Positions 1 to 64,000 of a DNA stretch of 64,000 bases are shown one piece after another. Under the pieces are notes generated by a model, which was not told the origin of the DNA, ran no database searches, and saw only the letters and a list, made by a program, of their open reading frames with translations. Origin of the DNA: Deltaproteobacteria bacterium. GTDB lineage: Bacteria; Desulfobacterota; Desulfarculia; Adiutricales; JAFDHD01. A program made the position numbers and the translations under genes. Position 1 is the first letter of the stretch, and the number at the start of each line of letters is the position of its first letter. The stretch is from NCBI GenBank assembly GCA_019308995.1, contig JAFDHD010000003.1, positions 1 to 64,000 on the forward strand, written 5' to 3'.

Positions 1-36
1 GAAATCTAATGCCCGCCTCATCCTTGGCTATGTATA

Positions 37-59
37 AAGAAAGGCGTCTTTCCTTTCTT
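37..59 (-). terminator. Possible terminator of the first 4Fe-4S gene
   Basis: An 8-bp perfect inverted repeat (AAGAAAGG / CCTTTCTT, 7-nt loop) lies 20 bp beyond the stop of the minus-strand gene at 79-1167. The following bases on that strand are only moderately T-rich, so this is a weak intrinsic terminator at best. Confidence 0.35.
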
Positions 60-78
60 GAGATCAACGGCAGGCAGA

Positions 79-1167
79 CTATTTGAATACATTGAAGTCA
101 ATCCCGCGTTGACGTCCCCGCTCCTCGAACCAGCTTGCCTCATTCTCAGGGGGAGACACCAGCTCTTCCGGGGTCTTGTGAATCAGTTCAATGGCCTCGG
201 AAGGACAGGTGCTTACACAAAGACCGCAGCCGATGCATTTTTCACGGATGACTTCGTAGTAATCCTTTCTTTCTACAATAGCGTTCACCTGGCAGCGTTC
301 ATCGGCGCAGGTGCCGCAGGCGGTGCATTCGTCCGGGTCTATCCTGGCGTAATAGTGAGAATTAACGACGTCTGACGCATTGATCCCCAATTTAGTGATG
401 CCATTTAAAACGCCGCAACAGCACCCGCAGCAGTTGCAGATATAAAACAGGCCAGTCTGCATATTGTGGGTTAGGTGCACGAGTCCGGCCTCTTCGGCTT
501 GATTAAGAATGGCGTAGGCTTCCTCCCTGGAGATAACGCGGCGGCCTTTGCCTGGATCATCGAAAATCCCTGGCACCGGAGCGAAGCCCATGCAGACATT
601 GATGGGATTATCACAGCCCTGTCCCAGCATATGCTTTTCTTTTTTACAGATACATTCTTGAACAAAAAAGGATTTACTGTTTTCAATGAGATTGGAAACC
701 TGCTCATATGGCAGGGCCTCCTGTTTGTTGGGAATCTCTTTTTCGATGGGTATAATCTGGAATTGCTGCGGCTGGTTCTTGAAGAACTGTGGACCAAAGA
801 TAGGGTAGTACTCCTCGTTCAGCTCCACAAGCTCCTGGTCAAGGTGAGGAAGCTGCATCTCAAAAATTCCAAAAAGCCAAGGCAGCATCTTGTAAAGCTT
901 GACATCACCCAACGTGAGTCCCCAGAGCTGTCCTCGATCCACCATTGAAGATAATATCTTATCCAACCCCTCCAGGGGACGGCCCGTGCGTTCGGCGATC
1001 TGCTCTGCGGTCTCAAAGGTCAACCTCATGTCGCAAAAGAGATCGGCTGCCTCAGGGGTAAAAATTTTCTTCAGCAGCTTGATCTCTATGCCGCTTTCAG
1101 TGGAAGGGAAACCGTTTGGAAGAGTATCGAGGACCTTGGCCAGCTTGTGATAAACTTCGTCATTCAT
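79..1167 (-). CDS. Cysteine-rich 4Fe-4S binding protein (CNCCxCCC family), paralog A
   Basis: A 362-aa cytoplasmic iron-sulfur protein with no signal peptide. Residues 1-100 look like a helical winged-helix-type region. The middle holds C172, C174, C185 and C192, then the dense motif CNCCGCCC at 244-251. The C-terminus carries two ferredoxin motifs. The second (C311, C314, C317, C321-Pro) is canonical. The first (C281, C284, C287, C292) has one extra residue before its last Cys and no following Pro. It is a clear paralog of the divergent gene at 1749-2852, which shares the same cysteine layout. The start ATG has GAAAGG nine bases upstream. The role is unknown; electron transfer or redox sensing in anaerobic metabolism is an inference. 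Confidence 0.85.
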   Translation of the reverse strand: MNDEVYHKLAKVLDTLPNGFPSTESGIEIKLLKKIFTPEAADLFCDMRLTFETAEQIAERTGRPLEGLDKILSSMVDRGQLWGLTLGDVKLYKMLPWLFGIFEMQLPHLDQELVELNEEYYPIFGPQFFKNQPQQFQIIPIEKEIPNKQEALPYEQVSNLIENSKSFFVQECICKKEKHMLGQGCDNPINVCMGFAPVPGIFDDPGKGRRVISREEAYAILNQAEEAGLVHLTHNMQTGLFYICNCCGCCCGVLNGITKLGINASDVVNSHYYARIDPDECTACGTCADERCQVNAIVERKDYYEVIREKCIGCGLCVSTCPSEAIELIHKTPEELVSPPENEASWFEERGRQRGIDFNVFK

Positions 1168-1748
1168 GATTTATTACCTTTCTTTATTTGAGGGTTATTA
1201 AATTAAATTTTTTTCTTTATCCTTCAGTTTTCAAACATATAAATAAATTGCAAATGATGTGTCCGAGACATCAGGGCCTGGGGCCAAATAGTCACTATTT
1301 TCTCAAGGAAATTCATTAATGGCGTTTCTTTGGAGGATACTTCATGACCATCTGCCAGGGGTCAATGGCACTGGAATCTAAATTGTTGCTTCAAGGATAT
1401 AAAGAAAATTAGAAAAAACGACGTCTCTTGTCAAGCCTATTTAAGTTCACACCCGAAGCTCTCTAGAAAAAGAAGAGTCAGCGGCGGCTGACATTTATAT
1501 GGAAATTCTTCCGAAGACTTGGCCTAGAGCGAACAATAAGACATTGCCTGCAACGGACTTTTCGGCCAGGACCGTTTTTGCCTTGACCTGATATTATTGG
1601 CCGATCCTTGAGCGGGGCCGCTAACAGAGAGTCATGGCTGAAATGTTAAATCAAAGGCTGAGTATTGTCCGAATTTTAAAAAGAAATTGATTTTCAAGAT
1701 GGATTTTGGGAGAATAGGTCATTATATAAGGTCATAGAAGGTAAACTT
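1168..1748. other. Divergent intergenic region between the two Fe-S paralogs
   Basis: This 581-bp AT-rich spacer must contain the promoters of both flanking genes, but I see no convincing -35/-10 pair. It holds an imperfect dyad TGATGT-N7-ACATCA at 1255-1273, a perfect 6-bp stem with a 4-nt loop (GTCAGC/GCTGAC) at 1477-1492, and a 22-codon ORF with a good Shine-Dalgarno sequence at 1344-1412. Nothing else was recognised. Confidence 0.5.
1344..1412 (+). CDS. Possible 22-aa small protein
   Basis: An ATG-to-TAG ORF of 22 codons, beginning MTICQGSMALES and ending LLQGYKEN. GGAGG sits exactly seven bases before the ATG, which is ideal spacing. It stands alone in the divergent spacer with no coding neighbour on its strand for 330 bp. 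Small size makes chance occurrence likely, and I recognise no family. Only the ribosome binding site supports it. Confidence 0.22.
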   Translation: MTICQGSMALESKLLLQGYKEN

Positions 1749-2852
1749 ATGCTGGAAAATGTATATACAAAATTAGCCTCCCACATGTCTGGCCTAGCCA
1801 TCGGCCCTCCGAATAATGACTATCTCGTAAAGATTCTTCAGGAGAGCCTGAGTCCAGAAGAGGCCGAGATCCTCCTGACCTTACCGACCGGGATCCCGCC
1901 TTTCGAGCCGGTTGCTTTAAACGAAATTACCATGCATATAGACTGCTCTGAGCATGAATTGAAGTTAATTCTGGATAAACTTGCAGCTCAGGGGATGCTG
2001 TTCAAAGGTAATGACGGCCACGGTAAAAAAGGATACGCCCTGCACCAGTTCGGTTATGGAATGCCGCAGGCCATTTTTTGGCCAAACGAGGACACGGTAT
2101 ATGCCCGCAAGATGGCGGAGCTTAGCATGAAACATTCAAGTCCGGAAGTCCTCATTCAGGCCTTCGGAGGCCCTGATTCCAAGGTCTACCGCTGGATTCC
2201 TATAAACAAGAGCGTTGAATTCAACAAGCAGTCAGTATTACCTTACGCCAGCCTGGAGACAGTAATTGCGAAAACCACAGCTATCGCGGTTGTTAATTGC
2301 AATTGCAGAGTCATGTCCCGCCTCAAGGGTCGCGCTCCCTGCAAATACCCTCTCGACGTATGCATGAAATACGACGACCTGGCACAGTACGTTATTGATG
2401 TCGGAATCGGACGCCTGGTTTCTAAAGACGAAGCAATGGCCATCAACCTCAAGGCTGAGGAAGCCGGATGTGTTCACTTTGCTGACAACGTCATGGAGGG
2501 AGAAATCAAGCATGCTTGTAATTGCTGTCCCTGCTGCTGCTGGTCACTGGGCAATTTGAGTCGTCGCCGTATCCCTCGAGATCTGTTAATGGCCTGCCAG
2601 TTTATCCGGGCGACAGATTATGATAACTGCACTGGATGCGGGGCTTGCGTTGACGCCTGCCCCGTTAAAGCTGTTGAGATGAACGATGAGCGGCCGAACG
2701 TAGATAATGACTGGTGTATCGGCTGTGGTGTTTGCACCATGTCCTGTCCTAGTGGCGCCATCAGCATGGTCCGCCGGGAGGATATTGAAAAGCCGCTCTC
2801 AGATTTCAAGACTTTGAGTCAAAGACGTTTATTGGAGAAGGTTGAACTGTAA
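1749..2852 (+). CDS. Cysteine-rich 4Fe-4S binding protein (CNCCxCCC family), paralog B
   Basis: A 367-aa paralog of the 79-1167 protein, transcribed away from it. The N-terminal 100 residues again look winged-helix-like. They are followed by C184, C186, C198 and C205, the motif CNCCPCCC at 257-264, and two canonical ferredoxin motifs (C294, C297, C300, C304-Pro and C323, C326, C329, C333-Pro). The two proteins keep the same 18 positional cysteines but differ widely elsewhere, for example at the substrate-facing middle region, so they probably act on different partners. The predicted location is cytoplasmic. The start ATG has GAAGGTAAACTT before it. No function is assigned. Confidence 0.85.
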   Translation: MLENVYTKLASHMSGLAIGPPNNDYLVKILQESLSPEEAEILLTLPTGIPPFEPVALNEITMHIDCSEHELKLILDKLAAQGMLFKGNDGHGKKGYALHQFGYGMPQAIFWPNEDTVYARKMAELSMKHSSPEVLIQAFGGPDSKVYRWIPINKSVEFNKQSVLPYASLETVIAKTTAIAVVNCNCRVMSRLKGRAPCKYPLDVCMKYDDLAQYVIDVGIGRLVSKDEAMAINLKAEEAGCVHFADNVMEGEIKHACNCCPCCCWSLGNLSRRRIPRDLLMACQFIRATDYDNCTGCGACVDACPVKAVEMNDERPNVDNDWCIGCGVCTMSCPSGAISMVRREDIEKPLSDFKTLSQRRLLEKVEL

Positions 2853-2913
2853 ATAAGATCAGAATTTAAAAGCGCTACTCACCCAATATCCTGCTTTTAC
2901 CTTTGAAAAAAAA

Positions 2914-3011
2914 TGGCGGAAGTGCATGGGAATCGAACCCACCGCGGACGTTTCCAGCGCCCGCCACTGGATTTGAAGTCCAGGAGCCCCACCAGGGAAC
3001 TAAGCACTTCC
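2914..3011 (-). tRNA. selC: tRNA-Sec (anticodon TCA)
   Basis: Read on the minus strand this is a 98-nt selenocysteine tRNA, including the encoded CCA. The 8-bp acceptor stem GGAAGTGC/GCACTTCC (3004-3011 with 2918-2925) is perfect, followed by discriminator G and CCA (2914-2916). The anticodon loop CTTCAAA carries TCA at 2974-2976, reading UGA. A long GC-rich variable arm and the T loop TTCGATT follow. The 8-bp acceptor stem and long extra arm are diagnostic of tRNA-Sec. The SelB elongation factor that delivers it is encoded at 12758-14680. Confidence 0.97.
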
Positions 3012-3019
3012 ATATAGTA

Positions 3020-3048
3020 AGGTTACAATTTCAACCGACCACTGTCAA
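3020..3048 (-). promoter_or_regulatory. Probable tRNA-Sec promoter
   Basis: On the minus strand a perfect -35 TTGACA (3043-3048) is followed after 17 bp by a poor -10 TAACCT (3020-3025). Transcription would start about at 3013, only one or two bases before the mature tRNA 5' end at 3011. Eight T residues follow directly after the CCA end (2906-2913), so the unit seems to carry little besides the tRNA. Confidence 0.5.
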
Positions 3049-3209
3049 TGCCCACCTACAGCTGACTTTGGATTGAATATCTTAAGGCAATGGTCTATGA
3101 TAAAATCAGTCCCTGATGATAAGAATTATACTCAAAATGTTCATAATTTCTAAGCGTAAGCCATAACTCGTTTTTTGGTTCCTGGCGCTGCCCGGTCAGG
3201 TTGATTACT

Positions 3210-4223
3210 ATGAATACTCATGGATTCAAACTTGGGAGCTTAAGCCTTGATAATCCCCTGGTTTTGGCTCCCCTGTCTGGAGCGACCAATCTTCCTTTTC
3301 GCCTCCTGGCCAAGCAGTATGGTGCGGGCCTGGTGGTGACCGAGATGATCAGCGCCGCAGGTCTGTGTCAGGGTGGAGCTAAGACAATCAGGCTCATGCA
3401 GAGTGTTCCAGAGGAGCACCCCCTGGCGGTTCAACTCTTTGGAACCAGGTCGGGATGGATGGCTCAGGCAGCGGCGCTGGTTCAGGAGGCCGGAGCGGAT
3501 GTTATAGATATTAATATGGGCTGTTCGGTGCGAAAGCTTGTGCGCCATGGCGCCGGCGCGGCCTTGCTTAAGGATTTTGGTCTGATCAAGGAAATCCTGA
3601 CCCAGGTCCGTCAAGCCGTGACTCTACCACTCACGGTCAAGACCCGAATCGGGTGGAAGCCAGGGGTTGGTGAAATCTTCGATCTGGTGTCCATCCTGGC
3701 TGACTGCGGCGTGGACGGGATAACTCTGCATGGCCGCTGGGCGGTCCAGGGATTTTCCGGGAAGGCGGACTGGTCCAAGATCGCTCGGCTGGTGGAGCTT
3801 TTTCCCGGCCCGGTCATCGGCAACGGTGACGTAACCTCTCCTGACCAGGTCGTTCGAATGTTAAGTCAAACCGGGTGTGCCGGTGTCATGATCGGCCGGG
3901 CCGCGCTTGGCAACCCCTGGATATTTCGTCAATCTCTGGCCCGGCTGGAAAACCGGCCGATGATGGAGCCTGATCTTAAAACTCGTTTCAGAACGGCAGG
4001 AGAGCATGCCAGGATGCTTCGGGATCACTTTGGTCTCCCGAAAGCTGTCTTTATGTTGCGCACGATTCTGATGTGGTACACTAAAGGCTTGAGGAATTCA
4101 GCGGCCTTTCGAGATCGGATCAATCAGGTCAAGGATTTTGAAGAGCTCATGAACATCCTAGACGAATATTTTGTCGAGCTCGAGGCCGGTCAGAAAATGG
4201 ATGCGGAGGCCGCGGCGGGATGA
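3210..4223 (+). CDS. dusB: tRNA-dihydrouridine synthase (DusB-like)
   Basis: A 337-aa FMN-dependent TIM-barrel enzyme that reduces uridines in the tRNA D-loop with NAD(P)H. The N-terminus (APLSGATNLPFR) is the flavin-binding start of the Dus fold. NMGCSVRKLVRHGAGAAL carries the catalytic cysteine near residue 113, and the GNGDVTS and GVMIGRAALGNPWIF segments bind the FMN phosphate. I prefer ATG 3210 to the TTG at 3201 because GGTCAGG is then spaced nine bases from the start. Its stop overlaps the ispH start by 4 bp, so the two are co-translated. Length and motifs are normal for DusB. Confidence 0.93.
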   Translation: MNTHGFKLGSLSLDNPLVLAPLSGATNLPFRLLAKQYGAGLVVTEMISAAGLCQGGAKTIRLMQSVPEEHPLAVQLFGTRSGWMAQAAALVQEAGADVIDINMGCSVRKLVRHGAGAALLKDFGLIKEILTQVRQAVTLPLTVKTRIGWKPGVGEIFDLVSILADCGVDGITLHGRWAVQGFSGKADWSKIARLVELFPGPVIGNGDVTSPDQVVRMLSQTGCAGVMIGRAALGNPWIFRQSLARLENRPMMEPDLKTRFRTAGEHARMLRDHFGLPKAVFMLRTILMWYTKGLRNSAAFRDRINQVKDFEELMNILDEYFVELEAGQKMDAEAAAG

Positions 4224-5965
4224 AGATTAAGCTGGCCAAGACTTCGGGCTTCTGCATGGGGGTCCGCCGGGCCATGGAGATGATATTGGAGGCCCTCAAC
4301 AGGCGAGAAGGCCCAATCTACTCTTACGGTCCCCTCATTCACAACTCTCAGGTCCTGGAAATGCTTGAAAATAAAGGACTCATGATCCTTGAGCCTGGCA
4401 CGGACTCCCTGGCCGAGGTTAATGGTGGTTCCGTTATCATTCGAGCTCACGGCATCCCGCCCGGGGAAGCTAAAGCCCTTGAGGCCGCGGGTTTATCAAT
4501 CATTGACGCCACCTGCCCTCGGGTGATTCGCGTCCAGACCATCATTCACAAGCAGGCGCAAATGGGCTATACACCCATCATCGTTGGCGACGCTGATCAC
4601 CCGGAAGTGATCGGTCTGCTGGGGTATGCGGACGGAAAAGGGCATGCGGTGAAAAGCAAGGCCGAAGTCGAAACGCTTCCGGATTTCGATAAGGTGATTG
4701 TGGTCGCCCAGACCACCCAGACTAAACGACTTTTTGAGAAGGTGGTCGAGGCGGTGAAGGCCCGCTGGCCCGAGGCCTTGATCTTTACGACCATTTGTGG
4801 AGCTACACATCGTCGTCAGGAGGAGGTTCGACGCCTCGCTCATGAGGTTCAGGCCATGGTCGTGGTGGGAGGGCACAATAGCGGCAACACCGCACGCCTG
4901 GCTGAAGTCTCCCAGGCAGAGGGCCTGAAAACCATTCATCTCGAAACCGAGGACGAGCTGGATCCTGGCTGGCTGGCCAACGTGGATACAGTCGGGATTT
5001 CCGCCGGGGCCTCGACCCCCAACTGGATGATCAAACGGGTCGTCCGGGAGCTGGAGCGGGTAGCCAGCAGTCGGGAGTTATCCTTGCGCAACATTTCTCG
5101 CCGCATACTGCGCGTTCTGCTCTTAAGCAATATTTATGTGGCCTTGGGCGCAGGTTCGCTCTGTATGGCCGGGGCCTTGCTTCAGGGTCTGTCCGTCAGC
5201 CTTGAGCTTTTCGCCGTAACCTTTTTCTATGTCCACGCCATGCACATGCTCAATCTCTTCCTGGATAAGGAAGCCGGGAAATATAATGATCCGGACCGGA
5301 TTCTCTTCCTGGAATCTCATAAAATTTTACTTATTAGCTTGGGCATGTTTTCCGGGCTGATTTGTCTGGTGCTGGGTTTTAAGATCAGCCTTGGTGTTTT
5401 TATCCTTTTTATGGTTACAGGCGCTGTCAGTTTTCTTTACCCCATTCGGATTATGCCTCGTTTTCTTGGGTCCTATACCAGGGTGACCAAACTGAAGGAC
5501 ATCCCGGCATCCAAGACCTTATCCGTCTCGGCAGGTTGGGCCTTGAGCCTCAGCCTCATACCGGCCCTGGCGCCCGGGGGAGCGGTGACCTGGTCTACGG
5601 TTTTGGTCGCTGTGGTTATCTTCCTTCTGGTCTTTATCCGGAGTTCTCTGGGTGGGATTTTTGATATCCAGGGCGACCGGATCGTAGGCCAGGAGACAAT
5701 TCCCATCATTGTCGGCGAAGAAAGAACCCTGTCTCTCCTGACCGTGACGAATGGTCTCTTAATTGTGGTTCTGGTCGGAGGTTGGCTTTTGGAGTTTATG
5801 CCTTCACTGGCCTTATTTCTTCTGGCTTTACCGGCATACGCCGCCTTTTACCTGGCTTTGTACCAGCGGGAGAGGCTCGTTATTGGAACCTTTTTTGAGG
5901 CCTTGGTGGATGCCGATTTCCTCCTGGCCGGACTGGTTTCCTGGGTGTGGTGGTTAACCGGATGA
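4220..5965 (+). CDS. ispH: IspH-UbiA fusion: HMBPP reductase with C-terminal prenyltransferase-like domain
   Basis: A 581-aa two-domain protein. Residues 1-285 are a complete IspH (LytB), the last MEP-pathway enzyme, which reduces HMBPP to IPP and DMAPP. The three cluster ligands are C12 (SGFCMGVRRA), C99 (DATCPR) and C193 (TTICGATHRRQ), and the substrate-site HGIP and SAGASTPNW are present. IspH normally ends near 285-315 aa. Residues 295-581 form a multi-helix membrane domain with UbiA-type aspartate motifs: N345-x3-D349 followed by YNDPDR at 355-360, and D482-IQGD486-RIVGQETIP. No stop or frameshift separates the halves. The C-terminal substrate is unknown; prenyl transfer to a lipid or quinone precursor is an inference. 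Confidence 0.9.
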   Translation: MKIKLAKTSGFCMGVRRAMEMILEALNRREGPIYSYGPLIHNSQVLEMLENKGLMILEPGTDSLAEVNGGSVIIRAHGIPPGEAKALEAAGLSIIDATCPRVIRVQTIIHKQAQMGYTPIIVGDADHPEVIGLLGYADGKGHAVKSKAEVETLPDFDKVIVVAQTTQTKRLFEKVVEAVKARWPEALIFTTICGATHRRQEEVRRLAHEVQAMVVVGGHNSGNTARLAEVSQAEGLKTIHLETEDELDPGWLANVDTVGISAGASTPNWMIKRVVRELERVASSRELSLRNISRRILRVLLLSNIYVALGAGSLCMAGALLQGLSVSLELFAVTFFYVHAMHMLNLFLDKEAGKYNDPDRILFLESHKILLISLGMFSGLICLVLGFKISLGVFILFMVTGAVSFLYPIRIMPRFLGSYTRVTKLKDIPASKTLSVSAGWALSLSLIPALAPGGAVTWSTVLVAVVIFLLVFIRSSLGGIFDIQGDRIVGQETIPIIVGEERTLSLLTVTNGLLIVVLVGGWLLEFMPSLALFLLALPAYAAFYLALYQRERLVIGTFFEALVDADFLLAGLVSWVWWLTG

Positions 5966-6025
5966 GGTGAATGCAAACCTCGTTTAATCCTTTGGCGCTC
6001 GTGCAAGATCAACAGGAGGGATACA

Positions 6026-6610
6026 ATGGATATCCATGAGTTAATTCGGTCTCGGCGCTCGGTCCGCCGCTTTCAACCAAAGCCTGTGCCTCTTGAGGTC
6101 CTGAAGAAAATGGTGGACGCAGGCCGCCTGGCCCCGTCCGGGGCGAATTTCCAGCCGCTTCGTTACCTGGTTGTAACCGAAGAAAAAAAGCGGGCCAAGA
6201 TTTTTTCGACCCTCAAGTGGGCGGCTCACATTCGTCCGGATGGCGACCCGCCGCCGGGACATGAACCCGCGGCCTATATTATTCTTCTGATAGACGAGCG
6301 GGTGGGGGCCAAGGCAGTTTATAACTATGATGTGGGGCTTGCGGCCGAGAATGTGCTGCTGGCCGGTTTAGCCGAAGGCGTGGCCGGCTGCCTCTTGCTG
6401 TCCTTTGGCCGCAAGGAAGTAACGGAGCTCTTCAATCTGCCAGAGCATCTCACGCCGAATCTCGTGATAGCCTTGGGATACCCGGATGAAAAACCGGTGT
6501 ACGTGGACAGGTCAGATACCTATCGGTACTGGCGGGATGAGAGTGGCGTAATCACCGTGCCCAAAATCCCCCTGGATGAGGTTATGTTCATCAACAAAGT
6601 TAAAGCTTAG
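6026..6610 (+). CDS. Nitroreductase-family FMN oxidoreductase
   Basis: A 194-aa member of the nitroreductase fold. The N-terminal RSRRSVRRFQPKPVP and LAPSGANFQPLRYLVV segments bind FMN phosphate and ribityl groups. The middle NVLLAGLAEGVAGCLLLSFGR and the later IALGYPDEKP are family landmarks. Such proteins are dimeric, cytoplasmic and use NAD(P)H or ferredoxin, but sequence alone does not give the substrate. AGGAGGG lies six bases before the ATG. The gene sits between the IspH fusion and a glycosyltransferase in a plus-strand series of closely spaced genes. Confidence 0.88.
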   Translation: MDIHELIRSRRSVRRFQPKPVPLEVLKKMVDAGRLAPSGANFQPLRYLVVTEEKKRAKIFSTLKWAAHIRPDGDPPPGHEPAAYIILLIDERVGAKAVYNYDVGLAAENVLLAGLAEGVAGCLLLSFGRKEVTELFNLPEHLTPNLVIALGYPDEKPVYVDRSDTYRYWRDESGVITVPKIPLDEVMFINKVKA

Positions 6611-6623
6611 AAGCGTTGTCTTA

Positions 6624-7484
6624 ATGTCCCCTGCGGTCAGCGTCATTATTCCGACTTACAACCGGGCCGAAATGCTGCCCCGGGCCATAGATTCGGTCTT
6701 AAGCCAGACTTTCAGGAACTTCGAGTTGATCGTGGTGGATGACGGGTCAACGGACCGGACGGCTGATGCCCTGGCCGCCTACCAGGACCGTGTGATCCTG
6801 CTTACCAGGCCGCACCGCGGCGTGAGCGCAGCCAGAAATCAAGGTCTGACTGCGGCTAGAGGTGAGTTTATCGCCTTCCTGGACTCGGATGATTACTGGC
6901 TCCCGGAAAAACTTACGGTGCAGGTAGATTTTTTCCGTCAACATCCTCGATCCTTTATCTGCCAGACCGAGGAGGTCTGGTATCGCCGGGGACAAAGGGT
7001 AAATCCCGGGAAAAAGCATGCCAAGCCTTCGGGCGATATCTTCCTTAGTTCTCTGGAACTCTGCCTCGTCAGTCCCTCAGCGGTGATGATCAGGAAAGAG
7101 CTTTTTGACCGCGTGGGTGTATTTGACGAAAGCCTTCCGGCCTGCGAGGATTACGATCTCTGGCTGCGCATCGCGGCGCACTATCCGGTCTATCTCCTGG
7201 ATGAGCCGCTGGTCGTTAAAACCGGCGGTCACTATGACCAGCTTTCTCGGACTACCCCGGCTCTTGATAAATACAGGGTTCAGGCCATACTCAAGCTTTT
7301 AAGATCCGGGACTTTATCCCTTCCGCAGGCCAAAGCAGCGCGAGTCGAATTGATCCACAAGGCCACGATCTACGGCCAGGGCTGCCTTAAACGAGGCCGA
7401 ACTAGGGAAGGACATGAATATCTTGAACTGGCCGCATGGGCGCGCCAGGAATCTGATTCGGCTATTTCAAATTTGGTGGTATAA
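6624..7484 (+). CDS. Family 2 glycosyltransferase
   Basis: A 286-aa GT-A fold enzyme transferring a sugar from a nucleotide-sugar donor to a cell-envelope or polysaccharide acceptor. VSVIIPTYNR opens the nucleotide-binding region, VVDDGSTDRT supplies donor contacts and AFLDSDDYW is the metal-binding DxD-type motif. ED near residue 175 (ACEDYDLWLRIA) is the likely catalytic base. ATG 6624 fits the family start; an in-frame upstream extension to 6576 would overlap the nitroreductase gene. No membrane segment is seen. The acceptor is unknown. Confidence 0.88.
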   Translation: MSPAVSVIIPTYNRAEMLPRAIDSVLSQTFRNFELIVVDDGSTDRTADALAAYQDRVILLTRPHRGVSAARNQGLTAARGEFIAFLDSDDYWLPEKLTVQVDFFRQHPRSFICQTEEVWYRRGQRVNPGKKHAKPSGDIFLSSLELCLVSPSAVMIRKELFDRVGVFDESLPACEDYDLWLRIAAHYPVYLLDEPLVVKTGGHYDQLSRTTPALDKYRVQAILKLLRSGTLSLPQAKAARVELIHKATIYGQGCLKRGRTREGHEYLELAAWARQESDSAISNLVV

Positions 7485-7492
7485 GCAGGAAG

Positions 7493-8254
7493 ATGATACT
7501 CTGCCAGGAAAGCTGTCTGACCTTTTACCGTTTCGAGCTATATGACTCATTCCCCGGATTGGTTCATGGAGTGACTACCAGGGTCGGTGGGATTAGCCCC
7601 CAGGGTTTAAACCTGGCCTTTGGGCCTCACGATTCCGCGGCTAACGTTCAAGCCAATCTTGATTTGGTGAGCAGGGCGGTGGGTTTTGACCGTCTGGTTT
7701 GTGCCAAACAGGTTCACGGCGACCGGTCCCTGGTGGTTGGAACGGAGTCGGATTGTGATTCCGATTCTGGGGGCGAGGCGTTAGGCGGATTCGACGCGCT
7801 CATTACGGCTGATCGAGGCCTTGGACTGCTGGTTACTCTGGCGGACTGTCAAGGAGTGGTGCTTTTCGACCCGGCGAGAAATGTAGTGGCAGTGGTTCAT
7901 AATGGGTGGCGGGGAAGCGTGGCCGACATTCTGGGCAAAACGGTATTCAGGCTGAAGAAGGATTTCAGGGTCCGGCCGGGAGATCTTTTAGTCGGAATCA
8001 GTCCTTCGCTGGGGCCATGCTGCGCTGAGTTCGATAATTATACTGAGGAATTGCCTCCAGAATTCTGGAAGTACCGCATCAGGGACCAGCACTTTGATTT
8101 CTGGGACATCAGTCGGGATCAACTGACGGCCGCCGGTGTGCGGTCGGAAAACATCGAAGTCGCTGAGGTATGCACCGTGTGCGATGATGCGTTCTTTTCT
8201 TTTCGACGAGAAAAGCTCAGCAACCGTTTCGGCCTGATGGCAGGCCTGGCTTAA
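7493..8254 (+). CDS. pgeF: Peptidoglycan editing factor PgeF / laccase-domain (YfiH) protein
   Basis: A 253-aa protein of the YfiH (DUF152, multicopper polyphenol oxidoreductase-like) family. In E. coli this cytoplasmic protein removes wrongly incorporated L-Ser from UDP-MurNAc; other members act on nucleosides. HGVTTRVGG, AKQVHGD (zinc-site His), LVTLADCQGVVLFD (zinc-site Cys), AVVHNGWRGS (zinc-site His) and GPCCAEFDNY are the expected blocks in order. The start ATG has GCAGGAAG close by. It lies 8 bp after the GT2 gene and 11 bp before pyrK, so it is probably part of the same transcript. Confidence 0.92.
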   Translation: MILCQESCLTFYRFELYDSFPGLVHGVTTRVGGISPQGLNLAFGPHDSAANVQANLDLVSRAVGFDRLVCAKQVHGDRSLVVGTESDCDSDSGGEALGGFDALITADRGLGLLVTLADCQGVVLFDPARNVVAVVHNGWRGSVADILGKTVFRLKKDFRVRPGDLLVGISPSLGPCCAEFDNYTEELPPEFWKYRIRDQHFDFWDISRDQLTAAGVRSENIEVAEVCTVCDDAFFSFRREKLSNRFGLMAGLA

Positions 8255-8265
8255 GGGGAACAAAC

Positions 8266-9069
8266 TTGGCCGAGGTATTTATCAAAGTCTGCCCCGTGCT
8301 GGAAAATCAGCGTTTGGCGGAGCGAACTTTTCTGATGAGGCTTCAGGCTCCTGAGATCGCGGCGGTGGCAAAGCCGGGCCAGTTTATCATGGTTCAGACC
8401 GGACCTGGATGGAGGCAGGGCGGCCCCCTGCTGCGGCGACCTTTTTCCTTGCATCGGCTGGGTCCATCGGGTGAAATTTCTCTGCTTTATCGTGTGGTCG
8501 GGATGGGGACCAGGCTGATGGAAAGGATGGACCCTGGCGACAAGCTGGAGGTTGTGGGTCCTTTGGGTCGAGGCTTTAATCTGCATCTTGGGGATACTCA
8601 GGCCTATCTCGCGGCCGGGGGAATTGGTCTGGCGCCGATGATCGCCCTGGCAGAGGCCCTTACGGGTCAGCCAAGTAAATTCTTTTATGGCGCCCGCACC
8701 TCAGATGAGGTGGACGCCTTTCTGGGGCTGCTCGGACAAGCTTCTTACGCCGGGGAGATAATTGTAATATCGGAAGATGGTCTTCGTTTCCCGAAAGGCA
8801 TGGTGACGGAACCCTTGGCTGCGGCCTTAAAGGCCGGTCCTGCCTCAATTTTTGCTTGCGGCCCCCGGCCTATGCTGGCTCAGGTCGCTGTCTTAGCCAG
8901 AGAAGCCGGGTCGCCGGCCCAGGTTTCTCTGGAGGCGCATATGGCTTGCGGACTGGGGGCTTGCTTAAGTTGTGCGGTCGAACTGGCGTCGAGCGGGCGG
9001 GACGAGCCGGTTTACGCTCGGGCCTGCGTTGAAGGGCCGGTCTTTTCGGCTGAGGAGGTTAGATGGTAG
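8266..9069 (+). CDS. pyrK: Dihydroorotate dehydrogenase B, electron transfer subunit
   Basis: A 267-aa FAD and 2Fe-2S subunit that passes electrons between NAD+ and the PyrD catalytic subunit in pyrimidine synthesis. RRPFSLHR binds FAD, AAGGIGLAPM and FACGPRPML belong to the NAD-binding half, and MACGLGACLSC with a fourth Cys in ARACVEG holds the 2Fe-2S cluster. The start is TTG 8266, five bases after AGGGGAA; MAEVFIK matches normal family length. Its stop overlaps the pyrD start by 7 bp, which fits equal synthesis of the two subunits. Confidence 0.95.
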   Translation: MAEVFIKVCPVLENQRLAERTFLMRLQAPEIAAVAKPGQFIMVQTGPGWRQGGPLLRRPFSLHRLGPSGEISLLYRVVGMGTRLMERMDPGDKLEVVGPLGRGFNLHLGDTQAYLAAGGIGLAPMIALAEALTGQPSKFFYGARTSDEVDAFLGLLGQASYAGEIIVISEDGLRFPKGMVTEPLAAALKAGPASIFACGPRPMLAQVAVLAREAGSPAQVSLEAHMACGLGACLSCAVELASSGRDEPVYARACVEGPVFSAEEVRW

Positions 9070-9986
9070 CTCGACCTGATATGAGTGTGGATCTGGGGAG
9101 GCTAGTGCTCAAGAACCCGGTCCTGGCCGCTTCAGGAACTTTTGGTTACGGTCAGGAGCTGGCGGATTTTTGCGATCCTGCGCTGCTGGGGGCCGTGGTG
9201 GTCAAGGGCCTATCACTCAAACCCTGGCCTGGGAATCCGCCGCCTCGCATTGTGGAAACCACGGCCGGGATGCTCAATGCCATTGGTTTGCAAAACGTGG
9301 GCCTTGAATCCTTTTTAAAGGACAAGCTTCCGTGGCTGGTGGAGCGGGGTGTGACCGTGGTCGTCAATATCTTGGGAGAGTCGGTTAAAGAATACGCTGC
9401 CTTGGCTGAAGGGCTTGGAGAAGCCGAAGGGGTGGCCATGATCGAAATCAATATTTCCTGTCCCAACGTGGCCGCCGGGGGGCTGGCCTTTGGCGCCAGC
9501 CCTGAAGATACGGCCCGTGTGGTTCAGGCTGTGGTCGAGGCAGCCAGGCAGCCGATCATGGTTAAGCTGACTCCAATGGTTTCAGATATTGTGACAGTGG
9601 CTCAGGCCGCGGTTGAGGCCGGGGCTGATGTTATTTCCTTGATCAACACCATCCCGGCCATGGCCGTGGACCTTGAAAACCGGCGGCCCGCCTTGAAAAA
9701 CGTGGTTGGCGGCCTTTCCGGGCCAGCCATCAAGCCCGTAGCCTTGCGGCTCGTGTGGCAGGTGGCGCAGGCCGTGCATGTGCCGGTGGTCGGAGGCGGA
9801 GGCATTATGACCGCCGAGGATGCGCTTGAATTTTTACTGGTCGGGGCCAGGGCCGTCCAGGTTGGCACGGCCAGCTTCGTTGATCCCCGGTCCCCACTCA
9901 AGATACTGGAAGGGATAGAAGCCTATTTTAGAAAAAACAATATTCCCGAACTTTCCGTCTGGGCGGGAAGTCTGAACATGGAATAG
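9063..9986 (+). CDS. pyrD: Dihydroorotate dehydrogenase B, catalytic subunit
   Basis: A 307-aa FMN enzyme oxidising dihydroorotate to orotate, class 1B. LKNPVLAASGTFGYG, NAIGLQNVGLE and the active-site NISCPNVAAGG (catalytic Cys rather than Ser, as in class 1) are followed by VKLTP, SLINTI and VGGGGIMTAEDALEFLLVGARAVQVGTA for FMN phosphate. AGGAGG is four bases before the ATG. With pyrK just upstream this forms the NAD-linked heterotetramer typical of anaerobes and Gram-positives. Confidence 0.96.
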   Translation: MVARPDMSVDLGRLVLKNPVLAASGTFGYGQELADFCDPALLGAVVVKGLSLKPWPGNPPPRIVETTAGMLNAIGLQNVGLESFLKDKLPWLVERGVTVVVNILGESVKEYAALAEGLGEAEGVAMIEINISCPNVAAGGLAFGASPEDTARVVQAVVEAARQPIMVKLTPMVSDIVTVAQAAVEAGADVISLINTIPAMAVDLENRRPALKNVVGGLSGPAIKPVALRLVWQVAQAVHVPVVGGGGIMTAEDALEFLLVGARAVQVGTASFVDPRSPLKILEGIEAYFRKNNIPELSVWAGSLNME

Positions 9987-10086
9987 CTTCGAAACATCTC
10001 CGGCTTAAAGGACGATTTTTTTCAGATGGAGTTTTTAAACGGCATTCTCTCTGACGCGCTAAACCGACTCGCCACTCGGGCCGACC

Positions 10087-11337
10087 TCACTCTTTGATTA
10101 TCTGGCGCAGGAAAGGTAATAAATCGTTTTTGCAGATCATGTCCCAGACATAATGGCGCATTATATTGCGGAACATATGGTGTGTCTGAATATGGTCCAG
10201 ATATTCAATAATCCGGCCGGAAATAGAGAGCGGCGGGTCATCCAGTCCAAAGAAACAAATATTTTTTCCCACTTCTTTAAAAGCCGGGATTTCTGAGCAG
10301 GCGATGGGCAGCTTTAAGAGGCCCGCTTCAAGGAGCGGTAGCCCAAAGCCCTCGTCTTTGCTCGTCATAAGAAGGAGATCGGCCAGGAGGTAGAAATCGC
10401 GGACGATAGCATGCGTCGGGGCCTCAATTTTTCCGCCGTCAGACATTTGTTCGGCCAGGAAGATAATATTGTCATTAAGGCTGAGTTCATTGATCCAGTA
10501 TTTAAGACGGCGATAGTAAGGTAGAGCCTTGACTTCGTGGGGATCATAGGCCCCGGTCAGGAGGAGAAGTACATTAAGGCCCATTTTCTTAAAGCCGTAA
10601 ATAATGTGGATTGATAGCTCAATGTCCTTACGAGGCGTTATCCGGGCAGGTTGGATGATGACGAGGTCGCGGGAGAACAGCTCAAATTTTTCCATAATCC
10701 TCACGGATTTTGGATCCAGGTAGAAAAGGGTCCTCGGGTCTATCCCATCGCTGATCACCTTCCAGGAGCCTCCGCTTAGTTCTTTGAACATCCGTTTTCG
10801 TGACTCTGATATGGTAACGTAATATATGTCTGGATGGATCTGATTGAGGATCGCCCACGGTGGATGGCTCAAAAAATCCGGGGGCGAGGAACTGAAGTAT
10901 GGGGAGTCGTGGGCCCAGCTAACCACGAGCGGGCTGGTTTTTGAGGCGGCCAAGCGCCTCAGAGCCAGGGCAAGCGGAAGGTTGAAAGGCATCTGAAGGA
11001 CGTTGTGGGCCAGGATCACGTCAAGCTCACGGGACCAGTCCAAAAGGATTTCATGGATCATAATCGTGGGCTGCTTCAACTCGCTGTGATGTCCGGCCCA
11101 GGATTGTTTATGCGCTTTGTTGATTTGATCATTTTGGGAACCGAGCAAGGGTTCGATGCGCACCGGGCAGCCTTGGCACGAGTCCCCGCCCATGCCGGCC
11201 AGGATGGAGACCGTCTGGTCTTTGCGGCTGAGCGCTGAGGCCTGTTGCCTGATTACTTCTTCGACGCCGCCTACCACCGGCGGGCAGGAGTAATGCAGGA
11301 TGCCTATGCGCAAAGTCCTTTCCACCGTCCTATTCAC
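10087..11337 (-). CDS. Family 4 glycosyltransferase (first of a tandem pair)
   Basis: A 416-aa GT-B fold retaining glycosyltransferase. The N-terminus has HYSCPPVVGGVEE, the acceptor-side glycine loop of GT4 enzymes. The C-terminal half has IIQPARITPRKDIEL and the donor-binding EX7E-like segment TSKDEGFGLPLLEAGLLKLP near residue 330-355. It starts with GTG sharing its first base with the stop of the upstream GT4 gene (TAGTG), so the two are translated together. Probably makes an exported polysaccharide or glycoconjugate; the sugar is unknown. It is convergent with pyrD across about 100 bp that show no terminator hairpin. Confidence 0.88.
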   Translation of the reverse strand: MNRTVERTLRIGILHYSCPPVVGGVEEVIRQQASALSRKDQTVSILAGMGGDSCQGCPVRIEPLLGSQNDQINKAHKQSWAGHHSELKQPTIMIHEILLDWSRELDVILAHNVLQMPFNLPLALALRRLAASKTSPLVVSWAHDSPYFSSSPPDFLSHPPWAILNQIHPDIYYVTISESRKRMFKELSGGSWKVISDGIDPRTLFYLDPKSVRIMEKFELFSRDLVIIQPARITPRKDIELSIHIIYGFKKMGLNVLLLLTGAYDPHEVKALPYYRRLKYWINELSLNDNIIFLAEQMSDGGKIEAPTHAIVRDFYLLADLLLMTSKDEGFGLPLLEAGLLKLPIACSEIPAFKEVGKNICFFGLDDPPLSISGRIIEYLDHIQTHHMFRNIMRHYVWDMICKNDLLPFLRQIIKE

Positions 11338-12611
11338 TATCCCCTGGGTTTATGGGTCTGCAAAAACAGCATTTCGATCAAAGGCAGGAGCTTTTTCTCC
11401 AGAACCTCATAAGAAAAATATGTTTGACCGAGCTGGTAGTTCTTCTCCAAAAGCTGGTCCAGGTTTTTTTGATCTAGAAATTTCTTGATCTGGTTCACGA
11501 TTTTTTTGGTGACAAAGGCGTTGAAAGAGATAACTTTAAAACCGCACGGTTCGATGTCTTCGATAAAGATGGTATAGCGATTGAGGACGAGTGGCTTCTT
11601 GAAGTAGATAGCTTCTATAAAGGCGTTACCAAAGCCTTCGTAACCTGAAGGGTAAGTCACCAAATCGGCAGCCTGATAGACATCATCAATGGTGTATTTC
11701 CCATGAGACCTGGAGTTAAAACACCGGGTTGAATCAACCATGTCACCGATGCATTCCATTTTCACTTTTAAACGCTGGGCGTATTCCATGACCCTTTGCA
11801 TGTATTGATCCCCTTCGTCACCAATCTTATGTGAGACAATCAGGCGGGGACGTTTTAAGTCCATGAGACTTACCATTTCAATCGCCCGTTCGATCCACTT
11901 GCGCGGCACAACCCTGGTCGGCTGAAGCACAAAGAGATCATCATCCTGAAATCCGAGCTCCTCACGGAGGCCTTCCTGCTTGGCTGAGGGTTGAGGCGGG
12001 TTGCCGAAATCAAAGACGTTAGGGATAACGACGTTGCTTATTCCGCGGCGATAACTCAGTTCCCGGGAAGCCTTGGAGTTGATAACCACGTGGCGAATGC
12101 AGTTGTGGTTTGGAGGGAAAGAATAATCAATGTAATCCTGGACAGCGTTGATTAGAAACCTGTCCCGCTCCCAGGCGAAATCATGGTGATGGGCCACGGT
12201 CGGCATGCCTGTTTCGGCAATAAATTCAGTGAGGGCCATGCCTAAAGGGATATGCATCGGAATGGTGAGGGCGTTTTCTGCGATTAAAAGATCAATGTCA
12301 AATTCGCGGCAGAATTCGTAAAGCCTCTTCTTAAGGAAATTCCTCAGCTTATGTATCTTCCCGGATAAAGTGGACTTACGGGTCGTGGGGCCGAAACAGT
12401 CATCATGCAATTCCGCGATTTCAGGATCGGCAAAATGGGCCTTCGGTTCCAAGAAGGAGTGGTCAGGAGGAGTGTCCAGTTCCCCGGCAAAGGCAAAGCA
12501 TTCGTATCCATTTCGTTCAAGGACCTGCGTCCATTTGAAGGCTTCCAGAGAAACGCCGTCTGTGCCTGCAAGACGTGTGGAGACGAATCCTATCTTTCTA
12601 TTCTGCATCAC
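11337..12611 (-). CDS. Family 4 glycosyltransferase (second of a tandem pair)
   Basis: A 424-aa GT-B enzyme. VSTRLAGTDGVSLEAFKW near the N-terminus is the acceptor-side loop, VLQPTRVVPRKWIERAI opens the donor domain and TYPSGYEGFGNAFIEAIYFKKPLV is the donor-phosphate and EX7E region. It is first of the two-gene unit with the neighbour at 10087-11337. AAGGAG precedes the ATG, and a promoter candidate lies 68 bases upstream. Similarity between the two is limited to the fold, so they are not a recent duplication. Confidence 0.88.
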   Translation of the reverse strand: MMQNRKIGFVSTRLAGTDGVSLEAFKWTQVLERNGYECFAFAGELDTPPDHSFLEPKAHFADPEIAELHDDCFGPTTRKSTLSGKIHKLRNFLKKRLYEFCREFDIDLLIAENALTIPMHIPLGMALTEFIAETGMPTVAHHHDFAWERDRFLINAVQDYIDYSFPPNHNCIRHVVINSKASRELSYRRGISNVVIPNVFDFGNPPQPSAKQEGLREELGFQDDDLFVLQPTRVVPRKWIERAIEMVSLMDLKRPRLIVSHKIGDEGDQYMQRVMEYAQRLKVKMECIGDMVDSTRCFNSRSHGKYTIDDVYQAADLVTYPSGYEGFGNAFIEAIYFKKPLVLNRYTIFIEDIEPCGFKVISFNAFVTKKIVNQIKKFLDQKNLDQLLEKNYQLGQTYFSYEVLEKKLLPLIEMLFLQTHKPRG

Positions 12612-12678
12612 TATTCTCCTTGGCTGCTGCGAGGCTCAATACCTCTGCTGCAAAGCAATCTATTGAGCTGAATTTATA

Positions 12679-12707
12679 AAGATAACATGAAATCGCGGTC
12701 CGGTCAA
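12679..12707 (-). promoter_or_regulatory. Promoter candidate for the GT4 pair
   Basis: On the minus strand TTGACC (12702-12707) and TATCTT (12679-12684) are spaced by 17 bp, 68 bases before the ATG of the second GT4 gene. It lies just beyond the selB stop, so the glycosyltransferases may be transcribed separately from selB. Confidence 0.4.
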
Positions 12708-12757
12708 AAAATCCTGGTCCGCTGGCCCGCCGCATAATCCCTGCCAGCGCTTACCAG

Positions 12758-14680
12758 TCACTGCCTGCCTTCCTTGCGCAGGATCCGGGTGTCACCCACG
12801 CGCATGGTTAGTCCCTGAGCGTCAAAATACTCAAGCAGGGGGATGAGGTACTTGCGGGTAAGACCGGTTATCTCTTTGAACTGCGGCGTGGTTAGTTCTT
12901 TGTGGCGTTGAAAATGAGTCAAGAGCTGTTCCCGCGCCTTTACGATTGCCTTGCGATGGAAAAAAAGGTCTGCCTTAACCCTTACCAGGAGGCCTCTTTT
13001 CAGCAACAATTCCAGGACCTCCTTCCGCTGATCCGGCGTACCGGGGAGGCTGCGGGAGACATCTTTGTAAAAGGGCGGGGTGAGGCCGGTCTCCTGGTAC
13101 GCCTTTAATAACCGGGTTTCTATCTCCTGATGTTCTTCGGCCAAACTCGGAAGATGGCCAGCCAGATGAATCTCGTCCCGGTCAACGCCCACCGCCCCGC
13201 TCTGGAGCAGGTGATCCAGGACAAAGGTCAGGAGTTTGTTGTCCGCGAGGGGTGGGACGCGAGTTTTCAGTTCTTCCTTGTTTAGTCCCGGACGTAAAGG
13301 AAACTCTTCATGGTAGCCTTTTAGTATGTTCAAGACCTGACCGGTCAACCCGTCAAAGGCCGTCCGACTCATCATATTGCCTTGGGTCTTGTCATAGACA
13401 ATGGCTTCCTGTTGAGACAAAATCTGATCAAGGGCCGTTTTGATTTTTTTCGCTGGAAGATCAATCAAAGCGGCCAGGTCCTGCTCTGATATTCCCTTTG
13501 TTCCCGTACCATCAATAAGACTCTTGAGGCTCTCCACCGGGTCACGTTTTTTCAATGTGGCCAGATTTTCCAGGATGGGATCCTGGAAGCGTTTATGGCG
13601 CGAGGCATGGGGATGCAAGATCTCGCCACCGGCAATCGTCTGGATCGGGGAGTAACTGCGCATCACGAATCGGTCCCCGGAGAGGGCCGCCGCTTCCTGC
13701 TCCAGTTGGATTTGAGCCATTCCAGACTGACCAGGGACCAGTTCTTCGGTGTCAAGAAGAAGGAGGATACCCAGGATTTCGGCGGTGCCCAGGTGAAAGC
13801 GCACTCTGGTCCTGTTCTTGAGAGGTTTCTCATTGCCAGACAGGTACTGAACCCACACATCCATCCTCCGGCTCGTGCGCAGGGTATTCGGATGAGCCAG
13901 GACCTGGCCTCTTTGAACCTCGTTCCGATTGAGCCCCTGGAGGTTGATGGCCGTTCTCAGACCAGCGCTGACCTGAGAAACGCTCTGGTTATGAACCTGA
14001 AGTCCCCTGACCTTGCTCGTCTTTTGACCGGGATAGATCATAACCGTGTCTCCCAGCGACAAGGTGCCGGAGACGGCCGTGCCTGTGACTACCGTGCCGA
14101 AGCCCTTCATGGTAAAGACCCGGTCCAGAGGCATCCTGAACAGACTGCCCGCCTGCCGTTCTTTCACCCGAGGCACTACCTGGGAAATGGCAGCCAAGAC
14201 TTGGTCGGCTCCCTGACCGTTTACCGCAGAAAAATAGACCAAGGGTGCATTTTCCAGGAAAGTATTGCTCACGAATTCACGGATATCCTCCTCCACCAAC
14301 TGGAGCCATTCTTCATCAGCCAGGTCCACTTTGCTCAGGACAATCAGGCCGTGATCTATCCCTAGAAGCTGACAGATGTCCATGTGCTCTCTGGTTTGAG
14401 GCATGACGCCCTCATCAGCGGCGATGACCAGGGCGACCAGATCAATGCCCGTGGCCCCGGCGACCATGTGCTTGACAAACCTTTCATGGCCTGGGACATC
14501 AACAATCCCCACCAGCTGGCCGTTTGGCAGGTTCAGGTGAGCAAAGCCCAGTTCAATGGTAATTCCGCGAGCTTTTTCTTCCTTAAGCCGATCGGTGTCA
14601 ATACCGGTCAGGGCGTAAATCAGGCTGGTCTTGCCATGGTCAATATGCCCGGCCGTACCAAGAATAATGGGTTTAGTCAT
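12758..14680 (-). CDS. selB: Selenocysteine-specific elongation factor SelB
   Basis: A 640-aa translation GTPase that delivers Sec-tRNA-Sec to UGA codons marked by a SECIS hairpin. [13 protein letters not shown] is the G1 P-loop, [12 protein letters not shown] is G3 and LSKVDLAD is G4. EF-Tu-like domains 2 and 3 follow, with [13 protein letters not shown] typical of SelB. The C-terminal third (about 380-640) is the winged-helix RNA-binding region that reads SECIS. Length is normal (610-640). Together with tRNA-Sec at 2914-3011 it shows that the organism inserts selenocysteine. Neither selA nor selD is in this window. A strong promoter lies 52 bp upstream. Confidence 0.97.
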
Positions 14681-14732
14681 GCCCGTTGGACTCCCTTAAT
14701 GTATGATCTTCTGACTTCTGATCTTTGATTTT

Positions 14733-14760
14733 ATTATAATTCCAAGATATAGGGGGTCAA
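14733..14760 (-). promoter_or_regulatory. Strong selB promoter
   Basis: On the minus strand TTGACC (14755-14760) and a perfect TATAAT (14733-14738) are spaced by 16 bp, with the -10 element 52 bases before the selB ATG. This is one of the best sigma-70-type promoters in the window. Confidence 0.65.
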
Positions 14761-14767
14761 GAGGGAA

Positions 14768-14786
14768 TTGGCAAGTCACTTGCCAA
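14768..14786. promoter_or_regulatory. Perfect 19-bp palindrome between selB and ruvX
   Basis: TTGGCAAGT-C-ACTTGCCAA has 9-bp arms matching exactly around a single base. It lies seven bases upstream of the selB -35 box and about 90 bp upstream of ruvX. No T run follows on either strand, so an operator for a dimeric regulator is more likely than a terminator. The regulator is unknown. Confidence 0.55.
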
Positions 14787-14872
14787 GGAGACGCTGAGGT
14801 GTTAGAAAAATCAATGTCAATCCTTTTCCAGGCGGCCGGGCCCGTTATGAAGGCGCCCGCAGGGAGGGTTTT

Positions 14873-15292
14873 TTGAAGATTATGGGTTTAGATCCCGGGT
14901 CCAAGCGGGTCGGAGTAGCCTTAAGCGATGAACTGGGTATGATCGCCTCGGGCTTAACCACCCTGACCTGGGACAGCCAGGAACAGCTCCTGGCCGGGAT
15001 TCAGAAACTGGTGGCTGAACATAAGGTCGAGAGAATCGTCGTCGGTCTGCCCCGGCGCATGGATGGAACTCTGGGACCTGCAGCTGAGGCGGCCTTGTCT
15101 CTGGCTGAAGCGCTCAAGACCATCCAGGGTCTGGAAGTCCTGACCTGGGATGAACGCTTTTCAACAGCGGCCGTGGAACGTGTCCTGATCGAGGCCGACG
15201 TGAGCCGCAAGAAGCGGAAAGAGGTTCGCGACAAGGTGGCCGCGGCTTACATCCTGCAAGGATATCTCGATTCCCTGAATGTTTTTTCTTGA
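14873..15292 (+). CDS. ruvX: Putative pre-16S rRNA nuclease / Holliday junction resolvase RuvX (YqgF)
   Basis: A 139-aa RNase H-like protein of the YqgF family. The start KIMGLDPGSKRVGVALSDE carries the first catalytic Asp, VVGLPRRMDGT the family's GLP motif, and TWDERFSTAAVE the DERxST motif with the second acidic residue. The final catalytic Asp is in KEVRDKVAAAYILQGYLD. TTG 14873 is preferred to ATG 14882 because MKIMGLDPGS matches the family N-terminus and GGGAGGG is spaced four bases away. It is followed after 18 bp by mltG, a common pairing. Confidence 0.92.
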   Translation: MKIMGLDPGSKRVGVALSDELGMIASGLTTLTWDSQEQLLAGIQKLVAEHKVERIVVGLPRRMDGTLGPAAEAALSLAEALKTIQGLEVLTWDERFSTAAVERVLIEADVSRKKRKEVRDKVAAAYILQGYLDSLNVFS

Positions 15293-15310
15293 TTATCGGA
15301 GGAATTCCAG

Positions 15311-16321
15311 ATGCGCCGCTTCCTGCTTTGGGCCGGGATAATAAGCCTGATCATACTGCTGGCAACATCCGGTCTGGCGTGGTACCAGGTGAATCTCCTC
15401 CTGTCCCCGGTTTCGAGCAACAAGAAGCAGGTGCTTGTGACTATCCCCAAAGGGGCAACGCCAGGCGAGATGGGGAGGCTGCTGGAGGAGGCGAAGGTGA
15501 TTCGCTCGGCCAAGGCCTTCCGTTACCTGGTGGCCTGGAAAAAGGCGGGCCCCAGACTTCGGGCTGGTGAGCATCTGCTTGATCCCAGTTTTAACACCTC
15601 GGAAATCATAGAAAGCCTGATCAAAGGCCGGTTGAAGATGCACCGGCTGACCCTGGCTGAAGGCCTGACCATGGCTCAAATTGCAGTGATGGTCTCCAGG
15701 GCCGGGTTGGCCGGGGAGGACAAGCTGTTCAGCCTGTTCAACAACACTGAATTCATCGCCTCCTTGGGGCTCGATGTCCAAAGCCTGGAAGGTTACCTTT
15801 TCCCTGAGACCTACTATTTTACTGCCGGAGCTTCTGCCTCAGATATCATCCGGGCCATGGTAGACAGATTTTGGGAGGTCTGGAGCCGCTATGAAGCCCA
15901 GGCGCAAACTACGGGCATGACCCGGCATGAGATCGTTACTCTGGCTTCTATCGTGGAGAAAGAAACCGGAGATGGGTCTGAAAGGCCCCTCATTGCAGCC
16001 GTATTCCTCAACCGCCTCAAGAAGGGCATGCGGTTGCAAAGCGACCCGACCGTAATTTATGGTCTCAAGGATTTTGATGGAAACCTGACGCGCAGACACC
16101 TCGAAGCCTATACCCCTTATAACACCTACCAGATCAAGGCCTTGCCTCCCGGGCCTATTGCGAACCCCGGCGAGGCCAGTCTCAAGGCCGTCCTGGAACC
16201 GGCTAATGTCAATTACTTCTATTTTGTCTCGAAAAATGATGGGACACACCATTTTTCTACTACTTTGACTGAGCATAACCGGGCGGTAAATCTTTATCAG
16301 CGACGTTATCGCCGCCAGTAA
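15311..16321 (+). CDS. mltG: Endolytic murein transglycosylase MltG (YceG)
   Basis: A 336-aa inner-membrane lytic transglycosylase that cuts nascent peptidoglycan strands. A single N-terminal membrane helix spans about residues 5-27. A LysM-like segment follows (VTIPKGATPGEMGRLLEEA). The YceG catalytic domain has the active Glu in ASIVEKETGDGSERPLIAAVF, then LQSDPTVIYG and YNTYQIKALPPGPIANPGEASLKAVL. GGAGGAATTCCAG precedes the ATG. It sits just upstream of the dcw cluster on the same strand, which fits its role in wall growth. Confidence 0.95.
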   Translation: MRRFLLWAGIISLIILLATSGLAWYQVNLLLSPVSSNKKQVLVTIPKGATPGEMGRLLEEAKVIRSAKAFRYLVAWKKAGPRLRAGEHLLDPSFNTSEIIESLIKGRLKMHRLTLAEGLTMAQIAVMVSRAGLAGEDKLFSLFNNTEFIASLGLDVQSLEGYLFPETYYFTAGASASDIIRAMVDRFWEVWSRYEAQAQTTGMTRHEIVTLASIVEKETGDGSERPLIAAVFLNRLKKGMRLQSDPTVIYGLKDFDGNLTRRHLEAYTPYNTYQIKALPPGPIANPGEASLKAVLEPANVNYFYFVSKNDGTHHFSTTLTEHNRAVNLYQRRYRRQ

Positions 16322-16487
16322 GGCCCGTAAATATCTTCCTTCAGTAAGTCATACCCCCCTCTTTTTGCTTCATTTTTGACACATCTATACATGATGTTGT
16401 GGTTTGATGCATTATATCTCCTATATATCGTAGTTTAATTTTCAGCAAAAAATTTAATAATTTCTAAAGGTTCAGTGAATTTTTTCC

Positions 16488-16541
16488 TTGACAGGTGGGG
16501 AAAAGAGGCATAAAGTGGTTCATTAAAGGCACAGAGTGGAA
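16488..16541 (+). promoter_or_regulatory. dcw cluster promoter with MraZ-type repeats
   Basis: A perfect -35 TTGACA (16488-16493) is followed after 17 bp by TAAAGT (16511-16516), 68 bases before mraZ. Three GTGG-centred repeats (TGGGG 16496, TGGTT 16516, TGGAA 16537) recur every 20-21 bp through the spacer and leader. MraZ is known to bind repeated TGGGN boxes upstream of its own gene, so autoregulation is likely. The spacing differs from the 10-bp period known in E. coli. Confidence 0.55.
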
Positions 16542-16583
16542 AAAGTTGGCAGAGAGGGGGACCTTGCCCCCAAGGTATGATCA

Positions 16584-17033
16584 ATGTTCAAAGGCAATTT
16601 TCAACACACGATTGATCCCAAGGGCCGGATGTCCGTCCCGACGCGGTTCAGGGATTTGATCCCGGATGATGGACACGGGAAACAGCTCGTTATCACCTGG
16701 GGGATGACCGGCGAGTGTCTCTGGGCTTATCCTCAGGAGGACTGGGAGGAGATCGAGGAACAGATCAGGCGCACGAAATCCAGCCCTCAGAAAGACGCCT
16801 TTGTTCGTAACTTCATCGGGAACGCTCATGAATGCACCCTGGACAAGATGGGTCGTATCTTAATTCCGCCGACATTGCGTGAAAAAGCTGGTTTAAAAAA
16901 ACATATCGTGGCCGTGGGCGCGTTGCAGAAGTTTGAGATCTGGGACCAGGAACGTTATAAAGCCTTTGAGCAGGGCGAGGTTCCGCAAACCCTGGCCCAG
17001 GAGTTTTATGAGTCTGAAGAGATCAGGATATGA
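16584..17033 (+). CDS. mraZ: Transcriptional regulator MraZ
   Basis: A 149-aa AbrB-fold protein with two SpoVT/AbrB half-domains, each carrying the DxxGR signature: HTIDPKGRMSVPTRFRDL near residue 10 and CTLDKMGRILIPPTLREKA near residue 88. It forms a ring-shaped oligomer that binds repeats in the dcw promoter. As the first gene of the cluster, with repeats upstream, it probably represses its own operon. Length and motifs are normal. Confidence 0.96.
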   Translation: MFKGNFQHTIDPKGRMSVPTRFRDLIPDDGHGKQLVITWGMTGECLWAYPQEDWEEIEEQIRRTKSSPQKDAFVRNFIGNAHECTLDKMGRILIPPTLREKAGLKKHIVAVGALQKFEIWDQERYKAFEQGEVPQTLAQEFYESEEIRI

Positions 17034-17039
17034 TTGCAC

Positions 17040-17942
17040 ATGAATTACAGTCATCTTCCAGTGATGCCTTTGGAAACGATGTCCGCCCTGAGTGTCGAGG
17101 AGGGTGGTCAGTATATAGATGGAACGATTGGTGGGGGGGGGCACGCCCGGTTGATCCTGGAGCGTATTGGACCCAAGGGCCGTCTCTTGGGTCTGGACCG
17201 GGATCCGGACGCTATCAGCTATCTCGAGGAGGTGCTCAAGCCTGCCGCATCTAATTTAACGTTGTATCATGGGAATTTCTCCCGGCTGGACATGATCCAG
17301 ACCAAACTTGGATGGGGGGCCGTGGACGGCATTATCCTTGATTTAGGCGTAAGTTCTTATCAGCTCGAGGAAGCGAACCGTGGGTTCTCTTTTCTGCGGG
17401 ATGAGAAATTGGACATGCGCATGGATCCCACTTCGGGAGAACCGGCGTCGGTTTTAGTCAACCGGCTTTCGGAAAAGGCCTTGGCCGACCTGATCTTCCG
17501 GTATGGAGAGGAGAGGAATTCTCGCCGTATCGCCCGGAACATCGTTCGTGCCCGGGAAAAGAGACCGTTGATCACTTCGTTCAGACTGGCCGAAGAGGTC
17601 CGAAAATCTTTTGCCAGGCCGGGAGGCCGAACCCGTATTCATCCAGCCACCCGCACCTTCCTGGCCCTGCGCCTCGCCGTTAACAATGAATTAGAACATC
17701 TGGAAAAGTTCCTCGCCCTGGCACCGCAACTGATAAAAGCGGGCGGGCGGTTGGTGGTCATCAGTTTTCATTCTTTGGAAGATCGTCTTGTCAAGAGAGC
17801 GCTTGTTCAACCGAAGCGAGCTCGGGAGGGGGAGGCATATTTGACGAGGCTGTATAAAAAACCAATTAGACCCACACCCGAGGAGATCGCCCGCAATCCC
17901 AGAGCCAGGAGCGCCAAACTTCGGGCTGGTGAGCGTGTTTGA
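17040..17942 (+). CDS. rsmH: 16S rRNA (cytosine-1402-N4)-methyltransferase RsmH (MraW)
   Basis: A 300-aa class I SAM-dependent methyltransferase. HLPVMPLETMSAL opens the family, DGTIGGGGHARLIL is the SAM-binding glycine loop, GLDRDPDAI contains the acidic ribose contact, DLGVSSYQLEEANRGFSF is a core family motif, and VISFHSLEDRLVK is near the C-terminus. ATG 17040 gives the family N-terminus; an in-frame TTG at 17034 directly after the mraZ stop would add two residues. It is the standard second gene of dcw clusters. Confidence 0.96.
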   Translation: MNYSHLPVMPLETMSALSVEEGGQYIDGTIGGGGHARLILERIGPKGRLLGLDRDPDAISYLEEVLKPAASNLTLYHGNFSRLDMIQTKLGWGAVDGIILDLGVSSYQLEEANRGFSFLRDEKLDMRMDPTSGEPASVLVNRLSEKALADLIFRYGEERNSRRIARNIVRAREKRPLITSFRLAEEVRKSFARPGGRTRIHPATRTFLALRLAVNNELEHLEKFLALAPQLIKAGGRLVVISFHSLEDRLVKRALVQPKRAREGEAYLTRLYKKPIRPTPEEIARNPRARSAKLRAGERV

Positions 17943-17951
17943 GGCGTTTGA

Positions 17952-18305
17952 ATGTCAACCGGCGCTTTACAGCAGGCCAGAGGCGGCTCCGTTACGATCC
18001 GGAAAGGAAATCGGAAAAAAGCGGTTTCTTTCTGGGCCAAGGGCTACCGGCTTTTCCTCGCCCTTTCGGTGGGGTTTTTAATAACCGTCTTTGCTTTTGC
18101 TTTCGTCTGGATTAATCACCAGGCGGTCCAGATTGGCTACGATATCACCAGGCTCAACCAGCAGCAATTGAAGCTCATTGACCTGAACCGGAAGCTCAGG
18201 GTGGAGTTGGCCAACCTGACCTCCCTGGATCGTCTGGAGCGCCTGGCCAAAAAAAAGCTCGGTCTGGTGGCTCCCAGGCCGGAGCAGGTTGTGGTTGTGG
18301 AATGA
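17952..18305 (+). CDS. ftsL: Cell division protein FtsL
   Basis: A 117-aa bitopic protein: a basic cytoplasmic N-terminus, one membrane helix at about residues 35-57 (LFLALSVGFLITVFAF), then a heptad-like coiled coil (TRLNQQQLKLIDLNRKLRVEL) and a C-terminal LDRLERLAKKKLGLVAP block. These features and its place between rsmH and ftsI identify it as FtsL, which joins FtsB and FtsQ at the septum. Sequence conservation in this family is low. Its stop overlaps ftsI by four bases (ATGA). Confidence 0.88.
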   Translation: MSTGALQQARGGSVTIRKGNRKKAVSFWAKGYRLFLALSVGFLITVFAFAFVWINHQAVQIGYDITRLNQQQLKLIDLNRKLRVELANLTSLDRLERLAKKKLGLVAPRPEQVVVVE

Positions 18306-20224
18306 AACCGTTTCAAGCCAGATGGACCAGGTTCAGGATTGTGCTGGTTTTTTGCGCCTTTCTGCTGGCGTGGGGTGGTCTGATCTGGCGGGCGGCCGGT
18401 CTTCAGATTCATAACCGGGATCGGTTGGTTGGCATTGCCGAACAGGAGTATCTCCGGAAAATCAAGCTTGTTCCTATTCGGGGGGATATTTTTGACAGAC
18501 ACGGGGAAAAGTTGGCCGTGAGTCTTAAGGTGGATTCGATCTATGCGGAACCGATCAGGCTTGATAACCCGGCCGCCCTTGCAACTCAATTAGCTCGTAT
18601 TCTGGATCTTAATCGGGATTTTATTTTAAAGAAGCTGAGCAGTAAGGCTCATTTTGTCTGGGTGAAACGGCAAGTTGATCCGGACGAAGCGGCTGCGGTC
18701 AGGGCTCTTGAAGTAAAAGGAATCGGGTTTATCAAGGAAAGCAAACGGTTTTATCCCAATCTCGGCCTGGCCGCACATGTCTTGGGGTTTGTCGGTGTGG
18801 ACGCTCAGGGTCTGGAAGGTCTGGAAGTGGCCTATGACGATTATTTTCGGGGTGAGGCGACCTCCCTGCCGGTCATGCGTGACGCCCTGGGCCGCACCTT
18901 TCAGGATCGGCTTTCCCGGAGTCGGCCCTGTGTCAAGGGGGCCAGCCTGACCTTGACCATAGACAGGCACATTCAGTTCGTGGTTGAAAAGGCCCTTGGC
19001 CGTGCCATGAAAGACTACAACGCCAGCTATGGAATTTCTATCGTTGTTCGGCCCCGGACGGGTGAAGTTTTAGCCCTGGCTGTAGCTCCGGCATACAACC
19101 CTAACGCTTACCGCCGTTACAAGCCCAGGCATTGGCGCAATATAGCACTGACGGACATGTTCGATCCGGGTTCGACCTTCAAGATCTTCCTGGTGGCAGC
19201 CGCTCTGGAAGAGGGCGCCGTCACGCCGCTTGATCGGTTTAACTGCGGGAACGGCTTTATGACCGTGGGCTCCCGTCTGATTCACGATTCACGAGCCTAC
19301 GGCTGGCTCACGGTTAATAAAATCGTCAAGTATTCCTCGAATATCGGGGCGGTCAAGATCGGCCAGACGCTGGGTTCGGATCGTTTCTACCGCTATCTCA
19401 GCCGGTTCGGTTTTGGCTCCAGGACAGGAATTGACCTGCCCGGTGAGTCGGGGGGCCTTGTCCGGCCTTACGATAAATGGACGGAGATTGACGCCGCCAA
19501 TATCGCCTTTGGACAGGGAATTTCCATTACGGCCATCCAACTGGTCATGGCCATGTCCGCCCTGGCTAACGACGGCTTGCTCATGCGTCCATTCATTGTT
19601 TCCAAGATCATTGATTCTTCTGGAAAAGTGATCAAAAGATATGGACCTCAAATTGTTCGTCGGGTCGTTTCGGAACAGACAGCCAGGGAAGTTCGGGAGA
19701 TGCTGAGGCTGGTGGTTGAAGAGGGAGGTACAGGGACCCTGGCTGAGCCTGATGGCTACCCGGCCGCGGGCAAGACCGGTACCGCTCAGAAGCTGGACCT
19801 GTCCACCCGCAGGTATTCCAAACGGAAATTTGTCAGTTCTTTCGTGGGCTTTATGCCTTACGACGATCCGGAACTGGCCATCCTGGTTGTCCTGGATGAG
19901 CCCTGGCCCAAATTCTTCGGCGGCTTGGTTGCGGCTCCGGCCTTTAAAGAGATTGGTGAGAAGGTCCTGCCGATCTTAAATGTAGCTCCCCGGTCCAGAC
20001 CGTCGGTGTTGACCAGTTCTCTTGAAACGAAAAAGAAAGTAAGGGTATCGGCTCAAAGGAAACCGTTCCTCAGCTTAAGCCCGGGAAACAAATCCTCAAA
20101 CACCAAACCCATGTCAGGCATTACTCATGTCCACACTCCGGTCCGGGTGTCGCATCCCGGGGCTGAAGTATCGTCCAGGCCGACTGATCTCTCGCGGTGG
20201 ACCGGCTTAACGCCTCATGGTTAA
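18302..20224 (+). CDS. ftsI: Septal peptidoglycan transpeptidase FtsI (PBP3)
   Basis: A 640-aa class B penicillin-binding protein. One membrane helix lies at about residues 10-30. The dimerisation domain includes RGDIFDRHGEKLAVS. The transpeptidase domain has the catalytic SxxK in DPGSTFKIF near residue 291, the SxN in KYSSNIGAVKIG, and KTGTAQK. The final 60 residues are a Ser/Pro/Arg-rich tail that lacks the PASTA domains many Desulfobacterota homologs carry. Its stop overlaps the possible upstream murE start by 8 bp. It crosslinks septal peptidoglycan together with FtsW. Confidence 0.95.
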   Translation: MKPFQARWTRFRIVLVFCAFLLAWGGLIWRAAGLQIHNRDRLVGIAEQEYLRKIKLVPIRGDIFDRHGEKLAVSLKVDSIYAEPIRLDNPAALATQLARILDLNRDFILKKLSSKAHFVWVKRQVDPDEAAAVRALEVKGIGFIKESKRFYPNLGLAAHVLGFVGVDAQGLEGLEVAYDDYFRGEATSLPVMRDALGRTFQDRLSRSRPCVKGASLTLTIDRHIQFVVEKALGRAMKDYNASYGISIVVRPRTGEVLALAVAPAYNPNAYRRYKPRHWRNIALTDMFDPGSTFKIFLVAAALEEGAVTPLDRFNCGNGFMTVGSRLIHDSRAYGWLTVNKIVKYSSNIGAVKIGQTLGSDRFYRYLSRFGFGSRTGIDLPGESGGLVRPYDKWTEIDAANIAFGQGISITAIQLVMAMSALANDGLLMRPFIVSKIIDSSGKVIKRYGPQIVRRVVSEQTAREVREMLRLVVEEGGTGTLAEPDGYPAAGKTGTAQKLDLSTRRYSKRKFVSSFVGFMPYDDPELAILVVLDEPWPKFFGGLVAAPAFKEIGEKVLPILNVAPRSRPSVLTSSLETKKKVRVSAQRKPFLSLSPGNKSSNTKPMSGITHVHTPVRVSHPGAEVSSRPTDLSRWTGLTPHG

Positions 20225-20249
20225 ATCGGAATGGGTTCGAGTTAGAGCC

Positions 20250-21776
20250 ATGAAACTGAAAAAGCTCATAACTGCCAATGAAATTATAGATTTTAACGGT
20301 GATCCGGAGACAGAGGTTTCATCAGTCGCCTATGATTCCCGGGCTGTAACGCCAGGGTCTCTTTTTATCGCTGTCAAGGGTCATCTCGATGATGGACGTC
20401 GTTATGTGAAGGAAGCGGTGAAGGCCGGAGCGATGGCGATTATGGTTGACGAGCCACTGAGCCAGGACCCCGGAGTGCCTGTGATTATGGTTTCAGATAC
20501 CAGGCGAGGTATGGCTCTGGCCGCGGCCGAATTTTATGGACATCCCGCCGAGAAGCTTGTCATGATCGGGATTACCGGGACCAAAGGCAAGACGACCACG
20601 GCCTTTTTGCTCGAATCAATCCTGAAGCAGGCCGGTCAAGCCACCGGGCTTATGGGAACGATCAAAATCAGTTACGCCGGAAAGGAACGGCCGTCTGTTA
20701 TCACCACTCCCGAGGGTGTAGATTTACAGAAATACCTCCACGAGATGGTGCAGCATGGCGTGACGCACACTGTATTTGAGGTCTCCTCCCACGCCCTGGC
20801 GCTGTCCCGCGTCGCTGGCTGTGAGTTCGATGTCGGCGTCTTTACCAACCTTGGCCGGGACCACCTCGATTACCACCGGGACATGACTTCCTATTATGAG
20901 GCCAAACGGCGCCTGTTTTACGAGTTTTTAACCGGCGTGCACCTGGATGGCGGACCCAGAGCCGTCATCAACGTGGATGATGAATGGGGCCGGAAGATGG
21001 CCGCTGAGATGGGTCCTGAGGTCATCACCTTTGCCATAGAATCGGAGGCGGACCTGACGGCCCGAGAAATTAAAAATGATCGTCTGGCCCTCTCGGCGCA
21101 GCTTGTCATCCCGGCCGGTGAGCTTGAGGTTCATACTCACCTGCTTGGCAGTTTTAATCTCTATAATCTTCTGGCTGCCTCGGGTGCAGCTTTGGCTTTA
21201 GGGATCGAGATGGAGCATATTGCGGCCGGTCTGGAGTCAATAGCGAGCGTGCCCGGCCGGCTGGAGAGGATCGGCCATAATGACGATTTCCTGGTCCTGG
21301 TTGACTATGCTCACACCACGGAAGCCCTGATCAAGGCCCTGGAATCCGCTCGGGAGCTGGCTCCGGGAAGATTGTTCACTGTTTTCGGCTGCGGTGGGGA
21401 TCGTGATAAATCCAAGCGGCACCACATGGGCCGGGCCGCCGGAAGGCTGTCCGATCTGGCCGTCGTCACAAACGACAACCCCCGGACCGAAGACCCGGCG
21501 GCCATCATTAAACAGATCGAACCCGGGCTGCTCGGTTTGGATCTTCACCGCTGGGAACCCGGCGAAACCAATAGCAGCTATCCCCCGGGTTCTTATGCAA
21601 TCATTCCGGACAGGCGGAAGGCGCTGCAGCTCGGTGTTCGTCTGATGCGTTCTGGAGATATCCTGCTCGTGGCCGGTAAGGGTCACGAAAGTTACCAGAT
21701 CATGGGCCGGGAGAAGATTCACTTCGATGATCGAGAGGAAGCCTTGATGGCCTTGAAAATGGAAGGCAAGACTTGA
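20250..21776 (+). CDS. murE: UDP-MurNAc-tripeptide synthetase MurE
   Basis: A 508-aa Mur ligase that adds the third stem-peptide residue. GITGTKGKTTTAFLLESIL is the ATP P-loop, EVSSHALALSRVAGC and FTNLGRDHLDYH are central-domain landmarks, and TNDNPRTEDP is the meso-diaminopimelate specificity motif (DNPR), so the organism probably has DAP-type peptidoglycan. ATG 20250 (MKLKKLI) matches the family N-terminus; an upstream ATG at 20217 would add 11 residues and overlap ftsI. Neither start has a strong Shine-Dalgarno sequence. It overlaps murF by four bases. Confidence 0.95.
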   Translation: MKLKKLITANEIIDFNGDPETEVSSVAYDSRAVTPGSLFIAVKGHLDDGRRYVKEAVKAGAMAIMVDEPLSQDPGVPVIMVSDTRRGMALAAAEFYGHPAEKLVMIGITGTKGKTTTAFLLESILKQAGQATGLMGTIKISYAGKERPSVITTPEGVDLQKYLHEMVQHGVTHTVFEVSSHALALSRVAGCEFDVGVFTNLGRDHLDYHRDMTSYYEAKRRLFYEFLTGVHLDGGPRAVINVDDEWGRKMAAEMGPEVITFAIESEADLTAREIKNDRLALSAQLVIPAGELEVHTHLLGSFNLYNLLAASGAALALGIEMEHIAAGLESIASVPGRLERIGHNDDFLVLVDYAHTTEALIKALESARELAPGRLFTVFGCGGDRDKSKRHHMGRAAGRLSDLAVVTNDNPRTEDPAAIIKQIEPGLLGLDLHRWEPGETNSSYPPGSYAIIPDRRKALQLGVRLMRSGDILLVAGKGHESYQIMGREKIHFDDREEALMALKMEGKT

Positions 21777-23170
21777 GCGGGTTCAGTCTCACCCTTGCCG
21801 AGGTGGCGCAGGCTCTGAGGCTTGAGTCTGAGGCAAACTATGCCCGGCTTACTTTTCCCGGCGTGAGTACGGATACCAGGAATCTAAAAGGCGGTGAACT
21901 ATTCGTGGCCCTGAAAGGCGAGCGATTTAACGGGCATGATTATCTGAAGCAGGCTTTTGATAAAGGAGCGGCGGCGGCTGTGGTTAATCGGCATGGGGAG
22001 CTGAAGGGCCGCCTAATGCTGAGAGTACCTGACACCCTGCGGGCTCTGGGAGACCTGGCGGCTTACCTCAGGCGGCGTCAGACCCTCAAGGTTGTTGCCA
22101 TAACCGGCTCCAATGGTAAGACCACCACCAGAGAGATGACGGTCAGGATTTTAAAACAGTCATTCAACGTCCTGGCGGCGTCGGCTAACTTCAATAACCT
22201 GATCGGTCTGCCGCTGACCCTGTTTAACCTCAGGCCGGAGCACCAGGTGGCCGTTCTGGAAATGGGTACGAACAGGTTTGGAGAGATCAGCCGCCTGACG
22301 GAAATCGCCGACCCGGACGTAGCCCTGGTGACCAGCATTGCCCCGGCTCACCTCGAAGGGTTGGGCGGTCTTGAAGGAGTGGCTCGTGCCAAGGGTGAGC
22401 TTTATGATGGGTTGAAAAACGGGGCCGTGGCGCTGGTCAACCTGGATGACCCCCTGGTAGTCCGGATCGCCGGGACTTACAGCGGGCCGCGTTTGTCTTT
22501 TGGTTTCAGCCGCCAGGCCGAGGTGCAGGCTCGAAAACTCAAGCATCGAGGCCTTAAGGGCTCCGGCTTCGAATTGGTGACCCCCAAAGGATCAGTAACG
22601 GTCAGGCTTCCACTGTACGGTCGGCATAATATCAGCAACGCCTTGGCTGCAGCGGCAGTGTCCCTGTCCATGGGAGTTACGCCGGCTCGAATTCGAGACG
22701 CCCTGTCCGGGATGAAGCCTTTTCCCGGGAGATTGGAGCTGAAACGGCTATCCGGACCGATTTACCTCCTGGATGACACGTACAATGCCAATCCGGTCTC
22801 GGTCGAGGCGGCCCTGTCCGTGCTCAAGCGCCTGAAAGGCCGGGGACGGGCGGTGGCCGTATTGGGAGATATGTTCGAGCTGGGAGCCGAGAGCGAAGCC
22901 GAACATGCCCGGATAGGTCGAGTGGCGGCAGAAACCGGTTTGGACCTGCTGGTCGGAGTCGGTCCGCTGGCCAAGGTTCTCATCGGCTCGGCCCGCCGGA
23001 CTGGTTTGTCCAGGGACAGACTGCACTGGTTTGAAGATCAAGACCAGGCCGGTCTTTGGCTCAAGGCCGAATTACGCCCCCTGGACCGAGTGCTAATCAA
23101 GGGGTCCCGAGGCATGCACCTGGAAAGAATTGTCAGCTGTCTTGAAAGGCAGGAAGGAGGCCAGGGGTGA
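21773..23170 (+). CDS. murF: UDP-MurNAc-tripeptide:D-Ala-D-Ala ligase MurF
   Basis: A 465-aa Mur ligase that adds D-Ala-D-Ala. [19 protein letters not shown] is the P-loop, [12 protein letters not shown] and [20 protein letters not shown] are MurF signatures, and [16 protein letters not shown] is a C-terminal motif. It starts at TTG 21773 inside the murE stop (TTGA overlap) and ends overlapping the mraY GTG (GTGA). The D-Ala-D-Ala ligase that would supply its substrate is not in this cluster. Confidence 0.95.
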
Positions 23171-24246
23171 TCTATCATATCCTCTATCCGCTCCATACCG
23201 TTCTCCCGGTTTTTAACGTCTTTCGTTATATCACCTTCAGGACCATTTATGCCTCCATGACCGCCCTTCTGATCAGTTTCATCATCGCTCCCTGGTTTAT
23301 TCGGAAGGTCAAACAATATCAGATCCGCCAGTACATTCAGGAGGATGGCCCGGCCGCCCACCAGAACAAGGCCGGAACCCCAACCATGGGCGGGGTCTTT
23401 ATTTTATTTTCATCCCTTGTGGCCGGCCTGCTTTGGGCCGATCTGACCAATATCTATATCTGGCTTTTGATCTTCGTGGCGCTCGCTTTTGGATTGATCG
23501 GCTTTTTAGACGATTTCCTCATGCTCCGCCGCAAGAACAACAGGGGCCTTTCCGTGCGGTCTAAGATTTTCTGGCAGGTTGTTGTCGCGCTGGGTGTGGG
23601 GATCTTCCTCTATCTTTATCCTGATTATGATACCCGGTTCGCCGTTCCCTTTTTCAAAGGAGTTCAGCCCGACTTGGGTCTGGGTTATGTACTGCTTGCG
23701 GTTCTGGTTATCGTCGGCGCCTCTAACGCCGTCAACCTGACCGACGGACTTGATGGGCTGGCCATCGGGCCTTTCCTGATCGCCATGGGCACTTACCTGA
23801 TTTTTTCTTATCTCGCCGGGCACGTGAAGATCGCAGAGTATCTGCAGATACCATTTTCTCCTGGCGTCGGCGAGGTCACAGTCCTCTGCGGGGCTCTGGC
23901 CGGGGCAAGTATCGGCTTCCTGTGGTTCAACACCTATCCGGCTCAAATCTTCATGGGCGATGTCGGTGCTCTGCCTTTGGGGGCTTTGCTTGGTACGGTG
24001 GCATTGCTGGTGAAACAGGAATTACTGCTTATTTTAGTCGGCGGCATTTTTGTCATCGAAACGATCTCGGTCATTATGCAGGTTGGGTTTTTCAAGGCCA
24101 CTAACGGCAAGCGGATCTTCCGCATGGCTCCGGTGCATCATCACTTTGAGCTCAAGGGTTGGGCTGAGCCCAAGGTTATTGTCAGGTTCTGGATCATTGC
24201 CGCAATTTTGAGTCTGATTGCCATCAGCACCTTGAAGCTGAGGTAG
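23167..24246 (+). CDS. mraY: Phospho-N-acetylmuramoyl-pentapeptide transferase MraY
   Basis: A 359-aa polytopic membrane enzyme with about ten helices that makes lipid I from UDP-MurNAc-pentapeptide and undecaprenyl phosphate. [11 protein letters not shown], the aspartate pair in [21 protein letters not shown], and [23 protein letters not shown] are the diagnostic motifs. The GTG start overlaps the murF stop. A 50-codon ORF follows 8 bp later, before murD. Confidence 0.97.
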
Positions 24247-24254
24247 AGGGATCA

Positions 24255-24407
24255 ATGGTCAAGGGAATTCGTCTGTTCTGTCAACATTTCTTCAACCCGT
24301 TGCATCTTTACTGCCGTTTTCTTGACCTGGGCCTGCCGCCGAGTTTATCACGGCGAGTCTGCTATCTGTATGAACGCTTGCTCATAGCGCGAGGTCGTAA
24401 CTTGTGA
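24255..24407 (+). CDS. Small 50-aa protein between mraY and murD
   Basis: An ATG-to-TGA ORF of 50 codons filling the mraY-murD gap. AGAGGG precedes the ATG with near-ideal spacing, and the TGA overlaps the murD start (TGATG), the arrangement used by nearly all other genes in this cluster. The peptide contains FFNPLHLYCRFLDLGLPPS, then SRRVCYLYERLL, with three or more Cys, many aromatic and Arg/Leu residues, and no signal peptide. A central amphipathic helix seems possible. I recognise no named family. Without it, mraY and murD would be 160 bp apart, unlike any other pair in the cluster apart from the ftsQ-ftsA gap. Confidence 0.6.
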   Translation: MVKGIRLFCQHFFNPLHLYCRFLDLGLPPSLSRRVCYLYERLLIARGRNL

Positions 24408-25780
24408 TGGTTGAACTCCAAATAGAGACTGCATCGGATCTGGCCGGCCGGCGGGTGGTGGTGGTAGGCCTGGCCCGGACCGGACTGGCCGTGGCCGAGT
24501 TTCTGCTCAGCCAGGGTTCAGAAGTGGTGGCCACCGATATTTTGCCTGCCGAAAGATTGGACGAACAGATCAAGACCCTGGCCACGAGGGGCGCGGTCCT
24601 GGAACTGGGAGGTCACCAGAATGAGACCTTCCTGGAAGCGGACTTGATTGTGGTCAGCCCGGGCGTGCCGCCGACGATCCAGCCGCTTCAAATGGCTTTG
24701 GCCAAGGGTGTGCCCGTCATAGGGGAGCTGGAGTTTGCTTCATTTTATGTTACCGCGCCTCTCATCGCAGTCACCGGCACTAATGGCAAGTCCACCACGA
24801 CCGCCCTCATCGGCGAAATACTGCAGGCGGCTGGCAGGAGGGTCTTTGTCGGTGGAAACATCGGGAACCCGCTCATGAATGCCGTCAACAGCAGAGAGAA
24901 GTTCGATCTGGCCGTGGTTGAGGTTTCCAGTTTTCAACTGGAAGGTGTGGAATCATTCCACCCGAAGGTAGCCCTGCACCTGAACCTGACGCCGGACCAT
25001 CTGGATCGTCATGTTCATTTTAGCGCCTATGCCGAAGCCAAGGCCCGCCTTTTTTCTCGTCAGACTACGGATGACACGGCGATTTTGAACGCAGACGATG
25101 ATCAGGTCGCCGCGATAAGGACCCGGGCCAGACGCCTTATGTTCAGCCGCAGGCATGAGCTTGGAAACGGGGCCTTTATTAAAGAGGGAAAGATCGTCCT
25201 GGCTCAAGGCGGCCGCCCGCTCGGGGAGCTGCCGCTTGAAGAGCTGAGCCTAACGGGCAGCCATAATCATGAAAACGTCATGGCTGCCTTGCTGGCAGCC
25301 TGGGCTTTGGGAATCGAAACAGAGACCACCCTTGAGGCTGCGGCGCGCTTTCAGGGGTTGCCTCACCGGGTTGAATTCATCGGTCGGTATGGCGGCGTGC
25401 GTTACTACAACGATTCCAAGGCCACGAATGTCGGAGCGGTTATCAGGTCTGTGGAAGGTTTCAGCGAGCCGGTTATCCTCATTGCCGGAGGGCGGGACAA
25501 GGACAGCGACTTCACTTTGCTTCGTCCGGCAGTCCGGGGGAAGGTCCGGTTCATGATTCTCCTGGGTGAGGCTCGAAAGAAGATGGCTCAAGCCCTAAAA
25601 GGCACAGGTGATTCCTGTTTTGCCCGGGACATGGCTGAGGCGGTCGCCTTGGCCAGGAAGAAAGCGAAACCCGGAGAGGTGGTTCTTCTTTCACCGGGCT
25701 GCGCCAGTTTTGACATGTTCACTGACTATGCTCACCGGGGCCGGGTCTTTACTGATCTGGTCCGGCGCGGGGACGCTTGA
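24407..25780 (+). CDS. murD: UDP-N-acetylmuramoylalanine--D-glutamate ligase MurD
   Basis: A 457-aa Mur ligase that adds D-Glu. The N-terminal VVVVGLARTGLAVAEFL binds UDP, AVTGTNGKSTTTALIGEIL is the P-loop, EVSSFQLEGV and LNLTPDHLDRH belong to the central domain, and YNDSKATNVGAV and LSPGCASFDMFTDYAHRG are MurD C-terminal signatures. ATG 24407 overlaps the small ORF stop by one base; a GTG at 24404 is also in frame. It ends overlapping ftsW (TGATG). Confidence 0.96.
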   Translation: MVELQIETASDLAGRRVVVVGLARTGLAVAEFLLSQGSEVVATDILPAERLDEQIKTLATRGAVLELGGHQNETFLEADLIVVSPGVPPTIQPLQMALAKGVPVIGELEFASFYVTAPLIAVTGTNGKSTTTALIGEILQAAGRRVFVGGNIGNPLMNAVNSREKFDLAVVEVSSFQLEGVESFHPKVALHLNLTPDHLDRHVHFSAYAEAKARLFSRQTTDDTAILNADDDQVAAIRTRARRLMFSRRHELGNGAFIKEGKIVLAQGGRPLGELPLEELSLTGSHNHENVMAALLAAWALGIETETTLEAAARFQGLPHRVEFIGRYGGVRYYNDSKATNVGAVIRSVEGFSEPVILIAGGRDKDSDFTLLRPAVRGKVRFMILLGEARKKMAQALKGTGDSCFARDMAEAVALARKKAKPGEVVLLSPGCASFDMFTDYAHRGRVFTDLVRRGDA

Positions 25781-26904
25781 TGGTTGAGAAGAAAACAGCC
25801 GGGCAATGGGATTATATTCTATTGCTGACCACACTGGTCCTGGTAGGCGGAGGTTTGGTCATGGTCCTCTCCGCCAGCTCCTTTATCGCGGAAAAGCGTT
25901 TCAACGACGTTTACTTCTTCTTCAAGCCGCAAGTGTTTTATATGCTTGGCGGCCTGGCCTTGATGCTGATCTTGAAAAACATTCCCTACCAGTTCTTCTG
26001 CCGCCTCTCGTATTTCTGGCTCCTGCTGGCTGTCATCGGTCTGGTCCTGGTTTTCGTTCCCGGGGTGGGGCATAAAGTCAGCGGGGCTTCCCGCTGGTTG
26101 CGCCTGGGCATATTCTCTGGACAGCCATCGGAGTTCGCCAAGTTCGCCCTGGTGACCTTTCTTGCCTCTTCACTCGCGGCTAAAAGGGACAAGGTCAAGA
26201 GTTTTGCCTATGGGCTGGCGCCTCATTTAATCATTTTAGGGATACTGGCCGGATTGATCGTGGTCGAACCGGACTTGGGCACTGCTATCACCCTGGTCAT
26301 CATTACCATGATCTTGTTATTCGTGGCTGGAGTTCGTGTTTCGTACCTTCTCTCCCTGCTCGGTCTGTCTGTTCCGGTGATCGCCTTTTTCATCATGCGG
26401 CACGGTTATCAGCTCAAAAGGATTTTCGCTTACATCGCCCCTTGGGACGACCCCTTGGACGCCGGTTATCACATTATTCATTCCTTTTACGCCTTTGGTC
26501 TGGGCGGGCTGACAGGAGTCGGGCCTGGAGCGGGCCGTCAGAAGCTGTTTTTTCTGCCCGAACCTCACACCGATTTCATTTTTTCCGTAGTCGGTGAGGA
26601 ACTGGGTTTTATCGGGGTAGTGGCTCTTTCTCTCCTTTTTCTGTGCTTGATCTGGAGAGGCATCGTCATCGCCTTGAACGCCTATGAACTGGAGGGGACC
26701 TATCTGGCCTTAGGGCTGACTTTGATTATCGGAGTTCAGGCCTTCCTGAACATGTATGTTGTGACCGGGCTTTTACCGACCAAGGGAATGGCTCTGCCTT
26801 TTTTCAGTTATGGGGGCTCTTCCTTGATTATGAGCTTCTGCTGCGTCGGGATCATGATGAACGTGGCTTCTCAGGGGAAAAGGGTGAGGGGAACCGATGT
26901 TTAG
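25780..26904 (+). CDS. ftsW: Lipid II polymerase FtsW
   Basis: A 374-aa SEDS-family membrane glycosyltransferase with about ten helices that polymerises septal glycan with FtsI. SEDS landmarks are VPGVGHKVSGASRWLRLG, QPSEFAKFALV, VVEPDLGTAI (with the catalytic Asp region), LGGLTGVGPGAGRQKLFFLPEPHTDFIFSVVGEELGF read in separated blocks, and PTKGMALPFFSYGGSS. ATG 25780 overlaps the murD stop; an in-frame TTG lies three bases upstream. Confidence 0.96.
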   Translation: MVEKKTAGQWDYILLLTTLVLVGGGLVMVLSASSFIAEKRFNDVYFFFKPQVFYMLGGLALMLILKNIPYQFFCRLSYFWLLLAVIGLVLVFVPGVGHKVSGASRWLRLGIFSGQPSEFAKFALVTFLASSLAAKRDKVKSFAYGLAPHLIILGILAGLIVVEPDLGTAITLVIITMILLFVAGVRVSYLLSLLGLSVPVIAFFIMRHGYQLKRIFAYIAPWDDPLDAGYHIIHSFYAFGLGGLTGVGPGAGRQKLFFLPEPHTDFIFSVVGEELGFIGVVALSLLFLCLIWRGIVIALNAYELEGTYLALGLTLIIGVQAFLNMYVVTGLLPTKGMALPFFSYGGSSLIMSFCCVGIMMNVASQGKRVRGTDV

Positions 26905-28006
26905 GCTGCTCATGGCCGGAGGCGGAACAGGCGGGCATCTTTTCCCGGCAGTAGCTGTGGCCGAAGAATTCATGCAGCGCCGGGCGGAGATAGAGGTCCT
27001 TTTCGTGGGCACTGGCCGTCCGGTGGAAAAGGAAGTCCTCGGTCCACGCGGCCTGGCCGTTCGTAAAATCATTGCCTCAGGATTCATGGGCAAGTCCTTC
27101 CCGGCCCGTTTTCTTTCACTGGCTCAAGTGCCTGTCGGTCTAATCCAGTCCGCGTATATTCTCCTGAGTTTCAGGCCGGACCTCCTTTTTTGCCTCGGCG
27201 GCTATGCTTCAGGGCCGGTAGGTCTTACCGGCCGAACCTTGGGCTTCCCCACGGCCGTTCACGAACAGAACTCCATTCCGGGAGTGACCACTCGATTCCT
27301 GGGCCGCCTGGCCGACTTGATCTTCATCAGCTTTGACTCCACCCGGAAGTTCTTCCCGCCGGACAAGACCTATCTGACTGGTAATCCAGTCCGGCAGGAG
27401 ATAGCGCGGCTGGGCGAAGTCGAGGAAGAAAATAAACCAAACGGCTTCAGCCTGCTGGTTGTCGGCGGAAGCCAGGGAGCTCACGCCATCAATGTAGCCG
27501 TGATCGAATCTATGCGCGTGCTGACCGAGAAGCGGGCGGCTCTCTCCATCGTCCACCAGACCGGTACGGCGGATTATGAATATATCCACCGCGCTTATGA
27601 CGCCATGGGACTCGAGGCAGAGGTCCATCCCTTCATCCATGACATGGGGCAGGCTTACCGGAAAGCGGATCTGGTCGTGTGCCGGGCCGGGGCCCTCACG
27701 GTGGCCGAAGTGACGACCCTGGGTCGGCCGGCCATCTTCATTCCTTTACCGACTGCGATCAAGAACCACCAGGAGATCAACGCCTTGTCTCTGGTTGAGG
27801 CCGGGGGAGCCGAGATGATCAGGCAGGGGGACCTGACCCCGGAATTACTGGCTCAGAAGCTGACCGGTTTTATGGACGATCGGGCAAGGCTGAAAAGGAT
27901 GGGGCAGCAGGCCCAAAAGTCGGCCAGGCCTTTTGCGGCGCGTGAGATTTATGACATTTGCATGAGATACCTCGGAAGCAGGAAGGGAGGCCGCAAGGCC
28001 CGCTGA
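26897..28006 (+). CDS. murG: UDP-GlcNAc:lipid I transferase MurG
   Basis: A 369-aa GT28 enzyme of the inner face of the membrane, forming lipid II. MAGGGTGGHLFPAVAVAEE is the first glycine loop, VHEQNSIPGVTTRFL and GNPVRQEI are family motifs, VVGGSQGAHAIN is the second glycine loop, and VCRAGALTVAEV and PTAIKNHQEINA bind UDP-GlcNAc. It overlaps ftsW by 8 bp, with GAGGGGAA directly before the ATG. Confidence 0.97.
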   Translation: MFRLLMAGGGTGGHLFPAVAVAEEFMQRRAEIEVLFVGTGRPVEKEVLGPRGLAVRKIIASGFMGKSFPARFLSLAQVPVGLIQSAYILLSFRPDLLFCLGGYASGPVGLTGRTLGFPTAVHEQNSIPGVTTRFLGRLADLIFISFDSTRKFFPPDKTYLTGNPVRQEIARLGEVEEENKPNGFSLLVVGGSQGAHAINVAVIESMRVLTEKRAALSIVHQTGTADYEYIHRAYDAMGLEAEVHPFIHDMGQAYRKADLVVCRAGALTVAEVTTLGRPAIFIPLPTAIKNHQEINALSLVEAGGAEMIRQGDLTPELLAQKLTGFMDDRARLKRMGQQAQKSARPFAAREIYDICMRYLGSRKGGRKAR

Positions 28007-28009
28007 GAT

Positions 28010-29395
28010 ATGTTTAACAAGAAACAGCACATCCACTTTGTGGGCATCGGCGGCATCGGCATGAGCGGCATTGCCGAGGTCTTGATCAATCTGGGTCACC
28101 GTGTCAGCGGCTCTGACCTGAAGGAGTCTGAGAGAACCCGCAGCCTGGCTGCTTTGAAGGCTGAGATCAATTATGAACACCGACCTGAGAATGTGGCGGG
28201 GGCGGACGTGGTCGTGGTTTCTTCTGCCGTGAGCGAAGACAATCCCGAGGTCCAGGCTGCACGGCGTGAGTTTATTCCGGTTATTCCTCGAGCTGAAATG
28301 CTGGCTGAATTGATGCGCTTAAAATACGCCGTGGCCGTGGCCGGTTCCCATGGCAAGACCACCACCACCTCCCTCATTGGGACCATCTTTGAGGCAGCCG
28401 CTCTGGACCCGACACTGGTTATTGGAGGCAAGCTGGCCAGCATTGGCTCCAGCGCGCGGCTGGGTAGCGGCGATTTTCTGGTGGCCGAGGCAGACGAGAG
28501 CGACGGGTCTTTTCTCCTCCTTTCGCCAACCATAGCGGTCGTAACCAACATTGACCTGGAGCATCTGGATTATTATCAGGACCTGGATCATCTCAAAGAG
28601 ACCTTCTTGGCCTTTGCCAACCGCGTGCCGTTTTATGGCGCGGCTGTACTCTGCCTGGATGACGCCAATGTCCAGAGCCTGATTCCCAGGCTCAAGAAGC
28701 GCTATCTGACTTACGGCTTCTCCGCCCAGGCCGACATTCGGGCCGTTGATCTCGTTTCCCAGGGCCATCGCAGTAGTTATGAGCTTGTTTTCAAAGGTGA
28801 ACACCTGGGCCGGATTGCTCTGAGCCTGCCCGGTCGGCATAACGTTCTCAACTCCCTGGCCGCCGCTGGAGTGAGTCTGGAGCTGGAAGTTCCATTTGAG
28901 GCCATCGCCACGGGGATGGATCAGGTGGGGGTCATTCATCGTCGCTTCGAGATTAAGGGCGAAGCAGGCGGCGTCGTGGTCATTGACGACTACGGTCATC
29001 ATCCCACGGAAATCAGGACCACGCTGGCGACCCTGAAAGCATGCTATCCGAATCGTCGGGCCGTGGTCGTCTTCCAGCCGCATCGGTACTCCCGGACCAG
29101 CGCCTTGTTTGAGGAGTTTACGACGGCCTTTAACCAGGCCGACCGGGTCATTCTAACAGAGATCTATGCGGCCGGTGAAAAACCAATCACGGGGATAACC
29201 GGGCTGGCGCTGTTTGAATCTATTCGCGCCCATGGATATCGGGAGGCGCTCTTTGAGCCGGACCTGGACAGGCTGGCGGCCGTGGTCGTGTCCGGCCTGA
29301 ACTCTGGTGACGTGGTCCTGACGCTGGGAGCGGGCAGCATCTCCCGCACCAGTGATGAAATCCTGAGGTTACTCAAGGATGAGGCAGGAAGATAA
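28010..29395 (+). CDS. murC: UDP-N-acetylmuramate--L-alanine ligase MurC
   Basis: A 461-aa Mur ligase that adds the first stem residue. HFVGIGGIGMSGIAEVL is the N-terminal nucleotide-sugar loop, VAGSHGKTTTTSLIG the P-loop, EADESDGSFL and NIDLEHLDYY the catalytic core, and IDDYGHHPTEI and FQPHRYSRTSAL the C-terminal signatures. It follows murG after 3 bp. The fused Ddl domain known in a few bacteria is absent. Confidence 0.97.
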   Translation: MFNKKQHIHFVGIGGIGMSGIAEVLINLGHRVSGSDLKESERTRSLAALKAEINYEHRPENVAGADVVVVSSAVSEDNPEVQAARREFIPVIPRAEMLAELMRLKYAVAVAGSHGKTTTTSLIGTIFEAAALDPTLVIGGKLASIGSSARLGSGDFLVAEADESDGSFLLLSPTIAVVTNIDLEHLDYYQDLDHLKETFLAFANRVPFYGAAVLCLDDANVQSLIPRLKKRYLTYGFSAQADIRAVDLVSQGHRSSYELVFKGEHLGRIALSLPGRHNVLNSLAAAGVSLELEVPFEAIATGMDQVGVIHRRFEIKGEAGGVVVIDDYGHHPTEIRTTLATLKACYPNRRAVVVFQPHRYSRTSALFEEFTTAFNQADRVILTEIYAAGEKPITGITGLALFESIRAHGYREALFEPDLDRLAAVVVSGLNSGDVVLTLGAGSISRTSDEILRLLKDEAGR

Positions 29396-29396
29396 G

Positions 29397-30317
29397 ATGA
29401 AGCTGAGTCAGCTGGCGCCGGGTCATGTGAGGTTCGACGTGCCTCTGGCCCCTTTGACGACCTTTGGCCTTGGCGGGACAGCCGGGGCGCTGGTGGAACC
29501 GGATTCAGTCTCAGAATTGACTGAAGTTCTCAAGCTGGCGCAAAGCAGGCGCTGGCCCGTTTTTTTGCTCGCAGCCGGGAGCAATGTTCTTTTTCGGGAT
29601 GGAGGTTTTCCCGGTATGGTCGTCAAGCTGGGCCCCGATTTTTCAAAGCTTGCGGTTTTTAAAGTCGAAGGCGATCAAGTCCTAGTCGAGGCCGGTGCAG
29701 CCGTACCTCTGGCTCGCCTCATTAATCTGGTTCAGGAGGAAGGTATTTCAGGTCTGGAATTCTTGGCCGGTATTCCCGGGACAGTCGGCGGCGCTCTGGC
29801 CATGAACGCCGGGGCCTTTGGCGGCGAAATCGTTGGGTCCGTGTCCAGGCTGGAAATCCTGAACCCGGATGGCCGCGTCGAAGAGCGGCCTCGAAGCCAG
29901 ATCCGCGCCACCTACAGACGCCTTGACCTGCGTGAGGGGTCCATCATTCTCAAGGCCTTTTTTAACCTGACCCGATCCACACCGGATCAGGTTAAGGCCA
30001 AAATCCAGGAGTGTTTGGAGCGTCGTTGGGCGGTTCAGCCGACTGGGGTAAGGAGCGCCGGTTCCATCTTCAAGAACCCGCCTGCTGAACCTGCTGGCAA
30101 ATTAATTGATAAGGCCGGACTTAAGGGCCTGAGTGTAGGCAAGGCCTGGGTCTCCGAGAAGCACGCTAACTTCATCGTTCACCAGGGGGAGGCCAGGGCC
30201 AGCGATGTCATTGAGCTGATTAATCAGGTGCGGGGTGAGGTGAGGAAGAGGTTCGGGGTGGATCTCGAGCCTGAGATCAAGATAGTGGGTGTGGACAGGG
30301 AGGTCGAGTCAGGATGA
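29397..30317 (+). CDS. murB: UDP-N-acetylenolpyruvoylglucosamine reductase MurB
   Basis: A 306-aa FAD enzyme that makes UDP-MurNAc. TTFGLGGTAGALVEP and LAAGSNVLFRDGGF bind FAD, GLEFLAGIPGTVGGALAMNAGAFGGE is spread over the flavin domain, and RSAGSIFKNP contains the catalytic Ser, as in type II MurB. ATG 29397 is favoured over ATG 29379 because AGGA is then spaced seven bases away and the coding start no longer overlaps murC. It ends overlapping ftsQ by four bases. Confidence 0.95.
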   Translation: MKLSQLAPGHVRFDVPLAPLTTFGLGGTAGALVEPDSVSELTEVLKLAQSRRWPVFLLAAGSNVLFRDGGFPGMVVKLGPDFSKLAVFKVEGDQVLVEAGAAVPLARLINLVQEEGISGLEFLAGIPGTVGGALAMNAGAFGGEIVGSVSRLEILNPDGRVEERPRSQIRATYRRLDLREGSIILKAFFNLTRSTPDQVKAKIQECLERRWAVQPTGVRSAGSIFKNPPAEPAGKLIDKAGLKGLSVGKAWVSEKHANFIVHQGEARASDVIELINQVRGEVRKRFGVDLEPEIKIVGVDREVESG

Positions 30318-31192
30318 AACGCACCCAGACAGGATTTGACTTTTTCGGCCGATACCGAGCCAACCAGTACAATGGCCGGAAGGCTAAAAGCATAACGTCT
30401 CAACATCCGGTCGCCAGGTTTTTCATCGGCCTCTGGAGGCTCGGAAAGATTGTTTCCGCCGTCTCTTTCGGCCTGGCTGCAGTGGGGGCTATTTCTTTCA
30501 TCCTGATCCTGGGCTACCACCAGGTAGTCCATTCGTCTTACTTCCAGGTCAAGAAGGTGATTCTAAAGGATTTGAACCAGGTCAGCCAGAAAGAGGTCCT
30601 TGATCTGACCGGCCTGGATAAGCCGGTTAATATCCTGGCCTTGAAGTTGAGGAACATGGCTGAAAATCTTCGGAGCCATCCATGGATTAGTGACGTCAAT
30701 CTGGCTCGAAAGATGCCCGATACGATCATTATTGAGGTTGAGGAACGCCGGCCCATGGCGCTGATCCGCCTCGGAGAGCTTTACTATCTGGACAGATCTG
30801 GGACTCCCTTTCAGAAGGTCAACCCTGAAGACAAAATCGTTCTTCCGATTATTGCCGGATTCTCGCGGATGGATTTCGTAAAGCGACCGGAGTCAGTTCA
30901 TCAGGAGCTTCAGGATGTCTTTCAGTTCCTGGTCGTCGTGGGGGAGAGAAACGACCGATTTCGTCTGGAGAATATCGCTGAAATCAGCTTTGATTCGGTT
31001 CGAGGACTGACCCTTTTTACGCGGGAGCCCAAGCTCGAGGTCAGGGTAGGGTTCGGCGATTATCAAATAAAATTCAGACGCCTCGGCCGGGTCCTAGCCT
31101 ATCTCAAGATCAGGGGGCATGAGCAAGGACTGGTTTATGTGAACCTGGAATGCGGTCCGCGGGTCATCATCCGCCGTACCGTAAAAAGCTGA
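30314..31192 (+). CDS. ftsQ: Cell division protein FtsQ
   Basis: A 292-aa bitopic protein: a basic cytoplasmic N-terminus, one membrane helix at about residues 45-70 (SFGLAAVGAISFILILGYH), a POTRA domain (VKKVILKDLNQVSQKEVLDLTG ... SHPWISDVNLARKMPDTIIIEVEERRPMA in parts) and the FtsQ beta domain to the C-terminus. It recruits FtsL and FtsB to the septum. The 103 bp before ftsA contain a 28-codon ORF rather than empty sequence. Confidence 0.93.
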   Translation: MKRTQTGFDFFGRYRANQYNGRKAKSITSQHPVARFFIGLWRLGKIVSAVSFGLAAVGAISFILILGYHQVVHSSYFQVKKVILKDLNQVSQKEVLDLTGLDKPVNILALKLRNMAENLRSHPWISDVNLARKMPDTIIIEVEERRPMALIRLGELYYLDRSGTPFQKVNPEDKIVLPIIAGFSRMDFVKRPESVHQELQDVFQFLVVVGERNDRFRLENIAEISFDSVRGLTLFTREPKLEVRVGFGDYQIKFRRLGRVLAYLKIRGHEQGLVYVNLECGPRVIIRRTVKS

Positions 31193-31212
31193 TGAAATTA
31201 AAGGGGGAGAAA

Positions 31213-31299
31213 ATGCATCAGAACAAGCGTCCTTCCGGAACCATGACAGGTTTCGGTCGGAAGTCGGATACCTCTTGGAAAGGGGGTGGATCACCTTGA
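31213..31299 (+). CDS. Possible 28-aa leader protein coupled to ftsA
   Basis: An ATG-to-TGA ORF of 28 codons between ftsQ and ftsA. AAGGGGGAGA immediately precedes the ATG, and the TGA overlaps the ftsA TTG (TTGA), just as murF overlaps murE. The peptide is basic and glycine-rich (RPSGTMTGFGRKSD, then WKGGGSP), with no membrane helix. It may be a leader whose translation opens the ftsA start, since its last codons run through the ftsA Shine-Dalgarno region. Chance occurrence cannot be ruled out. Confidence 0.38.
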   Translation: MHQNKRPSGTMTGFGRKSDTSWKGGGSP

Positions 31300-32525
31300 A
31301 AGAGCAACTTATCGTCGGGCTGGACATCGGCACGGTAAAGATTTGCTGTGTCGTTGGTGAAGTAAGCGTTACCGGAGTTGATATTGTGGGCATCGGCATG
31401 CATCCTTCCGTGGGTTTGCGCAAGGGAGTGGTGGTCAATATCGAGAATACGGTTAATTCCATCAAGCGAGCGGTCGAAGAGGCGGAATTGATGGCTGGCT
31501 GCGAGATCTCCAGTGTTTACGCTGGCATAGCGGGGGGACATATTAAAGGCTTCAACTCACACGGGGTCATCGCCGTCAAGAACCGTGAGGTTGCCAGCCA
31601 GGATATCGAGCGGGTCTTGGAGGCGGCCGGCGCAGTGGCCATCCCCATGGATCGCGAGGTGATCCATACTATCCCTCAAGAATACATCGTTGATGATCAG
31701 GGCGGCATCATGGACCCCCTGGGGATGGCCGGGGTGCGCCTGGAGGCCAAGGTCCATATTGTCACCGGAGCGGTTACCTCGGCTCAGAATATCATCCGCT
31801 GCGCTCACAGTGCCGGGTTGGATGTCTGCGACATCGTACTGGAGCCTCTGGCTTCTTCCGAGGCCGTTCTTTCCCCGGAAGAAAGGACGCTCGGGGTGGC
31901 CTTACTGGACTTTGGCGGGGGAACCACGGACCTGGCTATTTTTTCTCAGAACAGCATCAGACATACAGCGGTTCTGGCGCTCGGCGGGCAGAATTTGACC
32001 AATGACATTGCCATTGGTCTGCGCACCCCCTTGAAGAATGCTGAGGAAGTAAAGAGGAAGTATGGCTGCTGTTTGACCAGTATGATCAAGAGTGATGAAG
32101 TCATTGAGGTGGTCAGTGTCGGGGGGCAGAAAAACAATACCGTTTCGCGGCAAATACTAGGGGAGATTCTCGAGCCGCGGGTGGAGGAGATCTTTACACT
32201 GATCAACCGGGAAATGCTCCGGTCTGGATATGAAGACGAGGTCACCGCCGGGCTGGTGGTAACCGGTGGTTCGGCCATGCTGGAAGGGGTGCCTGAAGTG
32301 GCTGAACAGGTCTTTAATCTTCCGGTCCGCCGGGGTTATCCCATGGAGGTAGGCGGGCTGAGAGATGTGGTCAACAGCCCTCAATTTGCCACGGCCGTGG
32401 GCCTTGTTCTCTATGGGGTTAAGCAGGAGAAAGAGAAGGTTGAGAAGTTCTTCCGTATTCGGCAGAGAAATCTCTTCAACCGGGTATCCTCCCGGATGAA
32501 GAGATGGTTCAAGGAAGTAATATAA
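31296..32525 (+). CDS. ftsA: Cell division protein FtsA
   Basis: A 409-aa actin-like ATPase that anchors FtsZ to the membrane. VGLDIGTVKICCVVGE is the first phosphate loop, SVGLRKGVVVNIENTVNSI lies in the 1C domain, LLDFGGGTTDLAIF is the second phosphate loop, and VVTGGSAMLEGV the adenosine motif. The C-terminal RNLFNRVSSRMKRWFKEVI is the amphipathic membrane-targeting helix. TTG 31296 is chosen because AAAGGGGGTG, nearly a perfect anti-Shine-Dalgarno match, is spaced seven bases away. A longer reading from TTG 31275 would place that site inside the gene. Confidence 0.95.
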   Translation: MKEQLIVGLDIGTVKICCVVGEVSVTGVDIVGIGMHPSVGLRKGVVVNIENTVNSIKRAVEEAELMAGCEISSVYAGIAGGHIKGFNSHGVIAVKNREVASQDIERVLEAAGAVAIPMDREVIHTIPQEYIVDDQGGIMDPLGMAGVRLEAKVHIVTGAVTSAQNIIRCAHSAGLDVCDIVLEPLASSEAVLSPEERTLGVALLDFGGGTTDLAIFSQNSIRHTAVLALGGQNLTNDIAIGLRTPLKNAEEVKRKYGCCLTSMIKSDEVIEVVSVGGQKNNTVSRQILGEILEPRVEEIFTLINREMLRSGYEDEVTAGLVVTGGSAMLEGVPEVAEQVFNLPVRRGYPMEVGGLRDVVNSPQFATAVGLVLYGVKQEKEKVEKFFRIRQRNLFNRVSSRMKRWFKEVI

Positions 32526-32551
32526 CCAGGTATAACAGGGGAGGGTAAATT

Positions 32552-33757
32552 ATGGATTTTGAGTTTGTAGAAAACCAAAACATGGCGAGAATTAAGGTGA
32601 TTGGTATTGGCGGTGCTGGCAATAATGCGATCAATAATATGATCACATCAGGCCTGGCCGGTGTGGGCTTCATAGCGGCCAACACAGACCTTCAGGTTCT
32701 GGAAAACAACAGCGCTCCTGCGAAATTGCAGCTAGGGCAGAATTTGACCAAGGGGCTCGGATGCGGCGCTAACCCTGAAATCGGAAGGGACGCCGCCCTG
32801 GAGGACGTGGACAAGATCCGGGAGATCTTGAGCGCCTCTGATATGGTGTTCATCACGGCCGGCATGGGCGGCGGCACCGGGACGGGAGGCGCGCCAGTGG
32901 TGGCTGAGGTCCTCAAGAATATGGAACCGTCACCCCTAACTGTGGCGGTGGTTACCAAGCCCTTTCATTTCGAAGGCAAGAAAAGGCTTCGCCAGGCTGA
33001 GGAAGGGATCGAAAAACTCAAGGGATTTGCCGACACTATCATTACCATTCCCAACAATCGTCTCATTTCCATGGCCCCCCGGGGATGCGGGTTGAAAGAG
33101 GCCTTCAAAATGGCGGATGACGTCCTGCTTCAGGCGGTAAGAGGAGTTTCGGACCTGATTTTAGTTCCGGGTTTGATCAACCTGGATTTTGCCGATGCGC
33201 AGACGGTTATGGCTGCCAAAGGCATGGCTATGATGGGCACCGGTACGGCTTCGGGTCCGGATCGAGCCACGGTAGCGGCTGAAAAGGCCGTATCAAGCCC
33301 GCTGCTGGATGATATCTCTATCAAAGGCGCTCAGGGACTTCTCATCAATATCGCCAGCGCAGAGAATAATATCGCACTGGATGAAGTGGATGAAGCATGC
33401 ACCAATATCCAGAAGGAGATCCATGAAGACGCTACGGTTATCTTTGGTGTGGCTTGGGATAATTCCCTGGGTGACAATATCCGGATCACGGTTATCGCCA
33501 CCGGTATCGGTGGGCAAAAGGAAGATGGGCTAAGACTTAGTATCCAAGATGCCAAGGCCGAAAGAGGACACATCCCCAGCCTGGAAGATGTTCACAAGGA
33601 CAGGACGGGAGAGTATGATCGCCCCGCCGGTGAGCGGGCAGCCAAAGGAATTGGCAGCGCCTTCAAGCAGCCGCGCTACAGCGATTATGACAATGTCTTC
33701 CCCGAAGCGGAAGAAGACCTGGAGAGGCCGACCTTCATGCGCCGTCAGGCGGATTGA
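32552..33757 (+). CDS. ftsZ: Cell division protein FtsZ
   Basis: A 401-aa tubulin-like GTPase that forms the Z ring. KVIGIGGAGNNAINNM opens the GTPase domain, FITAGMGGGTGTGGAPVVAE is the tubulin signature near residue 105, and the T7 region NLDFADAQTVM supplies the catalytic Asp. A linker follows, and the C-terminal peptide DLERPTFMRRQAD matches the conserved tail that binds FtsA. GGGGAGGG precedes the ATG. It is the last gene of the dcw cluster. Confidence 0.98.
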   Translation: MDFEFVENQNMARIKVIGIGGAGNNAINNMITSGLAGVGFIAANTDLQVLENNSAPAKLQLGQNLTKGLGCGANPEIGRDAALEDVDKIREILSASDMVFITAGMGGGTGTGGAPVVAEVLKNMEPSPLTVAVVTKPFHFEGKKRLRQAEEGIEKLKGFADTIITIPNNRLISMAPRGCGLKEAFKMADDVLLQAVRGVSDLILVPGLINLDFADAQTVMAAKGMAMMGTGTASGPDRATVAAEKAVSSPLLDDISIKGAQGLLINIASAENNIALDEVDEACTNIQKEIHEDATVIFGVAWDNSLGDNIRITVIATGIGGQKEDGLRLSIQDAKAERGHIPSLEDVHKDRTGEYDRPAGERAAKGIGSAFKQPRYSDYDNVFPEAEEDLERPTFMRRQAD

Positions 33758-33800
33758 TTCGGTCAGCTGACATACTGACTTCACTGGCGGGCGTTTAGGC

Positions 33801-35555
33801 ATGGCTTGGAGTATTATTACTCAATACCGTCAACTTCTCGATCAGGAGCGCGGGACTGTGGTCAAGGACTGGGGCGGGAGGATTCCTGTCGCCTTGGCTT
33901 TTCCCAACACCTATTACTCCGGTATGTCCAACCTGGGTTTTCAAGCGATCTATGGCCTGTTCAATGCCAACCATGATGTAGTTTGTGAGAGAGTATTTTT
34001 GCCCGAGGCAAATCTGGCCGCAGAATATGCCCGCACTAGCACGCCCCTCCTTTCCCTGGAATCGCAGCGGCCTGTGACAGAGTTTGAGCTAGTGGCCTTT
34101 TCTTTGTCTTATGAGAATGATTATCCGAATATTCTTAGGATGTTGAGTCTGGCAGGCCTTGCCTGGCGCAGCGAAGATCGCAAGGAAAATGATCCTCTTG
34201 TTCTGGCCGGCGGGGTCACCATGCGGTTAAACCCTGAACCTCTGGCCGAGTTCCTTGATCTGATTTTTATTGGCGACGGGGAACTCCTGGTCCCGGACCT
34301 GCTCCGGGTCTGGCGCGAGGTGCGATTGGAACCCCTCCCCAAAAAAGAGCGCCTTTTGCACCTGGCCCGGAGCATGACCGGGGCCTATGCCCCGGTCTTT
34401 TATGAGGCGGCTCTGGACTTGCGGGGCCGTCTCAAATCTTTTAAGCCCATTTCTGAGGACCTGCCCGAAACGGTGACCACGGCCCGAATTCCAGAACTTT
34501 CTCGACCGGCCTTAACCACGCAAGTTTTAACTCCCCAGACGGAATTTTCTTCAACACGGCTGATAGAGGCTGGCCGGGGCTGCGGGCGCGGCTGCCGCTT
34601 CTGTGTGTCCGGCTTTGAGTATCGCCCCCCGCGGCTGGTCTCCTTTGACAACATCCTGACGACCCTGGGCCCGCCAGGGCCGGCCCCGGAGCGTGTTGGC
34701 CTGGTCGGTTCAGCCGTGGGAGATCACCCGGAAATAAGCGGAATTGTTAAGGCCCTGACCGATCAGGGGCGGGAAGTTACGCTTTCATCCCTGCGAGTTG
34801 ACGCCCTGACCGCGGATCTGGTGGAGTCCCTGGCAAAGGGGGGCCTCAAGAGCGTGGCCATCGCTCCCGAGGTTGGATCGGAGAGGATGCGGCAGTTTAT
34901 CAACAAAGGCATAACAGAACTTCAGGTTCTTGATGGGACTCAGCTGCTCGCCGAAGGCGGCATAAAAAGGATCAAGCTTTACTTCATGATCGGCCTGCCT
35001 ACCGAGACCGATGAGGATATCCGAGCCATCGTGGACCTGGTTAAAAAGATCAAGGACCGTCTCCGGCGCACCACTCGGGGCCGAAGGCTCTTACCCGAAC
35101 TGACACTCGCCATTAGCAGTTTCGTCCCCAAGGCCTCCACCCCTTTTCAGGCCGCACCTATGTCTGAGGTCAGAGAGCTTAAGGCCAAAGCCAAACTCAT
35201 TCGAAATGCGCTTAAAGGAACCAGAGGGCTGCGCATACACTTTGATGTGCCCAAATGGGCTTATCTTCAGACTATCCTGTCTCGCGGGGACCGGCGGGTT
35301 TCCACCCTGGTTGAAGCCCTGGTACACTCGCAAGGCAGCCTGGATCGGGCCAAAAGAGAAGTCGCCTTCAATCCCGATTTCTTTGTGACCCGTCCCTGGG
35401 AAAAGGAAGAACTCTTTCCTTGGTCCTTTATTGACCGCGGTTTTTTCCCGGATTATCTTCAGAAGGAGATGGATCGGGCGCGGGCTGGAAAGATCAGTTC
35501 AAACTGCGACCTCGAGTCCTGCCATCGCTGCGGCTTGTGTCCGCCGCGAACCTAA
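33801..35555 (+). CDS. B12-binding-type radical SAM protein (TIGR03960-like)
   Basis: A 584-aa radical SAM protein. Residues 1-180 resemble the vitamin B12-binding-like domain of this group (VALAFPNTYYSGMSNLGFQAIYG). The radical SAM cluster motif is CGRGCRFC near residue 255-262 (CxxxCxxC), followed by IAPEVGSERMRQFINKGI and KLYFMIGLPTET typical of the fold. A short Cys cluster ends the protein (CDLESCHRCGLC). Members lie near ftsZ or ribosomal genes in many anaerobes and have no proven substrate. The gene overlaps the convergent hydrolase gene by four bases, leaving no room for a terminator. Confidence 0.88.
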   Translation: MAWSIITQYRQLLDQERGTVVKDWGGRIPVALAFPNTYYSGMSNLGFQAIYGLFNANHDVVCERVFLPEANLAAEYARTSTPLLSLESQRPVTEFELVAFSLSYENDYPNILRMLSLAGLAWRSEDRKENDPLVLAGGVTMRLNPEPLAEFLDLIFIGDGELLVPDLLRVWREVRLEPLPKKERLLHLARSMTGAYAPVFYEAALDLRGRLKSFKPISEDLPETVTTARIPELSRPALTTQVLTPQTEFSSTRLIEAGRGCGRGCRFCVSGFEYRPPRLVSFDNILTTLGPPGPAPERVGLVGSAVGDHPEISGIVKALTDQGREVTLSSLRVDALTADLVESLAKGGLKSVAIAPEVGSERMRQFINKGITELQVLDGTQLLAEGGIKRIKLYFMIGLPTETDEDIRAIVDLVKKIKDRLRRTTRGRRLLPELTLAISSFVPKASTPFQAAPMSEVRELKAKAKLIRNALKGTRGLRIHFDVPKWAYLQTILSRGDRRVSTLVEALVHSQGSLDRAKREVAFNPDFFVTRPWEKEELFPWSFIDRGFFPDYLQKEMDRARAGKISSNCDLESCHRCGLCPPRT

Positions 35556-36076
35556 GGTTCGATTCGGGCGCCGAGGATATTTTTCATCCTTTTCAGCGCA
35601 AATTCGTGGCTTTCTGGATCAAGATCAGCCACGGCTTTTTCGTGAACGATAACCGGATAATCCCGGTTCCTCAGATCGGACACGGTTTCCATCACACAGA
35701 TGGAGGTGCAGACCCCGCTGAGATGGACCTCGGAGACGCCCTCCATCTTTAAAATATTTTCCAGGTTTGTGCCATAAAAGGCGCTGAAGCGGGTTTTGGG
35801 CACCAGATATTCTCCGTCTTTGGCCTCAAGTTCCGGGATTAGGGCGGCGCCAGGAGTTCCGGCGATACAATGCGGAGCAAACATCTCGAACTCCTTATCG
35901 TCCGGCTTATGGCTGTCCATGGGGAAGATGATGATAGCATCTGACTGACGCAGCTTTTCAAGCAGGTCCTTCACCGTGGGTATTATCTTCCGGGCCTCGT
36001 CCCCACAGTAAAGAGCCCCGGAAGGGTCTAAGAAGTCGTTAAGCATGTCAATGACCAGGAGGGCTTTGCGACTCAT
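35552..36076 (-). CDS. Isochorismatase-like cysteine hydrolase (nicotinamidase-type)
   Basis: A 174-aa hydrolase. The catalytic triad is visible: Asp in LLVIDMLNDF, Lys in LVPKTRFSAFYGTNL and Cys in GVCTSICVMETV, with the family cis-peptide region before it. Nicotinamidase activity (nicotinamide to nicotinate for NAD salvage) is the nearest guess from DSHKPDD, a metal-site-like stretch. ATG 36076 is chosen over an upstream in-frame ATG at 36127 because a promoter (-10 at 36112-36117) lies between them, and GAGGATGAG is near this start. Confidence 0.85.
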   Translation of the reverse strand: MSRKALLVIDMLNDFLDPSGALYCGDEARKIIPTVKDLLEKLRQSDAIIIFPMDSHKPDDKEFEMFAPHCIAGTPGAALIPELEAKDGEYLVPKTRFSAFYGTNLENILKMEGVSEVHLSGVCTSICVMETVSDLRNRDYPVIVHEKAVADLDPESHEFALKRMKNILGARIEP

Positions 36077-36111
36077 TTTTGTCTCATCCTCTGCATGAAT
36101 TCGATGATTAA

Positions 36112-36139
36112 AAGATATCTGATTCATGGATTATGTCAA
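36112..36139 (-). promoter_or_regulatory. Promoter of the isochorismatase-like gene
   Basis: On the minus strand a perfect TTGACA (36134-36139) and TATCTT (36112-36117) are spaced by 16 bp, with the -10 element 36 bases before the ATG at 36076. The alternative ATG at 36127 falls inside the spacer, which excludes it if this promoter is used. Confidence 0.55.
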
Positions 36140-36268
36140 TAGCGCTTCTATGATAAATTATATTGATTGTCAGGGCGTACTCGGATTATTCTTTAGAGTG
36201 GCAGGGTCAGGACAGAGCGCTTGGCTAGAGGGTTTACTGCAGCTGATCTAAGATTTATACCCGCGGCG

Positions 36269-36283
36269 TGGCACAGAGCTGGC
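36269..36283 (+). promoter_or_regulatory. Weak sigma-54-like promoter motif
   Basis: TGGCAC-AGAGC-TGGC keeps the GG and GC dinucleotides ten bases apart, as in -24/-12 promoters, with one mismatch in the TTGC element. It would start transcription about 12 bases before the TPR gene. Chance is a real possibility. Confidence 0.2.
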
Positions 36284-36305
36284 CTTTGGCCCATGAGGTG
36301 AGAGA

Positions 36306-38168
36306 GTGAAACGGTATTATCGGTCAAGAGGGTTTTCCCGAGCTGACCGTCCGCCGGTGCGGTTCAGCCTGATTCTCTTGCTCGTGTTTGTCATGCTCAT
36401 GAGCGCCGCAGCCGTTTGGTTCAAGTTTCATCCCCAGGACTGGGCCGTGCTTTCCGAAAGGATCTGGCCGGTCAAGCCAGTCGTGAAATACATGCAGGTA
36501 GAAGTTAACGGCCGTGAGATGGTGCTCAAGCCCGGGGAGACCATGCACCTTCATCCAAATGACTCTCTGGCCAGGATTTCTTTTTCCAGTAACCGCCCCT
36601 TTAATTATAAGCTGAGATTTTATTCAAAGGAACTGGACGTCTATGCCCTTGAAGAGCCCGTTACGATTTCCGAAGTTCTGCCAGGGGAGGACTTTGCTAA
36701 GCCTCGTGAAATCGTTGTTCAGGTCAAGGAAGGTCCTGAAGTTCTGGCTGACTTTATCTTCCTCGTCAGGGTGACCGCCTTTGATATGGAAGCTCAGGCG
36801 GACCGGGCGACAGACATTAATAAGGCCATCGCCCTTTATCGTAAGGCCTTATCTCTCGATCCGGATAACGAGGACATCAACAAAAAACTGGTTGTTTTAC
36901 TTGAACAGATCGGCGATTATCGAACCGCGGCCGATATGTACGAGCAGATGATTCGCGGCAAGCCGGATGCAGATATCTTGAAAAAGCTGCTGTCCGTCTA
37001 CCAGACGTCCATGAACTACCGGAAGCTGGTCAGTACATATCATCGTTTGATTAAGGTCAGTACCAAGCCAGAGGCCAGGCTTTATTTATACCGACTGGCT
37101 CAGCTCCAGGTTGACCTGCGCCAGTATGACGAGGCCATCGCGACCTTTGAAACACTCAAGGCGAAACTTCCGGAAGATCAACGCGCGGACATTCTGAAGA
37201 AGCTCGGCTACCTTTATGCTCAGACTCAGAAATCAAAAAAAGCCGTCAAGGCCTATGAAGAGGCGGCCCAGATTGATACAGCCGACCCCAACGTTTTTTA
37301 TAATCTGGCCCGTCTCTATCAGAACCAAGGAGACATAGCTGGCTATCACAGCAGTCTGGCCAGGGCACTTAAAGCCAATCCGGCTGATCTCAAAACGCGG
37401 CTTAAGCTGGCAAAATCCTATGCGGCGGCGGGTGAATTAGAAAAGGCTGAAGATGAGTTCCGGCGGCTGCTGGCGGCCGATTCTAATCACATTGAGGCCA
37501 GGCTCGACCTGATCAAAGTCCTGGAAAAAAGCGGGCAGGTCGGGCCGCAGATTGAGGAGTATGAATTTCTTCTGGCCAAGGATCCAAAAGATAAGGTCGT
37601 CCGCTACAACTTAGGTGTGCTATATTTTGAGGTCGGCAAACTCGATCAATCCATGAAGCATATGGAAGAGCTGGTCCGTCTCAACTCCAGGGATCATGAG
37701 GCCAGGCAGTATCTTTTTGAGATATACCGGAGACAGAAGAAGGAGAAAGAGGCATACAGACTGGCCAAGGAGTTGACGCGTCTGGCGCCTGAATTCGAGC
37801 CGTCATATGATTATATCTTTGATTATCTGGACCGCCGGGAGTATTATCAGGATTTGGCTGGCCAGGCCCGGCAGTGGATCAAGATGCGGCCTCAAGTCGT
37901 CAAATTCCGGGAATACCTGGCCTATGCCCATATTAAGCAGAACAAGTTGAACTCGGCTGTTCAGGATTACGAAGCCATCCTTAAATTAACGCCTAAAGAC
38001 ACTGATGTCATGTTCAAGATGGCCAAGATTTACGAAGCGGTGGGGCGGATGGCCGACGCCATAAAGATGTATGACCGCGTACTCAAAATCAAACCAGGCC
38101 ATGAGCAAGCCGCCCAGGCTCGCCTGAGGCTCTCCCTGGAGCGCCTTAAAGTCAGGCAGAAAGAGTAA
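36306..38168 (+). CDS. Membrane-anchored TPR protein
   Basis: A 620-aa protein with a short cytoplasmic N-terminus, a single membrane helix at about residues 20-40 (LILLLVFVMLMSAAAVWF), a 130-residue beta-rich region and then a long array of tetratricopeptide repeats from about 165 to the end (for example IALYRKALSLDPDNEDI and ADAIKMYDRVLKIKPGHEQA). The N-terminal beta region (MQVEVNGREMVLKPGETMHL) resembles a periplasmic binding domain but I cannot name it. TPR arrays scaffold protein complexes, so a role in envelope assembly is only an inference. GTG start with GAGGTGAGAGA in front. Confidence 0.85.
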   Translation: MKRYYRSRGFSRADRPPVRFSLILLLVFVMLMSAAAVWFKFHPQDWAVLSERIWPVKPVVKYMQVEVNGREMVLKPGETMHLHPNDSLARISFSSNRPFNYKLRFYSKELDVYALEEPVTISEVLPGEDFAKPREIVVQVKEGPEVLADFIFLVRVTAFDMEAQADRATDINKAIALYRKALSLDPDNEDINKKLVVLLEQIGDYRTAADMYEQMIRGKPDADILKKLLSVYQTSMNYRKLVSTYHRLIKVSTKPEARLYLYRLAQLQVDLRQYDEAIATFETLKAKLPEDQRADILKKLGYLYAQTQKSKKAVKAYEEAAQIDTADPNVFYNLARLYQNQGDIAGYHSSLARALKANPADLKTRLKLAKSYAAAGELEKAEDEFRRLLAADSNHIEARLDLIKVLEKSGQVGPQIEEYEFLLAKDPKDKVVRYNLGVLYFEVGKLDQSMKHMEELVRLNSRDHEARQYLFEIYRRQKKEKEAYRLAKELTRLAPEFEPSYDYIFDYLDRREYYQDLAGQARQWIKMRPQVVKFREYLAYAHIKQNKLNSAVQDYEAILKLTPKDTDVMFKMAKIYEAVGRMADAIKMYDRVLKIKPGHEQAAQARLRLSLERLKVRQKE

Positions 38169-38309
38169 CTTTTACGGCCCATGGTAATTAAGCTTGAATC
38201 TGATTGTGCCTTAACCCTGAGTGTTCGCTTCATGGATAAAGGTGAGCTGTAAAAAAGGGCCGGGTTCGTCAATGGTTTGAACTCACCCGATACAAGGAGA
38301 AATAAATAA

Positions 38310-38753
38310 ATGAAAAGGAATCAAGGCCCACGGCCTTGTGAAAAAGAGCGCCTTCAGGTCAGCGCCGCCTTGATTTTTAATCAGGACAAGATTCTGATCA
38401 CTTCATGTCGCGCTGGCACTCGATGGGAGTTCCCGGGCGGAAAGCTTGAACCTGGAGAAACTCCTGAGAATTGTGTGGTGAGGGAAATCAAGGAGGAACT
38501 GGGTCTTGACATAAACGTGCTCCGGTACTTCATGGGTGTGGATCATGAAGATGACGAGATTTCATTCACCCTGCATACCTTCATTTGCCAGATAAAGTTC
38601 GGCGAGCCTTTATGCACGCCCGGCGAAACTTATATCTGGGCCGGAGTGGCTGATCTGGAGCAGTACGATTTTCTCCCGGCAGACAGATTAATCATTCAAG
38701 CCCTGTCTTCAAAGGATTACGATTTTTCAGGATCAGCCGAGGAGAAACAGTGA
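38310..38753 (+). CDS. NUDIX hydrolase, MutT-like
   Basis: A 147-aa pyrophosphohydrolase. The complete Nudix box GxGKLExGEtx-REIKEELG is present as GGKLEPGETPENCVVREI then KEELGLDI near residues 47-69. VSAALIFNQDKILITSCRAGTRWEFPGGK resembles 8-oxo-dGTP diphosphatases, which clear oxidised nucleotides. AAGGAGAAATAAATAA precedes the ATG. It overlaps the next gene by four bases (GTGA). Confidence 0.88.
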   Translation: MKRNQGPRPCEKERLQVSAALIFNQDKILITSCRAGTRWEFPGGKLEPGETPENCVVREIKEELGLDINVLRYFMGVDHEDDEISFTLHTFICQIKFGEPLCTPGETYIWAGVADLEQYDFLPADRLIIQALSSKDYDFSGSAEEKQ

Positions 38754-39772
38754 GTAAGAAACAGGCCTTAATCGGGTTTGGCGTCAGTGCCTTTTTTCTT
38801 TATCTAGCCTTCAGAAAGAGCGATCTGGGACAGATTGTGAGTCAGGTAAAGGAGGTTGACTACCGGCTTCTTCTAATCGGCCTGCCGGTCCTGATTCTGT
38901 CTTACCTGTTCAGGGCGCTCAGGTGGCGTTACCTGCTTTTAAAAACAGGGGGTCGGCTCAAGGTCAGCTCCGTGTTCGGCGCGACCATGATCGGATTTAT
39001 GTTTTTAAACCTGCTGCCATTCAGGCTGGGCGATTTGGCACGGGCTTATGTTCTTGGCCGTCGCGAAGGCTTGTCCAAGAGTGCGGTCTTTGCCACTGTT
39101 GTTATCGAGCGGCTCTTCGATGGCTTTACCTTACTTATAATACTGCTGACTTCATTATTTTTCCTGCCTCTCCCGCTGAGGCCGGAGGTTATGAGCTGGG
39201 TCAGGGCCTTTTCCTATCTGGGTGTGGCTCTCTTTGCTTTAATCCTGGCTCTGGTGCTGCTGATCAGTTTCAAGCGCTCTCTTATCATTCGTCTGGCTGA
39301 GAGTCTTCTTACCCCGCTGCCGCAGGTTAAAGACAGGGTGGTGGAAATAATAGATTCCTTTACCACTGGTCTCACCACTGTCAGCAGTTTCAGGCTTTTC
39401 ATGATTGTCTCTTTTTATTCACTACTAATCTGGGGGGTTCATGCTGTTTACTACTGGGTGATGATGTTCGGTTTTCTTTCTTCCGAGGGTACGAATCTGG
39501 GTCTCCAGGTTGGGTTTTCCGGAAGCCTTTTCGTGGTCGGAACCATCGCCCTTGGCGTTATGATTCCGGCTGGTCCAGCCTTTGTCGGTACTTTTGAGCT
39601 GGCCTGCATCATGGCCTTGAGCGCTCTTGGGGCTGCGGGCGCCACAGCCGAAAGCTACGCCATTGTGGCCCATACCTTCCAATTCTTGCCCGTCGTTATG
39701 ATTGGGATCATTTACCTTTATGTCCAGCAATTCACCTTCAAAGAGATCAGTGCAGGCGAGGAAGCGGCTTAA
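38750..39772 (+). CDS. Flippase-like / lysylphosphatidylglycerol synthase TM-domain protein (UPF0104)
   Basis: A 340-aa polytopic membrane protein with about eight helices. LSYLFRALRWRYLLL, NLLPFRLGDLARAYVLGRREGLSKS and VVIERLFDGFTLL are the signature blocks of the YbhN/AglD/MprF-TM superfamily, and VMIPAGPAFVGTFELACI is the later conserved loop. Members act in lipid-linked sugar flipping or aminoacyl-phospholipid transfer; the substrate here is unknown. The GTG start is coupled to the NUDIX gene. Confidence 0.88.
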   Translation: MSKKQALIGFGVSAFFLYLAFRKSDLGQIVSQVKEVDYRLLLIGLPVLILSYLFRALRWRYLLLKTGGRLKVSSVFGATMIGFMFLNLLPFRLGDLARAYVLGRREGLSKSAVFATVVIERLFDGFTLLIILLTSLFFLPLPLRPEVMSWVRAFSYLGVALFALILALVLLISFKRSLIIRLAESLLTPLPQVKDRVVEIIDSFTTGLTTVSSFRLFMIVSFYSLLIWGVHAVYYWVMMFGFLSSEGTNLGLQVGFSGSLFVVGTIALGVMIPAGPAFVGTFELACIMALSALGAAGATAESYAIVAHTFQFLPVVMIGIIYLYVQQFTFKEISAGEEAA

Positions 39773-39841
39773 AATTTTCATGACTCTCTCCCGGAGCGAG
39801 GTGGCCCGTGCAAGGTCAGGCCGGGCGTGTCAGCCGCGTCC

Positions 39842-39945
39842 TTAATATGCGAGTATTAATGAGATTATTATTTTCACCAAAAAGGGACCAAGCTTATCCG
39901 GAAATCAAGTTTGGGTTTGGCTTCTGCCTGGATTTTTGTTAATAT
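39842..39945 (+). promoter_or_regulatory. Possible promoter and operator of the livGFHM operon
   Basis: A perfect dyad TTAATA-N6-TATTAA lies at 39842-39859. Downstream, TTGGCT (39917-39922) and TAATAT (39940-39945) are 17 bp apart, about 105 bases before livG. The pair is weak, and the dyad is AT-rich and could be fortuitous. Confidence 0.3.
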
Positions 39946-40049
39946 CCATAACGGTTGGGTGCAAACCTTATTTTTCAAAGCAGGAACTTTGACCATGATA
40001 TTTTATCTTAGTGCGAACTTTACAATCTGTCTCTTGCCTGGAGGCAGCC

Positions 40050-40811
40050 ATGCTTGAAGTGAAAAACCTGATGAAGAGCTTTGGCGGGTTTCAGGTGGTT
40101 TACGACTGTTCCCTTGTGGTCGAGAAGGGGTCAATAACTGGCTTGATAGGGCCAAACGGCGCGGGCAAGACAACCCTCTTCAACCTGATGACCGGCTTTC
40201 ATAAACCTGACAGTGGAGAGATTTATTTTATGAAGGAACGCATTGACGATCTTCCTTCACACAAGGTCTTTCATAAAAAACTTTACCGCACGTTTCAAAT
40301 CCCCAGGGAGTTCGCCCAAATGACCGTAACGGAGAACCTCATGCTCATTCCGGGTCAGCAGCTTGGGGAAAGGGTCTGGAATACATGGTTCAGGGCAAAG
40401 ACGGTCAGGAAACAGGAGAAGGCCATCCAGGAAAAGGCCCTTGAAGTTTTGGAATTCGTGGAGTTGATAGATCTGAAGGATGAATACGCCGGCTCACTTT
40501 CAGGGGGGCAAAAAAAACTGCTGGAGCTCGCAAGAACGCTCATGGCGGACCCCGAGATGGTCCTGCTGGACGAACCCGGCGCAGGCGTGAACCCGACCTT
40601 GATGAAGAAACTTGTTGATAATATCAGGAAGCTATCTGAGCAAAACGGGATCACTTTCTTCTTGATCGAGCACGATATGAACCTGGTCATGAACCTCTGC
40701 AATCCGATTGTTGTCATGAGTGAAGGCAGAAAAATCGCTGAGGGAGCCCCGGAGCAGATCAGGAATGATCCGGTGGTCCTGGAAGCTTATTTGGGCGGAC
40801 AGTATAGATGA
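40050..40811 (+). CDS. livG: Branched-chain amino acid ABC transporter ATP-binding protein LivG
   Basis: A 253-aa ATPase of the high-affinity LIV-I-type importer. Walker A is GLIGPNGAGKTTLFN, the signature is SLSGGQKKLLELARTLM and Walker B is MVLLDEPGAGVNP, with the switch His in LIEHDMNLVM. The IPREFAQMTVTENLM insert and the pairing with a second shorter ATPase (livF) are typical of LivG. ATG 40050 follows GGAGG by five bases; an in-frame extension to 40011 lacks a good ribosome site. It overlaps livF by four bases. Confidence 0.93.
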   Translation: MLEVKNLMKSFGGFQVVYDCSLVVEKGSITGLIGPNGAGKTTLFNLMTGFHKPDSGEIYFMKERIDDLPSHKVFHKKLYRTFQIPREFAQMTVTENLMLIPGQQLGERVWNTWFRAKTVRKQEKAIQEKALEVLEFVELIDLKDEYAGSLSGGQKKLLELARTLMADPEMVLLDEPGAGVNPTLMKKLVDNIRKLSEQNGITFFLIEHDMNLVMNLCNPIVVMSEGRKIAEGAPEQIRNDPVVLEAYLGGQYR

Positions 40812-41515
40812 ACCTCCTTGAGGTTGAAGGCGTAACAGCAGGGTACAGCGAAGTTGACGTCCTGCACCAGGTGAATTTTTCCATAAAAGCCGGAGGCATC
40901 GTATCAGTCATCGGGCCTAACGGGGCGGGGAAATCTACCCTTTTAAAGACCATCTTCGGCCTCCTGAAGCCCAGGGCGGGCAAGGTATCGTTCAAGGGTG
41001 AAGACATAACCGGTCAAAAGCCGGAAAAAATTGTCAGAAAAAGCATAAGCTATGTGCCTCAGGTGGAAAACGTCTTCCCCTCCTTAACCATCCGGGAAAA
41101 TTTAGAGATGGGAGCCTTTATCAGGACAGACAATTTTGCTCACAAGTTCGAAGAGATCTACGCCCTTTTTCCGATCCTAAAGGAACGGAGGAAGTATAAA
41201 GTAGCCCAGCTTTCTGGGGGGCAGCGTCAGATGGTAGCCATGGGCAGGGCCCTTATGCTCGACCCCGAGATCCTTCTGCTCGATGAACCATCAGCCGGCC
41301 TGGCGCCCCTGTTCGTATCCAATATCTTTGAGATGATAAAAGAGATTAATGCCAAGAAGGGAATCGCTATCATCATCGTGGAGCAAAACGCCAAGCAGGC
41401 TCTGAAGATGGCTCATCATGCTTATGTGCTCGCCATGGGAAAAAACGTTCTTGATGATACGGGCGAAGCCCTTTTGGCCAACGATGAGGTGGGGCGTCTC
41501 TATTTAGGTGGTTGA
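40808..41515 (+). CDS. livF: Branched-chain amino acid ABC transporter ATP-binding protein LivF
   Basis: A 235-aa ATPase. Walker A is SVIGPNGAGKSTLLK, the YVPQVENVFPSLTIRENLEMGAF block is typical of LivF, the signature is QLSGGQRQMVAMGRALM and Walker B is ILLLDEPSAGLAP. It pairs with LivG on the cytoplasmic side. The start ATGA overlaps the livG stop. Confidence 0.93.
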   Translation: MNLLEVEGVTAGYSEVDVLHQVNFSIKAGGIVSVIGPNGAGKSTLLKTIFGLLKPRAGKVSFKGEDITGQKPEKIVRKSISYVPQVENVFPSLTIRENLEMGAFIRTDNFAHKFEEIYALFPILKERRKYKVAQLSGGQRQMVAMGRALMLDPEILLLDEPSAGLAPLFVSNIFEMIKEINAKKGIAIIIVEQNAKQALKMAHHAYVLAMGKNVLDDTGEALLANDEVGRLYLGG

Positions 41516-41517
41516 GG

Positions 41518-42432
41518 ATGCTGGAGTTAATTGTCTATGGGATTGTGTTGGGCAGCATCATCGCCCTGGGGGCCATAGGTCTTACTTTGATTTATGGTAT
41601 CTTAGGGTTCGCCAACTTTGCTCATGGAGAGCTCATGACTGCCGGGGCCTATGTGACGCTCTTTCTGGTCACCGGTCCTTTTTTGTGGCTAGGAGTGCCT
41701 GACAGTAGCTTTGGGTCGCTCTCCTTTGGATGGCGCACGACTCTGGCCTTTCCATTTGCCATGATCGTGATTGCTGCCTTGGCCATTCTTATGGACCGTG
41801 TTCTGTTTCAAAAGCTTCGCCGTAAAGCGAGTGGGGCCGTGATGCTGGCTATGTCCGCCTTGGGCGCGTCTTTCATCATTCGCATGACCGTGATCATCAT
41901 CTGGGGGGCAGATTTCCGGTTTTATAAACCCGGCCTCATGCGTCCGGCTCTGCTTTTGCCTGGCGGAATAAAGATCAGGCCGGATCAAATCCTTATTCTG
42001 GGTGTGGTTGTCCTGCTGGTAACCGTGCTGCACCTGTTTTTACAAAAAACCAAAATGGGTAAGGCCATGCGGGCCACGTCCGACAACATGGAACTGGCTC
42101 GAGTTTCCGGTATTGACACCGAAAGGATCATCATTTGGACCTGGGGAATCGGTGGAGCCTTGGCCGCCGCCGGAGGCATTCTCTACGGAATTGACGTTCA
42201 GGTCCATCCCGGGATGGGGTGGAACTTCATCCTGCCTCTTTTCGCAGCTGCCATACTGGGCACCATCGGCAACATATACGGCGCCTTAGTGGGGGGACTG
42301 GTTATCGGTGTCATGCAGCAGGTCTCCACGGCTTTTCTCCTTCCGACCTACAAGCCAGCCGTGGCCTTCATTATCATGATAGTCATCCTATTGATTCGAC
42401 CTCAAGGCATATTCGGAGGGAGCCGGAAGTAA
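41518..42432 (+). CDS. livH: Branched-chain amino acid ABC permease LivH
   Basis: A 304-aa membrane permease with about eight helices. LGSIIALGAIGLTLIYGILGFANFAHGE and KAMRATSDNMELARVSGID (the cytoplasmic coupling region) are LivH landmarks, followed by GIDVQVHPGMGWNFILPLFAAAILG read in blocks. ATG 41518 has AGGTGG six bases upstream; TTG 41512 is in frame but closer to the livF stop. Its stop overlaps the livM ATG (TAATG). Confidence 0.92.
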   Translation: MLELIVYGIVLGSIIALGAIGLTLIYGILGFANFAHGELMTAGAYVTLFLVTGPFLWLGVPDSSFGSLSFGWRTTLAFPFAMIVIAALAILMDRVLFQKLRRKASGAVMLAMSALGASFIIRMTVIIIWGADFRFYKPGLMRPALLLPGGIKIRPDQILILGVVVLLVTVLHLFLQKTKMGKAMRATSDNMELARVSGIDTERIIIWTWGIGGALAAAGGILYGIDVQVHPGMGWNFILPLFAAAILGTIGNIYGALVGGLVIGVMQQVSTAFLLPTYKPAVAFIIMIVILLIRPQGIFGGSRK

Positions 42433-43400
42433 TGGAAATCGGCGGGATCGTCGCTTATTTAATCTCTTTTGCCATTATGGCCGGCATTTACGCCATTTTT
42501 TCCCTGGGCTTAAACATCCAGTGGGGATACACCGGCCTGTTTAACATCGGTATCGCCGGATTTTTCTGCATCGGAGCCTACACCTCGGCCCTTCTAACCA
42601 CACCCAAGCCCACCGGGATATACGCCCATTATGTTAAGCAGATCTTTGGCTTGGACCTCCCGTTTGTAATGGGACTGGCAGGAGCGGCCCTGGTTTGCGG
42701 CCTGGTGGCCTTTCTTATCGGTGTGTCTACACTAAAGCTGCGAGAAGATTATCTCGCTATCGCCACGATTGGTATCGCTGAAACCTTTCGGCTGATCTTC
42801 AACAACGAGCACTGGCTGGCCAATGGGCCGCGAGGATTGATGGGGCTGCCGCAGCCCCTGGCAGGACTGGTGGACCCTAGATACTACAACTACATCTACC
42901 TTGTTATCGTGATAATCGTAATGGTTCTTGTTTACCTGGCCATAGAACGCGCCATCCGATCTCCCTGGGGGCGTGTCCTGAGGGCGATTCGTGAGGACGA
43001 AATCTCCGCATCCATGAGCGGAAAGAGTATCTATAACTTCAAGATGCAGTCCTTTATTTTCGGGTCCATGGTCATGGGCATTGGCGGGGCGCTCTATGCC
43101 CATTACACCATGAGTATTTCTCCAGACGTTTTTACTCCTCTGTACGGCACCTTTATCATCTGGGTTATGCTCATGGCCGGAGGAAGCGGCAATAATAAGG
43201 GCGCTATTCTGGGCGCTTACGTCGTGTGGGGAATCTGGATCGGAACCAAGTTCCTCACCGATTTCCTTCCTTTCGCCCTCAAGGCCAGGGGGCCCTATTT
43301 CCGGTTTCTTTTGATCGGAATTCTCCTGGAAATTATCCTGATCCGCAGGCCACAGGGCCTTTTGGGAGAAGAAAAAAAGGTTTCCAAAATGCTGGATTGA
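42432..43400 (+). CDS. livM: Branched-chain amino acid ABC permease LivM
   Basis: A 322-aa membrane permease, partner of LivH. SLGLNIQWGYTGLFNIGIAGFFCIGAY is an N-terminal landmark in parts, VSTLKLREDYLAIATIGIAE and WGRVLRAIREDEISASMSGK (coupling region) follow, and MLMAGGSGNNKGAILGAYVVWG closes the core. ATG 42432 overlaps the livH stop; an in-frame reading further upstream lies inside livH and lacks membrane-protein composition. It ends the operon, followed by a good terminator. Confidence 0.92.
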   Translation: MEIGGIVAYLISFAIMAGIYAIFSLGLNIQWGYTGLFNIGIAGFFCIGAYTSALLTTPKPTGIYAHYVKQIFGLDLPFVMGLAGAALVCGLVAFLIGVSTLKLREDYLAIATIGIAETFRLIFNNEHWLANGPRGLMGLPQPLAGLVDPRYYNYIYLVIVIIVMVLVYLAIERAIRSPWGRVLRAIREDEISASMSGKSIYNFKMQSFIFGSMVMGIGGALYAHYTMSISPDVFTPLYGTFIIWVMLMAGGSGNNKGAILGAYVVWGIWIGTKFLTDFLPFALKARGPYFRFLLIGILLEIILIRRPQGLLGEEKKVSKMLD

Positions 43401-43424
43401 TGGAGAGGCATGAATGGAACGATG

Positions 43425-43455
43425 AAGGGGGCCTTTTATAAAAAGCCCCCTTTTT
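43425..43455. terminator. Bidirectional intrinsic terminator between livM and livK
   Basis: An 8-bp GC-rich stem AAGGGGGC / GCCCCCTT with a 12-nt loop ends in TTTTT on the plus strand and, since the arms begin with AA, gives a weaker T tract on the minus strand. It lies between the convergent livM and livK and can serve both. Confidence 0.8.
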
Positions 43456-43485
43456 GTTACCCAAGATATTTAATTATTCACCTTA

Positions 43486-44691
43486 TTATTCCATGCGAAC
43501 GCTTACAATTTGGCCTCCCGAAAACTTCCAGACTTCAATAGGCGTAACCACATCACCGTTCTTATCGAAATCAACGGCTCCAGCCGCGCCTTCGTAATTG
43601 ATGGCCTTGCCTTGTTTCAGTAAGCTGAAGGCCTTTTTGAATTCACCGGGCAGGATAATCTCTCCAGGCGGGTTAGCGACCATACGCATCTGATCCCGGA
43701 TGTTTTTCGAGGTTAAGGGCAGGCCCTTGACCTTGGCCGCATAAGCCGCCAGACCGATAGTGCTCATGCCATCGTAGGCATTAGTGATGAAAGGCAAAGG
43801 CGGTAGTCTGCCAAATTCCTTCTTAAAAGCGGTGTTAAAGGCATCAAGAGCTTTACCGCCAACAGTGCCTGGCGCCGTGCCTATCAAACCCTCCACGTTC
43901 TTGGGCCCGAGAGCCTTGATGATCACCTCTGATTTCGTGCCATCGCAGAAGTAGAAGTTCTTGTAATTGAAAAACTCGATGGCCTCCTTAAGATAAATCT
44001 TGGCGTGCTCGGGGTAACTAAAGGCCGCCAGCGCCCCAGGCTTTCCGGCCAGAGCCTTTTTTAACTCCGCGGTGTATGATTCAGCCGCTTTTTCATCATG
44101 AGGCACCATGGCCAGGACCTTGCCTCCATTCTTTTCATAGGCCTTTTTAAACCATTCTGCCAGTCCCTGCCCGTAAGGATTGTTCACGTACAGAACGGAT
44201 ATGGTTTTGTACCGGCCAGCCGCCACCTTGCCGGAGACGACTCCCTGCAGGGAATCAGAGGGGCAGGTTCGAAACAGGAAATCTTTTCCCTGGTCCGCGG
44301 GCAGCACGGTGAGCAAGGGTGATGTGGACGCGGGTGAGATCATGATGACACCCTTGGGGCAGATTACAGACGAGGCCACAGGCATCGTCACACCACTGGA
44401 CAGGGCCCCGATGATAGCCACGACCTTATTAATTTCCACCAGCTTTCTGGCGGCGTTAGTCGCGGGAATAGCCGAGGTCTCACTGTCCTCGTGGATAAGC
44501 TTGATCTTTAAACCAGCCGCGGTTAACTGTTTCGCGGCTAAAATGGCTCCGTTCCCAATATTGGGGCCATACTCCTTCAAGGGACCTGTAATGGCCAAAA
44601 GAGTCCCGACCTTGATTTCTTGACCCAGAGTTACCGAAGCACTGGTGATGCAAAATACAAACATGAGCGCAAATATAACAACTCTTTTCAT
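43486..44691 (-). CDS. livK: Branched-chain amino acid ABC transporter substrate-binding protein
   Basis: A 401-aa periplasmic binding protein. The first 23 residues (MKRVVIFALMFVFCITSASV) are a Sec signal peptide, ending near LGQ. The mature part IKVGTLLAITGPLKEYGPNIGNG is the usual LivJ/LivK opening, with GALSSGVTMPVASVI and YVNNPYGQGLAEW as later fold landmarks. It faces livGFHM and is transcribed separately. AAGGGGG is seven bases before the ATG. The ligand cannot be read from sequence; amides, urea or aromatic acids are also bound by relatives. Confidence 0.9.
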   Translation of the reverse strand: MKRVVIFALMFVFCITSASVTLGQEIKVGTLLAITGPLKEYGPNIGNGAILAAKQLTAAGLKIKLIHEDSETSAIPATNAARKLVEINKVVAIIGALSSGVTMPVASSVICPKGVIMISPASTSPLLTVLPADQGKDFLFRTCPSDSLQGVVSGKVAAGRYKTISVLYVNNPYGQGLAEWFKKAYEKNGGKVLAMVPHDEKAAESYTAELKKALAGKPGALAAFSYPEHAKIYLKEAIEFFNYKNFYFCDGTKSEVIIKALGPKNVEGLIGTAPGTVGGKALDAFNTAFKKEFGRLPPLPFITNAYDGMSTIGLAAYAAKVKGLPLTSKNIRDQMRMVANPPGEIILPGEFKKAFSLLKQGKAINYEGAAGAVDFDKNGDVVTPIEVWKFSGGQIVSVRME

Positions 44692-45224
44692 AATTAATTC
44701 CCCCTTCTTTCAAGACATATCTTTAATGTGCTACTTGACCTCCTATGAACCGAATAAAACCATCACCTCCTTTTTCTTATAAGCTTAGGATCGGACATCA
44801 AAGGCACGATCATCGAGATGCGATAAACAAGATTTGAGGACCGAATATGTAATAGGTAAAAGGCCATCTGACCCTGTCACCCCCAAAGTTATTTTTCAGG
44901 ATCTTTTGGTGATATGGAAAGAAAATCAAGATATCAGATAAAAAACAAACTCCTCCATCTCTATGTGCTTCCTGATTTAAAAAGACACATCTCTTTCATT
45001 ATGATAACTCATTGTTATTACAATAAAATTAGACTGTTAAGACAGTAAAAAAAACCAGAGCCTGTCATCTGCACAGAGAAAACATACAGCACATGAACGT
45101 GTTTTACAAGTGAAAAAATTAAATGATGAAAACGGGGTGCAGGTATCAGGCTGAAAAGAATGAGGCGGCCTGCTGTTGTCAGCCTGAGCAGTTTGTGGCC
45201 GCGCTGCCGCCTCAAGGCTGAGAA
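44692..45224. other. Upstream region of livK
   Basis: A 533-bp AT-rich spacer between livK and the kinase gene, both on the minus strand. Near livK the minus strand contains two extra Shine-Dalgarno-like sites (GGAGGT at 44737-44743 and AAAGGAGGTG at 44764-44774) and a six-codon ORF. A 5-bp hairpin ACTGT/ACAGT at 45033-45046 lies below the kinase stop. No clear promoter was found, and no protein-coding gene is convincing. Confidence 0.45.
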
Positions 45225-46841
45225 TCATAATGATGTAATTCGTTTTTCTTCCGCTTCTCTGAATCGTTTTATATATCCATCAGGACCGTGATATGCGGCA
45301 ACATCTTCCGGCCGGGGGTTAACCGGTTTTTTTTTCTTTAGTATTTCGCTGGTGAGCGATTCGATGTCCACCGGCTCCTGTCTGCATTGAAAAAAGGCAT
45401 AGGCCCCGGCAACGGCCGCACCCAGTGCTGCCCCGCCTTTTTCCACCGGCACGGCCGGTCTGTTCCATATGGCTGCCGCTCTTCTCATTATTTCACGGCT
45501 GCCAGCGGCCCCGCCCGAAACATATAAAGGCTCCCCGGTTTCTCTGGTGAAATTTTTCGAATGGAAATAAACGGCGGTCAAGGAGGAGTCAATAATGCCG
45601 CTGTAATCAGCTTTGAAGCCGGGTTCTTGGTAATCAATCCTGGTTTGTCCAAGCTGGCTTGAACAGGGGAAAGATTCGTTTTCCGGCTGCCAAAAAAAGA
45701 GATAACTGCCAGGAGCCGATTTTCGCAAGACTTCTTCCGCAGGTTTATATACCTCTTTTTTCATTCCATAATCAGCTCGAATTCTGTCCCAGACCATGGC
45801 GCCGTTGGTTCTGCATCCAAACATAAAAGGTCTAGCGACGCCATCGTACATGGCGTTGGCAAAACCGTTCATATCCAGGGTTTTCCCGTCCGTGGCCACC
45901 ATGTTGACCAGGCTTGTGCCCAGGCTCAGTAAATTCCCTTTGACTAAGACCTTTGTCTGCGGATTGTCGCCCGATCCCGCCGCTATCTGGCAGTTAGGGT
46001 TTAGGCCGTATTTTTTCACGAAATACCTTGCAATTGTTCCGACCATGCCTTCAGGAGCCACCAGGCCGGGCAGTTTTGCCTTGAGCGCCTTTCCTCCCCC
46101 AGGGAGGCCATAAGCGGTCGCCTTGACCAAATCCCTGGACCAGACTTTTCTCCTGTAGTTCATGAGCGACATGCCGCTGGCGTTTCCAAAATCTATGGGA
46201 ACATCTGAGTTGCCAGTGAAAAGCGCGGTGATTAAAGAACTAATCAATTGAACTTTATAGGTGGCTCGGTAGGCCCCGGGAAATTCTTCTCCCACTCTCC
46301 TGACCACCGCACCGGTGAACCTCAAGGGTGCGTTCGAGCCTGACAGGAGGATCATCCTTTCCTGCCCGCCTAGGAAATCCCTGACAAAATTCGCCTGGTC
46401 AACGGTGTTGGAAGTCCTCCAAATAGGGGCCGTTCCATAGGCTAATGCCCCGGTCATCAGGGAAGTGAGATCTTTGATCTCGTCAGGAGCTTCTTTATTT
46501 AGACTCGAAAAAATATCCGGCGCATTGCGGTTCAGGTAAACATGACCGTGCTGCTGGCTGGAGTTATTAATGACAAGGATATCAGAGATTCTTGGTCCTT
46601 CTGCCTTCAAGTCGGAAAGCATCAGGTCAAGCGATTTAAAGAATAATTCAGGCGGCTGATCTGCTTCACCTGGAACCCTGGGCGGAACAATAAAGTCATT
46701 CCTGATACCAAGTCCTCTCAATCTTTCATCCTTTATGTAATCCAAGGTATGAGAAAAAACCTCTTCCCTGGCGTCAATATCCAACAGCTTGGCTGTCAAG
46801 CTCTGCGTGCTAAAATCCAACCCCAGTGATAATCTCGCCAT
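45225..46841 (-). CDS. FGGY-family carbohydrate kinase, xylulokinase (XYLB)-like
   Basis: A 538-aa ATP-dependent sugar kinase. LGLDFSTQSLTAKLLD is the first phosphate loop. VINNSSQQHGHVYLN matches the QQHG motif found in eukaryotic-type xylulokinases instead of the bacterial GQMHG. GSGDNPQTKVLVKGNLLSLGTSL contains the second phosphate region, and VSGGAAGSREIMRRAAAIW the adenosine motif with family SGGA. The N-terminal half has an insertion (about 35-75) that also fits the XYLB group. ATG 46841 has GGGAGG eight bases before it; a longer reading to 46871 does not. Substrate is D-xylulose or a similar ketose by inference. Confidence 0.82.
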   Translation of the reverse strand: MARLSLGLDFSTQSLTAKLLDIDAREEVFSHTLDYIKDERLRGLGIRNDFIVPPRVPGEADQPPELFFKSLDLMLSDLKAEGPRISDILVINNSSQQHGHVYLNRNAPDIFSSLNKEAPDEIKDLTSLMTGALAYGTAPIWRTSNTVDQANFVRDFLGGQERMILLSGSNAPLRFTGAVVRRVGEEFPGAYRATYKVQLISSLITALFTGNSDVPIDFGNASGMSLMNYRRKVWSRDLVKATAYGLPGGGKALKAKLPGLVAPEGMVGTIARYFVKKYGLNPNCQIAAGSGDNPQTKVLVKGNLLSLGTSLVNMVATDGKTLDMNGFANAMYDGVARPFMFGCRTNGAMVWDRIRADYGMKKEVYKPAEEVLRKSAPGSYLFFWQPENESFPCSSQLGQTRIDYQEPGFKADYSGIIDSSLTAVYFHSKNFTRETGEPLYVSGGAAGSREIMRRAAAIWNRPAVPVEKGGAALGAAVAGAYAFFQCRQEPVDIESLTSEILKKKKPVNPRPEDVAAYHGPDGYIKRFREAEEKRITSL

Positions 46842-46976
46842 TTTCAAGCCTCCCGCAGGCTGAGGCGCCATCTTGATCTATATCTGCTCCTCTTGGCCAT
46901 GGCCATGAATTCTGGCGCAATGCCTGTTAAGCGCGCCTGGAAAGATACTTCATGAGGAAGCCCTTGCCTCTGATGA

Positions 46977-47675
46977 TTAGGGTATTGGACAAGCCAGTTC
47001 GCAGGCCCTGCAATATTTGACGATTTCGCCCGGTGAATCATTTTGCATCGTTTTTGGAGGAGCCGACTTATTGGCTTCATTTTCGGTCATCTGTATCTGA
47101 CAGAGGGCCCGGCTGTATGAACCGGGAGCAAAGGCTTTCTGAGGACAAGCCTGCCTGCAAGGCATATCGCAGGCAGCGCACGGCGTAAAATCCAGCGGCC
47201 CGGCGGGGGTCAATTCCGCGTCCAGTAACATGGCTCTCAAGCGAACGCGGGTACCAAACTCAGGGGTGATGAGCAGGTTATTCCGGCCGATGACTCCCAG
47301 ACCCGCGAGCACCGCGGCATCCTTAAGAGGCATACCGCCCTTTTCGATATGATAAGGCAGAGAAGAAGCCTTTATTTTGAACTTTTCACTCAACCACGGT
47401 TGCAGAATTTCCATGGTGCTTTGCAGGCTGCGGTTGCCTCTAGTCCCTCCTTTTTCCCCGTCCCACCAGTCAAGTTCCGGACGAGCCTCCTCATGCAGCA
47501 GGGCCAGTACGAGAACCGATTTCGCTTCCTCAGGCCAGTTAGCCTCACCCCGCGTCTGGTAGTAAGGTGACTTCAGCAAGGAGGCGATGCTTGTTAACCC
47601 GGCTAAAGAGGCTCCGGATGATTTGGCCTTGTCAATAATCAAACTGCTCAGGTTTGTTTGCGTGCGGGAAGCCAT
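46977..47675 (-). CDS. Short QueG-like 4Fe-4S protein
   Basis: A 232-aa protein similar to the core of epoxyqueuosine reductase. VLVLALLHEE and the GMPLKDAAVLAGLGVIGRNNLLITPEFGTRVRLRAMLLDAEL region (read in blocks) match the cobalamin-binding core of QueG. Two cluster motifs follow: CAACDMPCRQACP and, at the C-terminal end, CRACELACPIP. Full QueG has about 350 residues with a C-terminal HEAT domain; here the protein stops right after the second motif. It may be a separate reductase of the same group. Not clearly an active QueG. Confidence 0.75.
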   Translation of the reverse strand: MASRTQTNLSSLIIDKAKSSGASLAGLTSIASLLKSPYYQTRGEANWPEEAKSVLVLALLHEEARPELDWWDGEKGGTRGNRSLQSTMEILQPWLSEKFKIKASSLPYHIEKGGMPLKDAAVLAGLGVIGRNNLLITPEFGTRVRLRAMLLDAELTPAGPLDFTPCAACDMPCRQACPQKAFAPGSYSRALCQIQMTENEANKSAPPKTMQNDSPGEIVKYCRACELACPIP

Positions 47676-47787
47676 GGGAAACCTCCTGAATGGTCAACCG
47701 GATTTGGTTTGAAGGGAAACGAAAGGGTGGTTATTGTCCTCATTAATAGCTCAAAGGAAGCAAACTGGCCTAGATCGCTACGAGGGG

Positions 47788-48270
47788 TCAAGATTTTTCA
47801 TCAATCCACGCCTCGATTTTTACGACGGCCTGCTTGACTTTATCCAGATCAGCGCCCTGAACTGTTTCAATCAATCCCTCGGCCTTGTCCTCCTCGATGC
47901 CGAGTTGCTTAGCTACATAAAAGCTGTCTATTGATTCTTCCGGGTGCCCGGTCCCGCAGCCTGTGAAAGCCCCAACCAGCCCCTCGTCTGCAAAAATAGG
48001 CACCACGAACCTTAAAAGACCAAGCTCACAAAAATCAATGAGAGATTCTTTCGTTTTTTCCACCTCCTTGAGCATCCTCTGGCTCGTCAGGGAACAGATG
48101 AATTTGAGGGAGTCCTCCTTGTCCCTGATCAATGCGCAGAGAGGATTATGAGTGCCTCCATTCAGTAGTATTGTCCCCTGCGGATCAACGTAACTGGTGG
48201 TCATCTTGAGTTCTTCTGAGACCTCATCTAGCAGGGCCTGAATTTCCTCGTTTGAACGCCATAGATTCAT
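47788..48270 (-). CDS. Stand-alone PocR-type sensory domain protein
   Basis: A 160-aa cytoplasmic protein. The order of motifs fits the PocR ligand-binding domain: a helical start, TTSYVDPQGTILLNGG, CALIRDKEDSLKFIC, a Cys with downstream Gly (FCELGLLRFVVPIFADEGLVGAFTGCGTG) and an acidic C-terminal helix. PocR domains usually sit in front of histidine kinases or HTH regulators; this one has no output domain. It is preceded by a small intergenic gap and is probably monocistronic. Identification is by pattern only. Confidence 0.55.
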   Translation of the reverse strand: MNLWRSNEEIQALLDEVSEELKMTTSYVDPQGTILLNGGTHNPLCALIRDKEDSLKFICSLTSQRMLKEVEKTKESLIDFCELGLLRFVVPIFADEGLVGAFTGCGTGHPEESIDSFYVAKQLGIEEDKAEGLIETVQGADLDKVKQAVVKIEAWIDEKS

Positions 48271-48406
48271 CTCTGACGCTTGCTCCTTTTCATTGAAATA
48301 CTATTCTTTTCTTACAGAACGGCTAGCAAATTCATGGGATCAAGTCAAGAGGAAATTTCGTAAACCTCGATTCAGCTAGCCCACCCGAGGACGCGGTGCG
48401 CAGGAT

Positions 48407-48985
48407 TTAGTGGGTTGAGGCATAGGTCATGAAGTAGTGATAAAAGGCGGCAATAACCAGGGCGTGGGTAATATCACCCTGGGCGATCATCCTGGGAATC
48501 TGATCCAGGTTGACCTTAACCAGTTCGAGGTCCTCAGTTCCATCCAGCTTGGTTGGAGCGCCCGGAGCCGCCGGAATGACGTCTTGAGCGAGAAAGGTGT
48601 AGCAATAGTTGTCAAATAAGGCCGGATTAGGTTCGACTCGCCCTAAAGGAATGATGGCTGAACCTTGGTAACCCGTCTCTTCGATTAATTCTCTGGCGCC
48701 GGCTTCTGCGGGCGTCTCCCCCGGGTCAACCATGCCGCCCGGTATCTCGAGGGACATCATCCTGGTCCCATGTCTGAATTGTCGGACCAGAAGAATTTGC
48801 CTGTCTTTAGTCAGGGGAATGATATTGACCCAGTCTCCGGCCTCGAGCAGGTAAAAGTCGTGTTCCCGGCCGGTTACGGGTGAGGTGAACGTCTCTGTTT
48901 TCAAGGTAAAGATGGGGTTTTCAGATACGATCCGTGAGCGGGTACTGACCCAAGGGCGAGGTTTGGTGCTATTTCTGGTAGACAT
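48407..48985 (-). CDS. NUDIX hydrolase, ADP-ribose pyrophosphatase-like
   Basis: A 192-aa pyrophosphohydrolase. The Nudix box is GGMVDPGETPAEAGAREL then IEETGY, and the flanking LLVRQFRHGTRMMSLEIPGG with LVELVKV-type C-terminal segment fits the ADP-ribose pyrophosphatase group, which hydrolyses ADP-ribose to AMP and ribose-5-phosphate. The start is ATG 48985. Neighbours on this strand are unrelated in function. Confidence 0.87.
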   Translation of the reverse strand: MSTRNSTKPRPWVSTRSRIVSENPIFTLKTETFTSPVTGREHDFYLLEAGDWVNIIPLTKDRQILLVRQFRHGTRMMSLEIPGGMVDPGETPAEAGARELIEETGYQGSAIIPLGRVEPNPALFDNYCYTFLAQDVIPAAPGAPTKLDGTEDLELVKVNLDQIPRMIAQGDITHALVIAAFYHYFMTYASTH

Positions 48986-49078
48986 TTAATTTACTTTCTC
49001 TTGTCGCTGATCAGACATTTCATGGGACCGGGGCCACTCTTAAGCCTCATCCATAGCCTCATCCATCCCAAAATGGCC

Positions 49079-49675
49079 TTAGCCGAATCCGAAGAGTTCA
49101 AGTAGTTGGCTCCATATTTCCTCTTTACCTTCACCGGTTTTGGCGGAAAAAATCAGCGGTAGGTTTGTCAGGTTCAGCTCGCGTTGAACTGCCGCGGCTC
49201 GAGCCGGTCTTTTGCCACGGCTGAGCTTGTCCGCTTTGGTCAACACCACCAGCGGCGGCACACCACGATCCTTTAGCCAGGCTAAAAGATTGTGCTCTTC
49301 GACCTGCGGTTCCCGGCGGATGTCCAGGATCAAGACAAGGGTTCTTAAATCCCGGTCAGAAAGGAGGTATCCTTCCACCATGGGCCGCCAGCTGGCCTGG
49401 ACGGTCCTCGGAACCCGCGCAAAGCCATAGCCGGGCAGGTCCACGAAATATATTTCATTGTTTATATCGAAAAAGTTGACGGTCTGAGTTCGACCCGGGG
49501 TGCGGCTGGTTCGGGCCAGACTTTTCCGAGCTAGAAGGCTGTTAATCAGGGATGACTTACCCACATTTGATCGGCCGGCAAAGGCTGCTTCAGGCTGGCC
49601 TGGAGCTGGAAACTGACCCGGCCTCACGGCGCTGATGAGGAACCTGGCCTCGCGGATGGGATAAGAAGGCGGCAT
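49079..49675 (-). CDS. engB: Ribosome biogenesis GTPase EngB (YihA/YsxC)
   Basis: A 198-aa TRAFAC GTPase essential for 50S assembly. AFAGRSNVGKSSLINSLL is the P-loop, GRTQTVNFF includes the G2 Thr, VDLPGYGFARV is G3, LTKADKLSRG is G4 and FSAKTGEGKEE is G5. The family start MPPSYPIREARF at ATG 49675 lies five bases after the aminotransferase stop; a longer in-frame reading overlaps that gene and is rejected. They are probably one transcript. Confidence 0.95.
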   Translation of the reverse strand: MPPSYPIREARFLISAVRPGQFPAPGQPEAAFAGRSNVGKSSLINSLLARKSLARTSRTPGRTQTVNFFDINNEIYFVDLPGYGFARVPRTVQASWRPMVEGYLLSDRDLRTLVLILDIRREPQVEEHNLLAWLKDRGVPPLVVLTKADKLSRGKRPARAAAVQRELNLTNLPLIFSAKTGEGKEEIWSQLLELFGFG

Positions 49676-49679
49676 GGCT

Positions 49680-50846
49680 TTAAAGATTGTCTGCACAAGG
49701 GCGACCCTCGAGGTATTCCCCCAGTCGGTGAAGTCCTTCAGCGATGTTCTCAATGGAATTAGCATATGAGAAGCGGAGATATCCTTCAGCATTGGTCCCG
49801 AAATCAATGCCCGGGCAAACGCCCACATGGGCTCTCTCCAGAATATCAAAGGCCAAGGCATAGGAGTCAGGGTTCAGGTGACGGGCGTTGACCAGGATAT
49901 AAAAAGCCCCGGTTGGTTCGACTTTGATTTTAAATCCCAGGTCGCGGAGACCCTGAATGAGGAAGCAGCGTCTTTCATCATAAATAGTCCGCATGCGATC
50001 TACGTCCGGCCCGGCTTCTTTCAGGGCGGCCAGACCGGCCCATTGGGAAATGGCGCTCGCTGAAATAAAGAAGTTTTGCTGGATCTTCTGCATGGGGCGA
50101 ATGAATTCCGCTGGAGCTATAATATATCCCAGACGCCAGCCGGTCATGGCGTAGAGTTTGGAAAAGCCGTTAAGGACCACGGCGTGGTCCGTGAATTCGA
50201 GGATGGAATGCTCCTGTTCCTGGCCATAGACCAGACCGTGGTAGATTTCATCGGATACGACCAAGGGGGACATCTCGGCGATTTTGCGTATCCGGTTCGG
50301 AGAAAGCAGCTGCCCGGTCGGGTTGGCCGGTGAGTTAATAAAGACGGCCCTGGTTTTGGGAGAGAGCCGTTCCTTAATGGTGTCGGGCCGGTATTGAAAG
50401 CCGTCCTCTTCGTCCACCCTGACGAAGACAGGCTTGCTGCCAAAGAAGCGGACAAAATTGGGATAACAGGCATAGTGCGGGTCGGAAATGATAACTTCAT
50501 CGTCTGCCTCAAGTAGCGTGGCAAAGAGCATGAACATGGCCGGTGAGGTGCCAGAGGTAATGATAATGTTATCTGCGGAGACATTGACACCGTATCGGTT
50601 AAAATAATGTTCAGCCACGGCCTCTCTTAGTTCTAGGAGGCCCAGGCTGTGCGTGTAGTGAGTTTTGCCTTCAGTCATGGCCTTACGGCCTGCCTCCAGG
50701 ATGCACTCCGGGGTGTCAAAGTCGGGTTCACCTATTTCGAGATGGATAATGTTGATCCCGGCCCGTTCCATCTCCTGGGCCTTCTCCATGACATCCATAA
50801 CGATAAAGGGCGGAATGTCTCTGGCTCGGCAGGTGATCGTGTCCAT
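49680..50846 (-). CDS. PLP-dependent aminotransferase class I/II
   Basis: A 388-aa fold-type I aminotransferase. ETSGTSPAMF is the PLP-phosphate loop region, NSPANPTGQLLS contacts the cofactor, VVSDEIYHGLVYG has the pyridine-contacting Asp, and the Schiff-base Lys is in LNGFSKLYAMTGWRLGY. The Arg in LRFSYANS binds the substrate carboxylate near the C-terminus. It belongs to the AspC/MalY/alanine aminotransferase group; the substrate is not resolved. Followed by engB. Confidence 0.9.
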   Translation of the reverse strand: MDTITCRARDIPPFIVMDVMEKAQEMERAGINIIHLEIGEPDFDTPECILEAGRKAMTEGKTHYTHSLGLLELREAVAEHYFNRYGVNVSADNIIITSGTSPAMFMLFATLLEADDEVIISDPHYACYPNFVRFFGSKPVFVRVDEEDGFQYRPDTIKERLSPKTRAVFINSPANPTGQLLSPNRIRKIAEMSPLVVSDEIYHGLVYGQEQEHSILEFTDHAVVLNGFSKLYAMTGWRLGYIIAPAEFIRPMQKIQQNFFISASAISQWAGLAALKEAGPDVDRMRTIYDERRCFLIQGLRDLGFKIKVEPTGAFYILVNARHLNPDSYALAFDILERAHVGVCPGIDFGTNAEGYLRFSYANSIENIAEGLHRLGEYLEGRPCADNL

Positions 50847-50854
50847 AATTAAAG

Positions 50855-51634
50855 CTAATCAGGAAGCTCATTCAGCCTCTGTTGGGCTGATTCGCTCAGG
50901 GTGGTATTTGGGGCGATTTTGATGACCTGGCTCAAGGCTTGCCGGGCCTTTTTGCGCTGACCCATCTCCAGGTAAGCCTCAGCCATCTTAAAGTAGGCGA
51001 TAGCATAATTCGGCGCATACTCGGTCGCCTTTTCAAAGGCCTTGGCAGCCTCTTGATAATTCCCCATAACCATATAGGCTCGGCCGAGGTTGTTGTGCGC
51101 GATACTGTAACTCGGGGCAGTTTCAATAGACTTCTTGAAAGCAGCTACGGCCTGGCCGTAAAGGCTCTGTTCAAAGTAAACCAGGCCGATGTTATTGTGA
51201 GCAAAGTGCGGGGTGGCATACAAAATGTCAGACAATGCCTGGTTGAATTCAGCCAGGGCTTCAGGATACCGCCTCATGGCCAGATAGACCGTTCCCAGGT
51301 TATTGTGAGCGTCAGAAAAATCTTTTCTAAGGGCCAGAGCCTGTTCAAGGTGGGCCACCGCCGCCGGGTATCGCTTCTTGGCCATAAAAGCCAGACCCAG
51401 GTGGTTCTGAACATCCGCGTTTTTAGGATTATATTTTTCGGCCATGAGCAGTTCCTTGAGGGCCGGCGTCGTGAGTCCTCTCCTCAAATGCGCGGCTCCC
51501 AGACTAAGGTGGGCTCTGGCCTTGGCCGGGTTCTTTTTAATTGGCGCGCCTTCGCCTGTGAGTTCAGGGGAAGAGGCACAGCCGGAACAGAATAAGACCA
51601 GCGTCAACGCAATAATGATTCTTTTTACAATCAT
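50855..51634 (-). CDS. TPR lipoprotein, PilF/PilW-like
   Basis: A 259-aa lipoprotein. The signal is MIVKRIIIALTLVLFCSGC with the lipobox Cys at residue 19. About six TPR repeats follow (AKARAHLSLGAAHLRRGL, ALRKDFSDAHNNLGTVYL, ETAPSYSIAHNNLGRAYM and others). PilF/PilW proteins with this architecture help assemble type IV pilus secretins in the outer membrane; no pilus gene is in this window, so that role is only possible. It starts right after the hisG stop. Confidence 0.82.
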   Translation of the reverse strand: MIVKRIIIALTLVLFCSGCASSPELTGEGAPIKKNPAKARAHLSLGAAHLRRGLTTPALKELLMAEKYNPKNADVQNHLGLAFMAKKRYPAAVAHLEQALALRKDFSDAHNNLGTVYLAMRRYPEALAEFNQALSDILYATPHFAHNNIGLVYFEQSLYGQAVAAFKKSIETAPSYSIAHNNLGRAYMVMGNYQEAAKAFEKATEYAPNYAIAYFKMAEAYLEMGQRKKARQALSQVIKIAPNTTLSESAQQRLNELPD

Positions 51635-51641
51635 GGCCTGA

Positions 51642-52520
51642 TTAAATTACCTTGTTGAGCGAGTATTCAATGATACCTTCTGCTCCCCGTTTGATCAACT
51701 CGGGGATGAGTTCCCGGACCTTGGCTTGAGATACGATTGACTCTACAGATAACCAGTCGGTTTGATGAAGATGGGCCACCGTGGGCGCGGTAAGGCTCGG
51801 TAAAATTTCAACGACTTTTTCGATGTTCTTCTGTTGAACGTTCATCTTCAGGCCGACGAGCCTTTCCGCCCTGAGCGCCCCTTTCAGCAAGGTAGCCATC
51901 TCCTGAACTTTATTCTTCTTCCAGTCATCCTCCCAGGCTTGCAGATTCATGATGAGCTGGGTGTTGGTTTCCAGGAGCTCGTGGATGACGTTCAGGCCGT
52001 GAGCGCGAAGGGTGCTGCCTGTTTCAGTTACCTCAACCACCGCATCAGCCAACCCGGAAACGACCTTGGCCTCAGTAGCGCCCCACGAGAATTGGACCTT
52101 CACATGGATGTTTCGCTCCTTGAAGTAACGCTCTGTGAAATTGACCAGTTCGGTTGCAATTTTTTTGCCTTCCAGGTCCTTGAGCTCCTTGATGTCCGAA
52201 TCGGAAGGCACGGCCAGAACCCATCGGGCCGGCCGGTCGCTCGACTTGGAGTAAACCAGATCGGTGACGACCTTGACCTTGCTGTCGTTTTCCAGGATCC
52301 AGTCCAGGCCGGTCAGCCCCGCGTCCAGCGTTCCCTGTTCAACATATTGAGACATCTCCTGGGCTCGGCAGATGGTGCAGACGATCTCATCGTCATCAAT
52401 CTCCGGGAAATAATTACGGCTGTTGATCTTGATCTTCCAGCCGGATTTTGCAAACAGAGCTATGGTTGCCTTTTCCAGGCTGCCTTTGGGAATTCCCAGC
52501 TTGAGTACTTTGTCGCTCAC
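51642..52520 (-). CDS. hisG: ATP phosphoribosyltransferase, long form
   Basis: A 292-aa enzyme that starts histidine biosynthesis by joining ATP and [22 protein letters not shown] opens the family, [16 protein letters not shown] and [21 protein letters not shown] bind PRPP, and the last 75 residues form the ACT-like regulatory domain of the long form, which is inhibited by histidine. GTG 52520 overlaps the hisI stop (GTGA), so the two are co-translated. Confidence 0.95.
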
Positions 52521-52915
52521 TTGCCGTAAACCTCCTGAGGGTCGAATATTGGCTGGCCTTCCTTCTGAAAGACTCGACCTGACCAGCGATAATGGAAACA
52601 GCTGCGATATCCGGTATGGCAGGCAGCGCCTCCGATCTGGTCAACCTTGACCAGAATGGCGTCGCCGTCGCAGTCGAGGCGGAGTTCCTTCAATATTTGA
52701 ACGTGGCCGGAAGTTGCGCCCTTGTGCCATAATTCCCGGCGAGATCTGCTCCAGTAATGAACCTCCCCGGTCTCGATCGTCTTTTTCAGTGCTTCTTTAT
52801 TCATGTACGCCACCATCAGGACCTCCCCGGTTGCGGCGTCCTGAGCAATGGTCGGGATGAGGCCTCCGCTTTTTTCAAAGTCAGGCTTTATTGCTTCTTT
52901 TTCTTCCCCTGCCAA
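52517..52915 (-). CDS. hisI: Phosphoribosyl-AMP cyclohydrolase
   Basis: A 132-aa zinc enzyme of histidine synthesis that opens the adenine ring of [49 protein letters not shown] is the conserved core in blocks, with [28 protein letters not shown] giving the zinc-binding Cys residues. The gene starts at TTG 52915 with GGAGG nine bases ahead. HisE is not fused. It is first of the two-gene his unit. Confidence 0.95.
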
Positions 52916-52954
52916 TTATTGATCCTCCAGTGAAGTACCAGGTTCAAGTATTGA

Positions 52955-52983
52955 ATTAATCCTAAGTGACGGTGAATTGTCAA
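52955..52983 (-). promoter_or_regulatory. Promoter of hisI-hisG
   Basis: On the minus strand a perfect TTGACA (52978-52983) and ATTAAT (52955-52960) are spaced by 17 bp, 40 bases before the hisI start. This separates the his genes from rlmN, which stops 34 bp above. Confidence 0.5.
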
Positions 52984-53016
52984 GATGAATAATCGCCAGG
53001 AGTTTTTTCTTTAATT

Positions 53017-54051
53017 TCAAGACCCGACCAGCTGCCCGCAGGCGGCGGAGATATCCTGCCCCTTGCTCCGGCGGATAATCGCGATGTAGTGCTTTGCGAT
53101 CAGAGCCTTCTGGAAAGCCATGATCCTGTCCTCAGGCGGGGCTTCAAATTCAGCGCCCGGATATGGATTAAAAGGAATGAGGTTCACCTTGCATCGAAGT
53201 CCGCTCATAAACCTGGTTAGCTGCCGGGCGTGCTGCTCCGAGTCATTCACTCCTGAAAGCAAAACATAAGCGATGGTAATCATGCGTCGTGAAGGAAGGG
53301 GGAAGGCTGCCAGCGCCTGGTGAAGTTCATCCAGAGGATAACGCCGATTCACGGGCATAAGAAAATCGCGGGTCTTATCATCAGCAGCGTTAAGAGAAAC
53401 GGTCAGACTCACGGTCACTTCACTAGCCAGGCGTTTCAGCTCCGGGACAAGACCGACCGTAGAAAGGCTCACACGCCTTTTAAAAAGGTTCATCAGACCG
53501 GGTTCAGTCATAACCTTGATGGCCCGGACGACATTCTCGCGATTGGCCAGCGGCTCGCCCATACCCATAAAGACGATATTTTTCAATTTCTTATTATTCG
53601 GAAGGCTCTCCCGTACGCCGAGAATCTGGTTGACGATCTCCGCCTGGGTCAGATTACGCCTGAGCCCCAGCATGGCAGTGTGGCAAAAACGGCAGCCCAT
53701 GGCGCAGCCAACCTGGGTGGACAGGCAAAGGGTCAAATAATCCCGCTCCGGAATAAGGACACTCTCTACCCTGGCCCCGTCGTCCAGTTCCCACAGAAAT
53801 TTTCGGACGCCATCCTCAGATTGCTCTATTTTTAAACACCTGGCGCGGCTGATGCGGGCCGTTTTACTGATCCGGGCACGTAAATCCCTGGATAGATCGG
53901 TCATGGCCTCAAAGTCATGAACTCCGACGTTGAAAAGCCATTTCCTGATCTGACGGGCTCGAAAGGGCTTTTCACCCAGGGCGGCGGTAAATTTTTCCAG
54001 CCCCTCAAGATTCATCTCTTTCAGATCCTTCATGATCATGGCTTCAGTCAC
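53017..54051 (-). CDS. rlmN: 23S rRNA/tRNA adenine-C2 methyltransferase RlmN
   Basis: A 344-aa radical SAM methyltransferase that makes 2-methyladenosine at A2503 of 23S rRNA and in some tRNAs. CAMGCRFCHTAMLG holds the CxxxCxxC cluster (near residue 116), MGMGEPLANRENVVRAI is the family SAM motif, and SLNAADDKTRDFLMPVNRRYPL and INLIPFNPYPG are later blocks. The C-terminal catalytic Cys is in ISAACGQL. The GTG start overlaps the thymidylate-synthase-like gene by 8 bp. Confidence 0.96.
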   Translation of the reverse strand: MTEAMIMKDLKEMNLEGLEKFTAALGEKPFRARQIRKWLFNVGVHDFEAMTDLSRDLRARISKTARISRARCLKIEQSEDGVRKFLWELDDGARVESVLIPERDYLTLCLSTQVGCAMGCRFCHTAMLGLRRNLTQAEIVNQILGVRESLPNNKKLKNIVFMGMGEPLANRENVVRAIKVMTEPGLMNLFKRRVSLSTVGLVPELKRLASEVTVSLTVSLNAADDKTRDFLMPVNRRYPLDELHQALAAFPLPSRRMITIAYVLLSGVNDSEQHARQLTRFMSGLRCKVNLIPFNPYPGAEFEAPPEDRIMAFQKALIAKHYIAIIRRSKGQDISAACGQLVGS

Positions 54052-54715
54052 GGCCTGTCCTGAGTTTAGCCAGTTCCCAGACGTAATCGTAAAGGTGAAG
54101 GCCCTTGGAAGAGGCGATTATTTCGCCGTCTGTCACACCAATCTCACCGGCCATGTACTCCTTGAGGAGTTGAAGTCCCCCCAGGTTGGCTGGAAAGCCG
54201 TTCCATAAATCCCAGGAGCGGAAGTAGACCATGAAATGGAGCTTGCCATAACGGATACGGGTATCAACGCCACGCAAGCAGGGTGGGTCAGTCGAGGTGA
54301 TCATCTCTGGCCCCCCCACGGCCATGTAGGCCTGGTTGGTCTCATGGCCATCTTCACGATACATGCGGATGACCTTTTCGATCTGGGGTTCGAGATATTC
54401 GCCATAGGTGTATTCCTCACCCGGACTCTTAACTGAAGTCATGAGATAGGGAAGGTACTCCTCCAGATAGCCGTCGGCCACAGGATTAGGGATGCCCAGA
54501 GCCGGTGGAATATCCGGCAGCAGGGGCCTGGTGCTCGGGTATTTGATCCTGACTGTAACATAATCAAACTCCAGCCTTTTCTGGCCGGTATAACTTCCAC
54601 GGTCAATAGTGTACTCGTAACCCTTATCCAGAATGGCATACACACACTGAAACCAGGCATCGGGCAGATCACGGGCTTCGATATAGCAAATCTGCAACTC
54701 ATGTCTGTCAGTCAT
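54044..54715 (-). CDS. Thymidylate synthase-like protein
   Basis: A 223-aa protein of the thymidylate synthase / dCMP hydroxymethylase superfamily. DPPCLRGV carries the catalytic Cys at 146, then RIRYGKLHFMVYFRSWDLWNGFPANLGGL (in blocks) gives R166-S167-x-D169 and the N177 that binds the pyrimidine, and SSKGLHLYDYVWE replaces the usual HIY motif. It is about 40-50 residues shorter than bacterial ThyA and closer to archaeal forms. dTMP synthesis is possible but not proven. ATG 54715 overlaps the upstream lipoprotein stop (ATGA); a longer reading lies inside that gene. Confidence 0.72.
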   Translation of the reverse strand: MTDRHELQICYIEARDLPDAWFQCVYAILDKGYEYTIDRGSYTGQKRLEFDYVTVRIKYPSTRPLLPDIPPALGIPNPVADGYLEEYLPYLMTSVKSPGEEYTYGEYLEPQIEKVIRMYREDGHETNQAYMAVGGPEMITSTDPPCLRGVDTRIRYGKLHFMVYFRSWDLWNGFPANLGGLQLLKEYMAGEIGVTDGEIIASSKGLHLYDYVWELAKLRTGRD

Positions 54716-57042
54716 TCTATTCCTTTCAGTCCCTCCCACAGGGCTCGCTCCAACGTCAGTCCCTCCAAGGCACTGGCCGCGCCCTGGGATAGATGCCAAA
54801 CCGATCCGAAGGCAATATGGGTCAAACGGGCTTCGGCCTCGGGGCTGGCGATTCGACTCAAGGCCTGAAAACAGGTTTTGAGCATCAGGTCAGAAGCGTC
54901 CGGATGGTTGATAATTTCTATCAGTAGAGGCACGGCCCCGGCGTATTTGGCCTGGCCGAAAAAGTCAGCCGCCTCCCGGAACATGGCCTGATTCCCGGTA
55001 AGATCATTAATTTTGTGTTGAACTGTTTCAAGAATCCGGCTCCACATGCCTTTTCCATTAAGCCTGGTCAAGGCTTCCAGGGCGGCGCGCCGGATGAAGT
55101 GGGCCTCTCTGGGCTGCGGCCACTTACGCGACCAGAGCTCAAAGATCGCTTCTTCTGAAGCCTGGTCTCCGAGACGGCCAAGCGATCGGATCACTTCGGC
55201 CACCAGGTCGGCCTGGCCCGAACCCAGTTTATTTTCGGACAACATCCGAGCCAGAAAGGCGCGAAAGGCCGCCGGAACTTGCGGTTCCTGTCTGAAATTC
55301 CCGAGAGCCCGGACGACCAGGATTGGATCCGGGCCGGTTTTTTCACTCACTTTTTTTTGCGGCACCGGATGAAGGGGAATCCTCTCCAGTTTTTCCGGTG
55401 AAAGCTTGTGAGGCGGAAGCCTGGATTCTTTAACTGAAGTTTTAAAGGCGGTCAGCAGAATGGGGAGAGCCTTGGTCAGGTTCAGGGCTCCGGCCAGGCG
55501 AACTATTTCAGGCCCCAGATTCCCTTGCTCGAGTTCATGCAGGATTATGGAAGCGGCCCAGGTATCGTCAGTGGACAGGGCCTTGAAAAACAAGTCCTGA
55601 CTTATGGCCCTCTCTTTCATGGCCTTTGAACCTTGAAGCGCGATCAGGAGAGTGGCAGCTTCCAGTTTTTCTTCCGAAGAACCGTGTTTCAGGTTTTTTA
55701 CCAAGGTATCTATTTCCTGGTTGATGAATTCCTCATTGTCCAATGTTTCTAAGGCCCGGGAGAGAAGGAGAACGATGCCTTTTTTTTCATTTATTGCCGT
55801 TTCAGGCGAATGCAGGCGAAACCGAAGGATTTGATTTGCGGTATAATTCTGCCCCAGGCGGCCCAGGAGGGCCATGGTGTGCTCCATGAGAGTGGTTTCC
55901 GCCTCGCTCAAGGCCGCGTCCATTTTTTTGAGGTTTAGTTCACCAGATAGAGCCAGAAGGATCCAACAGGCCTGATCGAGGAGTTTGACACGAGCCGCTT
56001 CTGATTCCAGCCAGGCCGGGTCCACATCATAAGCCCCAAGGGAACGCATTTTCTGTAACTGAGTCACATGAACCGGAGGCAGATAGGCCTCATGCTCTGC
56101 ATGGTAAGCCTTTTCAATTTTCTTCAGAAGGGGGGAGGAAGAAGCTATGGCCTTAATTTCCGCTCCAGTCAGGCTGGGAAGAACGATTTCCGTATTCAGG
56201 TCCATGAGCAGCCCGGCCTTCACCTCCGGCTTAATCCGCACTTCACTGAAGACACGATCCAGCCAGGCCAGCTTGACGTACTTCGGCAGGTACCCCAGCT
56301 CCGGGTCCTGGCAAATTTGAAAAAAAATTCTTTCTGTCAGCCGAGGTAAAGCAGCACGCCCAAGGCTTTGGCCGTCTTGGTGAGATCGGGAGAAGCCCTT
56401 ATAGAGGTCGCGATCAGACACGGCGGATTCTTTCTCCTCGACCTCATAAGTTTTGCTGAAAATGAGGCCGCCGCCTTTGAGACTGAGGATGTTAAGCTCA
56501 ATCTCAAGGGTGTAGCTGATCTCACCGGCAGGGATCAGCCAGCCGCCGAGATCGAAATGGCCGTGGCTGATAAGGGTGCCCAAGGCGGAAAACGGAAGGA
56601 AAGCCGCGTCCAGCAAGGCGCGTGGCGCCATAAAAGAACTCCTGGCCGTTTTCTTTATATCCAGCCTTTTTATCTCCAGACCCAAAGCCAGGTCCGTGTC
56701 CAGTCCGCGCAGAGGAAAGGCTGACCACTTGAAGCCCGACTGTTCTGGCAGCGGCCCGGTGTAAGTCCTGATGGCAGAAAAAAGGCTCTGGCGTAAAAAG
56801 ATCTTTTTACCCGGAGCAGTTATTTCCTCGGCCGGAATGATGATGGTGGCCCGGTTCTCCAGGTCAGGAAACTCATCATCGCCCGGATACTTTCTCGAAT
56901 CCAGAACCGGCAGGAGGGTGACCTCCAGACCGGTGCGCTGGTAAGCGGCCGTTTCCAGCAGAGAAGGGGGCCTGACCTGTCTCGAAGCACAGGCAGGAAG
57001 CAGCATCATGACTGGAAGTATGATGACAAGGAGTCTTTTCAA
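54712..57042 (-). CDS. Large HEAT-repeat-like lipoprotein of unknown function
   Basis: A 776-aa lipoprotein. The signal MKRLLVIILPVMMLLPACA has a lipobox with Cys at residue 18 and starts at TTG 57042, with GAAGGGCGG before it. An in-frame ATG at 57150 would add 36 residues ahead of the signal and is less likely. Residues 20-270 form a beta-rich domain (EVTLLPVLDSRKYPGDDEF, LDAAFLPFSALGTL). From about 290 to the end the sequence is alpha-helical with HEAT-like repeats. I recognise no named family. It leads an operon with the thymidylate-synthase-like gene and rlmN. Confidence 0.72.
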   Translation of the reverse strand: MKRLLVIILPVMMLLPACASRQVRPPSLLETAAYQRTGLEVTLLPVLDSRKYPGDDEFPDLENRATIIIPAEEITAPGKKIFLRQSLFSAIRTYTGPLPEQSGFKWSAFPLRGLDTDLALGLEIKRLDIKKTARSSFMAPRALLDAAFLPFSALGTLISHGHFDLGGWLIPAGEISYTLEIELNILSLKGGGLIFSKTYEVEEKESAVSDRDLYKGFSRSHQDGQSLGRAALPRLTERIFFQICQDPELGYLPKYVKLAWLDRVFSEVRIKPEVKAGLLMDLNTEIVLPSLTGAEIKAIASSSPLLKKIEKAYHAEHEAYLPPVHVTQLQKMRSLGAYDVDPAWLESEAARVKLLDQACWILLALSGELNLKKMDAALSEAETTLMEHTMALLGRLGQNYTANQILRFRLHSPETAINEKKGIVLLLSRALETLDNEEFINQEIDTLVKNLKHGSSEEKLEAATLLIALQGSKAMKERAISQDLFFKALSTDDTWAASIILHELEQGNLGPEIVRLAGALNLTKALPILLTAFKTSVKESRLPPHKLSPEKLERIPLHPVPQKKVSEKTGPDPILVVRALGNFRQEPQVPAAFRAFLARMLSENKLGSGQADLVAEVIRSLGRLGDQASEEAIFELWSRKWPQPREAHFIRRAALEALTRLNGKGMWSRILETVQHKINDLTGNQAMFREAADFFGQAKYAGAVPLLIEIINHPDASDLMLKTCFQALSRIASPEAEARLTHIAFGSVWHLSQGAASALEGLTLERALWEGLKGIE

Positions 57043-57148
57043 TTGAGACCGCCCTTCCCCAAAAAAATGATGAGATTTGAACCTGATTATACCTGTCTTT
57101 CTGTGCGGGAACAAGGTTGGTGACGAGGACGCCGTTCTTTCATCAAAC

Positions 57149-57173
57149 ATGGGCGAGGATAATCCCCGCCCAT
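57149..57173 (-). terminator. Hairpin downstream of enolase
   Basis: ATGGGCG / CGCCCAT arms (57149-57155 and 57167-57173) with GGA/TCC pairs inside form a stable hairpin 35 bp past the enolase stop. The T-run after it on the minus strand is short, so termination would be partial. It may also shape the leader of the lipoprotein gene. Confidence 0.4.
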
Positions 57174-57207
57174 TGAAGTATTAACCAGTTATCTGATTTC
57201 AGGCCGT

Positions 57208-58521
<1,314 letters not shown>

Positions 58522-58546
58522 TTAAACAACCGCCTGTCAGATTAAA

Positions 58547-58574
58547 GTTATAATAAACCAAACTGGTTTGACAA
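58547..58574 (-). promoter_or_regulatory. Enolase promoter with a palindromic operator
   Basis: On the minus strand TTGTCA (58569-58574) and TATAAC (58547-58552) are spaced by 16 bp, 64 bases before the ATG; both boxes match consensus at five of six positions. The spacer contains the dyad AAACCA-N3-TGGTTT (58555-58569), placed where a bound repressor would block RNA polymerase. Confidence 0.6.
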
Positions 58575-58711
58575 TCGAAATCTTATGATGCCTGGGATTG
58601 CCTATTTTCCAGGAGAGGCAGAGAGATGCTGCCGGCCGCCCGCTTTGTCTAAATCAACAGTGTTCCTGGACAGTCATGCCCGCCAGAGCAGGACCCCATC
58701 TTGGCCTAATT

Positions 58712-59233
58712 TCATCTCTCCATTAAAACGCGGTCATCCTCAAATGCCCGGATTTGAATCTGGCAAGGGGTTGTTTCCGTGTCAATCAAGGCATAGGAAG
58801 GCGGAGCGCCCTTTTTGTCTGCGGTCTTTAGATGGCCGGGGTTGACCCAGAGTATACCTGCCCGTTCTTCGATGACCGGTAAGTGGCTGTGGCCGAACAG
58901 GACGAGGTCCGGTTTTTTTTCTCGAGCCAGTTCCGCCGGGTCCCCGTCTTCGGGGCGGTCGTTCTTGTGGGGCGCATCAGCGTGGGTCAGGAGAATCTTG
59001 AGGCCGCCCAGCTCGGAGAAGAGGCGATTGGGAATGTCCGGGTCCTGATAATAGTCGCTGAAGACTCCGGGTACCCGTAAGACTTCCAGGCCTGCCTCTG
59101 AAAGGACGTCCGCGTCATCATAATCGTCCCCCAGGTGAATGACATGTTTGATTCCAATGTTGCAAAGATGTTCGGCCAGTCGGCGGACATTATCCGTTTC
59201 CCCGTGACTATCGCTAATTACAGCAAATTTCAT
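58712..59233 (-). CDS. YfcE/MJ0936-family metallophosphoesterase
   Basis: A 173-aa calcineurin-like phosphoesterase. VISDSHGETD, HLGDDYDDADVL, LLTHADAPHK and LFGHSHLPVIEE are metal-binding blocks in order, and WVNPGHL is the family C-terminal motif. The usual GNxD motif between blocks two and three reads VPGVFSDYYQ, lacking the Asn. Phosphodiesterase activity on unknown substrates is expected from family, but the changed site leaves it uncertain. AGGAGGG precedes the ATG. Confidence 0.85.
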   Translation of the reverse strand: MKFAVISDSHGETDNVRRLAEHLCNIGIKHVIHLGDDYDDADVLSEAGLEVLRVPGVFSDYYQDPDIPNRLFSELGGLKILLTHADAPHKNDRPEDGDPAELAREKKPDLVLFGHSHLPVIEERAGILWVNPGHLKTADKKGAPPSYALIDTETTPCQIQIRAFEDDRVLMER

Positions 59234-59775
59234 GATTCCCTCCTGTGCGAGGCTGTCTATTTATCATCTAATATCATGGCCTGGGTCCGGCCTGGGCCAG
59301 GGAGGCTAAAGCCGGATTTTGCCAGACATCTCCATTCTTACTGGGCGCGGGAAGTTCTCCCTTTTTTTAGTTGATCGCGGCCAGAGTTCAGCCAGAGGTA
59401 AGGGCCAGTTCCTCTCCATTGGCCGCAGCCTGCAGGCGCATTCCAGATTATTTTGCACCCAGGGACTTTATTTTTAAACAAAAAACGACTTAAAGGAAAA
59501 TATATCAAAGCAGACAGATTATGCATCCTTTTTTTTAAAGAGAGTTTTTACGAAAAGTTCCAGAGCTTCTCTTGGTACTCAACAAATTTGATGATCAATT
59601 TTTTGTGTCTTTCGGAAAAGGCGGGTTGAGAGAGGTCTAGCCTCCGAAAACCTAATGGCAAAGCTGCTTATGACCTCAAACGATAAAAAAACTTGACAGA
59701 CATGGATATTAAGATAACTTAGAGAGACTAACATTCGGGGGTTTTAAATCCACCCTGTGTATAAGGAGCGTCTAG
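59234..59775. other. Divergent spacer between the phosphoesterase and moxR
   Basis: This 542-bp region, AT-rich toward moxR, holds the moxR promoter candidate at 59693-59720 and short A/T runs (59530-59560). Small ORFs here lack ribosome sites. Nothing else was recognised. Confidence 0.5.
59693..59720 (+). promoter_or_regulatory. Promoter candidate for moxR-VWA
   Basis: A perfect TTGACA (59693-59698) is followed after 16 bp by TAACTT (59715-59720), about 56 bases before the moxR ATG. The -10 match is weak. Confidence 0.45.
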
Positions 59776-60642
59776 ATGGGAAATAACGATGGCAGAAAAA
59801 TCTTTACTGGTGCGAGTAAATATGTCCTTGATACTGAACTGGCCAAGATCGTCAACATCTCCATGGCCCTGGAGATGCCTCTTCTGCTCAAAGGTGAGCC
59901 GGGCACGGGCAAGACGACCCTGGCCCACGCCATTGCCGAGGCCTTGAACATGCCTCTCATTGTGCTCAACGTTAAGTCTAATATGAAGCTCGTGGATGCA
60001 CTTTATCTATACGATACCCTGACCAGACTTAATGACAGCCGGTTCGGTGACACGGACCGGGACGTGAGCAACATCGAGGAGTATATCCGTATGGGTAAGA
60101 TCGGCCAGTCCTTTGTGAACGATGAGCGCGTGGTACTGCTCATAGATGAGATTGATAAAGCGGATTCCGATTTTCAGGATGACATGCTGGATATCCTGGA
60201 TCAGATGGAGTTTGACATCATCGAAATTGACAAGACCATGAACGCCAAATTTCGGCCGGTCATCATCATCACCTCCAACGCCAAGAAGGACCTTTCCGAT
60301 CCGTTTCTGGGGCGGTGTAATTTTCATCATATTGCCTTCCCCTCACCGGAATTAATGCGGGAGATAATAGACGTCCACTTCCCGGACGTGGACCAGAAAC
60401 TGGAAACCGCAGCCATCCAGACATTTTACCGGCTGCGTGAGATTGAAGGGGTTGAAAAAAAACCGGCCACGCGGGAACTGATTAACTGGATTCGAGCTTT
60501 GGAGGCAGATCCGGATTTTGACATCAAAGAAATAGATAAGGTTCCTTACCTGGGTGTGCTTTATAAAAAGAGCCAGGACTACCAGATCGCTGAATATCAG
60601 ATTCGGGGAGAGCGCGTCCGGAGAGTGGGCCGGTTGCGGTAA
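59776..60642 (+). CDS. MoxR-type AAA+ ATPase
   Basis: A 288-aa AAA+ protein. Walker A is LLKGEPGTGKTTLAHAI near residue 36, Walker B is VVLLIDEIDKAD, and sensor 1 is IIITSNAKKDLSDPFLGRC with the Arg finger after it. Short MoxR ATPases followed by a VWA gene act as chaperone pairs that load metal cofactors or remodel enzymes, as in CoxD/CoxE. AAGGAG is spaced seven bases before the ATG, and the partner follows after 5 bp. The client enzyme is not in this window. Confidence 0.9.
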   Translation: MGNNDGRKIFTGASKYVLDTELAKIVNISMALEMPLLLKGEPGTGKTTLAHAIAEALNMPLIVLNVKSNMKLVDALYLYDTLTRLNDSRFGDTDRDVSNIEEYIRMGKIGQSFVNDERVVLLIDEIDKADSDFQDDMLDILDQMEFDIIEIDKTMNAKFRPVIIITSNAKKDLSDPFLGRCNFHHIAFPSPELMREIIDVHFPDVDQKLETAAIQTFYRLREIEGVEKKPATRELINWIRALEADPDFDIKEIDKVPYLGVLYKKSQDYQIAEYQIRGERVRRVGRLR

Positions 60643-60647
60643 GTTAG

Positions 60648-61841
60648 ATGTTTATTGGTTTCTTTTATGAGTTGCGTGAGATTGGGGTGACTGTGACGCC
60701 CACCTCGTTTTTACGCCTGCAGCAGGCCCTGACGAGCGGGCTCATCACCAGTCTGGAAGATTTTTATACTGGAGCGCGGGCCATTCTGGTTAAAAGCGAG
60801 CGTTACTTCGATCTCTACGATCAGATTTTTGCCCATTACTTCAAGGGAGTCGCATTGCCCGATCTCCAGGGGATTGATCTGGAAGCCGCGGCCAGGGCCC
60901 TGCTTCAGGAATGGCTCAAGGACCCGGAAAGCCTGGCTGAGGCCCTGGGAATTGATCCGGAAGAGCTGAAAAAGCTTACTCCTGAGGAGTTGATTCAGTA
61001 CTTCCTGGATCGGTTAAAAGAACAGACTGAGGCTCATCACGGCGGCGATAAATGGATCGGCACGCGGGGGACCTCACCGGTGGGCCACTCAGGTGAGCAT
61101 CCCGAAGGGATGAGGGTTGGCGGCGTTGGCGGGAATTTTTCCGCGGTAAAGGTTGCCTTGGATCGGCGCTATAAAGATTACTCCATCGGGGGCCTTCTGA
61201 CCAAGCCCCAGATCGGCGAGGCTTTAAAAAGACTTCGCTACATGATTCCGACCGGACCGATGGATGAAGTCAATGTGGACGAAACCATCCGGGAAACCAT
61301 TAGAAACGGCGGAGAGATTGAAATCATTTTTGATCGCAGGCTAAAGGACCGCCTCAAGATCATCCTGATGATAGACAATGGCGGGTGGTCCATGGAGCCC
61401 TTTGTGGAAGTCGTCCAAACCCTGTTCGATTATGCTCAAAGCCAGTTCAAGGAAATAAAGACATACTATTTTCATAACACCATCTATGATAACGTCTGGG
61501 AAGACCCGCCGCGAATGAGAAAACCCGTCCACATCACTGAGTTCGCTCGCTCTGATCCTGATTCCCGGCTGATTATCGTTGGGGACGCCAGCATGGCCCC
61601 ATATGAACTCCTGGCCAGTGACGGCTCGATTTATATTGATGAACGAAGCGGCCGGCCCAGCATGGAGCAATTGCGATTCCTGACGGATTGTTTTCCCCAT
61701 TCGATGTGGCTCAATCCCGTCATGGCTGACCGGTGGCAATGGACCAGGACGATCGGGGAGATTGCCGCCTTCTTTCCGATGTTTGAATTGTCCCTGGACG
61801 GTTTGGAAAAGGGTGTGGTTCATTTGATGAAGAAGAATTAA
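60648..61841 (+). CDS. VWA-domain protein, CoxE-like partner of MoxR
   Basis: A 397-aa protein. The N-terminal half is helical (FYELREIGVTVTPTSFLRLQQAL), with an acidic middle (EALGIDPEELKKLTPEE). The C-terminal von Willebrand A domain begins IILMIDNGGWSM near residue 240; the MIDAS motif DxSxS is changed to DNGGWS, so metal binding may be altered. DASMAPYEL and the last segment HSMWLNPVMADRWQWTRT follow the CoxE pattern. It is five bases after moxR, so the pair is one transcript. Confidence 0.85.
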   Translation: MFIGFFYELREIGVTVTPTSFLRLQQALTSGLITSLEDFYTGARAILVKSERYFDLYDQIFAHYFKGVALPDLQGIDLEAAARALLQEWLKDPESLAEALGIDPEELKKLTPEELIQYFLDRLKEQTEAHHGGDKWIGTRGTSPVGHSGEHPEGMRVGGVGGNFSAVKVALDRRYKDYSIGGLLTKPQIGEALKRLRYMIPTGPMDEVNVDETIRETIRNGGEIEIIFDRRLKDRLKIILMIDNGGWSMEPFVEVVQTLFDYAQSQFKEIKTYYFHNTIYDNVWEDPPRMRKPVHITEFARSDPDSRLIIVGDASMAPYELLASDGSIYIDERSGRPSMEQLRFLTDCFPHSMWLNPVMADRWQWTRTIGEIAAFFPMFELSLDGLEKGVVHLMKKN

Positions 61842-61905
61842 AGCTTCACCTGCCCTTGTTTTTTTTCATGAACATGTGACGCCAGGACTTAGATCAGCAT
61901 CTTGA

Positions 61906-62499
61906 CTATGACGCCGACAGGTATCCCGCGGACACGGACTTGTCTATAATTGATTGGGCATACTGCCAGAGAATCTTTGAACCCTCGCCAATATTGGCGT
62001 TGCGCGCCAGCACCTGGTCCCGGGTGATATCGTGCTCCTTCCAGCTTTTACCCTGGGTATGATAATTGTGCAGCAGCGGCATCAAGCGATCGAGAGCGGC
62101 TGCGAACTTTGCCTCCGGTGAAATACCTGTTTCATACTCCTCCCAGAGTTCAACCAGCTCTTTCGCCTGATCTTCAGGCAGCAGGCTGAAAATCCTTTCC
62201 GCGGCTCGAGATTCTCGCTCCTTCTGATCCAGGGCCCCGGCTTCGTCATAGCAGTATGTGTCTCCGGCGTCTATCTCCACGAGGTCGTGAACCAGGAGCA
62301 TTTGCAACACGTGGGCCAGATCCACCTGTTCCGCGGCATGTTCCGACAAGACCAGGGCCATTACGGCCACATGCCAGCTGTGCTCGGCCGAATTTTCTCG
62401 CCGTTCGGCATTGACAAGACGGGACTGTCGAAGAACACTCTTTAGCTTATCAATCTCAACCAGAAACCGTATCTGTTCCTTCAAACGATGCGTGCCCAT
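61906..62499 (-). CDS. HD-domain nucleotidase (YfbR/HDDC2-like)
   Basis: A 197-aa HD hydrolase. ERRENSAEHSWHVAVMAL supplies the first His, MLLVHDLVEIDAGDTYCYD the HD pair and Glu/Asp, and AALDRLMPLLHNYHTQG the last Asp. This pattern is that of YfbR/HDDC2 5'-deoxynucleotidases, which clear dNMPs. It is convergent with the VWA gene across 64 bp that contain a T8 run but no clear hairpin. Confidence 0.87.
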   Translation of the reverse strand: MGTHRLKEQIRFLVEIDKLKSVLRQSRLVNAERRENSAEHSWHVAVMALVLSEHAAEQVDLAHVLQMLLVHDLVEIDAGDTYCYDEAGALDQKERESRAAERIFSLLPEDQAKELVELWEEYETGISPEAKFAAALDRLMPLLHNYHTQGKSWKEHDITRDQVLARNANIGEGSKILWQYAQSIIDKSVSAGYLSAS

Positions 62500-62540
62500 T
62501 TTGATGCCTTTCCGGTACAGAACCGCAAACGAAGTGTTTT

Positions 62541-63911
62541 TTAGCCAGCCTCTATCTTCAGGCCTAGCGCCTTGATTTTTTTATGCAAACTGGTTCGATC
62601 CAGACCGATGGCTTCGGCGGTCTGGGTGACGTTGCCTTTATATTTGGTTAACCTGGACTGGATGTATTCACGCTCAGCCAGAGCCTTGGCCTCTCTCAGG
62701 GTCGGCACGGCCAGAATGTCGGGAAATGATGCGGGGCGTGAGGAAGGTAAGGCCGCGCTGGGCATCAGGTCCACTAATTCGATCACCGCGCCCGGGGACA
62801 TAATGACCAGCCGTTCCACGTAATTTTTAAGTTCACGGACATTGCCCGGCCAGTCGTGGGCGGTCAGGGCTTCAAGCGCCTTCTGGCTGATGGTCTTGGA
62901 TACGACATTATTTTTTCTGGAAAATTCTTCCAGGAAATCCTGAATCAGGATCGGAATATCTTCCTTGCGTTCTTTCAGGGGTGGAACGTGAATCGGGATG
63001 ACGTTGAGCCTGTAATAGAGATCCTCCCGGAAGCTGCCTTGGGCGATCTCCTCCTCCAGGTCCTTATTGGTTGCCGCGATGACCCGCACGTCAACCTGAA
63101 TGGTCTTTGTCCCGCCGACGCGCTCAAGTTTTTGTTCCTGCAGGATACGAAGGATTTTGGACTGTGTTTTAAGACTCATATCTCCGATTTCATCGAGGAA
63201 AAGGGTGCCATGGTTGGCCAGGTCGAACCGGCCGCGTCTGGCCTGGCCTGCGCCGGTGAAGGCGCCTTTTTCATGACCAAAGAGTTCACTTTCGATCAGT
63301 TCATCCGGAATTGCCGCGCAGTTGACTTCGACCATCGGTTTATCCGCCCGCTTACTTAAACGATGAATGGTGTGGGCCACCAGTTCTTTGCCCGTGCCAT
63401 TTTTCCCGGTGATCAGGACCCAGGCGTTAGTAGGAGCCACTATTTCGATCTGTTTTTTAAGGTTTTGCATGGCCGAGCTTCGGCCCGTGAGCTTGAAGCG
63501 TTTCGCCGCCTGATTTTTCAGGAGAACATTCTCTTCTGCTAAACGGTGGTAATTCAGGCAATGTTCGATCACCAGAAGGATTTTATCGTAAGAGAGCGGT
63601 TTCTCGATGTAGTCATATGCCCCCATCTTGGTGGCTTTGACCGCCGTTTCGATATTCCCATGTCCGGAGATCATGACCACAGGCAGATAAGGGTGCTCTC
63701 TTTGAAGGTGTGCCAATACATCCAGACCTTGCTCAGACCCTTCCATCCAGATATCGAGCAGAACCAGGTCTGGCATAACCGCCTCGATCCGATCCAGGAC
63801 CTCACTACCGTTTGTGGCCAGGGTGACATTGAAGCCTTCATCGCGCAGGATACCTTCGAGAGACTGGCGAATATCCTCTTCGTCGTCCACAACTAGTATC
63901 GTTTTCTCCAT
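62541..63911 (-). CDS. Sigma-54-dependent response regulator, NtrX-like
   Basis: A 456-aa three-domain regulator. The receiver (1-125) has the acidic pocket VVDDEED and the phospho-acceptor D53 in LVLLDIWMEGSEQGLDVL, followed by VVMISGHGNIETAVKATKMGAYDYIEKPLS, which is NtrX-like. The AAA+ domain has Walker A ITGKNGTGKE, the sigma-54 contact loop GAFTGA in HEKGAFTGAGQARRG, and Walker B LFLDEIGDM. The C-terminal Fis-type helix-turn-helix is TQTAEAIGLDRTSLHKKI. It activates sigma-54 promoters when phosphorylated by the kinase encoded just upstream. Confidence 0.93.
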   Translation of the reverse strand: MEKTILVVDDEEDIRQSLEGILRDEGFNVTLATNGSEVLDRIEAVMPDLVLLDIWMEGSEQGLDVLAHLQREHPYLPVVMISGHGNIETAVKATKMGAYDYIEKPLSYDKILLVIEHCLNYHRLAEENVLLKNQAAKRFKLTGRSSAMQNLKKQIEIVAPTNAWVLITGKNGTGKELVAHTIHRLSKRADKPMVEVNCAAIPDELIESELFGHEKGAFTGAGQARRGRFDLANHGTLFLDEIGDMSLKTQSKILRILQEQKLERVGGTKTIQVDVRVIAATNKDLEEEIAQGSFREDLYYRLNVIPIHVPPLKERKEDIPILIQDFLEEFSRKNNVVSKTISQKALEALTAHDWPGNVRELKNYVERLVIMSPGAVIELVDLMPSAALPSSRPASFPDILAVPTLREAKALAEREYIQSRLTKYKGNVTQTAEAIGLDRTSLHKKIKALGLKIEAG

Positions 63912-63921
63912 CTGCCTTTCC

Positions 63922-64000
63922 TCAGGTTCTGACGGGCATTTCGATAATGAACTTGGTGCCGCGGGGCTGGTTGTCCTGAACCCTGATGAAGCCGTTATGG
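63922..64000 (-). CDS. C-terminal end of a sensor histidine kinase (cut by the window edge)
   Basis: The last 25 codons before the response regulator read HNGFIRVQDNQ then GTKFIIEMPVRT and a TGA stop. NGxIxV-(x)n-GTxFxIxxP is the G2-box end of the HATPase domain. The gene is 11 bp upstream of the NtrX-like regulator, so it is its likely partner kinase (NtrY-type). Only this tail is in the window. Confidence 0.85.
   Translation of the reverse strand, partial: HNGFIRVQDNQPRGTKFIIEMPVRT

Follow-up and report, generated by a model that had tools for sequence, protein, structure and literature searches.

The region considered here lies in the dcw cluster of the window (the whole 64,000-nucleotide stretch of a Deltaproteobacteria bacterium contig that was analysed), at the junction of mraY and murD. 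The space between the mraY stop (24244-24246) and the GTG of murD (24404) measures 157 nt and is occupied by an ORF of 50 codons that begins with ATG (Table 1). A preliminary description of this DNA had correctly recorded that the ORF fills the gap and that its stop (TGA, 24405-24407) overlaps the start of murD. The same description credited it with a good ribosome-binding site; a GAGGG is indeed found, but its spacing to the ATG is only 4 nt and we regard the site as moderate.

Table 1 Features at the mraY-murD junction of the window, with the basis of each assignment
Feature	Position	Strand	Basis
mraY, 359 aa, upstream gene, 8 nt before the small gene	23167..24246	+	ORF; homologues across the class
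Putative Shine-Dalgarno GAGGG, 4 nt 5' of the ATG, sharing the last base of the mraY stop	24246..24250	+	Sequence
50-aa gene, NPLHxYCR small-protein family: MVKGIRLFCQHFFNPLHLYCRFLDLGLPPSLSRRVCYLYERLLIARGRNL	24255..24407	+	ORF; congener orthologue; family profile match
Family core H11-FF-NPLHLYCR21	24285..24317	+	Alignment of family members
murD, 458 aa, downstream gene; GTG start overlaps the small-gene stop by 4 nt	24404..25780	+	ORF; name from sequence and dcw order

Since an ORF of this kind is expected in about 6% of random gaps with the same size and base composition, its length and position are weak evidence alone, and conservation must decide. In a congener (G001), the corresponding mraY-murD junction contains an ORF that is just as long, with 67% identity. 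The two genes differ at 43 nucleotides, distributed as 15, 5, and 23 over codon positions 1, 2, and 3, so that second-position changes are rarer than expected by chance (P about 0.001), and stops are present in every other frame of one or both copies. The preliminary description had proposed a test for purifying selection, and the NG86 estimates (dN of 0.20 and dS of 1.33, with a dN/dS of about 0.15) speak for it. With an orthologue in the congener and this codon-position pattern, the ORF is a genuine gene maintained by purifying selection. The alternative of an open frame arising by chance in an untranslated spacer, for which only the 6% figure can be brought forward, has a negligible probability, ruled out as it is by the orthologue, the codon-position pattern, and the homologues found across the phylum and in viruses. 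The unannotated gene with an ordered NPLHLYCR motif that had been pointed out there is thus borne out by the congener orthologue and the family homologues, and the outcome named as its refutation (no homologs and a broken frame) did not occur, as homologues were found and the frame is open in the congener.

From sequence comparison, the gene is a member of a so far uncatalogued family common to bacteria and phages, whose tiny proteins are basic, 45 to 60 aa long, and predicted to form three helices, with the motif QHxxNPLHxYCRL...YER. The first profile, built from three sequences (the window gene, its G001 orthologue, and one from a Pseudodesulfovibrio MAG), matched 46 of 395 genomes of the phylum at an E value of ≤0.01, with up to five copies per genome, and 41 aligned members gave the consensus QHxxNPLHxYCRLxDxG...AxxLCRxYER. 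When the family is defined by an HxxN[P]LHx[YF]CR[LF] core and a GL...YE(R) helix within 45 to 60 aa, the window protein falls inside it, with the core at residues 11 to 22 (HFFNPLHLYCRF) and YER at residues 39 to 41. N14 is the same in all of 84 non-redundant members, and H11, H17, C20, and R21 are so in nearly all, although in the viral members the scan pattern partly imposes the stretch from N14 to R21; at position 36, Cys is often replaced by Ala or Ser.

AlphaFold2 predicts helices at residues 3 to 12, 15 to 24, and 29 to 49 of the window protein (mean pLDDT of 82 and pTM of 0.54), and its net charge is +6. By inspection it has no long hydrophobic stretch and no obvious transmembrane segment, and it has no Pfam, NCBIfam, or PHROG match, so neither of the two marks of a phage holin, a transmembrane segment and a holin family match, is present. 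Searches of Pfam, NCBIfam, PHROGs, and PDB sequences gave no usable match for this protein or for the family, and in a curated-library scan of 41 members no family was matched by more than one of them (best E value, 0.0042). The weak single-member matches were to phrog_16433 (E value of 0.0042) and phrog_20844 (E value of 0.048), both PHROGs of unknown function, and a likeness of this kind, seen in 1 of 41 members each, is not evidence of membership. A match to COMMD4 (E value of 0.016 over 20 residues) was judged to be due to chance. Foldseek comparison of the predicted structure with PDB and BFVD found nothing significant, the best, insignificant PDB match being a group II intron maturase. 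Three queries found no match in annotated phages (INPHARED), plasmids gave a single match at chance level, and a literature search for the motif strings found no paper.

Most bacterial copies adjoin unrelated genes (hemW, uvrB, and argB). In two genomes (L055 and L071) the family gene ends 3 to 4 nt from a convergent uvrB, and in L068 and L074 there is a 4-nt overlap between it and the start of hemW. The neighbourhoods of the 42 other family loci that we compared are mutually unrelated, except for close relatives with a common context, and none of them includes a MraY or Mur ligase homologue. A strong family match was also seen in a Pacearchaeota MAG (L010:4932-5201), between LemA-like and HtpX-like genes; it is isolated, as 99 relatives lack a comparable match, and may possibly reflect transfer or misbinning.

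At the level of the class, a family profile of 41 sequences matched only the two species of the genus (G000 and G001, one copy each) among 63 genomes, although MraY was detected in 57 of these. At the 30 mraY loci examined, murD mostly starts within about 10 nt, and in the nearest family tested (G005, with a MraY 72% identical) the spacing is 7 to 13 nt, so most of the other junctions measured have no room for a small gene because the two genes nearly abut. Four genomes of the same order (G021, G004, G033, and G037) have mraY-murD spacers of 130 to 190 nt, and a family member is absent from all four spacers. Given its presence in 2 of the 63 genomes and the near-abutting or family-free junctions elsewhere, the small gene is a genus-specific insertion at mraY-murD. 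The conservation of NPLHxYCR at this junction, which the preliminary description had expected across Desulfobacterota, holds within the genus but not beyond it.

At least 53 viral contigs encode a family member, according to a scan of IMG/VR, whose contigs are predicted viruses. This first scan gave 53 loci, 41 of them non-redundant by family gene, and a second profile gave 29 more, partly on the same contigs. Among 140 genes within 1.3 kb of phage copies, Pfam identified GTA_holin_3TM, GH108, and PG_binding_3 three times each, Phage_holin_4_1 once, patatin five times, and DUF5675 twice, while PHROGs identified four holins and three endolysins among the genes within this distance. The comparison of near and far genes by library scan is the fairer control, and none of these near families is among the 25 families listed for 143 genes of the same loci at a distance of more than 2.5 kb (2.5 to 6 kb), single-member families being only partly included in those listed. 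In a count by locus, to which we attach no P value since its seed genes were picked from the near neighbourhood after inspection, a holin-, endolysin-, or patatin-type gene lies nearby in 14 of the 41 non-redundant phage loci, usually just downstream and on the same strand, and in two of seven new loci from the second scan a GH108-like endolysin is adjacent by eye. Lysis-type neighbours are found in a minority of the phage loci, up to about one third, and the window copy itself is not in a phage.

The relation to known lysis cassettes is one of position: in roughly a third of the phage loci the family gene lies near a gene of the GTA_holin_3TM (PF11351) or GH108 endolysin (PF05838) type, or near a patatin gene, usually just upstream and on the same strand. 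Unlike the products of these genes, the family protein has no holin-type transmembrane segments, no enzyme domain, and no Pfam match, and unlike phage lysis-cassette genes the family also occurs as a chromosomal orphan. At one bacterial locus (L058) the family gene is part of a prophage lysis cassette, nearly identical to the viral contig L114, and another such locus (L076) lies inside a prophage, judged from gene content. Many other phage copies sit among capsid, replication, or unknown genes, and for this reason lysis is not the whole story of the family. In a group of large-phage-like contigs (L085, L092, L097, L135, and L222) the family gene is surrounded by a similar arrangement of genes, none of them for lysis, and the family thus has another phage niche. 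In a tree of viral and bacterial members, which is weak with 49 columns, the two are intermingled. At least 15 switches were counted, where shuffling gave a mean of 28, which agrees with several transfers and a degree of lineage structure.

The family domain is also found fused to membrane proteins. In G114 (L067:5113-6186, minus strand) and G078 (L077:5113-6186, minus strand) it forms the N terminus of a 357-aa protein of the PAP2 superfamily of lipid phosphatases (PF01569, PF14378), with PF01569 E values of 1e-14 and 4e-13, and G147 has a frame of the same length. The window gene, by contrast, is the small domain alone, and both fused copies examined have lost the conserved Cys, C20 being replaced by Ser or Ala. 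Phages show in-frame fusions to putative membrane segments (L086, L095 and its relatives, and L118); that of L086 looks holin-like by eye, which Pfam did not confirm. In L093, L095, L101, L104, and L120 the phage protein consists of the family domain, a hydrophobic segment, and a further C-terminal part, which in L095 was scanned with no Pfam match, and the next gene codes for a patatin-like phospholipase. Such fusions together with the patatin-like gene could possibly be a phage membrane-attack module. Overall, the fusions suggest that the family domain would be membrane proximal, on the cytoplasmic face. A small phage-type protein in a setting that touches MraY recalls the lysis protein E of PhiX174, an inhibitor of MraY. 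E is a transmembrane lysis protein, and no sequence relation between the two is seen or claimed.

Because of the lysis-type neighbours and the membrane-protein fusions, the reading that we prefer, tentatively and with somewhat less than even confidence, is that of a phage-circulated small protein in the dcw cluster that acts as an adaptor or regulator at the membrane face. A family of basic helical proteins of 45 to 60 aa would circulate between phages and bacteria, and the window gene would be a chromosomal, vertically kept copy. We infer that an ancestor of the genus received the gene by transfer at the mraY-murD junction of its dcw cluster, that the gene is translated together with the wall operon, and that its small product would bind membrane proteins or the membrane surface from the cytoplasmic side. 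In phages this product would serve the late or lysis stage, and in this genus it may have a partner in the membrane on which it acts, with wall synthesis as a plausible setting.

It is possible, if rather unlikely, that this is a moron-type or selfish small gene, useful to its phage or to itself (in exclusion or regulation, for example), that came to lie in the dcw operon by chance and has no relation to the envelope. The patchy distribution, the multiple copies, the unrelated contexts, and the phage copies outside lysis cassettes would all fit, whereas it speaks against this reading that two diverged congeners have kept the gene at a single site under purifying selection, and the enrichment of lysis-type neighbours and the membrane-protein fusions point to the envelope. 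We consider improbable a micro-regulator that binds metal through H11, H17, and C20 (with C36 in some members), or RNA or DNA through its basic helices; the near-invariance of these three residues and of N14 and R21, the positive charge, and the maturase as best fold match would agree with it, but that match is not significant, the two PAP2 fusions examined have Ser or Ala instead of C20, and C36 is often substituted.

A small accessory of lipid I synthesis, binding MraY or coupling it to MurD, seems equally improbable to us. A role of this kind had been suggested in the preliminary description; both congeners do have the gene at the mraY-murD junction, where its stop overlaps murD, and the PAP2 fusions hint at polyprenyl-lipid chemistry. 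A dedicated accessory is nevertheless not supported, because the gene is absent from 61 of the 63 class genomes, most junctions have no room for it, and mur genes are not found near any of the other family members examined; the position, which should be conserved across the lineage for such an accessory, was found only in the two species of the genus. A conserved role in lipid I synthesis is likewise not supported, and a genus-specific cell wall role is possible. More specific, and very unlikely in our judgement, is a domesticated phage late or lysis protein whose target at the inner membrane would be MraY or the undecaprenyl-lipid machinery and which would tune lipid I production, the domain fused to PAP2 phosphatases and phage membrane proteins then being a general module that addresses lipid-linked wall precursors.

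These results name a widespread family of tiny proteins, common to bacteria and phages, that curated libraries have missed, and provide five near-invariant residues (H11, N14, H17, C20, and R21) as targets for mutation. Should the link to the membrane or to lysis in our preferred reading prove true, the family would open a new way to study how infection is ended by phages, and the window gene would be an example of a phage gene kept within an essential cell wall operon.
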